The translations under genes were made by a program, and so were the position numbers. The notes under the pieces are model-generated. The model saw nothing but the letters and a program-made list of their open reading frames with translations. It did not search any database and was not told where the DNA came from. Below are positions 1 to 64,000 of a stretch of DNA of 64,000 nucleotides, piece by piece (within the stretch, counting starts at the first letter, position 1; every line of letters begins with the position of its first letter). The DNA is from Symbiodinium natans (lineage: Eukaryota > Sar > Dinophyceae > Suessiales > Symbiodiniaceae): NCBI GenBank assembly GCA_905221605.1, contig CAJNDS010000102.1:706501-770500 (forward strand). The letters are read 5' to 3'.

Positions 1-2024
1 AAACTGGTCGTAGCTGGGACAGGAGGATCTTGCTGTGAATACTAGAGCTTGTTGCCAAGTAATCCGCGCATGTAGCAGGCCGTCGAGTCTTGGATACGAG
101 CTTATCCTGAAGATTGAAAAGGCCATCAGCTGCCCTGGGTTGAAAAGGAGCCCGGAGGCTGCGGGCATGTTTCCATTGATGAATATTAGAGCCATGAAAA
201 TCCTCCAGGAGAGCAGACGAATTGCTTCTTATCAGCCCTAGCAGTTTTTTCGATACGTTTCCTGGCTAGCTGAAGGGAGGCGATATCTGCAAAGGACGTC
301 TGTTGAAACTGGTCAATAAAAGCAAGCGTACTACTGCTGATCAGGGCATTTTTGCAGCGAGGGGGACTTCGGGGATGAGTGGGAGAGGAAGTTTATATTG
401 TAGTAAGCGTCGAGTCTTGTGCTGTGATTGTCTTGGTGGTCCAGTCTTCCATATTGAAACCTACTTCCGGGGGGGGAGAGCGAGGCTGCCGGAGAGGAGG
501 AAAACCGACCAATACTGCATCTCGAGTATACTCCTTGCTTTGCAAGGCGGTCGGCTATCTCATTTCCTGGTATACATTGATGAGCTGGGGCACTTAATAA
601 ATCGATTCGAAAAGTAAGGCGCAGCGCCACATAGTGTTGTTGCGCAAGTACTACCAGCTGGGGATGAGAAGCTGGAAGGGAGCTTCCTAACAAAAGACTA
701 CGGGCATAGGAAGAATCTGTATAAATGGTAATAACAGAACCCGGGGGGTATTGTGAGTAGAAGAGCAAGTAATCAAATAGCTCGATAAGCGCCTTTCGTT
801 CGCCTGTATTTGTTGGAACCTGGCAAAGGGCCTTCGTGCGACTGAGGCTGGTTCTTAACTGGGCCAAAGCCAAGAATCCACTGTGAAGAGGAGGGGGGGG
901 TGCTTGGAGGGACCATCCGGCGCGAGGGTGGTCGCAAACTCCCAACCTGCGGGGTTCTCAAGAAGGGAAACCACTCTACTACTGGGGCAAGAGCCATCGG
1001 TGTAAGCGAGATAGTGGCTAGCTTGAGGTTGAGGGAGGGGGAAGAAATTTTGGGTTTCCGCTAGCAGCAGCTTTTCTACTGATTCTGTGAAATCAGCGAG
1101 ACAAGAATAATCCTTCTTTGGTGGGTGGGGGATGTGCAAAGAGGGCGCGAAGTGTGTCTTAATATAGAACAACACCGGTAGATGTCTTGAGTTGATGAGT
1201 TGCTGAAACACGGAGCCCTCAAAGGCCACACTCTGTCGAAGAGAAGCCGGGACCGCGATGTAGTCCAAGGCCGTCCAATTTCGTACCTCTGTTCCTTGCA
1301 GCAGGTGATCATCACAAGTGAGCTCCTTGTAAGTACACGGTTTTTGAGAGGTAAAGTAGAAAACGTTTGGGGTAGTGTAAGGGAATGGGCTTGCAAGCTA
1401 GCGTAAAGGTATATAGCATTGTCGCGCGCTTCATCCTGAACAGACTGGCGAATCCCGATCACTTGCGGGCCAATACGCACCGAGTCTTCATCCAGTTGTG
1501 CGTCTAGTCTGGCGTTACAATCCCCAGCCAAGAAAAATAATGTATGTTAGAGCGCTCCACCAAGATCTGGTTCAGCTCCGTCCAAAAATGCTGTTTACGC
1601 TGACGATCTTCATCCGCATTGTTTACCTGGCTGGGAGCATAGATATTCAAGGTCGTAATTTGGTGTGGGAGAGCATTAAGGGTGATCTCACAGATCCTAG
1701 GCGAGCGTGGCTTGAACCCTGTGACATGTGGTCTAAGTTTAGGGGACACAAAGAACCCAACTCCATGGTGTTTAGATTGGGGGTGGCCTGACTGCAAGAT
1801 TTCCCAACCATTTTTAACGAAGGTATGTGAGGACGAGCCTTGGTCTCCTGGGCTAGTAGGAGCTCAATATCTTGAGTTTTTGCAAAGCGCAAAATTTGAT
1901 CGTACTTAGATACCTCATGTAATCCTTCTACGTTCCATGTGGCCATACGGATCGGCGTACGTAGAGAGACCTGAGAGGCCATATCTCTGATTTGATGAAC
2001 CCTGTCTAGTAGAACGTGCTGCAC
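1..2024 (-). mobile_element. LINE (non-LTR retrotransposon) fragment: APE endonuclease, RNase H and linker
   Basis: Reading right to left, an APE-type endonuclease starts near 2,000 (TWNVEGL, then QETK), continues through NIYAP near 1,650 and GDCNARLD near 1,525, and ends with DYIAVP near 1,265. An RNase H domain follows at about 1,030-390 (AYTDGSC, YTDSSYA, GNEIADRLAKQG). At 330-1 comes a basic linker (RKRIEKTARADKKQF, then LFNLQDKLV) of the kind that normally joins endonuclease to reverse transcriptase in LINEs; the RT itself would lie left of the window. The frame breaks several times, so this copy is dead. The usual SDH near the end of the endonuclease reads SRH here. Domain identities are confident; the element family is not named. 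Confidence 0.75.
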
Positions 2025-2029
2025 AAGGT

Positions 2030-2980
2030 TTTAGCTGCTTTTGGAGGCACAATGTACTAGTCGGTTTCGGGTAAGCCGGGCGGGGGTAAAGGATGTGATC
2101 CACCGGATACCCGCTGGGTGGCATCCTTGCACTCACTCTTCCATAACCTATAGTCCCTCCTGCCTTGACGTCTATCCTCCACATACTTGTTCCATCTACG
2201 CTCTACTGCTGCTTCCGACCTAATACCTCTGAGGTTTTTTGGGCGGGCTTCGCGGTGTTGGCAGCCGCGTTGGCTTTCCGCGGGATTCAAATACCGATAG
2301 CGTGAGTGTTCTGTACGGTAAGTGGTGCTCCTCTTATCGTGCAGAAGGGAATCGTAATACTTGAAGAGCTGCCAGCGGCTTCCCGGCCCGCCTCCGCTGG
2401 AGGCCACCGCTCTCGTCGCCGTAGCCGTAAGGTGAGTGTTTTGTAACGTGAGTTTGGATATCCGCCAGTATCGGACAATATCCGCTTCCAACAAAGGAGG
2501 GCTTCATAATGCGAAGGAGCTTGCTGCAATAGGGACCTGAGGACCGCGCCATCTGCTGAACCTGGGACGCCTGGCAAAAGACCCACGGTGGTCTGTGCTG
2601 CAACATAGGGACCTGAGGAAGCATACTATGGCCTGGTTCCAGTCTTCGCTAGGTACCTGCAGATCTCGCATTGCAAGAGCAAAAGCGGTGTCTTTCCTGC
2701 TTCCCTGACATGAACCCAAACTTCCTAACTTGTTGGTGAAGCCTGCTTGCTGCTCTTGCCAGAGATTGGGCAGGCAGGGGATTTGACATGTCCTCCCAAC
2801 GCGCTACAGTACCCTCAAAAAGGTCCCGGTTGATGGCCAGGAGGACACCCGCACTCCTGCGCTATGGCCAGCGGACAAGCTACAAATGCCACCAGAATCG
2901 GTGAATGGCGAAATTGACCCGAGGAACAGAGCGATGGTCTTTGCCGGGCGCGACGCATGGAGCGGCGGGGAAACCGCTTG
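2030..2980. other. Stretch without a recognised gene
   Basis: Minus-strand frames of 70-145 codons lie here, just upstream of the LINE endonuclease, and could be the remains of its 5' UTR or ORF1. I see no diagnostic motif such as a zinc knuckle or RRM, so no function is assigned. Confidence 0.3.
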
Positions 2981-2989
2981 AGAAGTAGC

Positions 2990-4633
2990 GCCCCTTCGGA
3001 GCGCCGCCGCAGGCGGCGGCCTTCGAGCGTCTTTGCAACGGAGTGGCGTCCCGCTCAGCTCACCGTGTCGCAGCTTGACGATCTAGCAAAATTCATGAAG
3101 CCAGCCTTGTTAGGGAAAGTTCGCTCCGCTTGACGATGATGCGCAGTTGCTGTGGGACAAGACTATGCAAGAAGTGAGCGAAGGCGTGCTGGAGGGTCCC
3201 CTCACAGAGCAGCAAGTCGAAGAGAGATATGGTGGGGCATGGATCCCAGTTCGTCGCTTTGGCGTGTGGCAATCGTCTTCAGGCAAGCAGAAGCTCCGAC
3301 CAATTGATGATTATTCGGAAAACAAGGCTAATCTAGCTTTTGGTTACGCTGATAAGATTGCTCTGAGAGCTTTAGATCAGCTTGTTTGCTCGGTGAGGTT
3401 GTGGATGCAGCAAGTCCTTGCTGATGGCAAGGTGGCCATTGAGTTGTCGGATGGTTCGTGCCTGCGTGGGTCCATCCATCCGTGCTGGCGAGAAGAGGGA
3501 CGGTTGCTCGAGCTCGCCGCATTGGACTTGCGTGCAGCTTACAAGCAGTTTCCACTGTCCCCGAAAAGCCGAGCTTTGTCCGTCTTAGTGTTGAAGAATC
3601 CAGTGTCGAAGGAGGTCGCTTGCTTCGAGGCTAAAGCTCTGCCATTCGGGGGCACAGCAAGCGTTGTGCACTTCAACAGAGCCGCAAGGCTGCTGTGGGC
3701 CATAGGCCAACACCTGCATGTGTGTTGGCTGAATTTCTTTGACGATTACCCAATCCTGACGCCTAGGGTATTGGCCGGTTCGACAAAGCAAACACTGAAA
3801 GCCCTTGTTGATCTGCTTGGCTTTGATTGCTCTTGGGAGAAGTGGCAGGACTTCTCTACTCGCGCCACAATGCTTGGGGTGGAAGTTGACCTTAGTGATG
3901 TTGCGTCGGTTGGCGTTAGGATTCGCAATAAGGAAGGCAGGGCCGGCCAAGTTGTCTCCACTGTTGAGGAGCTTCTGCGAAAAGAGAGCATGCCTGCTCG
4001 TGAACTTCTGAGTGTGATGGGACGAATCCAGTTTGCAGATGCCCAAGTTATGGGGCGGACGGGAAGGCTCGCGCTTGCCGAGATTCGTCGGTGGTCTAGA
4101 AACCATGTTGACCGTGTTACCGTAGGGCGTGAGTTGATGGAAGCCTTCGGGTCCTTACCGACCGGCTCTCAAGTGGGACGCCGCGCGTTGTGCCTTGTGA
4201 ACTGCCGAAGCAGCCAGTGTTGGTTTTCACTGACGGGGCTAGTGAGGATGCGTTGCACACTGTAGGCGGGATCCTAATAAGGCCTGGGTGTGATGCGCGG
4301 TTCTTTGCTTGCCATGTGCCATCTGAGCTTGTGAAGGCTTGGGAGGGCTCGCTGAAGCACCTGATAGGGCCGGTTGAAACTTACGCCGCTCTTGTTGCGA
4401 GAGCCGTGTCGCGAGTGCTCGATATGGAACATCTCTCAAAAAAGAGGCTCCGAGGCAACTTGACGAAGGTGCGTCGGGGCAGGGTCCGAACTTTCCAGGG
4501 CATGAAAGGAATTGAACCCAGAGTTAGTTCCTGCAGGTGTATGCTGGAGAGCTTGGTCTTCAGAAGCGAACGGAAGGGTCTCAGACTACATAGAAGTGGC
4601 TGGACCACAGTGCGTAGACGGCCGGTGTTTTAA
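2990..4633 (+). pseudogene. Retrotransposon reverse transcriptase plus RNase H, frameshifted
   Basis: The open frame 3,147-4,265 is a reverse transcriptase: a substrate-binding stretch (KLRPIDDYSENKAN), the first catalytic block (LDLRAAYKQFPL), the FGGTASVVHFNRA block and FFDDY in place of YxDD (near 3,740). The coding signal begins further left (DDLAKFMKPALLGKVR near 3,080-3,130) but is broken by a stop. Around 4,190-4,260 the frame shifts and continues to 4,633 with an RNase H-like start (LVFTDGASED) and an acidic GPVETYAAL block. The RT followed by RNase H, with an IDDYS-type motif, resembles DIRS-like elements, which would carry a tyrosine recombinase; I do not see one downstream. It is a decayed copy. 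Confidence 0.65.
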
Positions 4634-5269
4634 GCACATTTCATGCATTTTCTGGGTTAGGCGGGTGGGGGGTTGGGGGAGGTTGGATAATCAAGTCCAT
4701 TCGTGCTTTGTACATGATGCTGCGCAAGGATGTTTGACGGTTTTAAGGTAAGATGCTCCCACAAGTGTTCTTGCCTTTTTGCAAACATACCTAAACACTG
4801 CTATTTACAGCGGCTGCCAACATATGGCATCGTTTTGGAGTCAGACGTGAGCGCTCATGCCTTTTGCGTGCATGCCCCAACATACTGGCAATGTCAGTGC
4901 TGATGCAAAGGTATCGCTCGTGGACTGTGCCTAAAGCACCATGGCCGTCTACGCACCATAGAGCTAGTAGTTTTGTAATGGTTAAACTCCTAAACCTGGG
5001 CCTGTTGCGTGGAGCTTGCATGGAGTCTGATGAACCCGGGTTGGGGTTGAGTGTTTAGTGTTATTTTGCACGGTCTAGGGTTGAATTTGCACGCACTCGT
5101 ACTGGAAGCATGGACGTCATCATCGCACAGGCATGGATGCTGGACGGAGTCATGGTGAAAGGAACCACCTGCCAATCCCGGAAAATGACGACAACTGCTG
5201 GAAAACGAACGCTTTCCAACAACGGAGAATGACGAGAAGAGCTGGAAACTATACATGCTGACGAGCTTT

Positions 5270-5445
5270 GCCAGCTGATGCTCATGATGCTCGGGCTTTG
5301 CCCACGGGGCTGGCAAGCTCATGATGCAGGGGTGTTGCCGGCTGATGCTCATGATGCACAGGGCTTTGCCCTCTGATGCTCACGGGCTTCGTCAGCTGAT
5401 GCTCATGATGTGCGTGCTTTGCCGGCTGATGCTCACAGGCAGCCA
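5270..5445. repeat. Degenerate minisatellite (GATGCTCATGATG / GGCTTTGCC motif)
   Basis: About five irregular copies of a unit combining GCTGATGCTCATGATG with GGGCTTTGCC repeat every 35-45 bases. The short open frames across it come from the repeat. The surrounding 4.65-6.15 kb holds no gene that I recognise. Confidence 0.6.
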
Positions 5446-5692
5446 GGATAGCTATGTCAAGGGCACCTCGACGAGCGCTATCATTCGCTCCCTGTTAGTC
5501 TCCTATGAGAGGATTGAGTCGAACGGGGCTTCTTGGCCTTGGTTCGCCCGGGTACGACGGTATTGTCAAGGAGCTCGCGGCGAAGCGCGACGTGTGTCTA
5601 TGTCCCATGACAGGCAGGGAACTTTGTGACATAACTTCTCAAATTCCTGAAGGTGTCGCGTGAGGTATATGTAAACTGGGGGAGCACGGCAC

Positions 5693-6100
5693 TTCGTTGC
5701 GCCCCCATCAGAAAAGACGTTGCAGTCGCTCTGGAGTTTGAGTTCAAGGGTTTTGCTAAGCGGTCAAAAGATTCTTTGGAAACCGCAGGGTTCCTAGGAT
5801 ATTTTGATTAAGCGAGAGAGGCTGGAGCCGAGCGTGGCAAAACCTCTCTGTGCTACGCATGCGCACTCCTCTTTCTCTGTATGCAGTTGCTCAGCGAATG
5901 GGAGGGTGGTGGGAGCTGCTGCGCGGCAGCTGAGCTCAGAGTGAGCCCCGCCCGCCCGCCCTACAGTTCAGGAGTGCGCTGACCCGAGTGTCAGAACAGC
6001 CTAACCCTGCCGTCGAGCACGGCGCCTCGTTGCGCCCCCATCAGAAAAGACGTTGCAGTCGCTCTGGAGTTTGAGTTCAAGGGTTTTGCTAAGCGGTCAA
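5693..6100. repeat. Direct repeat pair of about 75 bp
   Basis: The segment at about 5,693-5,769 recurs almost exactly at about 6,016-6,100 in the same orientation. Both contain TTGCGCCCCCATCAGAAAAG, then the GTTGCAGTCGCTCTGGAG block and the TAAGCGGTCAAAA end. The spacing is about 325 bases. It may be the ends of a small insertion or a local duplication. Confidence 0.7.
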
Positions 6101-6159
6101 AATTGACATGTCAGACTTTGATAATCCACGAGGTAGTTGCAACTCTAGACGGGGGGGGG

Positions 6160-6770
6160 GTAGAGTGAAGTGCATAGAGTGAAGTACACAGAGTCAAGTG
6201 CGTAGAGTCAAGTGCATAGAGTCAAGTGCATAGAGTGAAGTGCATAGAGTGAAGTGCCACAGAGAAGTGCTCGTGGGGCTCGAATTCCGGGATGTCGAAA
6301 CCGTCGCAAATTTCGTGGGGCTCGAATTCCTCGAAAACCTCAAATATCGTGGGACTCGAATTCCGGGGCCTCGAAAACCTCGTATATATCGTGGGACTCG
6401 AATTCCGGGGCCTCGAAATCCTCGCAAATATCGTGCGACTCGAATTCCTCGAAAACCTCGCAAGTATCGTGGGGCTCGAATTCGTCCGGGGTTACGAAAC
6501 CCTCGCAATTTTGTTGGGACTCGAATTGCGCAGGTGCGTGCCGCGACCAGCCACTGGAGCTCGGCGTTGTCTTCAATGCCGGTGAAGTGTATACAGTTGA
6601 CCACAAGTGCATGGCGTTCAAGTCAACACACTTGAATGCTATGCAGTTCCAGTGCATAGCACGCGCAGTATACAAGTGCAGTATACAAGAGAATATGCAA
6701 CCATATAAGTGCATACACTTCTGCAAGTGCATACAGTTCGACTGCAAAGAGTCAAGTGCATGGAGCCAAC
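6160..6770. repeat. Two adjoining minisatellites
   Basis: From 6,165 to 6,260 a 14-15-base unit (AGAGTGAAGTGCAT and variants) repeats about seven times. From 6,270 to 6,530 a different unit built on TCGTGGGACTCGAATTCC plus CTCGAAAACCTCGCAAATA repeats about six times with a variable spacer. The AAGTGCATA word returns irregularly to 6,770. All frames stay open because of the repeat, so the predicted peptides in both directions are artefacts. Confidence 0.7.
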
Positions 6771-6779
6771 GCACGGCAA

Positions 6780-9750
6780 ATCGATGCTTTCGGGCCATCC
6801 CTCTTCCAGCTTTTTGTTTGTTTCCTATTCGGCCTGCGTAGATCTTCTGTTTCACCCTGAGTTGCGAGTCCCACAAGCTGCTGCTGATGTAGTAAACGCC
6901 AAGTTAAGCCCCCCTTTAGCCCCCTCTTAAGCCTTTGAGCAAGGTGATGGGCATGAAACCCTCCACCTGGTCGTCTGATGAGAGCACTAAGTCCACTGAG
7001 CACCTTCTGTCCGTTCCTGTGGACAAGGGGTTTGTTCGTTTCCCTGTTGTGTGTGGGATGTGAAAAGTCCCGTCTTTCCGGTTGTTCTGCAGTTTTGTGC
7101 ATGTTTTGTTGACGCGTGCTTGGTAGGCGCTGGTAGGAGTTGTGTAGGAGTTGTGTAAGAGTTGGTAGAGGAAGTTGGAAGCCTTTTGAAAGTGCTTGGT
7201 AGGTTGAAGTTTTTTTTGAGTTGGTAGGAAGCGAACCTGAGAAATTGTTTTTGTCGTTTTGCCTTGTTTCGCAGTGCTTGAAGAAGAGCTTTTGGCAAAT
7301 TCCACCCCTCTCTTTTTTTTGCTTGAATTCACTAGTGGAAGGCAGAGTTCGAAAATCAGCTGAGCAAACAATCAGTGGCTTCACCCCCTCGTTTATTTTT
7401 TTTGTCACCCCCTCCTTTTTGTTTCATGCGAAAAGTAGAGAATAAGGAGAGAAACATCGATAAATAGAGAATTCATCTACACTGTTTTTTTCATTTGGAA
7501 AGTAAAGAATAAGAAGAAGTAGAGTCTGAATTCCACCCTTTCGTTTTTTTGTTGTGTTCATTGTTCGAAAGTCAGAGGTCTCTTCTGACAGAACCAAGAG
7601 TTGGAGGGGCGTATTGTGGGGTAGGAAGGGGAGGAAGGGGAGGAAGGAGATGGGGGGTAGGGGAGGCGGGCGGGAGTCAGAACCTGGGGCTGGGTTGGTT
7701 GTAGTTGTTCCCTCCTCCGTCCCACGGCCGGACCCTGGTTGTTTTGAACCTGCGTTCAAGCAGTCCTGGCCCGGACCATCGAAAAAATCCTCGAAGTTTT
7801 TGGGGCTCTGCTTGGCCCGCCCCCTGACTTTCGTCCGGCATTCCACACATGGCCGGTGTCAAAAGGCAATTTCAAAAAACGACGGGCACAAGCATCGGAT
7901 GGGGAGGGTTGGGTTAGAATTTGAAAAGCACCAGATATTCGACTTGCTCTTATTTCAGCTTGATAATTGCATTTTGTTTAGTATTCCAATGCTTTTGTGA
8001 TCTTACTTGTACTTGTAGCACTAGGTCAGGCGCAGGCTCGGTTTGGAGTGGGGGTGCGGGGGCAGGATGGTCTTGGTCCGGTTGAAAGGAGGGGCGAGGG
8101 TTGGGGGGTTGGGGCAGGTTGGGGTCGGTGGGGACATATACATATATAGCCTTCTGAAAGCCAACCTTTGGCTGGACACCTTGCAAATAATGAAGCGGCG
8201 ACCTTCCCCCCTCCTTGAAACAAGAGAAGACGCAACAACGCACGTGGGCGAATGGCTGAAGCACCCGGCTTAAAACTGTGGTTCCAGGAGCTGGCGGCCC
8301 CGAAGGTCGCTTCGGGCTTTTTCTGCAGTTTGCCGTGTGTGGATGCCCTGGGCCTCAGGGTGTCCCTTTTTTTCACTCGAGCCCTCACAAGCTCCCAGGA
8401 TCCAGATCATGTTGAACACGATGCATCGGCCATCGACCATGATGACCCACTCTGCTCTGTGTCCTGAGCTTTTTTTGCCTCCAAGAAGAAGGGGGGGGAA
8501 GTTGAAGTTCGTGTAAGGCTGGCTTTCAATGCCCGGTCACATGGTTGTAAGGCGGTCTTCAACATGTCATGAGATCCACTGGCTTCTGTTTCGCGCGTTT
8601 ATGAATCCCGGCGCTCCTCAATGTCCTCCAAACCCTCAAGAAACCCTTCCGAACCTTTTCGGCCCCTGGTAGCATCCCGGGAGTTGCGCAGAAAGACCTT
8701 CCTCCAGCCCGTAGCTTCAAAGGCAGCCGCAGTGCCTGGCCGCTCAGATCGAGGCCCCTGGAGGCTGGAGGCGTGTTTTGCCCAGCAGGGGCCTGTCGGG
8801 GACTGGGAGCAGGCCCAGCCGGCTTGGAATACACGGACATGTCGTTTAAAAGCAAACGAAGCATGTCCAGGGCCAACATAGGTCCCGATGGTGCCATCAT
8901 GTGCCATCCCCGCACCATGGACGCCAGCTTGACGCGCCATTCATGCATTGCCTCGTCGCCCTCTCGCGCTTTGAAAATTCGTGAGAACCCAATCACCATC
9001 CGAGATGTTTTTGGGACAAGAAGAGGGACAGGGTTGTGGGGTGCGTGCACGTTTCTTCCCAGTTGGAAGCACAATTCTCGCAGGACGGGTTTGGAAATTT
9101 TTCCTATGCCCCTATCCTTTTCATGCAAGCTGCAAGCTCTCTTTCAGTTTGGAAGGGATCCTATACTTTCCATGCCAGTTTTCTTCATGGCATGAAGTTA
9201 AAAAATCCGGGGCTTCCATTTTTTGTTATTGGTTCGCTCTATTTCTTATTTATTCCTGTATTTTGTTATTCCTTGTCGTCCCGTTCTTCCTCGATCCCCC
9301 CCTCCCCCAGGCCCATCTTTTTCGAGACCGAGAAAAATGGAGGTTTTCTTCGCAAAGTGTGTCTGCCGTAAAATGTTTTTGTTGCGTCTAAGTGCATGTC
9401 GGAGTTTTTGCTGAGCAGTTCGAAGACATTTTTGCAGACGATTGTAGGTTCCGTAAAGTTTTCAACAGGAGGAGGTTTCCCTTGCAAAGATTTCGGCGCA
9501 ATCTCATAAAACGTTTCCTAGAGGTGCCGTCTTCACCGGAGCCAGAGAGACACGCCCTGTTGCTCTACGTTGCGAGGCCCTCAGGAGTGCATCACAAGCA
9601 CAAGGCATGAGAAACATGAGCAGTGTTCTACGTTCCATGAACTGCGCATAGGGTGAGATTGCGACCGGCAGTTGTCACATCACTCGTGCGTTGGATGGTA
9701 AAGTGCCGAGGGTCTGGTCTGCATTGGCACTCAGGACCATGCAGGGGGGC
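6780..9750. other. Mostly unassigned sequence; one longer minus-strand frame
   Basis: No gene recognised. The longest frame, 9,128-8,559 on the minus strand (189 codons), has no recognisable motif and overlaps competing plus-strand frames. T-rich runs occur at 7,200-7,560 and 9,220-9,300. I found no splice-consistent exon series here. Confidence 0.3.
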
Positions 9751-9757
9751 ATGATCG

Positions 9758-9893
9758 AACCCTAAACCCTAAACCCTAAACCCTAAACCCTAAGCCCTAA
9801 GCCCTAAGCCCTAAACCCTAAGCCCAAAGCCCTAAGCCCTAAGCCCTAAACCCGAAACCCTAAACCCTAAACCTTTAACTCTAAACCCTAAGG
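9758..9893 (+). repeat. Interstitial telomere-type repeat (CCCTAAA)n with CCCTAAG variants
   Basis: About 18 tandem 7-mers, mostly CCCTAAA and CCCTAAG with a few single-base variants. TTTAGGG is the plant and dinoflagellate-type telomere unit. The array sits far from any window end and just upstream of the poly-Thr gene array. Confidence 0.9.
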
Positions 9894-10833
9894 GGTCAAG
9901 TTTCGAGTCCTTCCTTGCTACGGTGTACAGCATGAAAGGGTGAATGGCAGTTGCCTTTGGGTTTCGTCAGTGTCCAGGGGAAGATGGACCAAGAGCATGC
10001 ACCAACTCATGTGCTCGCACTTTGGTACAGGAAGTGAATCGTGCAAAGTCGCTCTTCCTCTGGCACAGGACTCAAATAGTTCAAGTGGTCACATCTACCG
10101 GCTCTGAATTCCCAACCGTGTACTTGGAATCCTTCCTTTGCTGCAGGTCGCTCTGGATTGATCAGGGTTTGTTTGGGCCGTAAGTGCGGACATAGACACT
10201 ACACTGTCACTACACCATGGAGCGGACCTGGAGGAAAGCTTTCGATGGCAGGGGCGAACATTATAGAAACCTCTGCCCGGCAACGAGGGACCACCATGCG
10301 CCTGCAGATCCACCCTTGCTAGCAGGTGTGCTGTCCTTGCCCACTAGCAGATGTTGAGACTCCGAGATTTCGCCAAGTCCTCCCCAACAAGCTTTCCGTT
10401 CCACCCCTCAGACCCCAGGACTCGGTCTACCCGTCATTGGCGATGGCAAGCAGTACATCCCGCGGGTGTCTCAGCATAGCGTGACTCGCGGCCTCTCTTG
10501 TTCCAAGAGCTACGTGTGTTTGTGCTTATCCAGCTCCATCATGACATGTCATGCGGCTCTGACCAGGATGGTCCATGCTCGACATGTCGCTCGCCTGACG
10601 TGCCACATCATACAGGCACGAAGGCTGAGTCGACCTGACGTGAGCTTTCCGCTGTCGTTGTGACCTGTCTTTCGATCCAGGCTTTGTCCCAGTGCAATCT
10701 GATAATCTGTCTGCTCAGCTCTTGTCTAGACTGATCTCCGCTGTGGTGAGTGCCGGACCGGTTGTGAACAGCGAAGTTCTGCTCAGACCACAGCCACAGG
10801 TATAGCTCTTTTCCAGACTCATTTAGCATCAAT

Positions 10834-11625
10834 ATGGTGCTTCTCAGTCTGGCGCTGGCTTTGGGCTGGGCACGCGTTGGCCTTGCTGCTCTTGGTCCTG
10901 GCAGCTGTGCCTTCACTGCCATCAACGGACAAGGGCCGGACAGCTTCAGGCTTGTGCTCTTGGAGCCAATGGAGCCCGGTGAGACCATCAAAGTCACGTT
11001 TCGGATGGTCGATGACAGCGGAAATTGGGTCGGGTCAAGCAGCAGCAACGATTTGTCATACACCGCTAGCTCGTGCCAGTTGCCGGGCGTAACCCTTGCC
11101 GGAGTACAGGGGACGACTTCTGGCAATGCTTTTGCATGGGCGAATGGAGGTGAACAACTCTCAAATGGAGGCGACACATTGATTGCTGTGAGTGCAGACG
11201 ACACCCCACTTTGCGCCGCGAGCACCGAAGCAGATACTTGGGGCTTTGTCAACGGGGCGCAGACTGCCTTGCCTGCTGGCCTCACAGCGAACTCTGCCGA
11301 TGCCATCACAAAGGGACCTGTGGTCAGCATGTGCTATCAAGGCGTGACAAGTGGCACTCTGGCAGACGTGAAGGCGGCAATTGTTAATCTGGGCAGCAAT
11401 TGGCTAGTCAATTTGGCAGGGAACTACGTTTCTTGCACTTCGCCTGCCACCAGCTTCACGCTGAGCGATGCAGCAACGCAGTGCCCCACGACGAGCACTA
11501 CGACGACCACTACGACGACGACGACCACCACCACCACCACGACCACCACCACCACTACCACGACCACGACCACGACCACCACCACCACTACCACCACCAC
11601 GACCACGACCACGACCACCACGACC

Positions 11626-11660
<35 letters not shown>

Positions 11661-11814
11661 CACCACGACCACCACCACCACCACCACGACCACCACCACG
11701 ACCACCACCACGACAGCAAGCGAGGAAAACGACATTGATGGCGCTTGGGCATCAACTGTCTCCTTGCTCACACTCTTGCAGGTGATTGTTGGGGCCGGAG
11801 GCTTCTGGAGTTGA
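10834..11814 (+). CDS. Secreted/anchored poly-threonine protein, copy 1
   Basis: 326 residues. A hydrophobic signal peptide (MVLLSLALALGWARVGLAAL) is followed by a globular domain of about 200 residues beginning GSCAFTAINGQGPDSFRLVL, then a pure threonine tract of about 75 residues, a short acidic spacer (ASEENDIDG) and a hydrophobic C-terminus ending GFWS. The globular domain has the layout of extracellular beta-rich domains in bacteria that start F-T-x-x-N-x-x-x-D-S-F and have a GDxLIA block; this is family recollection, not a search. Signal peptide, Thr stalk and hydrophobic tail suggest a cell-surface, possibly O-glycosylated, membrane or GPI-anchored protein. The tail (LLTLLQVIVGAGG) differs from copies 2 and 3. 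No intron. Confidence 0.8.
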
Positions 11815-12936
11815 GCGGGTGTTCCCTAAACGGGGATACTGTAGACGCTGAGACTCAGTTTTGGGGCCGGTCTTGTCAATGTCTTCCAGGCAGACCGTAA
11901 GATGTCTGGTGGGAAGCCTTTTGGCAGGATGTGGTCGGTGCGGGGATGAACCCTTGACGCACCCTGGTCCTTTTTCACCCTTTGTACCTCTATGCAAAAG
12001 AACTTTTCCCGCGGAGCATGGAGGCTGCGGTGAAACATCCCGCTTCCGTTGCCCCGGGCTTGAAACTGCGTAACGCACAGACAACCGTGAATCTCCCGAA
12101 CGCGACGCAAAACGCCCTTGCCGTGATTTCGTGTTGCGCATGTCTGCAAAGATGACTGCTCTATCCTTTTGCTGTATAAACGCAAGGCCGACCTTGGCAT
12201 ATCGTAGCAGGCATGTTTCTTCATGTTGTATTAGACGTCGCCTGCATTCGGCATAGAGCATGCAGAGCGAAGTTGTGAGTTGCTCCAGCTTGCTTTTTTG
12301 CAGGGGGGGCTAGGATGTTGACGGCTTGAGCAGGTGGGGGCAGAGGCTGACTACGACCTGGCAGTGGACGGCAGCCCGACAGAACTCCGGAAGGCAAGGG
12401 ACATCAAGGGATCCTGAAATATGGTCAAGGGTTGAGAGTTCCGGGTCCAGGGTTTTGCACCGCTGTGTACTTTTGCCCGACGCAGAACCTGGAAGTGCCA
12501 TGTGTCATCCAGCAAGCATTCTCAAAGTGCAAAATCGCCATCCCGACTTCGCTGGCCTATGTGACTGCCATCACATCCGCCGCGACTCGTAGTCGCCGCG
12601 CCATGGGTGCGTGTGATCAAACATGCAGTGAATGCAGTGCCGTAGTTTGACATGTCATAGGGCTCTGACCAGGATGGTCCATGCTCGACATGTCGCTCGC
12701 CTGACGTGCCACATCATACAGGCACGAAGCTGAGTCGACCTGACGTGAGCTTTTCGCTGTCGTTGTGGCCTGTCTTTCGATCCAGGCTTTGTCCCAGTGC
12801 AATCTGATAATCTGTCTGCTCAGCTCTTGTCTAGACTGACCTCCTCTGTTGGCGAGTGCGTGACCGGTTGTGAACAGCGATTTTCTGCTCAGACCACAGC
12901 CACAGGTAGCTCTTGTCCAGACGCATTCAGCATCAT

Positions 12937-13920
12937 ATGATGCTTCTCAGTCTGGCGCTTGCTTTGGGCTTGGCACGCGTTGGCCTTGCTGCTCTTGGTC
13001 CTGGCAGCTGTGCATTCACTGCCATCAACGGACAAGGCCCAGACAGCTTCAGGCTTGTGCTCTTGGAGCCAATGGAGCCCGGTGAGACCATCAAAGTCAC
13101 GTTTCGGATGGTCGATGACAGCGGAAATTGGGTCGGGTCAAGCAGCAGCAACGATTTGTCATACACCGCTAGCTCGTGCCAGTTGCCGGGTGTAACCCTT
13201 GCCGGAGTACAGGGGACGACTTCTGGCAATGCTTTTGCATGGGCGAATGGAGGTGAACAACTCTCAAATGGAGGCGACACATTGATTGCTGTGAGTGCAG
13301 ACGACACCCCACTTTGCGCTGCGAGCACCGAAGCAGATACTTGGGGCTGGGTCAACGGGGCGCAGACTGCCTTGCCTGCTGGCCTCACGGCGAACTCTGC
13401 CGATGCCATCACAAAGGGACCTGTGGTCAGCATGTGCTATCAAGGCGTGACAAGTGGCACTCTGGCAGACGTGAAGGCGGCCATTGTTAATCTGGGCAGC
13501 AATTGGCTAGTCAATTCGCAAGGGAACTACGTTTCTTGCACTTCGCCTGCCACCAGCTTCACGCTGAGCGATGCAGCAACGCAGTGCCCCACGACGAGCA
13601 CTACGACGACCACCACCACCACGACCACGACGACCACCACCACCACGACTACAACCTCCACCACCAGCACCACCACCACCACCACCACGACGACCACGAC
13701 GAGCACCACCACGACCACCACCACCACCACCACCATCACCACCACCACCACCACCACCACGACCACCACCACCACGACCACCACCACGACCACCACCACG
13801 ACCACCACCACGACCACAACCACGACAGCAAGCGAGGAAAACGACATTGATGGCGCTTGGGCCTCAACTGTCTCCTTGTTCACAGTCCTGATTGTTTTGG
13901 CCACAGGCTTCTGGAGTTGA
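12937..13920 (+). CDS. Secreted/anchored poly-threonine protein, copy 2
   Basis: 327 residues from the ATG at 12,937, which matches the start in the other copies; an in-frame ATG at 12,913 lies 24 bases upstream but its sequence is not conserved in copy 1. Nearly identical to copy 1 in the globular domain (for instance GWVNG for GFVNG). The threonine tract is interrupted by single Ser and Ile codons. The C-terminus is LFTVLIVLATGFWS, a short hydrophobic segment fitting a GPI signal or tail anchor. Thr codons are mixed ACG/ACC/ACT/ACA, so the tract is probably kept at the protein level as well as by slippage. Confidence 0.8.
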   Translation: MMLLSLALALGLARVGLAALGPGSCAFTAINGQGPDSFRLVLLEPMEPGETIKVTFRMVDDSGNWVGSSSSNDLSYTASSCQLPGVTLAGVQGTTSGNAFAWANGGEQLSNGGDTLIAVSADDTPLCAASTEADTWGWVNGAQTALPAGLTANSADAITKGPVVSMCYQGVTSGTLADVKAAIVNLGSNWLVNSQGNYVSCTSPATSFTLSDAATQCPTTSTTTTTTTTTTTTTTTTTTTSTTSTTTTTTTTTTTSTTTTTTTTTTITTTTTTTTTTTTTTTTTTTTTTTTTTTTTTASEENDIDGAWASTVSLFTVLIVLATGFWS

Positions 13921-15033
13921 GCGGGTGTTCCCTAAAGGGGGATACTGTAGACGCTTAGACTCAGTTTTGCAGCCGGTCTTGTCAGTGTATTCAGTGTCTT
14001 CCAGGCAGACCGTAAGATGTCTGGTGGGAAGCCTTTTGGCAGGCGGTGGTCGGTGCGGGGATGAACCCTTGACGCACCCTGATTCTTCTTCGCTCTTTGT
14101 ACTCTCTATGCGAAGAACTTTTCCCGTGGAGCATGGAGGCTGTGGTGAAACATCCCGCTTCCTTTGCCCCGGGGCTTGAAACCGTGTGAATCTCCCGAAC
14201 GCGACGCAAAACGCCCTTGCCGTGATTTCGTGTTGCGCATGTCTGCAAAGATGACTGCTCTATCCTTTTGCTGTATAAACGCCAGGCCGACCTTGGCATA
14301 TCGTAGCAGGCAAGTTTCTTCATGTTGTATTAGACGTCGCCTGCATTCGGCATAGAGCATGCAGAGCGAAGTTGTGAGTTGCTCCAGCTTGCTTTTTTGC
14401 AGGGGGGCTAGGATGTTGACGGCTTGAGCAGGTGGGGGCAGAGGCTGACTACGACCTGGCAGTGGACGGCAGCCCGACAGAACTCCGGAAGGCAAGGGAC
14501 ATCAAGGGATCCTGAAATATGGTCAAGGGTTGAGAGTTCCGGGTCCAGGGTTTTGCACCGCTGTGTACTTTTGCCCGACGCAGAACCTGGAAGTGCCATG
14601 TGTCATCCAGCAAGCATTCTCAAAGTGCAAAATCGCCATCCCGACTTCGCTGGCCTATGTGACTGCCATCACATCCGCCGCGACTCGTAGTCGCCGCGCC
14701 ATGGGTGCGTGTGATCAAACATGCAGTGAATGCAGTGCCGTAGTTTGACATGTCATAGGGCTCTGACCAGGATGGTCCATGCTCGACATGTCGCTCGCCT
14801 GACGTGCCACATCATACAGGCACGAAGCTGAGTCGACCTGACGTGAGCTTTCCGCTGTCGTTGTGGCCTGTCTTTCGATCCAGGCTTTGTCCCAGTGCAA
14901 TCTGATAATCTGTCTGCTCAGCTCTTGTCTAGACTGACCTCCTCTGTCGGCGAGTGCGTGACCGGTTGTGAACAGCGATTTTCTGCTCAGACCACAGCCA
15001 CAGGTAGCTCTTGTCCAGACGCATTCAGCATAT

Positions 15034-16083
15034 ATGATGCTTCTCAGTCTGGCGCTTGCTTTGGGCTTGGCACGCGTTGGCCTTGCTGCTCTTGGTCCTG
15101 GCAGCTGTGCATTCACTGCCATCAACGGACAAGGCCCAGACAGCTTCAGGCTTGTGCTCTTGGAGCCAATGGAGCCCGGTGAGACCATCAAAGTCACGTT
15201 TCGGATGGTCGATGACAGCGGAAATTGGGTCGGGTCAAGCAGCAGCAACGATTTGTCATACACCGCTAGCTCGTGCCAGTTGCCGGGTGTAACCCTTGCC
15301 GGAGTACAGGGGACGACTTCTGGCAATGCTTTTGCATGGGCGAATGGAGGTGAACAACTCTCAAATGGAGGCGACACATTGATTGCTGTGAGTGCAGACG
15401 ACACCCCACTTTGCGCTGCGAGCACCGAAGCAGATACTTGGGGCTGGGTCAACGGGGCGCAGACTGCCTTGCCTGCTGGCCTCACGGCGAACTCTGCCGA
15501 TGCCATCACAAAGGGACCTGTGGTCAGCATGTGCTATCAAGGCGTGACAAGTGGCACTCTGGCAGACGTGAAGGCGGCCATTGTTAATCTGGGCAGCAAT
15601 TGGCTAGTCAATTCGCAAGGGAACTACGTTTCTTGCACTTCGCCTGCCACCAGCTTCACGCTGAGCGATGCAGCAACGCAGTGCCCCACGACGAGCACTA
15701 CGACGACCACCACCACCACGACGACCACCACCACCACCACCACCACCACCACGACTACAACCACCACCACCACCACCACCACCACCACCACCACCACCAC
15801 CACCACCACCACCACCACCACCACCACCACCACCACCACCACCACCACCACGACCACCACCACCACCACTACCACCACCACGACGACCACGACGACCACC
15901 ATGACAAGCACCACCACCACCACCACCACGACCACCACCACCACCACCACGACCACCGCCACGACCACCACCACGACCACAACCACGACAGCAAGCGAGG
16001 AAAACGACATTGATGGCGCTTGGGCCTCAACTGTCTCCTTGTTCACAGTCCTGATTGTTTTGGCCACAGGCTTCTGGAGTTGA
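15034..16083 (+). CDS. Secreted/anchored poly-threonine protein, copy 3
   Basis: 349 residues from the ATG at 15,034. The frame is open upstream to 14,968, but that stretch is the non-coding leader of the other copies. The globular domain is close to identical to copy 2; the Thr tract is longer by about 20 residues and has single Met, Ser and Ala interruptions. Length differences among the three proteins lie almost only in this tract. The long Val and Pro/His frames on this DNA are shadows of the ACN repeat. Confidence 0.8.
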   Translation: MMLLSLALALGLARVGLAALGPGSCAFTAINGQGPDSFRLVLLEPMEPGETIKVTFRMVDDSGNWVGSSSSNDLSYTASSCQLPGVTLAGVQGTTSGNAFAWANGGEQLSNGGDTLIAVSADDTPLCAASTEADTWGWVNGAQTALPAGLTANSADAITKGPVVSMCYQGVTSGTLADVKAAIVNLGSNWLVNSQGNYVSCTSPATSFTLSDAATQCPTTSTTTTTTTTTTTTTTTTTTTTTTTTTTTTTTTTTTTTTTTTTTTTTTTTTTTTTTTTTTTTTTTTTTTTMTSTTTTTTTTTTTTTTTTATTTTTTTTTTASEENDIDGAWASTVSLFTVLIVLATGFWS

Positions 16084-17349
16084 GCGGGTGTTCCCTAAAG
16101 GGGGATACTGTAGACGCTTAGACTCAGTTTTGCAGCCGGTCTTGTCAGTGTATTCAGTGTCTTCCAGGCAGACCGTAAGATGTCTGGTGGGAAGCCTTTT
16201 GGCAGGCGGTGGTCGGTGCGGGGATGAACCCTTGACGCACCCTGATTCTTCTTCGCTCTTTGTACTCTCTATGCAAAGAACTTTTCCCGTGGAGCATGGA
16301 GGCTGCGGTGAAACATCCCGCTTCCTTTGCCCCGGGGCGAGAAACCGCGTGAATCTCCCGAACGCGGCGCAAAACACCTTGCTGTGATTTCGTGTTGCGT
16401 TTTGCAGGGGGGCTAGGCTGTTGATGGCTTGAGCAGGTGGGGCCAGAGGCTGACTACGACCTGGCAGTGGACGGCAGCCCGACAGAACTCCGGAAGGCAA
16501 GGGACATCAAGGGATGTTGAGGGTTGAGAGTTCCGGGTCTAGGGTTTAGAAGTTGAGTGCCGAAACCCCTTTATCATTCACGCGATGGTCCTTAAAGTTG
16601 CCCGGTGCATTGCAATTGTTCAGGTGAATCTAGTGGGCCAACTTCCGATACAGGACACTGCAAGACTGAAATTTCTGCACCGCCGTGTGCTTCTTGCCCG
16701 ATGCAGAACCTGGAAGTGCCACGTGTCATCCAGCAAGCATTCTGAAAGTGCAAAAACTCGCCATCCCGACTTCGCTGGCCTATGTGACTGCCATCACATC
16801 TGCTGCGACTCGTAGTCGCCGCGCCATGGGTGCGTGTGATCAGAGATGCAGTGAATGCAGTGCCGTAGTTTCAGCCTTCTTTGGCTTCAATGGCAGACAT
16901 CTTTAGAATGAACATCCGCCCCCATGCTTAGCTTGCAAGTCTTGGGCCCGAGGTTTCTGCGGCTCTGTGCAACCGCGAGTATTGGCATGTTCCAGGGACA
17001 TGAAGCAACTCCTCTCCTAGTGCAAAGCGCAAGGGCCAGTCCTCCTGCCCGGAACGCATGCCGGGAGCCACAAGAGCGTCCACTTAGACCGCATGCACAA
17101 GCAACCAAGTCATGCCGGCATGTGCCGGCACACACAAGAGCATCCACCCAGACCACATCCACGACCTGAAAGACGGTTCTGCAGATGACTCGTGAGATGC
17201 CGCCAAACGAGGGGGGACTTTCATGTTTGTGGTCATATAGCCAGCAGAGTACTTGAAACGGGAAGCTAGAAATGCCGGGATGCCCAGTAGATGGCAGTCG
17301 TGTCGCGTCCTGCCCTCGTGGGCAGCTGGGGGGAGCCTGCGCCACCGGA

Positions 17350-17445
17350 ACCCGGGGAGCTGGAGGAGCTGGAGGAGCTGGAGGAGCTGGAGGAGCTGGA
17401 GGAGGTGGAGGAGCTGGAGGAGCTGGAGGAGGCGGGGACCATGCA
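17350..17445. repeat. 9-bp minisatellite (GGAGCTGGA)n
   Basis: About nine copies of GGAGCTGGA with occasional GTGGA variants. All three plus frames are open (Glu-Leu-Glu, Gly-Ala-Gly, Trp-Arg-Ser) and the minus frames give poly-Ser. I see no reason to favour any of them as coding. Confidence 0.75.
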
Positions 17446-17780
17446 GCAGTCCTTCGCGTCCTTGTTGCGGTGAATTTCTGACATGATCTGGGAGTTTAGG
17501 AAGATAAGGGACCCCAATATAGCCCTCAAGTAGTAAGATTCCCTCATCAGAAGGACCCTACCAGTCACAAACACGTCGACATCAATATTGTTTTCTTGGC
17601 TCTCCAGTTCATGTGTTGCATGAAGTGAACTCAGTCAAGTCCGCTTCGACATGGGGGGGCGTTTCTGAGCTCAAGATCTGGCATCCCATATAAGCTTTTG
17701 CTTCTTGAGCGGTTGGGTAATATACAGTTGTTTGTCGCTATGGTTTGACAACTTTTCAGATTACTCGTTCAATCTGAGTA

Positions 17781-18611
17781 TTGCTGAGTCATCTGTGTGA
17801 TCTGAGAAAGCGCTCAATGCAGTTCGTTGGACGACGCCATCAAGTTGAATTGGGTGCGCTTGTCCGTTCGCGCACATTCAAACCTAACGTCCAACCATGG
17901 TTTAATTGTGTTCTCTGGTTGGTCCATCATATTCTATCATTTTCTCAGGTGCTGGCTGGTACAAAGCAACAGCAGGCTTCAGCTGCCAAGGCCCAAACTT
18001 TCCGCTTCTCTGACTCTTCGTTTTGCACCGGAGGTGTGTACGAGTCTCAAGCTCTTCCCAAGCAATGTTCAGGCAGAAGAGTTTTGATTCTTGGAGTCAA
18101 CTTCCATGCAACGAGGATGCTTAGAGGGCTGGCTGGGGGGTTGCATTCTCGGCAACATAAGACGACAATCCTCCCCACCCCCACCCATGCGCGACTAAAG
18201 TGCGACCGATGTTCACCTGTACCCCTCTTTCTCTTCCCCTCCCCCCCTTCCGGAATCCCACTACTCGTGTTATCACCCCTGGGGGCTTGTTTTTCCGTGC
18301 GTGATGCGGAATACTTGCACTTGCTCGGCCTTCTCGCTTGTGCTCTCCCAGCATACCCCAAAATGACGCAAGCGGCCAGCCTTAGTCTCAAATCAACTTT
18401 CCATGTCTTTGCACAGCTGTTGTTTGATGCGCTTCGATTGCGCACGGTCAGCAAGCTCACAGCGTGGCCCAGTACAGGTTCTGTTTCCGAAATGCCGGAA
18501 AGCCGGCAACAGCTGCTGGGGTTGATCTTAGCAGGCATGTGCCGTATTGCACAGACTCTCCAGCTTCTTCTGCATGAACACACCGCTTGCGTTGTTGTTA
18601 TGGCTCTTTGA
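17781..18611 (+). CDS. Unassigned open frame of 276 codons
   Basis: A long frame with no motif that I recognise. A 230-codon frame opposes it on the minus strand (18,739-18,047), so one may be the shadow of the other or both may be chance. It ends just before the RRM exon of the next gene. No function is assigned. Confidence 0.2.
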   Translation: MLSHLCDLRKRSMQFVGRRHQVELGALVRSRTFKPNVQPWFNCVLWLVHHILSFSQVLAGTKQQQASAAKAQTFRFSDSSFCTGGVYESQALPKQCSGRRVLILGVNFHATRMLRGLAGGLHSRQHKTTILPTPTHARLKCDRCSPVPLFLFPSPPSGIPLLVLSPLGACFSVRDAEYLHLLGLLACALPAYPKMTQAASLSLKSTFHVFAQLLFDALRLRTVSKLTAWPSTGSVSEMPESRQQLLGLILAGMCRIAQTLQLLLHEHTACVVVMAL

Positions 18612-18676
18612 AGGAACAGGCCCAGCAGTAGCTCACCTTTAGGATCTTTCTCGCGTGTCCGAGCGATTCGCTGGCC

Positions 18677-20040
18677 ATGACGGCCGTGTTTGTGAGCGGG
18701 TTCGATTTTGACACCCCCGAGAGCACCGTGGAAAGCCACTTCAGCGCAATTGCACCAGTCAAGAGCGTTCGCTTCGTCGGGAAAGGAAATGCCGTGGTGA
18801 CTTATGACGCTCAGATGTTTTAGGAGCAGCTGCGTGAGAAACCCGTTTTTTGGTGTGTAGGGAGGCGAGACTTGGATTTTGGTGTCATGATGCTGCCTCA
18901 GCCTGCTGATACTACCGAGGACAAGGAGTCCGATGCCAACCGTGCTGTCGATGAGCTCAACAACAGCAACTTACCATTCAATGTGTTGAAGGTCGTGTAG
19001 GCCTTCGCAGGTACCTTTACCCTTGAGCTTCGGGCCGTGAAGGTTTTGAGCCGTAACCCCTGTCCTACACTCCTTGGACCCCTCATCCTTCGTTAACCCG
19101 AAGGCACCATGGAGGGCAACAGGCGGTATGTCAACGTGAAGATAGACCAGGGCGGCAAGGGCAAAGGCACCGGAGCGTTTTTATTTTCTTTTGTTGTTTT
19201 TTTTTTTTTTTTTTTGTGGGGGGGGGGTCCAGTCCATGAACCCTGAACCCTGAACTCAAACTAAAACATGCGTCCTCCCGAAGGCAAGGATGGCAAAGAT
19301 GGCGGAAAGGACAGAGGCTATGGAGGGTATGGCTATGGCGGCGGCTACAGCAACGGCGGTGGCTACGGGAAGGGCGGCTATGGCAAGAGCAAGGGCAAAG
19401 GAGCCGGGGCTTAGCAGGGGCTTAGCAGGGTCGTGAAGTTGTGAAGCCTCACTTTCGGGGCCACAACCGGGACATGTCAACGTAGATTCATGCAGATGGC
19501 GGGCCCATTGTGGGACGCATGAAGCAGCTAGGACCCCCAAGACATCCCAATGAACGCCAAGCGCCCACCGAAGTAAGAAGTACCGAATCCGGAACCAAAT
19601 GCAAAGAACAGGATTTGGTTTGGCAGTGCAGGGCTTAGGCAACTGCATCAAGTCCCCCGCCCACCGGCACGAAGGACGAGATTACTCCGATGGTGAGATG
19701 GAGGATGGCGTCGTAGCGACCTTCAACGACGACAGAGGCGCGGATTGCTGCGGGCCCAATAAGAGGGCTTCTGAGGGAAGGGGCTCCTAGAGCCCAGTCG
19801 GAGCCCGCCAGGATACGGGTTCATCACGCCGAGCCACGGCGGCGACGATGTCTACGTGCACTTCAGTGCCATCCAGTCGGATGACTCCTACCGCCCCCCG
19901 GGCTGAATGAGGTTGTCGCTGAAATCATTCCCCTGGTCGCTTTCGCCCAGGCACCTTGCATCAAGGCCAGAACGTGCGCTTTGTCATGGGCGAGGATCCC
20001 AAGGGCAAGGGGAGCCCTGGTGCGGGTTTTTGGGGGATCC
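18677..20040 (+). CDS. RRM / Gly-rich / cold-shock RNA-binding protein gene (exons or decayed copy)
   Basis: The ATG at 18,677 opens an RRM half: RNP2-like VFVSGFDF and RNP1-like GKGNAVVTYD. A second RRM piece follows near 18,912-18,990 (DKESDANRAVDELNNSNLP), then its end near 19,105-19,160 (GNRRYVNVKIDQGGKGKG). A glycine-rich tract lies at about 19,280-19,412 (DRGYGGYGYGGGYSNGGGYG). A cold-shock domain is split at 19,811-19,895 (GYGFITP, DDVYVHFSAIQSDD) and about 19,951-20,035 (LHQGQNVRFVMGEDPKGKG); the gap ends in an AG|G acceptor, so an intron there is plausible. Such proteins bind RNA or single-stranded nucleic acid. Internal stops lie between pieces, so the choice between a spliced gene and a pseudogene is open. 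Confidence 0.55.
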
Positions 20041-20049
20041 GTTGCGCCC

Positions 20050-21400
20050 AGAATCGAGTCGTGGCATGCCCCTGCTCCCCCTGCATGAGCCGAGGAAAGG
20101 CAAGGGCAAAGCGGTCTGCGTGGTTCCCAGCTGAGTGGGGTTTTGGCGGTCAGTATCATTTGTTTCAACTTACATGACACCCCGAAGGCGGGGTGATTGT
20201 TTTGGAAAGCAGCGTCCACTCTTTGCCCAGTTCCAAGATGGATATCGGATCACGTAAATGCCCTTATAGCCCGGTTGGAAACCCAAAAAACGCGGCATTG
20301 TGGGCATCGGGTGGACCTTGTGATTGCGGAGGGGTGCGAGTTCTGAGCTGGGATCTTTTCTGCTCAATATTACACAGCAAGTGGCGCGAAAACGGCGCCC
20401 AGTAGTCTCATGAGTGTCCCGGGGACATAAAGGAAAAGTATGCGTGAGCAGAAGCTCGCCAAGTTGCAGACAGGTGCCTTCTTTGGTCGTTCTGGTTCAT
20501 GGGGGGCATGTCATTTCCATGTCGTCGTGCTTCTTTTTTGGCCCGGAGAGTTGAGTCCTATTTAGCTCCGTTAGAGCCAAGGCGCCCCATCTTCGAGCGC
20601 GCTTCAGAGAATCGAAACCCCCCCCCCCCCCCCAGGAAGGCAAGCAATGCTTCAACCAACTCCCTGAGGTCCCCAGAGGTCTCCATCCCTTTCCTGAAGC
20701 CTTTGAGAGCCCTCTTGGAAGCCCCCCCAGCCCCCCCCCTCTGCACATTCCTTGAATTTTTGGAACCTCGAGAGCCGCAGCTCTTTTAGCCATGTCGGGC
20801 GACGACATCAGCCTTGTGCAGAGGCTCGCTTTGGCATTGCCCTATCTTCGCAGGCGTCTGCGACTGTTGATACAGGTTCTTGACATGTTTTGGAGAAGTT
20901 CTGAAAGAATGCATGTAGCGGACTTGACAGCCCGGAGCAGTTGCTGCCACGCCCCCTTGGTTTCAAGGGGCTGTGGCGGGCATTGGCACATCAAGCATTG
21001 TCTAGGATACTGAAGTTGATATCCGACGGGTCTGGGTTAGAAAGCGCGAACAATGTAGTCGCATGTTAAAGTGCGCAGGGTGTCAGCCCTGACTTAGGCC
21101 CCTAAATCCTGTGCAAGTACTCGGCAGTCGTGGTGTGCGGGGGGGATCACAGGCCGAGGTCGAGGCTTGCACAGAAGTGGATTGGACAGGGCAGTTTTGA
21201 TGTCGTACGTGCGTGGCGTCCCCCTGATCCTCAACCCTAAACTGCACTTCAGAAGTCAAGAGGGTTCCCCGTGCCTCAAACACCCCAGGCCCTCAGCCCT
21301 TAACAGGCCGAGACCACCCCTTGGAAAAGGGATTCCCTGTTAAGGGCCCGTACCAGGGGACCATGTAACCACCCTTAGAGGGTCGATCCGCGCCTGGCAA
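20050..21400. other. No recognised gene
   Basis: G/C homopolymer runs (20,622, 20,725) and short frames only. An upstream exon of the EF-hand gene could lie here, because the first exon identified (21,402) is preceded by AAG and might be internal. I could not find one. Confidence 0.3.
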
Positions 21401-21401
21401 G

Positions 21402-22883
21402 ATGTGGGCCACAATTGTAGGGAGCACCCTGCGGAGGATCCAGCAGGTCTTCGAGCGCTTTGACAAGGTGGGTGGAGAAAGAGCATAGGGATGCCTCGCG
21501 CGGAGGTCATGAGACAACATGAAAGCTTCAGCTGCGAAGATTTAGCCTTAGGATTTGGGCTCTAGAACCCCCCTAATGTTGACCTCGAATTAAACCCCCC
21601 CCCCCCCCGTCTGGCCCGGGGTTGGTTTCAGGGCTCCAGGCTCTAGTTCAAGGCCCGGGAAGAGAAGGGCAATTCTCTATGGAACCCCCTCCAAAAAAGA
21701 AAGGAGGCCTGTGCCGGGATTTCTGATTATTGAGGGGGGTTTGTAATTGAGTTCCGGGATCCGAATTCTTTTATTACGGGGGGGTTCATAAGTATGAGGT
21801 TAACATTAAAAATGTTCCTTAACATGGTCCTCTTAGTCTGAAACCCAACCCCCCCGCCCCCCGGATTCCTGAGCCAAGAAAGAAGCCGTAATGCCAGGAT
21901 GGTGGCGGGTCCTTGGACAGGCAGGAGATGCAGTAGCCCGGCCAAAGGATTCAAGCCCTCACATTGAAGTCTAGGGTTTAGGGTTTTGGGTTTTGGGTTT
22001 GGGGTTTCTAAGTTTCTGAAACCCAAAGAACCTCTCATCCTGCCATCAAAGGGGGTTTTTGGGGTGAAGATATGAAGGTATAAGGTTTTGCTACTTGAAG
22101 CTCAGCTGTCGTATCCATCCCCGAACTCTAAGGCCAACCTAGGAGTACTAGCCTGACGTCAGAAGTTCAGGAATCATGATTCCTAGATGCCCAGAGTGCC
22201 TGTGACCCGCACTTAGACACCACGGGTCAGAATGTGGCAGGAGAAAGCCCTGAAATTGGTGAACCAAAAGCCCTTTGAAGGTTTTTTGATGCTCTTGCTG
22301 TGTGCTGCGGATAATCTCGAGGGACAAAGCAGCCTAAACTAGCCACTTCCCGTTTCTTGCCTTGAACCCTGAAGAACTCCCTAGCCCTAAGAAGCCCACA
22401 CAGTGCCCGTCTCCTTTCACCGTTTTCGAGGTTGGTCTTCAAGACCCTCTGCCCGAACTTCTCGTCCAAGGAGATCTCCAAGTTTATGCAGGAGTTGGAC
22501 AGAGGCTGCGTAGCTTGAGGAGGTTTCGAGGATTCCCGGTGTAGTTCGAGGAAGGTTTGGCAGGGTCGCGCTAATTTTGAGGCTCGGCTTACTCGCTTTC
22601 TAGACCATCTTGGCATGCTGCCCCCCTTCCCCCCTCCCCGCCCTTTTCCCCCCCTCTTCCCACACATGGGTTTGCATCAGTGGCTTTTGGACGATGATTG
22701 TGGCTCAAGGGCCAGGAGCGACTCTGCCATTCTGATAGAACCCGTAAGTTTCCGGGGGGGGGGGGGGGATTTTTGTAGGTCGTGACCCTTCTGAGCAAGC
22801 AGAAGCCCTGGGAGGTGGAGACGGCGCAGTCTCGCACGGCGAGTTCTTAGAGTGGATCAAGGCCGGTAGCAGCGGGCTCAGAG
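21402..22883 (+). CDS. EF-hand/p25-alpha gene, exons for EF-hand pair 1
   Basis: Exons 21,402-21,467, 21,898-21,932, 22,431-22,504 and 22,815 to about 22,883 join in phase. EF-hand 1 is split between exons 1 and 2: QQVFERFDK joins DGGGSLDRQEMQ, giving the 12-residue loop DKDGGGSLDRQE. EF-hand 2 spans exons 3 and 4: KEISKFMQELDRG joins GDGAVSHGEFLEWIKAG, with loop DRGGDGAVSHGE. Loop positions 1, 5 and 12 are acidic, so both could bind calcium. Donors are GT, GT, GC and probably GA; acceptors are all AG|G. The in-phase joining of canonical loops across three introns is the main evidence. The ATG at 21,402 may be the start or an internal Met. Confidence 0.8.
21972..22020 (-). repeat. Intronic TTTAGGG/TTTTGGG stub
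   Basis: A short degenerate telomere-type run inside intron 2 of the EF-hand gene (TAGGGTTTAGGGTTTTGGG and onward). Confidence 0.7.
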
Positions 22884-23073
22884 GAGCCTCAGATCCTGAA
22901 CCCCAGAGGCTTCGATCCGAGGTCCTCGTCCGTGGCTCTTCTTCCGGCACCCCTGATATTCGCCCTTTTCATCATCCTAGGCCAGAGTCGGATCTTGGGG
23001 CTCAGGGTTGGGGGGGTCTTCGAAGCAAGCTCATCGTGACGATTGATGATCATAACTTATCATGAATACTGTC

Positions 23074-23136
<63 letters not shown>
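23074..23136. repeat. (GAT)n microsatellite
   Basis: About 20 GAT/ATG triplets ending 11 bases before the putative acceptor of the 23,148 exon. Poly-Ile, poly-His and poly-Ser frames on the minus strand are artefacts. Confidence 0.9.
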
Positions 23137-23137
<1 letters not shown>

Positions 23138-23147
23138 CATGTGCAAG

Positions 23148-24814
23148 GTCCCGCCGCCGCGGAGGTGTACAAGGTGATCCTGAAAGAGACTGGGGACGCG
23201 ATGCCGCTCCAGCCTGTTTGTTCTTTTGGGACCAATCCTGAACCCCCAAACCCGAAACCCGAAAACCCCCAAAACCCCTAAACCTTAAACTCTAAACCCC
23301 TAAACCCCTAAATCCCTAAATCCCGAACCCTTAACCCCTAAACCCCTACACACCTAAACCCCTAACCCTAAACCCCTAAACCCCTAAACCCCTAAACCCC
23401 TAAACCCCTAAACCCCTAAACCCTGAACCCTCAAGACCCTTCCCCCCCCCCCCCTCCCCCAAGCCACGCCCAGCTTTGAGTCCCGGAGGCTTTCGGGCTA
23501 CCCAAGGCAGATACTATATCCCCCCTTGGGGATTTTTTTTCATTTTCTTTATGTATAACCCAAGAGAGGATATTAAAAAATAGTATTTTTGTTAAGGCTC
23601 TGAGGGGAGTATAGGATAAGGGGGTTTCCGGACGTAGGGGTACCTTATTGGGGTCCTTCTGTTAAGCGAAGCCTACTATTTGCGGGACTCTATGAGGGGT
23701 GCCCAATTTTCGTAAACCCCCATATTCCTATAGATAGATGGGATAAGGTCTATGGCATCCCAAAGAAGAGACCCAGGGATCCAAGGTCCCGAACTGGCGC
23801 CCGAAGCCCTGTACCGTTCCTCAGTCTATTCTCCCTAGGGTTTAGGGTTTAATTTTGGGTGTAGGGTTTAGGGTAACCCTTCCTCCAACCCCAACATCTG
23901 TTCCTCAAACCCCACCCTAAAGCGCAGCCCGAGACCGCCTGCTATGGCCTTTTCCGCCTTCCCACGCGACAGGTCTGCCCGAGTACGGGAAGTCTTTCAG
24001 AGGCTGCAGACCCATTTCTCCCAGCAATATGCGTGGTGGGACGGTTTGATTGACCAGTTGATGAGCAGCCGGCTGAGTGAAGTGAATGGTGAGCATCCTT
24101 AACGAGCAACAGGGTGGGTTCCTGGCAGGTTTGATTCCGATGGCGGGGGCTACTTGGACAAGGACGAGCTTTCGCGTGTCTTCCGCACGTGGCTCGGCGA
24201 CTTGAGCCCGCCTTTTGGAGGACACAGAGCTCGAGACCAAAAACTATTATATGTATACAGATATGTGGCATGGACCTTTAGGGTCTATTTGGCACTCCCC
24301 TTTTGTTTGCTATTTAAACGGTTCAATTCACACATACAATTTGTAGGGTTTAGGTTTAAGGCAAAATCTATGGCTTAGGGCCAGTTCGGTTCACGGCTAA
24401 GGGCTCCCATGTTTGGCATCACATCTCTTATTTTCCTAGGGCTTCGCCACCTACCATCTCATTCTAGGGTGTAAGTTTTCCGTTCAACCCTCGTTTAAGG
24501 GTGTGGTGTTTGCCATAGATATACTACTTTAAAAAATCAATAATAACATAAATAACTGCTGGAAATGACAAACCCTGAGCGCCCTCAAGTGTGTTGCTTT
24601 AAATAAGACGATAACATACTTCTTTGTCAATACTGTTGTTTTAGCCGCTTTTCGCCTTTTCCTATTAGTATTGTTTTTGCTTACCTGATATAACACGAAG
24701 GAAGGGAAAAAAGGGAAGACACCACTTCATCTCGATGTGTTTATCTCTTCTTTCCTTCCCTCTCAAGCTTTTTTTCAATCTCTCTCTCTCTCTCTCTCTC
24801 TCTTCCTCGCTCTG

Positions 24815-24892
<78 letters not shown>

Positions 24893-25302
24893 TCTGCCAT
24901 CTCTTGCTCTCTCATCCCTCCCCTCCCCTCTTTCCTCCCTCCCCTTCTTTCCAAAACTGTCTGCGGACAATAAGGAATAACAGAGAACAAAAAGGAAAAG
25001 ATAGGATGAAAGCAGATGGTGGGGACAGGAAGGGAGAACTCCTCTTTCGCTCGGCTCACACGTTTTCTCTTCCCTTGCCTTCATCCTCTGCTCTTCTCCC
25101 TTTTCTCTTCATAAGAAGAAAGGACAAATGAAAGGAAACGAGAGCTCAGGGAAAGCAAGACGCCCTCGCTCTCATCATCTGCCCTTCCTCGACTGCATTG
25201 TCTCCATCTCTCTCCCTCTCACCCTCCCTCCCTCTCTACTTCCGCAAATTCCCTTTGGCCAGGGAAAGAAAGACTGAAAGTAAGAGAGAAAGTAAGAGAG
25301 AA

Positions 25303-25378
<76 letters not shown>

Positions 25379-28300
25379 GGGGGATGAAAAGAAGAAGAGA
25401 TGAAGAAAGCAGCAGGGCTTTGTCCCCGCCTCTGTTCATTCCTTGTTCTTCTCTCCTGTCTCATTGGTGATCAGTGATGAACCAAGAAGATCTTTCCGTT
25501 CTTTCATTTTCTTTTTTCTGGTGGAAAGCTAAGAAGCAGAAGGAGAGGAAGGAACGTGGAGAAATAGAAAGAGAAGCAAGAACGAAAAGAACAATACGCA
25601 GAAATGACGGAGAGAAAAGGAGAACTGCAAGCCCAGCGGAAGAAGAAAATAGAAAGAGAGAGAGAGAGAGAGAGAGAGAAGAGATGAAGATAAGATAAGG
25701 GTGAAAAGGTGAAAAAAAATGAAAACAACAATCTAAAAGCAAAGTAGCTAAACAAAACCTTCTGGCTCACCCCTTCAACTCTAAACCACCCTAAACCCTC
25801 GGTATATTGAGATATAACAGCACAGTTCCCGTAGCATGCTATATCAGAAAACCATTTCTTCCTACGAGATGTACAACCGCCTAAAACACGGTGACGAAAA
25901 ATATAACAGTGCAATGAGGCGTCTGAAAAAACTTTCTGGCTTGCCCCTTCAACTCTAAACCACTAAACCCTCGCTATGTCAAGGCTTAACAGCACAGTTC
26001 CCGTAGCATGCTATGTCATTTCTTCTTACGAGACGCACAACATAAACCAAGGTTTCGTACACTTTTTGTAGTCAGGATGTGATACCCTGTTGCTTTGGAC
26101 GAGTATTATGTAAGACCTTATGCGCCTGTGAGTCTTGCGGATACTTGGAAAATAAGCATTACCCGTGACAAATGGTAACCATGACGGGAGATTTGTGGGA
26201 ACCATTAAGAATGAAAAGCAAGATACTTGCGAGCAACTACTTGCAGCCTGCTGGTCTCAGGAAATCGCGAAAGGATATTTGTCCCTGGGGCTTACAGTAA
26301 ATGATTTTCCGCATTGCCCTATGCGCTCGAATACTTCTTAGTCTTATGGTTCGTTCTCCGCTATCGGTATTTGTTTGATATGCCATGAATTTATCCTATA
26401 TACACAGATGAAGTGGGCACCTATTCTAAGTACTTTCTCTTTGCGGCTTGCTGACTGAGAGATGTTTTCAGGTGTGAAAAGGCCTCACGCGCCAACATCT
26501 GCTTCTGGACAACAAAGTAGAGATAATATGTTTTGCGAAGGGGGGGCCAAGACAGTGCTTAATCGGCCCTGGGTTTGACGATTGAAGATTGAAGACACCG
26601 GGGAACTCTCCCCGGAGCATCTTCAATCCAAGACCCATGCCGATTAAGCACTTCGGCCCAGGGTTAAAAGCCCAGGATTGAAGATGCTCCGGGGAAAGTC
26701 CCCGGGCATCTTCAATCTTCAATGTTCAAACGCAGGGCCGATTAAGCACTCCACCTGCTGCTTAATCGGCCCTTGGATTGAAGGTTGAAGATTGAATATG
26801 CCATGGAACTCTCCCCGGAGTATCTTCAACCCCAGACCCCTGCCGATTAAGCACTTCATCTGCCTAATCGGCCCAGGGTTGAGAATCTATGATTGAAGGT
26901 GCTCCGGAAGAGTTCCCGGGCATCTTCAATCTTCAAACCCAGGGCCAATTAAGCAGGTGGAGCGCTCAATCGGCCTTGAGGCCGAAGGATCAGGATTGAA
27001 GATGCTCGGGGAGAGTTCCTCGGCATCTTCAATCTTTAATCTTCAGACCCAGGGCCGATTAAGCAGCTGGAGCGCTTACTCGGCCCTGGGGTCCAGTAGT
27101 TCAATATTTCATATGCTCTGCTAAAGTTTTCCGTAGCATTTTCAAGCCCCCCTCCCAAAGACCCATCCGTATTTTGGTGTTTGGGATACCGAAGCAATGT
27201 AAGCCAAAGCTAAATGAAAGGGAAGAAGTCCCTTTTTCCTCTGCCTATCTTCTTCCTCCCACTCCTCTCTTCCTCTCCTATTCTTCTCTTAGCGTAGAGC
27301 ATGGAATGATGAGAGGGAAAGGGTAAAAGCGGATGAGAAAAGTGACAGAGAGGGCAGGGCGAAATCTTCATTTCCTTACCTTCTTCGTCCCTCTCACCTC
27401 TCCTTCTGATCGTTCTCTTGCTTTCTCATTTGAGAAGGATGTGGAAAGGAGGGAAGGGCAGGGCATGGAACCATCCCAATGTTGCTGTTCTTAGGGGCCT
27501 CGGGAGTTGGCAGGGGCTCCCGGGAGCCTCCCGAACGTAGGGGCCTTTTAGAGGCTAGAGCTTCCAGTAGCATCCAACCCTCCCTCCCAGCTCGACATGA
27601 GACCTTGCCTCTCCTCCCCCACCTCTTCGTTTCCTCGTAGAAAGAGACAGATCATAGTCCGCCATCTTATCATGCCCTCATTCTCCTTGCTTAAGCTTGC
27701 CCTTTCTATCCCCCTACTTAATGGCAAAAGGAACAGAAGAGGAAAGGCTCATGGGCTAGACACGAGAAAAGCGAGAGCGGAGAAGGGAGGAGAACGAACA
27801 TGGACAAAGAAAGGGAGGAGAGCTAGTGGGAGGATAGAAAGATAGAGAGGAGAAATGAAGGACAAAGACCGTGGAAGAAAGGAGTGAGCGATGCTCGGGA
27901 CATATGTGTAAGGGGTGAGGAAAAGGAACAGTGGATAACAAAAACAAGTGTCCTGCTTTCCCTCTTCTCTTTCCTTCTTGATCTTCCCTGACCCCTTTTT
28001 GTTCTCCAAGTGCTCTTTTCACGATCGCTTCCCTCTTCTTCATTGTTTCTGTTTCCTTCACCCTGTTCCCCTATCTGTCGCTCTTCCACTGTCTTCCTTC
28101 TTCCTCTTCTCCCTAATTGTTGTCTCCTTCTCTTTGCTCCTCTATCTGTCTCCATCTCTCTCACTCCGGTGCCCCCCGGTGTTTTCTGTTCATTGCTCAT
28201 CCTTTCTGACTGTACGAGGCAGACCCTGTACAAACGATGGGTCCTGTTCTGGACATGGTCCCGCACTGCCTCTTTCCACACACTCCAAACCCCTCTGAGC

Positions 28301-29792
28301 CTCCCCCAAGAGTTTCAGGCGGCCTTCAGAGAGCGTCTCCCAGGGGCCTCCAAGAGCCCCCATATTGCTAAGAAGAAAAACCAGAGAAAAGACCACAGAG
28401 ACATGTTGAGAAGTGTGGAAGGTAGTTACAAGGAGCAGGAGAAGTCTCCTTCATTCTCCTTGCTTGGCCTTGCCCTTCTTCTACCCCCCCCCCGTGGCCG
28501 GCTTAAATAGGGTTTATTTGGAAGCTGGGAGTCGTGTTTTGGTGTGGTAGATAGAAAGGAAAGGGCATGAGAAAGTAGCGAGAGGAGCTCTTCAATTCAC
28601 TTCCTTATCTCCTATGCTCTTTTCCTTCTTTATTCTTTATTGCAACAGGAGAAGACAGGAAAAGGGCTTCCATTCCCCTCATCTTCCTTTCTTGTGTTTT
28701 TGTCATTTAGAGGGGAACAGGAGAAGAGAGCGAGAGAGGAGGAGAGAGGAGCGATACAGGGAATCCAATTTCAATGGAACAGCAAAGAAAAGAATAGAAG
28801 AGAGATGAATAGAGAAGAGGGAGAGACAAAACGAGGCGCTGAGAAGATGGCACTCTTCTTTATCTATCCTATCTCCCTTATCTCTCCCTTCCCTCTTTCT
28901 TTTCGAAATAAGAACAACTAAAGAGGAAGAATTTATGAAAAGGAGACGAGTAAGGAAAAGAGCAGAAGAGATAGGCCGAGAAGAGGGATGTGATGAAGTA
29001 CGGCAAGGTCCACGTGCAAGGAGTCACCCTCTGCTTTACCTTCCACTGCTTCATCATACAAGTTCCTTTCTTGTGTTTTATCAGTTAAACGGAGACAGAA
29101 GGAGAGAAGGGAAAGGGAAGTGAGAGAGGAGAGACAACAAGGAGGCCATTTTAATTTTCTGGAAGGGTACTGAACAGAAGAGAGGAGACAAGAAACAAGG
29201 AGACGGAGGAACACAACAAGGCGCAAAGAAGATGGCACTCTTCTTTATCTATCATCTCTACCTTCCTTGTCTCTCCCTTTTCCCTCTTATTAAAAAGGAC
29301 AAGACCTCTTCGCAGATAGGTGCCCTCTCTCCTCTTCAGGAAGCCCCCTTGCCCTTATTTTGCTTGCTTTCTGAAACGACAAGGTAAACAACACATAGAA
29401 AGAGAGGAAATGGAATGAACCAATAGGCAGTGGAGTTCTTCAATTTCTTTACCTATCTCTTTTCATCTTTTTTCTTTTTTCATTCAACAAGGAAAAGAAG
29501 CTTCCTTTTGTGTGTTTTTGAGATTAAAAGGAGAACAAGAGAAGAGAAGGGAGAGAGAAAGGAGAGAGGAGAGATCAAAAGGAATGCAACTCTAAAAGGA
29601 AGAGCAATGAAAAGAATGGAAGACAAATGAGGACAGGCGAGGGAAATGCAAAAATCAGGCAAGGAGAAAATGGTGCTCGTTTTCATCTTTCCTCTGTTTC
29701 TTATTTTTCTCTTCTCTTGTTCATTTCCGTTAGAAAAACACAAAAGGAAGAACAATGAACATGTAAGCAAACCCAGCTGATGCTCATGATTG

Positions 29793-29852
<60 letters not shown>

Positions 29853-32800
29853 CTCTCTCTCCCTCCCCATATATGGGCGATGGAACGGGTGTCCTTTTTG
29901 GGCCGTTTTCTGCATCTTCAAGCGAGGAAAAGGGACACGCCGCAAGAAAACACTTAGGGTGTCCCTTTTGTTCGTTTGAAGACACAGAAAGCGATTAAAA
30001 GGGACGTCCATTTTGGATTGGCAGGCAACCCAGCTGATGCTCATCATTTCTCTCTCTTTCCCTATATATGGGCGATGGAACGGGTGTCCTTTTTGATCGT
30101 TTTCTGCATCTTCAAGCGAGGAAAAGGGACACCCCGCAAGAAAGCACTTAGGGTGTCCCTTTTGCTCGTTTGAAGACACAGCAAGCGATTAAAAGGGACG
30201 CCCATTTTGGATTGGCGGATGATGCGGGATGATGGGGGATGACGCGGGATGAGAGAGATGATGGGACATGATAAGGGGGCTGACTGTCTCATCCCCCATC
30301 ATCCCCATCACCCCCCATCATCCCCCATCATCCCTTTCACCCCTCCCGAAATGATGGGAGATGATGGGGGATGATTGGGGGATGATGGGGCATGATGGGG
30401 GATGAGAGAAATGATGGGAGATGGTGGGAGATAATGCGGGGTGATGTGGGATGGGCAATGAGCGGGTATATCTGAAATCCGGGAAATGACAAATCCCGGG
30501 TTTTGATGTTCAAGGGTTTTAGTTATTTTTCTGAATCTTAACTTTTTATGAACTCCTTACACAATCAAATCCGGGATTTGATTTTTGTTAAGGGTTTCAA
30601 GGATATTAGCCTAAACTCTAAACCCTAAACCCTAAACCCTAAACCGAACCCCGGGATTTAGTTCTTTAAGGATTTCAAGGATTTTTTGTGCATTTCAAAT
30701 TTCATGAGACCCTTGAACAATCAAATCCCCGATTTAATTTTCAAGGATTTCGAGGATTTCATAAAATTTAAATACCGGACCTCCTGCAAAAGCAAAACCT
30801 CCCCTCCCCAGCCAGAGTACGGGAAGACCCCGCGGATTTTAAAATTTATGAAATCCTTGAAATCCTTGAAAAATTAAATCCCGGGATTTGATTTTTCAAG
30901 GATTTCATCAAATTTAAAATGCCCCAAAAATCCTTGAAATCCTTAAAAAATCAAATCTCGGGATTTAATATTTTAAGGATTTCAAGGATTTTTTGGGCAT
31001 TTTAAATTTGATGAAATCCTTGAAAAATCAAATCCCGGGATTTAAATTTTCAAGGATTTCAAGGATTTCATAAATTTTAAAATCCGCGTGGTCTTCCCGT
31101 ACTCTGGGTGGGAAGGGGAGGTTTTGCTTTTGCAGGAGGCCCGGTATTTAAATTTTATGAAATCCTTGAAATCCTTGAAAAATTAAATCCCGGGATTTGA
31201 TTTTTCAAGGATTTCATAAAATTTAAAATGCTCAAAACATCCTTGAAATCCTTAAAAGATTAAATCCCGGGATTTGATTTTTTAAGGATTTCAAGGAGTT
31301 TTTGGGCATTTTAAATTTGATGAAATCCTTGAAAAATCAAATCCCGGGATTTGATTTTTCAAGGATTTCAAGGATTTCATAAAATTTAAATACCGGAGCT
31401 CCTGCAAAAGCAAAACCTCCCCTTCCCACCCAGAGTACGGGAAGACCACGCGGATTTTAAAATTTATGAAATCCTTGAAATCCTTGAAAAATTAAATCCC
31501 GGGATTTGATTTTTCAAGGATTTCATCAAATTTAAAATGCACAAAAAACCCTTGAAATCCTGAAAAAATCAAATCCCGGGATTTAATATTTTAAGGATTT
31601 CAAGGATTTTTGGGGCATTTTAAATTTGATGAAATCCTTGACAAATCAAATCCCGGGATTTGATTTTTCAAGGATTTCAAGGATTTCATAAAATTTAAAT
31701 ACCGGAGCTCCTCCTGCAAAAGCAAACCCCCCCCTCCCCACTCAGAGTACGGGAAGACCACGCGGATTTTAAAATTTATGAAATCCTTGAAATCCTTGAA
31801 AAATTAAATCCCGGGATTTGATTTTTCAAGGATTTCATCAAATTTAAAATGCCCAAAAACTCCTTGAAATCCTTAAAAAATCAAATCCCGGGATTTAATC
31901 TTTTAAGGATTTCAAGGATTTTTGGGGCATTTTAAATTTCATGAAATCCTTGAAAAATCAAATCCCGGGATTTGATTTTTCAAGGATTTCAAGGATTTCA
32001 TAAAATTTAAATACCGGGCCTCCTGCAAAAGCAAAACCTCCCCTTCCCACCCAGAGTACGGGAAGACCACGCGGATTTTAAAATTTATGAAATCCTTGAA
32101 ATCCTTGAAAAATTAAATCCCGGGATTTGATTTTTCAAGGATTTCATCAAATTTAAAATGCCCAAAAAATCCTTGAAATCCTTAAAAAATCAAATCTCGG
32201 GATTTAATATTTTAAGGATTTCAAGGATTTTTGGGCATTTTAAATTTCATGAAATCCTTGAAAAATCAAATCCCGGGATTTGATTTTTCAAGGATTTCAA
32301 GGATTTCATAAAATTTAAATACCGGCCTCCTGCAAAAGCAAACCTCCCCTTCCCACCCAGAGTACGGGAAGACCACGCGGATTTTAAAATTTATGAAATC
32401 CTTGAAATCCTTGAAAAATTAAATCCCGGGATTTGATTTTTCAAGGATTTCATCAAATTTAGAATGCCCCAAAAATCCTTGAAATCCTTAAAAAATCAAA
32501 TCTCGGGATTTAATATTTTAAGGATTTCAAGGATTTTTTGGGCATTTTAAATTTGATGAAATCCTTGAAAAATCAAATCCCGGGATTTAATTTTTCAAGG
32601 ATTTCAAGGATTTCATAAATTTTAAAATCCGCGTGGTCTTCCCGTACTCTGGGTGGGAAGGGGAGGTTTTGCTTTTGCAGGAGGCCCGGTATTTAAATTT
32701 TATGAAATCCTTGAAATCCTTGAAAAATTAAATCCCGGGATTTGATTTTTCAAGGATTTCATAAAATTTAAAATGCTCAAAACATCCTTGAAATCCTTAA

Positions 32801-34018
32801 AAGATTAAATCCCGGGATTTGATTTTTTCAGGATTTCAAGGAGTTTTTGGGCATTTTAAATTTGATGAAATCCTTGAAAAATCAAATCCCGGGATTTGAT
32901 TTTTCAAGGATTTCAAGGATTTCATAAAATTGAAATACCGGAGCTCCTGCAAAAGCAAACCCCCCCCCCCTCCCCACTCAGAGTACGGGAAGACCACGCG
33001 GATTTTAAAATTTATGAAATCCTTGAAATCCTTGAAAAACTAAATCCCGGGATTTGATTTTTCAAGGATTTCTTAAAATTTAAAATGCCCAAAACATCCT
33101 TGAAATCCTTAAAAGATTAAATCCCGGGATTTGATTTTTTAAGGATTTCAAGGATTTTTTGGGCATTTTAAATTTCATGAAATCCTTGAAAAATCAAATC
33201 TAGGGATTTCCCGGCGGCAAAAGAGGCGTGCCAAATAGACCCTAAAGGTCCTACGTACATACAGATATATATATATATATGTGTATGTATGTATACTGAG
33301 AAGAGTAATGCCATTTTATTGAGTATCGTTGTTATTGTTTCAACCTGAAGCCACTCCGGCAGCTTCGGGCCTTGTTGGGGGGAGAGACACTTCGCCAGGC
33401 TGAACTCGGACTTCACCTTCAAGGACATCGAGGCCTTGTGCAGAGATCTGGACCGAGGCCCAGCTTGCCATGGGTTTAGGGTTTAGGGTTTAGGGTTCAA
33501 TTGGCTTGGGGGGTTCCTCGGCGAGGTCTGAAGTATGGTCCCGCACATGGAACTCCAAAGACTCCTGACTCTTCTGCTTTTCAGATCCCCTCCCTCCCCC
33601 CCAATCCTTACGGCAGGAGCCGAGACCACATGCCGTTTGTGCCATTGTGCCAACGTTTCTGTCTCCTCGCCAAGGAACAAAGGGGGTACATGACCTCTGG
33701 GGGTAACAAAACCGTAACGCAGGCGGAGACGGCAAGGTTTCACACAAGGAGCTGCGCCGGGGCAACTGCCGAGGGGACGAGTGGTTGCCTTGGGATCACC
33801 TTTCCGTGGGCGTCTTTCAATCTTGGGGTTTTGAGGGACTTGGGTTCCAGAGGCGGAAACTGTTCGGCCCCCAAGCTGTGAGGGCACGGTGCACGTTCTC
33901 CAAGCCCTACACCCCTAAAACCCCAAGCCTAAACAGCCTCAAAACCCTAAAATCCCACAGTGTCCTGTGTTCAAAGGAGTTCCTCCACTGGCTGAAAAAG
34001 GGAACCGAGCTGGCACAG
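23148..34018 (+). CDS. EF-hand/p25-alpha gene, exons for EF-hand pair 2 (contains the 9-kb intron insertion)
   Basis: Exon 23,148-23,202 encodes a linker helix (AAAEVYKVILKETGDA). Exons 23,973-24,002 and 24,129-24,191 join as VREVFQRF + DSDGGGYLDKDELSRVFR, giving EF-hand 3 with loop DSDGGGYLDKDE. The next exon is 33,399-33,457 (SDFTFKDIEALCRDLDRG), the first half of EF-hand 4; its join to 24,191 restores Trp (TG+G) in phase. The second half (SKEFLHWLKKGTELAQ) lies at about 33,966-34,018, but the few loop residues between (positions 4-6) were not found, so a microexon or loop decay remains possible. Donors at 23,202, 24,002, 24,191, 33,457 and 34,018 are all GC. An alternative ATG in frame lies at 23,944. 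Confidence 0.75.
23236..23431 (+). repeat. Intronic CCCTAAA/CCCCTAAA array
   Basis: A long run of CCCTAAA-type and CCCCTAAA-type units within the intron 23,203-23,972. A smaller TTTAGGG cluster in the opposite orientation lies at 23,838-23,872 in the same intron. Confidence 0.85.
24774..24893. repeat. (CT)n microsatellite
   Basis: Nearly pure CT over about 115 bases. A matching GA tract lies at 25,309-25,375 and a further CT tract at 29,797-29,862, all inside the TIR element. Confidence 0.95.
25755..26045. repeat. Imperfect tandem duplication, period about 173 bp
   Basis: The segment beginning at 25,757 (CTTCTGGCTCACCCCTTCAA) recurs at 25,930 with substitutions. Both copies contain AACAGCACAGTTCCCGTAGC and CTACGAGATG or TTACGAGACG. 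Confidence 0.75.
26556..27095. repeat. Tandem array of five ~100-bp palindromic (hairpin) units
   Basis: Each unit starts with GCTTAATCGGCCC and ends with its complement GGGCCGATTAAGC, and has an inner hairpin around CTCCGGGGA/TCCCCGG flanked by GATTGAAGATG and CATCTTCAATC. Units lie at about 26,556-26,652, 26,655-26,748, 26,758-26,851, 26,860-26,957 and 26,963-27,069, followed by a partial copy. The layout resembles a nested MITE or a fold-back satellite. Confidence 0.8.
27200..29770. repeat. Purine/pyrimidine-asymmetric tract with degenerate ~390-bp units
   Basis: The plus strand alternates between pyrimidine-rich (CTTCTTCCTC) and purine-rich (GAGAGGAGAGA) blocks. The phrase AAGATGGCACTCTTCTTTAT occurs at about 28,843 and 29,229, and related TTCAATT, TGTGTTTTT and AGGGGAACAGGAG words recur with the same spacing. 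Ser/Leu- and Arg/Glu-rich frames here are compositional and were not called as genes. Confidence 0.6.
29866..30220. repeat. Two ~194-bp direct repeat copies
   Basis: The block from CCATATATGGGCGATGGAAC to CATTTTGGATTGGC occurs at 29,868-30,023 and again at 30,062-30,217. Inside each, AAAGGGACACGCCG and AGGGTGTCCCTTTT form an inverted pair. Confidence 0.8.
30217..30470. repeat. GATGATGGGG minisatellite with an inverted block
   Basis: Units GATGATGGGGGAT repeat in plus orientation at 30,217-30,280, appear inverted as CATCATCCCCCATC at 30,285-30,345, and return to plus orientation to 30,455, so the tract can fold back on itself. Confidence 0.8.
30475..33210. repeat. ~310-bp satellite built of nested palindromes centred on AAATCCCGGGATTT
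   Basis: About nine units. Each contains several AAATCCCGGGATTT palindromes within larger inverted CCTTGAAATCCTTGAAAA/TTTTCAAGGATTTCAAGG arms, and a unique marker (GAGTACGGGAAGACCACG plus GCAAAAGCAAAACC). Markers read plus at about 30,815, 31,434, 31,745, 32,056, 32,360 and 32,980, but inverted (CTTCCCGTACTCTGGGTGG) at about 31,096 and 32,638, so some units are flipped. It ends directly at the right TIR of the host element. Confidence 0.85.
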
Positions 34019-34179
34019 GCGGGGGGTTTTGGCAATCCGAGCATTGGCTTGGTGGTGTTTACAGAGGCCTGGACGCCCTGTATTTCAGTCGCAGAAAGGC
34101 TTAGATTGAGGGGCAGGAAGAGGCCCAATCCTCCCGAGGTTGGTGTTGGAGTGCGTGCTTTCGAGCGAGTATGTGGTTG

Positions 34180-34605
34180 GAAGCCTGGGAAACATAAAGG
34201 CCCCAGAACCTTCGGTGGCCCCCGACAGCCCCAACCTTGAGCTCCCAAAGCAAGTGCTCAAGCAGAAGTGCATTTTGGCTTATGCGCTGTTCGCGGCCGT
34301 TGTGGCGTCCAGGCATCAGCTTTGCACAGTGACCATTGGTGCAAGACGAACCAAGACCTGTACCGAGAGATCCCATCGACGCATCTGGCCCCAGCCCTCC
34401 CCCAACCAGAATCTTTGCCTCGTCAGGAGCGGAGCCTGCACATCATCATTTCCCAATTGGGAGAGTAGGGAGACCACCCTTGGATTCAATCGAGAGAACG
34501 CAGCGCCTCCCCAAGAACCGGCGAGTTGACATTGCGCTGGGGGTAGCTCTGAGCAGTTCCCTGCAGGCGGTGTCGCGCGCCATCCTGAGGCAAGGCCCCG
34601 CTCTG
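34180..34605 (+). CDS. Possible linker exons of the EF-hand/p25-alpha gene
   Basis: Two coding-like stretches lie between EF-hand pairs 2 and 3: about 34,185-34,260 (NIKAPEPSVAPDSPNLELP, proline-rich) and about 34,483-34,597 (KNRRVDIALGVALSSSLQAV), the latter ending before a GC-type donor. The boundaries were not resolved and no domain is recognised. They are placed here because pair 1 and pair 2 are also joined by a helical linker. Confidence 0.35.
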
Positions 34606-35120
34606 AAGGGCCACCCTAGGAGTCAAAAACCTGACCCTCGAACCCTGAATCACAGAGATTATGCATCCAGACTGTGGCTGTTGAAGATCCGTGCAGTGAG
34701 GCGAGATTTGTGGGATTGCGGGGCAGTGGGTTTACGGCCCTGGTGCTTGGGTTGTGGAGGGGTCTACAGTCTCGGATCATGTTCTATATGATGTGGGTGG
34801 CCTATCTGAAACCCTCAACCCCATGCTGAATTTCCTGCCCTCCATGCTCCACCTCCTGCTTCAGGGCTGTAGTATTGACTTTGTTTGACATTCAAGATAC
34901 AACTACACCATCCATTTTTCAGAAACAGGCAGACGTTTTTTGCGTATGAATGGCTATCATTCAGAACGAGCCGGTCCACTTTCAAGATCTGCGCGATTAA
35001 AAAGGAAATCTCACCAAGTCTATAGCTGTAGGATTTGGTACATAATTTAGTCGTGCATGCGGGGGGGGGGGGGGGTTGTGGGGGGTGTGCCAGAAGCCTG
35101 TAGCTGCCTCGCGGACTCAG

Positions 35121-36616
35121 GGAAACCGGGGAAGCCAGGGAGGAGCGCATCAAGAAGGTGCGGTCATGGGGGCTTGGGCATCTAGGGTTGAGGGTTTAGG
35201 GTTTAGGGTTTCGGGTTTAGAGTTTAGGGTTTAGGGTTAGGTTTTAGGTTTTAATTCGGCGTCAAGGCTCATGGGTTCGTGGGGCTCAGGAGCTCAGGTC
35301 GCTTTACTTCACGGGACCTTACCAGGTCCTCCACTAAAGGATCGTTGCCCTCCCCTCCTATATACCTCCCCTGAACCCGAATTTTCTGCCGCTCCCCAGA
35401 AAGACCTATACCTCCGTGAAGGCTTTATGGGTTTCGGAATTAGCCAACCCCCCCCCAGGCCCCCCCCTTACCCCCAAGCTTGAAACCGTGGCCTCTAAGC
35501 TTGAATCCATCCCTCAACCTCCTCCACATCCCTCAACATCCGCAAACCCTGAAACCCAAACATCCTTCCCAAACATCCCCAAACATCCCCTGAACCGCGA
35601 AAACCTCTTGGGGTTTGCGCCAGGCCTTCCAGGCCTACGATGCCACTGGCGACGGCTCGCTGAACATCGAGGAGCTCCGACAGACGCTGAAGGCGCCGAG
35701 CGCATGGTGGGGGTTCGCGACAACAAGGGGCCCTTAACATCGACCCCCCGCTTCAAACAAGAAGGATTCCCTAAAATGAATAAAAGGATCCCACCAGAAT
35801 TTTGGAAGCCACCAAGTCTCCCAGCGTCGGCCCTGGTGACTGCTTGGACCTTTTTTTTTTCCGCTGCAGGATGCGTTGGCTTAGGAGCGACTTGGTGTTT
35901 GTGGGTTTCAGGTCCTCGGCAGCTTCTCCGAGGACGAGGTGCGCAAGGTCTGCGTGGACCTGGACAAGAGCAAGGCACGGCGTCCTCCCCTTTGCGAACC
36001 CCTTGGGTGCGCTGCGGGAGCAGATCTGCTGCCTCTGAACCCAAAACCCAAGGCCCTCCTGGTGCAAGATGGGACCAGGAACTCGGGGTCCCTGCGTCGG
36101 GAGCCTCCTTCAGGCCCCTGAACTCCCTCAATTGAGGATGGCGAGGTGTCCTTCCAGGAGTTCGCTTCCTGGCCCCTCGGTTCTTAGCAGGTTTGGGGTC
36201 TCGGATTTGATGGGTTTGTCGAATTCGGGAAGTGTCAAGGTTTGGAGGGAAACGGATTTCTGGGATTTTGAGAGTTCGTTCTTGGAGCCCCCCCGGTGCA
36301 TGAAGCGAAGCGCCCAGCGGCTTAACCCAGGGCGCAATGCGTGGATGCAGGGTTCTGCAGGTACTTATCACGCCAGCGATGTGAGAGGCTTTCTTACCTA
36401 CTAACCGGGGGATCCTCAACGGAGCCGCGTGCCCCACTCTCCCCTTCGCGCCCCACCCCCCAGCCTTGAACTGCAGAAAGCCCTGGCCACTCGCGTTCAC
36501 CATTCCCCAAGAGCCTGAACCTTCGAACCTTAGAACCTTAGAGCCTTTTAACCTTAGAACCTCTGAACCTTAGGATCAAGTCCGGGACTGGCCCGCCGGC
36601 GGCCATGAAGGCCAAG
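35121..36616 (+). CDS. EF-hand/p25-alpha gene, exons for EF-hand pair 3
   Basis: Exons about 35,121-35,157, 35,624-35,692, 35,912-35,974, 36,137-36,171 and 36,574-36,616. EF-hand 5: EERIKK joins AFQAYDATGDGSLNIEEL, loop DATGDGSLNIEE. EF-hand 6: FSEDEVRKVCVDLDKSK joins DGEVSFQEFASW, loop DKSKDGEVSFQE. The next exon supplies IKSGTGPPAAMKAK, matching WIKAG and WLKKG after the other two pairs. Donors: GT at 35,158 and GC at 35,693, 35,975 and 36,172; every acceptor is AG|G. Three repeats of the same two-EF-hand module suggest internal duplication. The protein is probably a cytosolic calcium sensor or buffer; its partner is unknown. Confidence 0.8.
35184..35258 (-). repeat. Intronic TTTAGGG array
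   Basis: About nine TTTAGGG-type units with small variants inside the intron 35,158-35,623 of the EF-hand gene. Confidence 0.85.
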
Positions 36617-37473
36617 GTGCGCAACCTGCCGGCTCGGTGGGGGGTTCTGGGGGCGACTCCCTGCGAAGCAGTGGGTGACTAGGGATGGTTTGAGTTTCCG
36701 AAATTCCTCCAATTCCTGCCCTAAGCCCGAAGCCCTAAACCCTAAACCCTAAACCCTAAACCCTCGATGCTAGCGACTTGGGATGGTTTGAGTCTCCAGG
36801 GTTCCTCGGTGCTTGAGCTGTGGGCGCTTCCACAGGCTGTCTTTTGGCTGCTTCGTAAGCCCAAAACCCCCGAGATGGTGACTCCCTAAGTCGCTCCTAA
36901 GCGCCGAAACCCACATGGGGATTTACGATATGAGTGGTGCCATATTGCGGTCCTCATCATGAGGGAACCCTACTACTTTTGGGAATTCCTTATTCGGGGG
37001 CCCCTTAGGTTCGTAAACGCCCAAAATGCCCCCCCAAACCTGCTCGGAAGCCTCCAGGCCATTCTAGCGCCCAGCGACTCAGACGGCCTTGAGGCGCAGA
37101 TTGTTTTTGTATCATTACTAGGCTTATTGCTCTTATGAATATTATAACAAAAGTTATGGTATTGCTCTTATGAATATTATAACTCTTATCATCATTATTA
37201 GAGACATTGTTCGAGTGTTTCCAGGGCCTCAGGGCCCCTTTCCTCTCAGAGGGGCTCTGAGGTGTCCATGTTCCCAGCCCCCTTAGGGGCCGAAACCCAG
37301 CCCTCGGCCCTCTGGAGCCCACAAGTTCAAGGTTCCTACGCCTTTTGTGGCTTTTTGACATCTGAGGGCTTTCTGTGGTGCAACGGTCATGTGTCTGGTT
37401 TTCGGGGTTACAAGGGCTAAGGGTTCAAAGCCCCCAACCGTCCAAGCCCTTTTAAGGGACCTCCGCCATCCAG

Positions 37474-38320
37474 GCGGTCTACTACAACTTCTGCGGGGCA
37501 GGCCATTCCGACATGGATGGGATCCCGGGCCATGATCAGCGAGAGCTTTTCGTCGCCTTCTTGTTGGTGCAAGCTTGTGCCGGGGGTGGGTGGACGAAGG
37601 TCCCCAAATCAGATGACCCGTGTTCACTATTGCCACAAACCCTATTTCTAGGCACTCAAGCCTATGGCCTACGCAACTACCAAAAAGGAAAGACGCCTCA
37701 AAACCCTGCAGCGACGCAACGCCGCACACAACGCCGCAACCAAGGAAGAGCTTCAAGAAGCTCTGCCAGGACCAGCTGAAGAAGTGGATCGCTGCTTCAT
37801 CGGGTAAGGTTTTCGGGCTGATCAGTGCTAGGCATCTTGGGGGTTCAACCTGAGTTGTTTGGTTCTGGAGTGCTGCCGAAGAGTCACGGACAGAGGACTG
37901 CGAGCTGATGGACAAGCGCCTGGATGCGACGCACGTCGACCTCATCTTCGCCGACAATCGGGCACCCTTGCCTGAAGAAAATCTCAAGACAACCCCCCCC
38001 CTAACCCCCCCCCCCCTAAACCCCCCCCCTAACCCCCCCCCCCCCCCCTAACCCCCCCCCCCCCCCCCCCCCCCCCCCTCGCCTGAACCTTACGCCCCTC
38101 TCCAAACCCAATGGGTAGAGGCTTTGCCTCAACTCTGGCCCCCCACCCCCCAAAAAACAAAACTAAACAAACGACACGTAATAGCTCGCATTCTAGGACC
38201 CCCCCTCCACACGCACAAGAAGAAGCTTTGGAAGCCAGAGACGAGGTGAAGCCCCGCGGGCAGAATCGCATTGACTTCCTTCAGTTTGAGTCGGCCCTGG
38301 AGCTGCTGGCGGAGAAGCGT
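37474..38320 (+). CDS. EF-hand/p25-alpha gene, p25-alpha (TPPP-like) domain exons
   Basis: Exons 37,474-37,520, 37,745-37,769 (25 bases), 37,896-37,962 and 38,246 to about 38,320. Joined in phase they read VYYNFCGAGHSDMDG, KSFKKLCQ, DCELMDKRLDATHVDLIFAD and GQNRIDFLQFESALELLAEK. This matches the p25-alpha/TPPP core (GKxxxKLCKD, then TDVDIVF, then INYEEFxxALEELA), known in tubulin-binding TPPP and the apicomplexan apicortin. Donors are GA (37,521), GA (37,770) and GC (37,963); acceptors are AG|G. The join from 36,616 is in phase, so I place this domain on the same protein as the EF-hands, but a separate gene cannot be excluded. A role at microtubules is inference. Confidence 0.75.
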
Positions 38321-38489
38321 CTTGCTCTGACTTCAGGGTTTGGGGCTCAGGGCTTGAGGGGTTTAGGGGTTTCGGCCTGTGGGTCTCAGGGCTTCTGGGG
38401 CCTTGGGTCTCTGCAGTTCATGGAGGGGTTTGGGGCTGTGGGCTTTCGGCCTCTTTTTGGCGTGTTTGGGCTTTTGCGGGACCTTGCGA

Positions 38490-41400
38490 AGACCTGAAAG
38501 AAGCCGAGGAAGGGCGTGGCCAAGGCGGAGATTCGGAAGGACGAGCTGGGGATTACCGGGGCCCCTGGATGGCGTAGAGCTCCCAGAGCTGGAGCTGCTG
38601 TATTTGGGCCCACAAATCCACTTCAGCCCCTGTGCTTGGGGAAAAAAACAGCGAAAAACGTGACAGAACCTGTAAACTGCACACCTCCTCCCATCTCCGA
38701 TCCGCCCACCCAAAAAGCTTGAGAAGAGGACATGGTGCTGCAGGGCGGGCCGAAGGTGACGAAGAGCGTTTCGGCGCCCGTGATCCCGACCAACCGACGG
38801 CCCAAGGAGTGTTTTGCTCCTGACCCTTTCAGGGTTTAGGGTTGAGGGTTTAGGGGTCAGGGTTTAGGGAAGAGGGTTTAGGGTTCAGGGTGTGGGGCTT
38901 AGGGTTTAGGGTTTGCCCCCTTTTGACCAGGTACCCCAGAGACCCCATGAAAGACCCTGAAGCTATCCACGAGTTCTCTTTCTTCGGTTCTCGGCATGGG
39001 CCCGTCATAGAAAAACACTCATGGGGACTGGCTTACACCCCAAGCCCTAAACCCGAGACTCGAAGTAAGCTCGAATCCCTATAGGCCCTAGACCCCAAAG
39101 TCCGAATCGCGTCGCAGTCTTGGGGTTTGAAGGTGGTGGCAACTCTTTGTAGACAGCTGAACAGAAATCCCCCCCCCCCCAAAAAAAAAAAAGAAACAGA
39201 AACAAACTCGACACTAAAGGTTTCGGCTGCAGGAGAACCTCCGGAACATCAGCCAGAAGCGGATCGCATCCATCTTGAAGCGCCCCGCCAACGAACCCAA
39301 GGGCCAGGAGACCTGGCGCAAGGACTGGCTGCTCTGATCTTTTTGGGGGTGTGGGGGGGGTGACTGGGGGGATTGGGCTGCAAGGCATGGTGTTGCGGGT
39401 GGGGTGGTTTCTCACAGTCAACCTCAACCCCGAAACCCTTGGAGTCCTGATGTTCAGACGCTTTTCCATCGACTTGTGCTGGCCCGAAAACAGACCGGGT
39501 TGCAGCGAGCACATGCGACCTGAATGCAGCACTTGTAGAGAAACCCGCGCAAAATCTCATCCGTGGCAGCCCGAAGCCCCAAAGCCCTGTCCCTCAATCT
39601 CGGGAGAGGAAGTCAACAACCGGGAGCTCTGGAAGGCGCCCTTGTGCACTCCTTGGGGCGAGGGAGAAGCCAGAACATCCTCAGGGCCCCACCGAGCGCC
39701 ACCCTGAGCACCCTCATCGTTACCGACGCCCAAAATCCGGAAATAAGAGTTGCATCTGAAAAAGCGTTCGCGCTTCGCTTCTTGCCTCTCATACACGGTT
39801 TCCTTGCTTGAGTTTGCTTCGAGGCTCAGCTGGTTGCGTTTAGGCAGCTTTTGGCTAGGCCCGGCTAGGCACCAAAGTCCAGCACTTCCGCCAACTCGCC
39901 ATGACGGAGGCAGCAGGAGTGATCCGGGACTAGTCGGGATACATCAGCACCAGCGCCAAGAAGGATTATGGTCCGCTCGAGTTCACGGGCCGTTTCGCAG
40001 GTGGCCTGAGGGCAGACTTGAAGCGACGCGCGGCATTTTATTTCAGCGACTGGACTGATGCCTTCACGCCGGACAATGCGCAAAAGTCTGTCTCGACGAT
40101 TTTGTCCCTCTCTGGAGAGGAGCCGCTGCGAGGAGCAGTGGCGGGAATTGACCTGGTATAAATTACTCCGGACGGTGGTACCTACATCGTAGAGCGGGTG
40201 TTATGGTGGCCTGCTCATTAGGGAGCTCGACAGGCCACTACTTGTTGTGGCTAGGTGAGGGCTTTTTGGAGCTTCGGGAGTACCTTGAGGGATTTGGCTG
40301 TGCCTTCTTCTTGCCACGCTGCAAACCCGAAGCCCAGAATCTCGAAAGACGCGAAGGCACATGAACACGAGCGAAGACGAGCAACGCTCGGCGCTAATAA
40401 GCGGCGCTCGGCGCTAAGCGGCGCTCGGCGTCGCTCGGCGTCGCTCGGCGTCGCTCGGCGTCGCTCGGCGTCGCTCGGCGTCGCTCGGCGTCGCTCGGCG
40501 TCGCTCGGCGTCGCTCGGCACCACTCAGTACTCGCCAAACCTCGAACCCGAGCCCCGACGCCCCAAAACGCGACCATTGGCCCTCTTGTCCCCCGGAAGA
40601 GGTCTTCGGCCTGGACAACGCAGCCGGCCGGACGCTGAAGCGCATCTACAGTGGCACCGAGGCCCGGGCGGCCTCGGGGGCTTCGGGTTCATAGGGTTTA
40701 GGGGGGTTCAGGATTCGGGCCAGCGTATGGCACCTCGGACAAGGGAGACGGATCTGGATTTCTGGATTTTTTTGTCCCCCCCACCCCCAAGTCACCCTAA
40801 ACCCTTAACCCCGTAACCACACACCAAGGTGGGCCTGGTCTCCCCGGAGTCCCCCAGCACACGCTCCCTCCGCCGAACGCCCACCGCAGAGCTGCTGGCC
40901 GGGGGGCGGAGAACTTCTGACAATTTGCAGGGTTTGTGGAGTTTCCGGTTACGGGTTTAGGGTTTAGGGTTAGGGTTTCGGGCTTGGGTTTGATGTTTTT
41001 CTTTGGGGAGGGACAGAGGTTTGTTTTGTTGGGGGGGTTTTGGCGGGATGGTGTGGGGCTGTGGCGAAGTCTGGGCTTGTGCTTGATGGTGCTTGTGTGG
41101 CGATGGACAGTTCAAGAACCAAGAATGTCAGGTATACCTTAAAAGCAACCTTTCCTGTAAACCTTGAACTGAGCAATCTTACACCTGTCCCTGAAGCAGC
41201 GTGACAGGCGTGCGTAGACATGCGCGTTCGTGAGCCCCCTGAACCCTGTCTCCCAAACGCCCTTTTCCCACCATCTGACTGTTGCAACTGGATACTATTT
41301 TTCAGACATGTCTTTAAAATAGTATCCAGTCGCAAGAATGCAAAGCCTTTCACCTTCAGGTGGTGAAAGCCAAGTCCGACGGCCTGGTACTGGGCCCCAA

Positions 41401-41794
41401 GGCTCACATGAAACAGCCTTGAGAGGTCGCGAGGACGTAGAATGGAGCGCAGTACACAAGGGTAAACAAGGGATGACTGTGTGTGCGTCGGCAAGGAAGT
41501 TGTCCATCACGTGTCAGGGTTGCACAGGCTTGCGGAAGAATTGGGGTAGTCATGCACGAGCGAACCTGCAGAGTACAGGCGAGAAGTTTGGGAGCTTGGA
41601 GCTGCTTGGGAGGCTCTATGAATAGGGCAACTGGTCCCTGCCAAGCAAACGAACGAGCCCTAAACCCCAAGCCCTATAAGCCCCTAAAGACCCCAAACCC
41701 TAAAAGCCCGGAATGAAACCCGCAGCCCGAAGCCGAAGAGGGCGCCTTCAGCCTCGAGGGCTACCGGCTGCCAACGCCGGTGTCTACGCTTTAG
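38490..41794 (+). CDS. Further short in-phase exons downstream of the p25-alpha domain
   Basis: Candidate exons: about 38,530-38,560 (VAKAEIRKDELG), about 38,731-38,811 (VLQGGPKVTKSVSAPVIPTN), 39,233-39,307 (ENLRNISQKRIASILKRP), 40,602-40,661 (VFGLDNAAGRTLKRIYSG), 40,829 to about 40,897 (VGLVSPESPSTRSLRRTP), 41,360-41,401 (VVKAKSDGLVLGPK) and about 41,741-41,794 (GAFSLEGYRLPTP, ending in TAG unless spliced at a GT). Several are bounded by AG|G and GC or GA donors. GGPxxTKSVSAP resembles the tail region after p25-alpha domains. They may form the C-terminus of the same protein or a second gene; the set is incomplete. Confidence 0.45.
38829..38912 (-). repeat. TTTAGGG-type array
   Basis: Degenerate run of TTTAGGG/TTGAGGG/TCAGGG units in the intron-like gap after the 38,731-38,811 exon. 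Confidence 0.75.
39901..40161 (+). pseudogene. SLC4-type bicarbonate/anion transporter fragment
   Basis: The frame from the ATG at 39,901 has a stop after ten codons (VIRD, then TAG), and then reads GPLEFTGRFAGGLRADLKRR, AAFYFSDWTDAF and TPDNAQKSVSTI up to a TAA at 40,159. The GGLxxDxKRRxxxYxSDxxDA string is the conserved lead into the first membrane span of the SLC4 family. It stops before any membrane segment, has an internal stop and shows no intron, so it looks like a truncated retrocopy sitting between exons of the neighbouring gene. Confidence 0.6.
40410..40525. repeat. 10-bp minisatellite (GCTCGGCGTC)n
   Basis: About nine near-perfect copies of GCTCGGCGTC at 40,428-40,520, preceded by GCTCGGCGCTAA variants. 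It lies in an intron-like gap. Ser-Ala-Ser-Leu-Gly-Val frames across it are artefacts. Confidence 0.9.
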
Positions 41795-42094
41795 GCTTCG
41801 TGAAAAGGGGGGTTTACGAAAATAGGGGATGCCGAATATAGTCCCCCAAGTAATCCGCAAGGTTTAAAGACCAAGAACGCACCCCTCGTTTTCGGAAGCC
41901 CCCAAAGGCCCTTTCTTTCGGGCTTCCGAGGGTTCGGAGGGTTCAGGGTTTAGGGCTTGGATAATTTGTTGCACAGGGTTTTAGGCGAGGGGCCGAGTGC
42001 TTCTCATGAATTTCCGTGTGGCGTTTCACTGTCTCACCTCTCAGGGGCGGGAGCTCTGCAAGCAGAGCGCCCAGAGCCCTTACAGCTCCCCGGA

Positions 42095-42098
42095 GTCC

Positions 42099-42179
<81 letters not shown>

Positions 42180-42286
42180 ACCCTAAACCCTAAACCCTAA
42201 ACCCTAAACCCTAAACCCTAAAACCTACACCCTGAACCCTGAACCCTGAACCCTAAACCCTAAACCCTAAACCCTAAACCCTCAAC
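42095..42286 (+). repeat. CCCTCAA array passing into CCCTAAA array
   Basis: About twelve CCCTCAA units (42,099-42,182), then CCCTAAA units, a few CCCTGAA units and CCCTAAA again. Further TTTAGGG or CCCTAAA runs lie at 42,625-42,672 and 42,797-42,857. The block-wise change of unit suggests local amplification of single-base variants. Confidence 0.9.
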
Positions 42287-43385
42287 AACATGCTCCTTTA
42301 AAAACGCCACCCCCTCGACTCCGGTGGGTTCCCGGGCCGCGCCGCCCGCGATAATGTTAGCTGGGTAGTCTTAGGGGGCTCGTGTAGGGCTGCGAAGCAT
42401 CAGGGCACGCAATGGAGGATGTCCAGCGAAACCCGAAAGGTCTCGGCAGAACCCAACCCAACGTCGAGGAGGGCGCTTTAGGCTTCGGAGTCTTGGGAGG
42501 AGTCCGGGTTGATTCTGATGAGTGTCGGGCTTCTTTTCGTTCGGACTGTCTATTGTCAGACCCTTTCGGGCCCCCATTTCCTTTTTTGGAGTCTTCAATC
42601 AAGGTTTGGGGTAACTTTGGGTTAACCCTAAACCCTGAACCCTGAACCCTCAACCCTAAACCCTAAACCCTAGGTTGGCACCTTGGGGGGTTTTGGTGTA
42701 TTGCGAGGCCGGCAGGTGGTACGCCGGTGCTGCGGCTTTAGAAAACTTGGGGGGCTGCCCGGACGCCCTGTAGGCTCTGAGCTTCCCGCAGCTTAGGGTT
42801 TAGGGCTTAGGGTCTTTTAGGGTTTAGGGTTTAGGGTTTAGGGTTTAGGGTTTAGGGTTGCTCCAGTTTAGGGCCCTGTCGCTCGCAGCCCAAGATTAGC
42901 AAGGTTGCCGCAAGTGACTTCAACTTGCCGTCATGTGCATGTTGATCAGCACGGCACCGCGAAGGAAATGAGCAGTCTCCGGCGTCTTTTTCTTTTTTTT
43001 TATTTTTTTGTGTGTGTGTGTGTGTGTTTTTCTTTTTTAAGGGGAGGGGCGGGGTAGAGTTGAGGGCTTCACCGTGCTTTCTGGGTGGCCTAGGGTTGAG
43101 AGCTTGTTGCAGTTCTGAGGCAGAGTCGGAGATTCAACTTTCCATGGCATTAAGTCCTGCAAACCCCAGAAGACCCCAAGAAGTAACCAGGGCTTCGGGC
43201 TCTGAAAGCTTTGAAAGCTGACGGTGGTGTGCATACGGCATATGGAGCATATCCGGCTTTTGCAGAACTTCTGTCATACCTCTTTCCCAACAAAAGTTTG
43301 GGGTTTCCTTTCCACCAGAGCTGTGCCGAAACGTTTGAGAGGTCTAGCATATTTCCTGTACCCGTAAAGCGAATGATCCCTGGCC

Positions 43386-44353
43386 ATGCCGATCTCCTCG
43401 CTGGGCTCCCTCACTCCCCGGGTGTCGGGGAGCGCCTGGGTCGCACCAGGCGCGCAGGTGGTGGGAGATGTGCGGCTGGGTCAGGATGTGGGCGTGTGGT
43501 TCAACTGCGTGCTCCGAGGGGATGACTCGCACATCGAGGTGGGGTGTCCCAAGATCTTGGCTCCAAGGTTTAGGGTTTAGGGTTCAGGGTTAGTAGTGGG
43601 TAGCGTCTGTTAGCACGCTGAGGTCGGGGATGGGACCAACATCCAGGATTTGACCATGGTGCACTTGGATGAGGGCCTCCCTTGCATCATCGGTCGGAAG
43701 GTGTCTGTCGGGCATGCCTGCGTGCTGCACGGCTGCACGGTGGAGGACGAGGTCCTGGTGGGCATGGGCGCGATCATCTTGAACAAGGCATCTTCATCTT
43801 GCGTCTCAGCATCCCCTGAACCTGCAAACCCTAAACCCTAAACCATCCTAAACCCTAAATCATCCAAGGGTTTCGGCCCTCTCCAGAGGAGTGTTTGTTG
43901 AAAACAAAAGGCGGTCATCGGTCGCGGAAGCGTGGTCGGAGCTGGGGCACTGGTCTTGGAAGGCATGAAGGTGCCGCCCTTTTCCCTGGTGGTGGGCTCA
44001 CCGGCTCAGGCGGGCAGTGCAATCTGCTTGTGTTTGGGTGGAGGGAATGGTTTTTTGAAGGCTCGTTACGGGATAGTAGTGACGACGCACTCGACAGTGC
44101 AAGCGAAAGACCATGCTGTGCCGTCACGCGAGGAGGATTTGTCTGTGTATCGGAACTGCGTTCACGAAACGGCGATGTCCTGCGCGGATGATGCCGATGG
44201 CAGCGCAGGGCTTCCCACGCATGCATAACGCGTTCTCGAGATACACGTTGCCGTCCTCGCAAGCTGTCCGGCGTTTTTCAGGTGGCCAGTGTACACGTGT
44301 CGGGCGCCACGTTGCTTGGTGGGCATGAAGAGGATGTGACGGTCCACGCGTGA
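43386..44353 (+). CDS. Gamma-class carbonic anhydrase-like protein (LbH fold), four exons
   Basis: Exons 43,386-43,538, 43,623-43,787, 43,911-44,009 and 44,282-44,353 join in phase to a 162-residue protein. It shows the left-handed beta-helix pattern of gamma-CA/YrdA proteins: APGAQVVGDVRLG, VWFNCVLRGDD, GTNIQDLTMVHLDEG, VGHACVLHGCTV, LVGMGAIIL and VVGSPA. The three zinc histidines are present (about His65, His82 and His87). Family role: zinc-dependent CO2 hydration or a structural homologue, in eukaryotes often at mitochondrial complex I; no targeting peptide is visible here. Donors are GT, GC and GC, acceptors all AG|G. Introns 1 and 2 carry TTTAGGG or CCCTAAA stubs. The C-terminus after VVGSPAQ is unusual and short, so exon 4 is the least certain. 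Confidence 0.8.
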
Positions 44354-44887
44354 GCGACATTCCTGTACCTAGTTCCTCCACACCCTCCTGAGCAGCTTGT
44401 GCGTTTTGTGGCCCGTGTTGCCTTGTGACATCGGCACGGCCTCTGTAGCATCTGCCCCGCGCGCTGGTACGTGTTTGTTGCATTCGCAGGCAAGGGTAAA
44501 ACCTTGAGAAACGCGGTCGACCCATTTCCTGGAGCATTCGAATAGCTTAATTGTAAACGCTTGCCGCCTCGGAGCCGGGCCGGCCGGTGGGGGGGGGCGG
44601 CTGGGGGGGGGGGGGGGGTTTTTCGCGTTTTTGCGGCGATCCCTCTGTGGGTCCCGCCCGACAGGCAGAACCCTCCACGGCATCGGTTTGCAGCTCCTCC
44701 AAGCGATGAGGGTCCCACAGAGCGGAGGGGTTCGAAGGAGGCCCGATCAGACCTTCCTGTTCAAACTGCGCGAGGTCGAGCAGCCCTCGCAAAATGCCGG
44801 GTTATTCTTTTTCCAGCGACCCCGAACCGGCCACACAGGGCCGTTGCACTTGGCTTTGCGTGGCCGCAGGGGTGCAGAAACTCGTGA

Positions 44888-45520
44888 TTGTACGTCCCTT
44901 TGTTGCATGTGGCATATATGCAGCTGCGGGCAGACTTCCTCCGAAGCTGCGTCAGCCTGGGCCCGTCACCCGTTGTGCGGCGAGCCCTGGCGGGCGCCGG
45001 ACCTGAGGCCGAACGCGCGTTCATTGCGATCGGCACCCCAATCGGGCACCCACGGTATGCTGCCGCACACACCGACACGCGTCTCGAGGAGGCGCGGCTA
45101 CTGCAGGAGCTACCCCTGCTACCCCTGGCTCCTCCTCGCCATGTGCATGTGCGCCTCGCCGCGCTGACCACATCTGCACAACCTCCTGCCAAACCTCTCT
45201 GCCATTTATTCGCGTGGCCATGGGGAGTCTGGCGGCGAGCGTACTGCTCCTGCGGCTTGTTGGGCAGCCCTGGGCTGTGCTCGCTGCATCCGCCGCCTGG
45301 CGCGGGCACGCGGACGAGCGCGAGCGCCGTGGGTTGCAGCCGCGGCCGGGCGGGCGCTCACCCGGCGGTGGCATTGCCTCGCGTCATTGGCGGTGCTGCG
45401 CGCGCACGCGCAAACGCTGCTCGAGCTGCCGGTGCAGTCGTGCGACGCGGGGGATGACCAGGAGCTGCTGCTGGGGGAGTTGCTCGCTGAGCGCCCGCAT
45501 GTGTCAATTGTACGATCCCA
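44888..45520 (+). pseudogene. LINE reverse transcriptase C-terminal fragment
   Basis: The frame at 44,888-45,457 contains AERAFIAIGTPIGHPRYAAA and EEARLLQELPLLP, matching the segment just after the catalytic RT core in the LINE at 51.2-53.4 kb (RGFVALGVP, then LLRRLPLLPDL). The frame then drifts. It is a truncated relic. Confidence 0.55.
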
Positions 45521-45754
45521 CCATGTCTGGGTCCACGTTTTGCAGCTTCCTCGTGCAGGGCAAGCTTCGCATACCCCTGTTTATTTCCGCTGGACAGGGA
45601 CACTGGCAATTGTAGGAAAACGTACGTACTGGCTTGGGCGGCCAATTTGCTGTTTCAGCAATATCAGGTTGCAAAACTGCGGAGTCGATCATCCCACTTC
45701 GTTAGCGGGCGAAGCAAAAATTTGCTTGCCCGTTACTATCTGGACACCATTTGT

Positions 45755-47650
45755 TCACGCAATAATACGTTTATAAACTAGTGCATGAAACGTATTATAT
45801 TGCGTGACGAAAAGAAGAGAGAAAAGGGCCTATTAAAATAATATTAAATTTAAGCGTGCATTCTTTACCTTAAATTTAATACTATTTTAATGAGGCACTA
45901 AGTGAATAAGTGAGTTTACGAGCGCATTCACGAAGACCACACCCTGAGACCCATCCCAACCTTACAGACTCAGAAATCTACCCTAGAAACCGTACCATTC
46001 ATCTCTCTCACTCTTGTTCCACAGCCTTGTTCACCCATCCCCCGTTCCCCTTTCCTCGGGCACTTATTCACTTAGTACACTATAATATTATTATTGCAAG
46101 TTTACGCGCGAATAATAATATTGTAGTGCACGCGTGAATAAAGTGAGCAAAAGACCCCCAAATATTATAGTTAAAGGGGCACATAATACGTTAATACGCT
46201 TATTGCCCCTTTAATATAATATTTAGGTCTTTTGGGGTACTCTGGGGCTGGAACTTCCTTTGGGACCCTAACCTCTATCTCTAGCTCCTGTTAACCCACA
46301 GAATCCGTCTATGAGTCCAGGGTCTTATGAACCAGCCCTAGAAACCGTACCATCATGAAGGGGTCTTTGTGGTTGATCTGGGGCTGACCGACAAATAGGA
46401 TCTCTCGGGACACTAACTCTCTATCACCAGGATACACCTTACTAACCGGCTTAGAGACCAGTCCAACCGCAGCACCCATCACACCTTGAGACCCTGTTAA
46501 CGCCTGGTCTGGATAAGCCTTAGAGTTAGTACTAACCACTTCACCTTTATTAGTATTATAACGCGGGCTTTCTGTATTCGCGCGATAAACGCAGTGCATG
46601 CGTGCGCCCCGTTAAAAGCCCGCGATAATAGAAAGAGTGTAGAGAACATTATTAATGCGGTTATAAGTGAAGTGAATGAAATGAATGTAACGCATGAACC
46701 GCATTAATAAAGTGAACGAAACGTGAAGAGAACAATGTGAACAAGTGAACGAAAACATGGAGTGAACGCGTGAACATGTGAACGAAACCACGAAGAGAAT
46801 GTAATGAGCGCAGTAATAATATAATTGCAAGGTAACGCGCGAATTATATTATTAATGCGTGAATGAAGAGAACGAAGTCATGAACGCACAATTAACACGC
46901 CCGAAACAAAAGAATTATATGGGCGTGAGAATATTAATAGTGTGCGTTCGTTTGTGCGGCTTTTTCTTTTCTTTTCTTATTGCCGCACGCATGATATTAA
47001 TACGAAGAGAATAAGTGAATTAGAGAACGAAGTGAACGTAATGAACGCATGAACGAAGTACAGTAACAACAATATGATTAAGGGCTCCAAGTTCCAGGAT
47101 GATACGGTTGTTGTGGGGCGTTCACTTCGTTCACTTGAAATGCAAATTAACGAAGGAGTGAAGGGAGTGAGTGATCAATTGAACGAAGTAAGAACGAAAC
47201 CAACCGCCGAAGCAGCCGAAGTACTAACCGGGTGAGTGCGTACGTCCCTGTCATCTGTTGCCCGTGGATGGACCTTTAGGACGCAGTATTAAGGGGTTCT
47301 CTGCGTCATGAGCCCGTGATCCTGTCCAACATTCACCTCTTTAAACGTACTATCCTGGGTGGTGCAGCAGTTTCCTGTCTTTTGGTTCTCACCGCCGGGC
47401 ACATGACCACACAAATCGCCCATCCAACCTCGACCAATCGTTCACGCGTTCTCTTCACATTATTATTGAATTGTAATGAAAGCACGAATTCAATAATAAG
47501 GTGAGAACGGAACGAATACAGGATTTAATAGTATTATGGTGTGAACAGAGTGAACACGCGCATATAATTCACTTCTTTCCATTGCATTCTTTTCCTTCAC
47601 TCCTTTAATACCGTGAAGCGAATGCAATTACAAGTAAACGAAGTGAATAA
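45755..47650. repeat. AT-rich hairpin island
   Basis: At least eight strong stem-loops follow one another: 45,759-45,804; 45,832-45,891 (arms ATTAAAATAATATTAAATT); 46,078-46,128; 46,149-46,233; 46,651-46,708 (ATTAATGCGGTT/AACCGCATTAAT); 46,814-46,854 (TAATAATATAATT); 46,931-47,001; 47,461-47,498 (TATTATTGAATT/AATTCAATAATA). Loops are GC-containing (GCGCG, GCACG, GCATG). Between stems the words GTGAACGAA, GTGAATGAA and GCGTGAA recur. No convincing ORF, rRNA or tRNA was recognised. Base use differs sharply from both flanks. Confidence 0.75.
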
Positions 47651-47954
47651 ATGAACGAGTTTGCGCGTGAATTGCATGAACGAAACAAAACCAGCTATTT
47701 ACTTTCATAATCTTGTTTGCGCTTGTAATTTAATTGTTTTGACAACAGCCGCGGCCCAATTGGGAATTCGCAACGTTTGGAAAGCGAAGTTGTACTGACG
47801 TCGTGCAAGCTGGCGAGACCAGGTGTCCATAGGTTGTCTGTGTAACGCTGCAGTCAATCTGTGTTTCATCCGGCTCATAGAGCAAGCTGCATGCAAAACG
47901 TTTTTTGCCAAGCGATGGCGTCTGTGTGGTCGCCTGCGCCATACTGCATGACAG

Positions 47955-48140
47955 TTGCGTGTTTTGCGGCTGCGGACCGACCCGTGTATAAACGTGTATA
48001 AATCGGACTTGCGCAAATTCGACGTTGCTCAGCGGCGGATGCTGCATGCTGTCGTTGGCGCAGCAAGTGGCACAGACTGGTCCGCAGAATGGCATGAGCT
48101 GACACTGCGGCGTTTCAGGGCAGATGCAAGCATGCAACGT
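47955..48140 (+). pseudogene. LINE C-terminal fragment (second family)
   Basis: The peptide LRKFDVAQRRMLHAVVG followed by DWSAEWHEL has the form of the conserved segment after the RT in many LINEs (QRRMLRxIVG, then a W-rich block). Short and isolated. Confidence 0.45.
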
Positions 48141-48317
48141 CTCGACATGGTCTGGCCGATGGTTACGCTCTTACTGGCCAGTTGCGCTGCTTTGTACGAA
48201 TTGGTCTCGTCACACGGGGCGACCCAGGTACCAGTGGAATTCCATGCTGCAAACCTTGTCGCTGGAAACCGTTTCTGTAGTAGTTAATGCTAGATGTGCT
48301 GCCGATGGGCTTTGCGG

Positions 48318-49060
48318 TGACTACTCCTGCTCCAGGAAGGGTGCCCATGCCATCCAGTGGCGTCGAGCGCGCGGCCCGCTTCCTCGGCAGCTCGCAGGGG
48401 CCGGCAGCAACAAGGCCAGGTCGTCGGGGCTGAATCGTCCTCCGGCTTCCATGCCGAAGACGACCAACCGACAACGCCCTTGCCCGCCAGCCCGCAGCTC
48501 CGGATACGTGCGATGTTTGCGCGCCTTGGCGTGGCGATGCGCGCAACCGGGCTCAGCTTCGGCTCCTGGACGGGGCTCTCCGCACCTTTGCAGTGGGCTG
48601 ACGAGCGTCGTGTCGACCGAGGGCAGGCCGTTGGCCACCACCTCGATGCGGCGGCCGTCTGTGGCAGGGACGTCGGCGGTCAGATCGCGGAGGGCGACGC
48701 TGGCCGCCGCCCTGCTCCGGCCTCTCTGCACATGCGCGCTGCTGCCCGCCCGAGAGGGCCCGGTGTGCGAGGACCCCGACGAGCTGTGCGGTGATCCCCG
48801 AGGGTATCGAGGGCCCGGCCGCAGAGACAACGCCTGGGCACGAAGGGGAGTGGCAATCGCAGGCGTCGGAGCAGCATGACGCGGTACTCCGCATCTGGCA
48901 CGACGAGGTCGGCACTGGTGCGGAGCGCTGTCAGGGCGCAGCTGGCGCCTCCCCCCCTGCGACCGCAGCAGCGCACGAGACGCTGTTTTTTTTCTCGCAC
49001 CTTTTTCCGCCTGCCTGAAGGTTGCCGCGGTCCTTCACATCCTAGATCGGGAATTCGGAA
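48318..49060 (-). pseudogene. LINE C-terminal zinc-knuckle/nuclease-like domain fragment
   Basis: Minus-strand frames give PDAEYRVMLLRRLRLPLPF, then CLCGRALDTLGDH, then MCREAGA and, in another frame, DGRRIEVVANGLPSVDTTLV, TYPEL, and CRLVVFGMEAGGRF. The same order occurs in the fragments at 49.7 and 52.8 kb. The C-x-C...GDH...C block and the following D...VVxGxExGGR block look like the zinc knuckle plus restriction-like endonuclease seen at the C-terminus of some LINEs; that assignment is by analogy. Two frames are needed, so the copy is dead. Confidence 0.55.
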
Positions 49061-49689
49061 TAGCAGGTTTCGCCTAGATAGCCTGTACGGCGCGGAGCAC
49101 CCCAACAGGCCTGACAGCTAGTTACGATGGCATCGATGGCTTGGACGCTGGGAGTCGCCGTCCGACATCGAACCGCCACCCCGGCCTGCCTGTGCAAGGA
49201 AGCTGAGAAAACGTGATTCCGCAACGGGCACATGAGCTGCCAAACGAAACAAAGCAAACCATTGCCATGACAGTAGATTCATTATTACATTTCCTCCACT
49301 AACTTTGTAGGAAATTTCGGTTACATGTACCACCTCTAACATTTGCATAGGAAGCCCCCCTCCCGGGGCTCATGTGACAGGCTTGACCTCCTCTTGATGG
49401 CGTGGCGTTCTTGAAATGTTGTTTAATAAATTTGTGTAGCCTCACCTGCCCGGTAGCGAACACAACACTGTGCTGCCTCTTGACAGCATCGCGTTCTGTA
49501 AATGCAGGGCTGAAAAATCGAAAGGGAAAGGAGGCAACCACACATTTGCAAACACTGCTCAGCACCCCGTCCCCTCCCCCCCCGCTTTCCCACATTTGCA
49601 ATGAGCCCGCCCCGATCACCTACGTGGATGGCAGCGGCATACGGCCTCTGCCTGCGATGAGCGCACGTTCGAGACGCACCTCTCTCACT

Positions 49690-50480
49690 TGTTACCCGCG
49701 TCCCGAGCGCTGCTGCTGTCACAGGCTGGCCCGCACACGTGTTGCCTACGCACGAGGAGGTCCTCATCCCCAGCGCGCAATTCCGTGTACCCCCGTTGGC
49801 GCCCAGGCATTGCCATTGCCGCGGCCAGGTCGACCCTTGGGGCGACCATCGCGCAGCCTGCGCTACTGCTGGGTGCTCCCCGCCCGGGCGATCCCGCTTG
49901 AGCGGGCGCTGGCCCGCGTCTGCTGCGAGGCGGGCGCTCGTGTCGCCCAGAACATCCGTTTGGCCGACATGAACCTCGATGCCTCCGTGCAAGACGCCAG
50001 GCGCATCGAGGTCGTGTGCAATTGTCTGCCATTGTGGCACGGTGCGCAGCTCGCCGTCGATGCCACCATAGTCAGCCCTGTTAGCAAAACCGGCGGGCCG
50101 GTGCAGATACCCAAAGCTCTGGCCCTCGACCAAGCCGCCCAGCGCAAGCGCCGCCAGACCTACCCTGAACTGGAAGGGGCGCGCCGATGCCGCCTTGTTG
50201 TTTACGGTGGCGAGGTAGGCGGCCGCTGGTCGCGCGAGGCCGCCTGCTCGCGCGCGCACGTGCGGCGGATGGCTGCTCTCAAAAACGCTGCTACAACAGT
50301 GCAGTTCCAGATCGAAAACCCGAAGAAACCTGGAATAAAAGTTTGGGATAGATACGAGAAATACAAGGATGCGGTGACCATTTCGGATGCACCCAGCCAG
50401 GGTGCCCAATGGCAAGATTTGAGCATGGATTTCAAGAAGGGGTTTATGAAGTGTCCGTTGCTTGCCAGCAGCATGGACAC
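49690..50480 (+). pseudogene. LINE C-terminal domain fragment, plus an additional module
   Basis: Inside the frame 49,402-50,793: CHCRGQVDPWGDHRAAC (in a neighbouring frame near 49,810), then LERALARVCCEAGARVAQNI, DARRIEVVCNCLPLWHGAQL, TYPELEGARRCRLVVYGGEV and GGRW, matching the fragments at 48.3 and 52.8 kb. From 50,281 a different module begins (NPKKPGIKVWDRYEKYKDA, then DLSMDFKKGFMKC), which I cannot name. Its placement after the LINE domain suggests a junction of two elements. Confidence 0.5.
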
Positions 50481-50689
50481 AACAAATTCCAACAACGTGC
50501 GGCAGTTGGGGGGACACCCGACAGAGAGGCGCTGGCACGTTGCAAGGTGCCGCCTGTGGAGCCGGTTTCGGATGCTAGTAGGTCCAGAGTGGAGGTCAGC
50601 GCAGCCACCATTGCAGCTTTTCGCGGCATGTTGCGTGAAGAATCGGCAGACACGGAGTTCAAATTGTCAGAAAGACTCTAGGGCAAATG

Positions 50690-50930
50690 CACGCAGACCT
50701 ATTGGCAGAGCGCAGGGCGCGGGAAAGCTTGGAACAACGAGTACGACAACTCGAAATGAAACCGCAATTAGCTTCGCAACTTCTGGACGATGATGTTGAC
50801 CGAGCCCTCGCGGTGGTTGGTGGTTTTGGGGAGGAAAAAGCCTGGGGCAAGAAGTGGTGGTCAAGAACGCATTCCAAGATATCGGAAGCTTACACCGCTA
50901 GCTCAACGCCACTTGTTTTCGCTGAGCCAT
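50690..50930 (+). CDS. Unassigned coding-like fragment (VDRALAVVGGF motif)
   Basis: The frame 50,687-51,190 encodes a short charged helix (RRARESLEQRVRQLEMKP) followed by LLDDDVDRALAVVGGFGEEK. The composition is protein-like and lies just upstream of a LINE RT, so it may be a remnant of that element's N-terminal part. No named domain. Confidence 0.3.
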
Positions 50931-51216
50931 GCGTGAGGCAAACGAGGACAAGATTTTTTTCTCACGCACCTTTTTCCGCAGGTCGTCCCAAGCCCCGGTC
51001 CCTGTACAAGCCTATGCGTCTGCTCATGCTGCGCGCGGCGCGACTCGGCTCGCGGCGGGAGCAGCAGTCCAGCGTGAATCCGCAAGCTCGAGCTCAGAGA
51101 GGCATTTCTGATCGCGGTGTGGATGCACAGCACAGTACTGCGGCTCCTGCGGTGGGGGGCTGCTCATTCGGCGTTCTCTGCCAGCTCTAACATGACAGCA
51201 AACTCATGAACTTCTG

Positions 51217-53419
51217 GTGAATGTCGCAGCTTGCGCGCAGGCTCCTCCGGTTGCGTTGGACGCCCTGGCCTTGTCGCGCCTCACCGCCCTTCGCAAGCCA
51301 CAGGGAGGGGTCAGAGGCATTGCCACCGGAGATGTCTTCCGTCGCCTCGTCTCTCGTGCTTTGGCGCGCGCGTATGCCGGGGAGCTCGACGAAGCAACGC
51401 GCCCGTTTCAGTTCGCGTTGCGGACCCGTGCAGGCACGGATAGCCTGGCTGCCATGCTGCGCTCTGCGGTGGAGTTCGACCCGCGGGCGACCGTCGTCTC
51501 CCTCGACGGCCGCAGTGCGTATGATACTATCAGCCGGGCGGCAATCCTATCCAAGCTCAGCGAGGTGGTGCCGGCACTTCTGCCCTTCGCCCGAGCCATT
51601 TATGCCCGCACGTCCACTTTTCTGTGGTGGGACGATGAGGGAACCTTCCACGAAATCTCCCAAGCAGAGGGGATTGAGCAGGGAGACCTCCTCGCGCCAG
51701 GCCTGTATGCGTTAGGCCAGCACGAGTCGCTCGTGGTGGCGGCTGCTCGCCTCGCACAGGGCGACCGCCTGTTGGCGTTTCTCGACGATCTTTACGTCGT
51801 GACTACGCCGGAGCGATCTGGGCACCTGGGAGGTGTCGTTGCAGGTGAGGTTGAGCGCGGCGCGGGCGTCGCTGCCAACCTCGGCAAGACACAAATATAC
51901 AACGCTCAGGGAGGCGCAGCGCCGCCGGACGTTGCCGCCTTAGGCCCGGACGTCTGGCGGGGGCATTTGCCGCCCGAACAGCGTGGGTTCGTCGCACTCG
52001 GCGTTCCGTCCGCCACCCGGACTTCGTTGCGTCCCAGGCCGAAGAGCGCCTGCGCGCCGAGGCCGAGTTGCTGCGGCGATTGCCGCTCCTGCCGGACCTC
52101 CAGTGCGCGTGGCTGCTCCTTGTCTACTGCGCGTCGCCCCGGGCGCAGCATTTGCTCCGCAACGTCCCGCCCGACACATCCTCCCTTATGCCCGGGCCCA
52201 CGATGACGCGATATGGGACGTCGTCACGCGCCTTCTTGGTGGGGAAGGCCCGGGTGCGGAGGCTGTGTGGACTGCAGCGCGCCTCGGCGCCTTCCTGCCG
52301 CCCAGCTTGGGGGGCCTGGGCTTGTTGGCTGCAGAGCGGGTTGCGCCGGCTGCATACTGGGCGGCTTGGGCAGATGCCCTCCCAGTTTTGCGCCAACGCT
52401 TCCCCGACGTCGCCCAGCAACTCGTGCGCGCGCTCGAAGGCGATGCAGTCGCCGCACCGCCCTGCGTGCGGGCAGCGGCGGCGGCTACGGAGCGCTTAGA
52501 CGTGGCTGGTTGGGATGAGCGGCCTCACTGGGCGGTTTGTGCCGACGGGGCCCAGGTCCCGGCTACAGACGGTGAGCTCGGGCTCGGTGGCCCTGGCTGG
52601 CAGCGACGCGCTGTTCTCGCACTCCACACGTCCTTCCGAGAACGCGAGCTGCTCCCGGCCATGGCGCCCGATGCGCGAGCCCTCTTTCGCTCTCAGTTTG
52701 GGCAACATGCGGGCATGTGGCTCGCCGCTATACCGGCTGACGCAGCTGCGACCCTGGCCCCAGACTTGATTAAAAAAAATAATGCACATTGCCCTCAGGC
52801 GACGCCTCCGCCTGCCGCTACCATTGACCGCCCTGCATTGTGGAGGCGACGGAGCTCCCGGCTGCCATGGACAGGCCGATGCGTTAGGTGACCACTTCGT
52901 CGCCTGCCCGCGTACTGGCTTGCTGCCGCGCCGAGGCTTTGTCCTTGAGCGCGCGTGGGTGCAGGTCGCGCGCGAGGCGGTCGGGGCGGAGGGCCGAGTA
53001 GTGCCACAGCAGTGGCTGGCCCGGACCACGGCACCTGGCGTTGCGCCTGCGGGCCGCCGCCGCTTGGACTTGGTGGTGCACGGGGCCACGCCGCTCCTGC
53101 GGGGAGGTCCGCAACGGCTCGTCGTGTTCGCGGCGGAGGTGGGCGGCAGGTGGGGCGAGGAGTGCCAGCGCTTCGTTCGCCAGCTCCTGCGTCTCCGCGT
53201 TCAGAGGGCCCCTGCAACCCTGCGTGCCACGGCGTCCCAGGGGTGGGCAAGGCGATGGTGGGGCAACTGCTCTCGGTCGCCGTGCAGAGGGCAGTTGCCA
53301 GCACGGCCCTGGGTGTCTGGACGATGCCGGCGCTGCCGAGCTCGCCGGACGGGGTCCCCCTCGATGATGTCCTTGAGCTGTTCGATTTCGCGGGGCCCAG
53401 CCGCCTGCCGCTTCGGTGA
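51217..53419 (+). mobile_element. LINE fragment: reverse transcriptase and C-terminal domain
   Basis: The frame 51,217-52,206 holds an RT: KPQGGVRGIATGDVFRRL, VSLDGRSAYDTISR (first catalytic Asp), GIEQGDLLAP, FLDDLYVV (YxDD-type box near 51,780) and GKTQIYN. The coding signal then changes frame (51,983-52,891: AARLGAFLPPSLGGLGLLAA) and again (52,782-53,513: CGGDGAPGCHGQADALGDHF, then RRRLDLVVHGA and FAAEVGGRW), ending at a stop near 53,419. A run of A-rich sequence at 53,470-53,492 could be its 3' tail. Three frames are needed, so it is inactive. Very GC-rich relative to the flanks. Confidence 0.75.
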
Positions 53420-53494
53420 GACGTGTGTACATAGGGGGGGTGTGGGGACCTGGATCACGACCGCCGCGAGAGGAGAAAAAAAGAAAAAAAACTT

Positions 53495-56340
53495 CTGGTC
53501 GGGCAAAAAATGAGCAGTGGCGACGACACTCCTACATTCGACGCTGGTGAAAAAGCATTTGTGCAGGCGGGGTTGAAGCAGTCGGCAGCAAAGCATGAAC
53601 ATAGCAAGTTTCGCCCGTCGCCGACTTTAGCCCTGCTACGGCCACCGACGTCTGGATGAAAAAAAATGGATGAACGTTTTAACGTAAACCGTTGAGTCCA
53701 CAAATTCGGAAGCTTCATGCCCGCGAATTGTGTGCGGATTACACACGCAGATGTGCTCAGATCCTGCAGCATCCCCGCAATTGGAAACATCTCCAGCCAA
53801 AACCCGACGTTCATTAGCTTCCGCGTGACAGTTCGCAGGTGTTCGTTGATGGACGACACCTGCCGCTGCCTCCCCAGCTCCTCAAACCCAAACAGGACAA
53901 GGGGTCACCGCGGAGAGCGCCGGAGCTCGCAACAGGCACGCTCCTTGGCACAACAACAACCATCCTCCTTTCGTGCCACCGCGGCTGTCTGCTGGCCAAG
54001 TGCAAACTCAAAGGTAGTCTCGTCTGCAAGTTGCACCCTTCCAGCATCTCCAGCGATAGCCTCAATGAGGTGTTTTTTTTTGAGATGGTCGCCTCTTTGC
54101 TGCGTCAGCACCCCAGTAGGCCAATCTTGTGTGGACAATCCACTCAGGGTGAGACAGACATCTACTTAGAGAGTCCATAGCCTCAATGAGGTGGTCATCG
54201 TGCCGGTGGTCGACAAGTTTCAGGTCACACACGAGGATGCTGCAAGCAATTGGCCCCGGCCTCTCGGCACACGCGCGTGGCTGCGCGCGCACGCAGAACA
54301 GGGAGGTTTCCCAGTTCGTCCAACCGCTAAAACACACTTGTGCCGCCGTATTCCGCGCAGTGCGAGCTGCGCCCTTCACCCACTTCCTGGAACCTCCAGA
54401 GACTGCAAATCTTGTTTGCCATTGCCCCATGGTCCTGGCCACGTGTGTAGACAACACAGCACGGTGCAGGACGGGCCCGCCTTGATTGCAGTGACTTCCC
54501 GAAGCTCGAGCAGGGTAAGAAAAGGAACAAAAGTGTTTCATGACTTTTCATGTTATCAATGCTCGTGCTTTCTCGGCACCAGCTGCAATGTTGACCTTGT
54601 GTAAAAAAATGTAAGGTCTTGCACACTTGAGGTAGCGGTGCGCCTTTCCGGCCGACAGCGCCAATTGGGGAGGGGATGGATTGATGTGAGTCAGTATTCT
54701 GGGCAGGTGAAGAAGACGTACAGCGAGACCGAACGGCTGCAAGCACAGCATCGGCATGCAGAGAAGTATGCCAAGAAAGCAGCGCGGTTCCGTCAAGAGA
54801 TGGCCCTTGTTGACAAGGGCGACGACCAGACGGCGAACAACATTACGTTGGACATCATATTGGCCGTGGCGTGCGGAGCATTGGTTCTTGCTGCGCTTTG
54901 CGCAGCTCGACGTGGCTAACATGCCTACCAAAGATGCTCGCCAACCGGGTCCAATGCAGACTACAATGCCGGCAACAAAAGCTTGTGTGGCCGCGCTGTT
55001 TCTTTATCGGAGCCAGAGCGGCGATGTTTTCAATGGTTCTGGAGCTACTCCATTGGCATGCTGAGCACGTGTGGCGAAAATGATCTTCGCAGACTTGCTT
55101 GAAGAAGCGGCCCTTTTTTCCAAGAGTTGCGCCAGATGTTCGTGTTCCGGGGGGGCGAGCCAGATTCGGACTTATGATAGTGAGACATGGCCATGGCGCT
55201 TGGCGTGAACTTCGTAAACCGCATTGAGCTTCTTGCTGATATTCTCACTTGCTACTGGGCATGTTTTTGGGGTGATTCTTTTGCTGTGGGTCGTGGGGAT
55301 GCTCAATGTCGTTCCCTCATGCTTGCAAAGCTTCCGATCAAAAACTCATAAGCCGTGGCATGTTGTGCCCTGCATCTCAATTGACGGCTTCTCAAGTTAG
55401 TGCTGGGCTTGTCTGGTGGGATGCTATTCATGTCAAGACAAGTAGCCACTCGACTCATGCTGCGCGTGTTTCTCCAATGATGAAATGCGCCAACGGTGCG
55501 ACGCGAAACCTGTCAAGATTCACAAGGCGACGGCCTCCAGGCGAGGCGGTCTTCAGTTTCCCAATTCAGAGTCTACCTGACCCCCCACGCGTGTGCTTGT
55601 TCTTCCATGCCGAAGCGAGATCCTTATCAAGCATCCCATGCAACCCCTGTCGAAAGCCAAGCATCAGTCACATAGCGCTCTGACAGAAAACCAATACCCT
55701 GCGCTGACTTCAGTCAAATAGCAAACTTTGACAAAGCCTCCCCCTAGCATAATGGTTTGTTGGGTATGCATGCATTCAGGCGCGAGGATCCACTTCGTCC
55801 AACTCGCAGACTTTGAAGACGTACTTATTTTATCGGTGGTTTTTCGGCTTCAAGATTGCTATGCCAAGCCATGGCAGCGGCAGTTTGTTCTGATGTTGTT
55901 CGATTCCGTTCTCATCCATATCTTTGCCGTTCTGGGGTTCCTTGGCAGCTTGTCGTAGCGACTGTCGAGCAGCATTGTTTGCTTAGTATGGTGCAAAGTT
56001 AGCCAAGTGCACTTTGCACTTGCTCTGCAAGATAAACCGTTCCCGACTTCGGAGTGGAGGACCTACGGCTGGATCCTACGGCTTTCGTTGGCCAGGTTGA
56101 GAGAGTCTACTGCATGCTGAACGTGTGAGGATTGCAGGATTCTGCGTGCGCAAAGTCTTTGTAATTTTGCATTGCGATAACCCTTGCATTTTAACATCAT
56201 GTGCATATCGTCCCGTTGCATTACCTCGCAAGCCCTCTGCAGTAGAAAATAGAGCGTTCGCTCCTGCATGGCTTAACGGTATTCTCAACTCAGTGCTTGT
56301 GATTACACCTTGGAGTTTCCCTGATAACTATAGGTTATCA
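53495..56340. other. No recognised gene; one small membrane-like frame
   Basis: The only frame with protein character is 54,638-54,919 (93 codons, GTG-type start): a charged helix (ETERLQAQHRHAEKYAKKAA) and a single hydrophobic C-terminal segment (LDIILAVACGALVLAALCAA), as in tail-anchored proteins. It could be a last exon. The rest, including the stretch before the copia element, shows no clear LTR or primer-binding site to my eye. Confidence 0.3.
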
Positions 56341-56355
56341 GCCGTATAGCCTACA

Positions 56356-58251
56356 ATGCTTGCGGATGCGAACCTGGAGAATGCTTCACCTGAACTTGTA
56401 CCTGCCGAAGAAGCAGCTACAGAACGTACAGGACTACCTCTGCTGCTCCCGGCAACGGGAAGCCGAGCAGGGGCACCAGAGACGCACCTAGGTCAACAGT
56501 CGTACCCTCAAGCAGTGAACTTCGCTAACATGTCCATGCATGATGGTCGGAACCTCAGCATGGCGGCGAACTTCTTTTCGCAGACGAATGTGTTTCATGT
56601 TCATGATGAGAACCGAGCACGTCTTAGGACGGAGCTAAGTTTCTTAGAGATTGAAGCGGAGAGAAGGCACACACTGGCCATGGAAGAACAGGCCCGTGCA
56701 AATGAACAAGGTGTTTCGAACCTTGAGGAACTCGCCGAAAGAGTACATGCTACTCGAATGGCATCGTGCGAAGAGCGATTCGCGAGGTTCGAACAACGGT
56801 CAGCCACCAGGGAACTTGGATTAATCGAAGAGCTTGACGAAATGCAAGCCCGATTTGCAAGCATTGAGCAAAACGTTTCACAATCAGAGGCGCTCCTCGC
56901 CCAAAGGATGCAAGAGCAGTATCATCAACAACTCAACAGTTTTGCTGCACAACAATCGCAGTTCCTCCTCTCGGAGTTCGAAGAAAACTTCCAGGTCTAC
57001 CAAAGAACCGAAAGGGAAGAATTCGACGCGATGTTGGATGCTGCGAAAGAACAGCAAGACGAAATTGAGGACAAGCTGTTGGCCACTGAAAGGGCACTTA
57101 GGTTCGCAGAAGAATCGCAACAACAACAAGCCCCTGTGCTTCCTAGTGCACCTTCTGCACCGAACGTGGTAACGCCAAACATGTTGAGCTCTAGCATGCG
57201 AGGACTCCTGGCCCAGATGAATCCAGGTAACACAACTGCACAACAGCCCCAAGCTGGTGCAACTGCAGCACCCACATGGGAGGTCGACTTCAAGGGTGGA
57301 GTGTTAATCAGACACCATCGCGTGGAGAGAACAGGCTGGTTTGCACCAGGCAGCGACTGCCCGATCAATGTCCGGCGACTTAAGAGCAAGGTTAGGGTAG
57401 AGAAAATCTTCCCAGAGTACCCTCGCTTTGCTGCAGTGGCATGGAACTGGAGGAAGACTGCCCCGGAACCCTCCTCTAGGGCCTGGGTAGGCAAGTCTAC
57501 TTTCAAGATAGAGCCACTGAAGGTCACCTTCTGTGATGAACCTGTCATGAAGGCCATTCCTGTGGAAGGTGATGGCTTCAGGCACATCAGGAGGAAACGT
57601 CGTTTCAGCGTGGCTTACGCCACCGCCGAGGACTGCCCCAAGCCGAGCATGAAAGAACAGAATCGTGCCAGGATCGAAGCTAAGCAACTTGAGGCATTGG
57701 TGATCAGCATGACGAACGATGTACCTACTAAGTGTGGTTATATGTGTGAAGACCTGACATGTGAGTCATGCGAACGCACCCCCCCACCTGCCTGCTCAGG
57801 CATAGTGCCCGGCCTAGAGTTCCTAGCCGACACTGGTAGCGAGGAAGACCTCATTAGCAAGGAGGATCTGAGGATTCACTACCCGAGCGTCGAGGTCAAA
57901 ACTGCATCAAGGCCTGTGAGTCTAATCACAGCGAATGGCCCAGTACTCGGGGATCAATCTGTCAAAGTCGACATCCCTGAACTGAGCCTCCCAGTTGAGT
58001 GTTATCCACTGGAAAGCACTCCTCCTGTCTGCTCTGTCGGGCGAAGATGCATGGATGAGGGTTATGACTTCCACTGGCATGCGGGGAAGGTCCCTTTCTT
58101 TGTCACTCCCGACGGCAGGAAGCTGAAGTGCAAACTCAAAGGCAGGGTCCCTGTGATCGCAGAAGGCTCTGTTGCCACTCCAGCTATCGAAGAGGAGAGT
58201 AACATTGTCTCCCCGGTGTTCAGCCAGGGGGGCAGCTCGCTTTTTCAGTAG
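56356..58251 (+). CDS. Copia element gag-like region and aspartic protease
   Basis: 631 codons. Residues about 80-270 are a long charged coiled coil (LSFLEIEAERRHTLAMEEQA and onward), then a Gln/Ala/Pro-rich stretch. Near residue 315 there is a module WEVDFKGGVLIRHHRVERTG with an aromatic/basic tail that reappears in the RT frame of this element. The protease motif LADTGSEEDL is at about residues 490-499, catalytic Asp492. Near residue 470 Cys pairs (CGYMCEDLTCESC) may form a small zinc-binding site. The frame ends at TAG 58,249-58,251; the coding sense continues in the -1 frame from the G run at 58,227-58,233. Confidence 0.75.
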   Translation: MLADANLENASPELVPAEEAATERTGLPLLLPATGSRAGAPETHLGQQSYPQAVNFANMSMHDGRNLSMAANFFSQTNVFHVHDENRARLRTELSFLEIEAERRHTLAMEEQARANEQGVSNLEELAERVHATRMASCEERFARFEQRSATRELGLIEELDEMQARFASIEQNVSQSEALLAQRMQEQYHQQLNSFAAQQSQFLLSEFEENFQVYQRTEREEFDAMLDAAKEQQDEIEDKLLATERALRFAEESQQQQAPVLPSAPSAPNVVTPNMLSSSMRGLLAQMNPGNTTAQQPQAGATAAPTWEVDFKGGVLIRHHRVERTGWFAPGSDCPINVRRLKSKVRVEKIFPEYPRFAAVAWNWRKTAPEPSSRAWVGKSTFKIEPLKVTFCDEPVMKAIPVEGDGFRHIRRKRRFSVAYATAEDCPKPSMKEQNRARIEAKQLEALVISMTNDVPTKCGYMCEDLTCESCERTPPPACSGIVPGLEFLADTGSEEDLISKEDLRIHYPSVEVKTASRPVSLITANGPVLGDQSVKVDIPELSLPVECYPLESTPPVCSVGRRCMDEGYDFHWHAGKVPFFVTPDGRKLKCKLKGRVPVIAEGSVATPAIEEESNIVSPVFSQGGSSLFQ

Positions 58252-59792
58252 ATAGCGGCCCTTGCGGGCTCGCCGGTGCTGCGCATGAACATCCCGCCGG
58301 TGAAGACGAACAAGACGAGGACCCAGGTAAGCACCTTGATCCTGAGGTCCGCGATGCAATTTCCAAGGTGCCGCCGATCGCCATTTCCAAAGAACAGCTA
58401 AGCAAAACGGGTTGGACTGCGACTGAAGAACACCGTAAGGTAATCATCGGACACAGACCCAAAGCCTTCAGGACTCCTGCGTCGAGACATCCTAGCTTCG
58501 TGATCAGGACAACTTGGGTTTTCAGGGGAGGCGAATGGTCCAAGATCGAGAACAAGGTCGACATGAGAGAGCTTCCGCAAAAGGTTGCTAAGTTCGAAGA
58601 GCCGACCATCCTCTCAATTTCGATCTTCGAAAGACCACCCGACAATCCCGAACCTGAACCTGATAGTGATCACGATGAAGCGCCCGATGACGTAGGAGGT
58701 TCCGAAAAGCTTAGGCTGGAAGCCGAGACTGCTGCCCACAAATTCACCCATCGACCCAAGAATCCTTTCTGTAAAGTGTGCCAAAGGGCAAAAATGATGG
58801 CCCCTCATGCACGAAAGAAGGGAGGATCGAGCACTATCGCATCCAAGAAAATCGGGGACCACATCATGATTGACCATGTCATCACGAAGGACTTCCGAGA
58901 CTTTGGGTTCGAGGGGGAAAAGGTTGCATTCGTGGTTAAGGATGTCTGGTCCAACTTCAGGTATGTTTACCCGGCCGTTTCCAAGAACGCTGAGGAGTGC
59001 TACGAAAACTTGCTGCGCTTTCTTCAAGTTGAGGATAGTGTCGGTATAGTGTACTCCGATAATGCGTTTGAGCTTGAAAATGCTGTTAAACGGATTGGCT
59101 GCAGGCACAATACCTCTCGAGCCTATGTTGATCAAAACAAGGCTGTCATCGAGAGAGAGATCAGGACTGTCCTCGAAGGCACTCGTGCCAACCTTCTCCA
59201 GGCGGGGCTTCCTGATAAAATGTGGCCTTTGGCCGCACAGCATCACACCATGGCCCTGAACACCTCGAAGCGATTCGACACTGAGACTGTTCCTTGGGTA
59301 GATCGTTTTGATGAGGAATTCAGTGGCCTCGCCATACCGTTTGGCGCTAGAATCATCTATTGGAATAATCCGAAGCAAAATGCTACAGGTAGCTCTAAGT
59401 TTGCACCAACCGGAGAGGAAGGCATCTTTCTGGGGTACCATGTTCAGCCAGGCTTCATCTGGAAGGATGAATACCTTGTAGCGCCCGTAAAGGGATGCCG
59501 TGATGCCCTCGAGAACGACAGCCTCAAGATCCTCCGAGTCAAACGCATGGAGCTTCCGCTAGGTGAACTGAACTTACCTTCCCTCTTGCTAGCCCCATCG
59601 AAGACAAAGGACCTCCGTCGCTTGATGATCAGAATTGTTTTGAGCAGCACAAGCCTACTGACCTCAACGAAGATGATCTCATCGAACAGCTTTTTGCCGA
59701 CTACGTCCCTGAAGGAGAAGAGGACCCGTTGGATGAGCTCGATCGGAAATGCGCCGAAATCGATGCTAGGGAGAAGGAAAACAAAGAGGTAG
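58233..59792 (+). CDS. Copia element integrase
   Basis: Coding sense begins right after the G run at 58,227-58,233 (QLAFSVDSGPCG onward), not at the GTG at 58,368. Residues numbered from 58,368: the HHCC zinc-binding site is H124, H128, C135, C138 (HKFTHRPKNPFCKVC); catalytic acids are D169 (IDHVITK), D231 (YSDNAFE) and E262 (NKAVIEREIR), a D-to-E spacing of 30 where 35 is usual. GIFLGYHVQPGFIW near residue 360 fits the copia integrase C-terminal region. After about 59,575 this frame is no longer the meaningful one; the -1 frame takes over. Confidence 0.8.
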   Translation, partial: QLAFSVDSGPCGLAGAAHEHPAGEDEQDEDPGKHLDPEVRDAISKVPPIAISKEQLSKTGWTATEEHRKVIIGHRPKAFRTPASRHPSFVIRTTWVFRGGEWSKIENKVDMRELPQKVAKFEEPTILSISIFERPPDNPEPEPDSDHDEAPDDVGGSEKLRLEAETAAHKFTHRPKNPFCKVCQRAKMMAPHARKKGGSSTIASKKIGDHIMIDHVITKDFRDFGFEGEKVAFVVKDVWSNFRYVYPAVSKNAEECYENLLRFLQVEDSVGIVYSDNAFELENAVKRIGCRHNTSRAYVDQNKAVIEREIRTVLEGTRANLLQAGLPDKMWPLAAQHHTMALNTSKRFDTETVPWVDRFDEEFSGLAIPFGARIIYWNNPKQNATGSSKFAPTGEEGIFLGYHVQPGFIWKDEYLVAPVKGCRDALENDSLKILRVKRMELPLGELNLPSLLLAPSKTKDLRRLMIRIVLSSTSLLTSTKMISSNSFLPTTSLKEKRTRWMSSIGNAPKSMLGRRKTKR

Positions 59793-62700
59793 GGGAACCA
59801 AAGCCCTTAGCTCCTCCCGAACCGAGCTCCAGTAGCGCCCCTGAACCTATCAAGCCAACATGGAAGCCTCATGATCCCAACAGGATGCCCGATGGTTCCA
59901 AGGTACCACAGGGATACAATTGGGATGGCGTGAGACTTGTCCGAAACAGGAGGGGCTCTAAGAGACCTCCTGATACTCCCTCTGAGTTCTGGACCTCCAT
60001 GTCTAGGACCCAGCGTGAGGCCGACATCGAAAGGTATCGCAGGAAGGTTGAACTTGAAGAAGCCGAAGAACAGGGAAAGCGTAGGGATGCTGCCCCAGCA
60101 ATGCCCGTTGGACCTAGGGTCCAGGAACCTCATCGCGAGAAGCTCAGCCGAATGTACTTTGATAAGCTCTGTGAGGTCGCTCAGCTCCAGTACGCACTTG
60201 TTGCTAGAGTTGTATCACAAAAGGAGATCAACAGCAACATTGATGCCCAAGCTGCACTGGTCAAAGAGTGGCAAAAGCTTGTTGATAAGCAGTGCTGGTT
60301 GTCCGAGAAGGTTCGTGAGTACTCCGATGTTGCTAGTGAAGCCCAGAAGAAAGGGGTGAAAGCACATTTTGGCAGGATCTTTGAGATTTGCAGCCTTAAG
60401 GGGTCCGAGCTACCGAAAGGGCACCCAGATCGCAAGTGGAAGGGCCGAAGCGTATTCCAGGGCAACCGGGTTTCCGACGAACACAACGATCATGCCATCT
60501 TTGCAGAACTCGGATCTAGCCCCGCTAGCATGGAGGCCGCAAAGGTGATTGACGTTTTCGGAAGTCAGCCTGGCTACAGCAAGCAGCAGGCCGATGCTCG
60601 TCAAGCATACACGCAGGCCCTGTTCAAAGGCGTCGAGACGTGGGTGAGGCTGCCTAGAAACAGGTGGCCAAAAGAGTGGACAAAATACAAAGACCCTGTT
60701 TGCCCGCTGATGCTAGCTCTCTACGGTCATCCCGATTCCGGAGGGATTTGGGAGCAGCACTGTACGAAGCAGCTTACTTCTGCTGGGTGGGTCGCTGTCT
60801 TGCCTGAGATATGGCAGTCCATTTTCTACCATCCACAACTTGATCTTCTTCTTGTTGTTTATGTCGACGACTTCAAGATGGCAGGCCCGGCAGAAAACAT
60901 GAGCAAGGGCTGGAAAACCATCAGCGATGTCATAGACTTAGATCCCCCTGAACCTTTTGGCAGGTATTTTGGGTGCAATCATTTTGAGGAATCAAAGGTC
61001 ATGTTGCCGAGGGAAGCACATCCGTTCGCTTATGTCTTTGACAAGAAGGTAGCAGCTCCTGCAGCTGGGGGAAACCCCGAGCCGACTCGGAAGGAGGACT
61101 TTTGGGAAGTCGATCCAGAGTTAGGCGCTGTCATTCGCCACCATCTTTACCCTCGCAAAAGGTTGTACGTTCCCGACGAACATGACGTTCAGCGTTTCCC
61201 GAACATTTCACCCGAAAGATTCACTGAGGTTGAGGGGGGATCGGTTGTTCACGACAACTTCAACTTGCAGGGAGCCAAGCGCCAGGACACTTGGTGGACG
61301 GGCAGGACCTACTTCCCTATCACAACTGTTGAGCCCGAAGACTTTAAGCATGCCCTTGCCGCTAGATCCAAAACCGAAGCCAAGCGTGAGGCAAAGCAGA
61401 GCAGGTTTAAAGCTATGGACTCCATCAGTGAGGAAGCAATCCCAGCCATGTCCAAGCCGGTAAATGTCATGACGTATGACATGAAGGACTTCCTCATCTC
61501 TTGTGTTGAAAGGTACTGTGAACTCGCGAAGGTCGACAAAAACTCCCTCGTGCATGCCGCTACTCCTTTTCATGAAAACCGTGTGGCAAGGCCCACGGAA
61601 GGAGAAGAAGAGGGGGGCAGGCTACAGCCCATTGCCAGTCGTGTGCTAATGAAAGTTCTTTTCGCAGCCCGCGTGGCAAGGTGGGATGTCCTGCGCGCCA
61701 CACAGAGTTTAGCCTCTAGGGTGACCAAATGGTCGCGTGACTGCGATGTCGGACTACACCGCCTAATCTGCTACATCAACTCTTCTCTCGACCTTAAGAT
61801 GCAGGGCTTCATCGGGGATCGTGTGAGTGATTGTAAGTTGTGGTTATTCTGTGATGCCGATTGGTCCGGGGAGCACGACAACAAGTCTACCTCCGGCTGT
61901 GCATTGTACCTAGTAGGGCCCAACACATACTATCCTCTGAATGCTTTCTCAAAGAAGCAGACTAGCATTACGATGTCGAGCACTGAGAGTGAAGTCGTGT
62001 CGGCAAATCATGGTGTCAGAGCGCAGGGACTCCCGAGCTTGAGCTTATGGTTGTTCCTATGGAAGCACGTTTCTGTTGACCCCGCCAGCCGCAAGGCTCG
62101 GCCGAAACAGAAGGCTCGCTTTGACACGGATGATATTGTCGCTAGAATCGACCCTGAGCTAGATGAAATTAGGTATGGTGGTAACCCCCAAGGACGTTCT
62201 GTTGCTGATCTTCAAGGCCTTAATGTCGCACTCAGCGACAAGTTCGCAGTGCAGGTACTCGAAGACAACCAGGCCACAATCACTATCCTTTTGAAGGGTG
62301 ACAGCGAGAAGCTAAGGCACACCGATCGCACCCAAAGGATCTCATTTGGCTGGTTGAAGCAGCAGTTCGAACGAAAGTTTTTCAATCTGGTTAATGCCGA
62401 CACCTCCGAACAAGTTGCCGACATCTTCACCAAACCCTTCGCCGAAAGGACCAAGTGGTTGCATGCACTTAGATTGATTAACCATGTGCTTTGCCCGGAT
62501 CAGAAGAAGTCCCCTAAAGGAAAGGATTCTGATAGCCACTTGGTAGCCAAACCCTCAATTTCAGCCACCGTTACCGGTCGGCCGGACCCTGAGGCCTTGG
62601 CGACCGAGGCACTGGAGAAGTCGGACTTCCGCAGCTGTACTGCGGGTTCAGTGGAAAGCAAGGACTTACGCGCTCCACTACACAACACCCCAAAACGTGT
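59575..62700 (+). CDS. Copia element reverse transcriptase and RNase H
   Basis: The open frame runs 59,729-63,103 (from a TTG), but its coding sense starts near 59,575 (SPIEDKGPPSLDDQNCFEQH). RT blocks: ADARQAYTQALFKG, LMLALYGHPDSGG and YVDD (from about residue 378, counted from 59,729). Between RT and RNase H sits FWEVDPELGAVIRHHLYPRK, the second copy of the gag-frame module. RNase H: FCDADWSGEHDNKSTSG (Asp709), SSTESEVVSA and LEDNQATI, then the copia signature ADIFTKPF near 62,430. After about 62,550-62,700 the meaningful reading moves to the -1 frame; the end of this frame to 63,103 is probably a shadow. Confidence 0.85.
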
Positions 62701-64000
62701 CAGTTCCTCAATGCGTTCGTCGCCAAGCATGCTGGTCCTGACTTCACTTGGGCGTCCCTTGCAACGAGTAAGAATGCTAAGTCGAAACTCCACACTGACA
62801 GTCGAAACCTCCAGGACAGCACGAACCTTGCCATCCAATTCGGGGATTTTCAGGACGGAGGACTTTGGGTTGAGGGGCTTGGGAACCAACCTCAAACTAA
62901 ACAACAGCTTCCCAATGGCTCCGAAATCTGGGGTTCCGTTTTCACCAAGAAGGACAAACCTTTGTTCTTCTCCCCGACTAGCAAGCATGTTGTTCTCCCG
63001 TGGACTGGAAACAGGTACTCAATCATTGCGTATACTCCTCATGGATTTCCCCAAATCGGTTCGACACTGTCTCAGCAGCTACAACACTCGGGCTTCAGGC
63101 TAAGCCCAACTACTGGCTCGCCGTCTGCTGCAGCCCGGCCTACGCCGAGGCCGGCTGCGCCCAAAGGTGTCGTAATTGTGTGTGGGGATACGTCCGTGCC
63201 CAAGCTTCATGGAGTTACAATAGTCAATGTCCATGAGTTCACCGAAACCGAAGCCTACCGTACCGTCAGACAAGTCAAAACCCTCTGCGACGAGGGGGGA
63301 AAGGTACTTGTTTACGCGTCGCTGCCGGGTCAAGGCAGTGATAAGTGCTTTCGTTCGGTTAGGACTATTTCACGTTTGCTGAAAAATTACCGCATTGACG
63401 TTGTTTTGCATGTGCATGATTCTGTCAAAAATGAAGGTCTGCGCAACTTTATGACACTTCGATGCCCACATCAGTTTGCACGCATTGGACATGATATTTT
63501 CATGTGCTCGTTTGCAGGGTTTACAGCAGAGACCAAGGTCAGAAATGAACCAGACGCGGTGCATGATCACAGCACTAAGGACGGCATCATCCAGAGCATC
63601 ATTCATTCATGGAAGAGTGGTAAGCTCCACAATGTACGCCCAAAAGAAGTTGTAGACCTAAGTTCTCTTGCCGGCCCCCGCATTGCGGGTCGAAAGACCA
63701 CGCCGAGCACAATGTCCGCCGCTCTCTACCTGAAGGGCGACACCCCGCGTGAGGACTGTGCCTCATGGTGGATTGGCTCCTTGTGGAGGGCTGTGTTTGC
63801 TGAAGAGTTCCGTTTCAGCATTAACCCCTTCTACACCCAGGGCATCCGATACCTGTACAATGAAGTCCCGGTCCAGACAGCAACGTCACTGGCCATCAAG
63901 GACAATTCTACAGTGTCGGATATTGCCCGCCTAGCGGCTGTGGCCGATGAGGGTCTTGCCCTCTTGCATCCTGCCTCGGGAAGAGGTAGCATTCGGCAGC
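62550..64000 (+). CDS. C-terminal extension of the copia polyprotein, unrecognised, open at the window edge
   Basis: This frame (codon starts at position = 1 mod 3) is open from about 62,548 to 64,000 with no stop, roughly 480 codons. The first part (DFTWASLATSKNAKSKLHTD, NLAIQFGDFQDGGLWVEG, VVLPWTGNRYSIIAYTPHGF) has the look of a 2-oxoglutarate-oxygenase-like or similar beta-rich domain (an HxD is present), by eye only. After a Pro/Ala linker comes a second part (GVVIVCGDTSVPKLHGVTIV, KVLVYASLPGQGSDKCFRSV, HDSVKNEGLRNFMTLRCPHQ, EDCASWWIGSLWRAVFAEEF) that I do not recognise. It could be a captured host domain or a lineage-specific part of the element. Confidence 0.6.

Follow-up and report, generated by a model that had tools for sequence, protein, structure and literature searches.

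A non-coding 9-kb element of Symbiodinium natans belongs to a family of mobile units with 24-bp inverted ends and 10-bp target duplications, probably MULE-type

Dinoflagellate genomes are large and are thought to have been shaped by mobile DNA. The window analyzed here, a 64-kb stretch of S. natans DNA (contig C102, positions 706,501-770,500; coordinates below are those of the window), contains an 8,994-bp segment at 24,265-33,258 that raises the question of whether it moved there as a unit and, if so, by what kind of machinery. An earlier note on this DNA had read it as a single insertion with terminal inverted repeats (TIRs) and a 10-bp target duplication, and this reading was upheld. The two inverted cores, one on each strand, are identical over 24 bp and are the only matches to the core in the window at ≤3 mismatches, with none in 100 dinucleotide shuffles. 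The 10-mer ATACAGATAT occurs as a direct repeat 7 bases outside each core; cores and 10-mers lie where the note had placed them (Table 1). Its description of the interior as non-coding, with satellites, inverted-repeat clusters and polypurine tracts, was likewise borne out, as all of these are present, including polypyrimidine/polypurine tracts within the left half. There was no stop-to-stop frame of ≥180 aa in the interior, and a Pfam scan of 57 frames of ≥60 aa found no transposase and returned a few weak, low-complexity-type matches (Atrophin-1, DUF3915, PARP, Piezo, PFF1). Rfam and tRNA searches found nothing within the window. The note had also drawn support from an intron between two EF-hand exons that excision would restore. 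This part was only partly supported, since the EF-hand-like matches on the two sides, with E-values of 0.0045 (left) and 0.13 (right), are both under the Pfam cut-off; the intron argument rests on these weak matches and is dispensable for the insertion claim.

Table 1. Features of the window element and its immediate flanks, in window coordinates.
Feature	Position	Strand	Remarks
EF-hand-like stretch upstream of insertion	24127..24189	+	E=0.0045, below Pfam cut-off
Left target site duplication copy ATACAGATAT, 10 bp	24255..24264	+	Direct repeat of right copy
Left terminal 7-mer GTGGCAT	24265..24271	+	Identical in 42/42 copies with both ends read
Left half, block-wise related to subfamily B copy C341	24265..28493	+	86-97% identity
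Left inverted repeat core GGACCTTTAGGGTCTATTTGGCAC	24272..24295	+	
Nested inverted-repeat cluster	26554..27088	.	Arms ≤76 nt, 73-94% complementary
194-bp direct repeat	29854..30216	+	1.9 copies, 93% matches
309-bp satellite array	30650..33209	.	8.3 copies; right-end module common to subfamily A copies
Satellite palindrome, perfect, 50 bp	31321..31370	.	Same sequence at 31942-31991, 32250-32299 and 32866-32915
Right inverted repeat core	33228..33251	-	Equal to left core
Right terminal 7-mer GTACGTA (minus strand)	33252..33258	-	Present in 40/42 copies
Right target site duplication copy, 10 bp	33259..33268	+	

The 759.4-Mb assembly (2,543 contigs) was searched for related ends, using the reversed sequence as control. 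At ≤3 mismatches the core had 131 + 144 matches genome-wide, against none in the control. With the outer 7-mers included, and again at ≤3 mismatches, there were 114 left-type ends (GTGGCAT followed by the core) and 92 right-type ends (GTACGTA followed by the core), with no matches in the controls. From 100 listed of the 114 left ends together with the 92 right ends, 71 convergent left-right pairs were formed within 35 kb, as opposed to a single pair of neighbors in the wrong orientation. Further copies, for which the earlier note had suggested looking, are therefore present as at least 71 convergent end pairs, the window element being one of them. The distance between paired ends ranges from 3,241 to 29,442 bp, with a median of 9,461 bp, and the longest of these spans may be misjoins. 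All 71 pairs carry the TIR at both ends, that is, the 24-bp core with ≤3 mismatches over 31 bases.

Of the 71 pairs, 42 were read at both ends. The outer 7-mers differ between the two sides and are strongly conserved, GTGGCAT being found at the left end of all 42 copies and GTACGTA at the right end of 40. Both 7-mers are present in each of the 19 copies that had been chosen solely by the core, whereas the other 23 were chosen with the 7-mers in the search pattern, so that conservation of the 7-mers in the latter is partly a matter of selection. The inverted repeat begins with GGA in 83 of the 84 ends read. It consists of the simple 24-bp core; the tandem arrays are internal and are not inverted between the two ends. 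A search for ends altered at a base following the initial 14 of the core gave eight matches, among which C433, C1202, C1796 and C2141 appear to be diverged right ends.

In 34 of the 42 copies the 7-mers are directly flanked by an exact 10-bp repeat in direct orientation, compared with a mean of 3.4 and a maximum of 10 when the ends were randomly re-paired in 2,000 shuffles. No copy matched at 7, 9, 11 or 13 bases. Matches at 8 bases (seven copies) and 12 bases (six copies) all fall at (AT)n sites, so that the length of 10 is established by 27 copies and is ambiguous in seven. TA occupies positions 2-3 or 8-9 in 20 of the 21 different duplication sequences, and both places in 13, from which the target emerges as a palindrome, (A)TANNNNTA(T). 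Seven of the 34 duplications are (AT)n insertions, ATATATATAT, and another seven are insertions into telomere-like AAACCCCTAA repeats, four in one reading direction and three in the other; the remainder include TA-rich sites. These targets also bear on the idea of a giant introner that makes its own intron. The element begins with GT and perhaps lies in an intron of an EF-hand gene, and introners, which are likewise TIR elements, have been described from the related alga S. microadriaticum (PMC9860276). In the portion of that report available, however, introners are short (an example spans 115 bp), make introns and have a 4-bp duplication, as opposed to 10 bp here, and 14 of our 34 duplications are ATATATATAT or telomere-like repeats. 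A giant introner is thus very hard to credit.

A perfect duplication is missing from eight of the 42 copies. In two of them, C78 and C1833, the duplications match crosswise between the copies, and in three others (L017, L021, C1446) one flank is common to a second copy (L018, L019 and C347, respectively). This pattern points to exchange between copies or to assembly misjoins. The duplication of C1971 is imperfect by one mismatch, and L022 and C2033 have neither a perfect duplication nor the crosswise or common-flank pattern.

The earlier note had proposed looking for an empty site carrying one 10-mer. For each of four insertions, the genome was searched with the two flanks fused about a single 10-mer. 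For the copy on C1702 (L019), two other loci, on C602 (100% identity) and C1258 (99%), align without interruption across the junction, each with a single GTAGGAGTAT. The remaining three of these four returned their own filled sites only. Three further joined sites, those of the window element, L023 and L024, gave no contiguous match, only their own halves and lower-identity repeats. Paralogous empty sites were accordingly found twice for a sibling copy and not for the window's own insertion. The left flank of L023 is in common with the copy on C1979, one of the C1904/C1979 pair. An element of the window type also occurs at another site, on C2021, and differs from the window element by 22 substitutions in 8,655 aligned sites, with 395 gap columns; movement is accordingly recent.

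The right array of the window element contains four perfect 50-bp palindromes, each of which folds as a single hairpin (-22.4 kcal/mol, vs. -6.0 in shuffles). A 32-bp core of the palindrome was found at 654 sites genome-wide at ≤2 mismatches, and at none in the control. Fifty distinct sites were listed of the 654, and of these 37 lie between paired ends, nine inside an unpaired right end and four inside another end; on these 50 of 654 sites the satellite looks element-specific. C341 and C1764 are without the satellite in this form. The satellite may provide repeated binding sites for a transposase or an anti-silencing factor, or may assist in pairing of the ends. With such large tandem arrays, and with flanks that are common or swapped in C78/C1833, L019/L021, C347/C1446, L017/L018 and C1904/C1979, one could ask whether it was recombination rather than transposition that spread these units, as a dispersed satellite or a segmental duplicate. 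We consider this very improbable, given the exact 10-bp duplications and the unrelated flanks around near-identical units; the 50 listed palindrome sites, moreover, are without exception within elements or next to the end of one, and the empty sites of the C1702 copy already refute it.

Interiors were read for 26 of the 71 pairs, and 23 of them were scanned for frames (thresholds of 180, 120 and 150 aa). In copies of subfamily A, diverged repeats make up the left part and 309-bp units form an array on the right. The left part is different in subfamily B, of which only C341 was read through, and the units there are 235 bp long. The window type combines a B-like left half with an A-like right half, and it is not a single chimera because C2021 is of the same type at another site. 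The longest element frame in the 23 copies was 229 aa, aside from a nested retroelement in C341. This 19.6-kb copy contains frames of 1,088 and 665 aa within a copia-like retroelement (RVT_2, E=3.5e-19) bounded by identical 158-bp direct repeats. Copy pieces on C58 and C2273 enter this nested insertion too, at the position where C341 does, and those on C14, C78 and C904 do not. C341 has a perfect duplication around its whole 19.6 kb, and long composite units therefore appear to be mobile.

No transposase was found between paired ends by Pfam analysis of two copies and of portions of another, an analysis that could miss a gene split into short exons. In copy L025, 53 of the 58 listed frames of ≥60 aa were scanned; no transposase domain was detected, and low-complexity-type matches to Connexin, Sec62 and Cylicin were obtained. 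The longest copies fetched (C341, 19.6 kb; C447, 17.7 kb; C1402, 12.1 kb) were considered as autonomous candidates and rejected, as they contain no long frame other than that nested retroelement. The same scans bear on a viral or Polinton-like integration, which the large size and inverted ends might recall: there was no viral gene in the scanned frames of the window element and L025, the duplication is 10 bp as against the 6 bp given for Polintons in the part of the source consulted (PMC10045372), and the core had no exact match in a viral contig collection or in prokaryote collections. Such an origin is extremely improbable. Elsewhere in the genome, the MULE domain had eight Pfam matches, and a search with one of the genome's own MULE proteins gave 16 matches, among them open frames of 889 aa (C1386) and 1,073 aa (C1782). 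None of the eight Pfam and 16 protein matches lies between a listed pair of ends. MULE genes were also examined as cis partners at C58, C2380 and C2107 (the last partly N), and were set aside since neither the core nor convincing inverted ends surrounded the gene. Genome searches for FLYWCH, the DNA-binding domain of Phantom, and for the KDZ transposase each gave no matches, and the control genomes were silent in both as well. As no transposase was seen in cis, mobilization in trans is the simplest inference.

The traces seen here are those left by a DDE-type reaction, namely exact duplications, unrelated flanks, empty sites and conserved ends whose 7-mers are unlike each other. The earlier note could not match these ends to any superfamily that it could name with confidence, and here it can be corrected. 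Tm1, a Mutator/Foldback family of root-knot nematodes with a Phantom-like transposase, which belongs to the Phantom subclass of MULEs, has 7-bp motifs that differ between the two ends, lie external to the inverted repeat and are followed by GGA, as does our family, and most of its copies are likewise non-autonomous (PMC3169594). The same source, as far as its accessible sections go, reports one Tm1 copy with crossover-type ends and without a duplication, reminiscent of our exceptions. It also gives Tm1 duplications of 8-10 bp, mostly 9 bp, with no consensus among the targets, a TIR that itself contains tandem 14-bp repeats, a putative autonomous copy and presumed inactivity of the family, whereas the present family has duplications of exactly 10 bp at a strong (A)TANNNNTA(T) target, a simple 24-bp core rather than a foldback-type tandem-motif TIR, lengths of 3-29 kb and a recent sister copy (PMC3169594). 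The combination of 10-bp duplications with microsatellite targeting has a precedent in the SaTars of guayule and rice, non-autonomous elements whose (TA)n insertion sites and 10-bp duplications in guayule were ascribed to MULEs (PMC5907723). SaTars are, by contrast, ~0.4-1.7 kb long with mostly longer, imperfect TIRs that resemble those of autonomous MULEs, in the passages at hand, whereas the three MULE loci read here were without the core (PMC5907723). MuTAnT, a MULE family of Medicago, shares the (TA)n microsatellite targets and differs, in the extracts available, in its 9-nt duplication, its size (mostly 200-300 bp) and its putative autonomous partner (PMC4486113). A 10-bp duplication, found in 34 of 42 copies and in 27 outside (AT)n, falls within the 8-11 bp range quoted for MULEs (PMC5907723) and the 4-10 bp credited to IS256/MuDR elements in an excerpted overview (PMC10045372), and TIRs are present at all 71 pairs. 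By this comparison the family most likely works like a MULE, which stops short of proof of membership.

We therefore favor, at a probability of roughly 70%, a non-autonomous class II DNA transposon of dinoflagellates, most likely of MULE type with Tm1/Phantom-like sub-terminal repeats, that is mobilized in trans. Against this reading stands the possibility that the duplications at (A)TANNNNTA(T), strictly 10 bp long, come from a transposase of another, perhaps undescribed, DDE superfamily and that the likeness to MULE sub-terminal repeats is convergence. The strictness of the length (34 of 42 at 10 bases, none at 7, 9, 11 or 13, and 8- and 12-base matches all in (AT)n) would suit it, as would a strong palindromic target when Tm1, in the part of its report consulted, has no target consensus (PMC3169594), and so would the lack of a MULE gene between the listed ends. 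The KDZ and FLYWCH searches gave no matches, though control genomes were silent too. We nevertheless think it unlikely, as asymmetric 7-mers with GGA, and (TA)n sites with 10-bp duplications, both have MULE precedents in the available portions of the respective reports (PMC3169594, PMC5907723). A bolder proposal is an undescribed dinoflagellate system in which a new or very divergent transposase would duplicate strictly 10 bp at (A)TANNNNTA(T), read the two different 7-mers as left and right ends, carry multi-kilobase non-coding cargo and use the palindromic satellite as a repeated binding platform; we regard this as doubtful.

Under the favored MULE-type reading, a transposase supplied in trans would bind the 24-bp inverted core together with the distinct outer 7-mers and make cuts staggered by 10 bp in palindromic (A)TANNNNTA(T) targets, which are available both in (TA)n microsatellites and in the telomere-like repeats AAACCCCTAA. 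Gap repair would then produce the 10-bp duplication. The transposase would most likely be of the Mutator (MULE) kind, acting on sub-terminal inverted repeats as in Tm1/Phantom, and movement would be cut-and-paste rather than replicative. Each unit is modular non-coding cargo, and its right end is a satellite array in window-type and subfamily A copies as well as in C341, the only copy of subfamily B that was read through.

A literature search of open-licence papers, with subscription papers mostly outside it, found no description of this transposon family, which agrees with the earlier note's impression of an undescribed element, and, within the same scope, little on active DNA transposons in dinoflagellates. 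DNA transposons in hybrid Symbiodinium assemblies show little divergence and could be active, according to the part of that report available (PMC8045281), and the recent movement of this family fits with that account. Owing to its sharp ends, strict duplication, palindromic target rule, empty sites and near-identical copies, movement of the family should be traceable in related strains, and its transposase can be sought by end sequence. The family ties an element-associated palindromic satellite and the use of telomere-like targets to transposition, and may offer a handle on how unusual dinoflagellate genomes get reshaped. As a separate observation on this assembly, a 21-base dinoflagellate spliced-leader word had 205 exact matches in the genome and none in the control.

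Among the 34 insertions of the element family with an exact 10-bp duplication, seven had as their target AAACCCCTAA, a repeat resembling the telomere-like arrays of the window. Many such arrays, of the CCCTAAA type, were found at interstitial positions in the window.

CCCTAAA-type telomere-like arrays
Feature	Window position
Array	9758-9891
Array	23255-23440
Array	36719-36764
Array	42097-42286
Array	42624-42859

The 10-bp duplications of the family copies on G000:C78 and G000:C1833 agreed crosswise only, as if flanks had been swapped between the two, a pattern attributable to recombination or an assembly misjoin. Family copy L030 (G000:C341) harbours a copia-like retroelement whose 158-bp end repeats are identical to each other; the C58 and C2273 copies seem to have this retroelement in common with L030, at the same place.

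MULE-domain genes elsewhere in the genome (L075, L076, L077) were near-identical, with 98-100% identity in 8 of 16 matches. Each of the three MULE-domain loci read had tandem arrays of its own, of the AGGGCAGTGA type; the TIR core of the window element's family was absent from all three.

An AT-rich island (window 45750-47660; GC content ~43-45% in both of its 1-kb bins) was dense in inverted repeats, often containing words such as AGTGAACG, and may be another repeat element.
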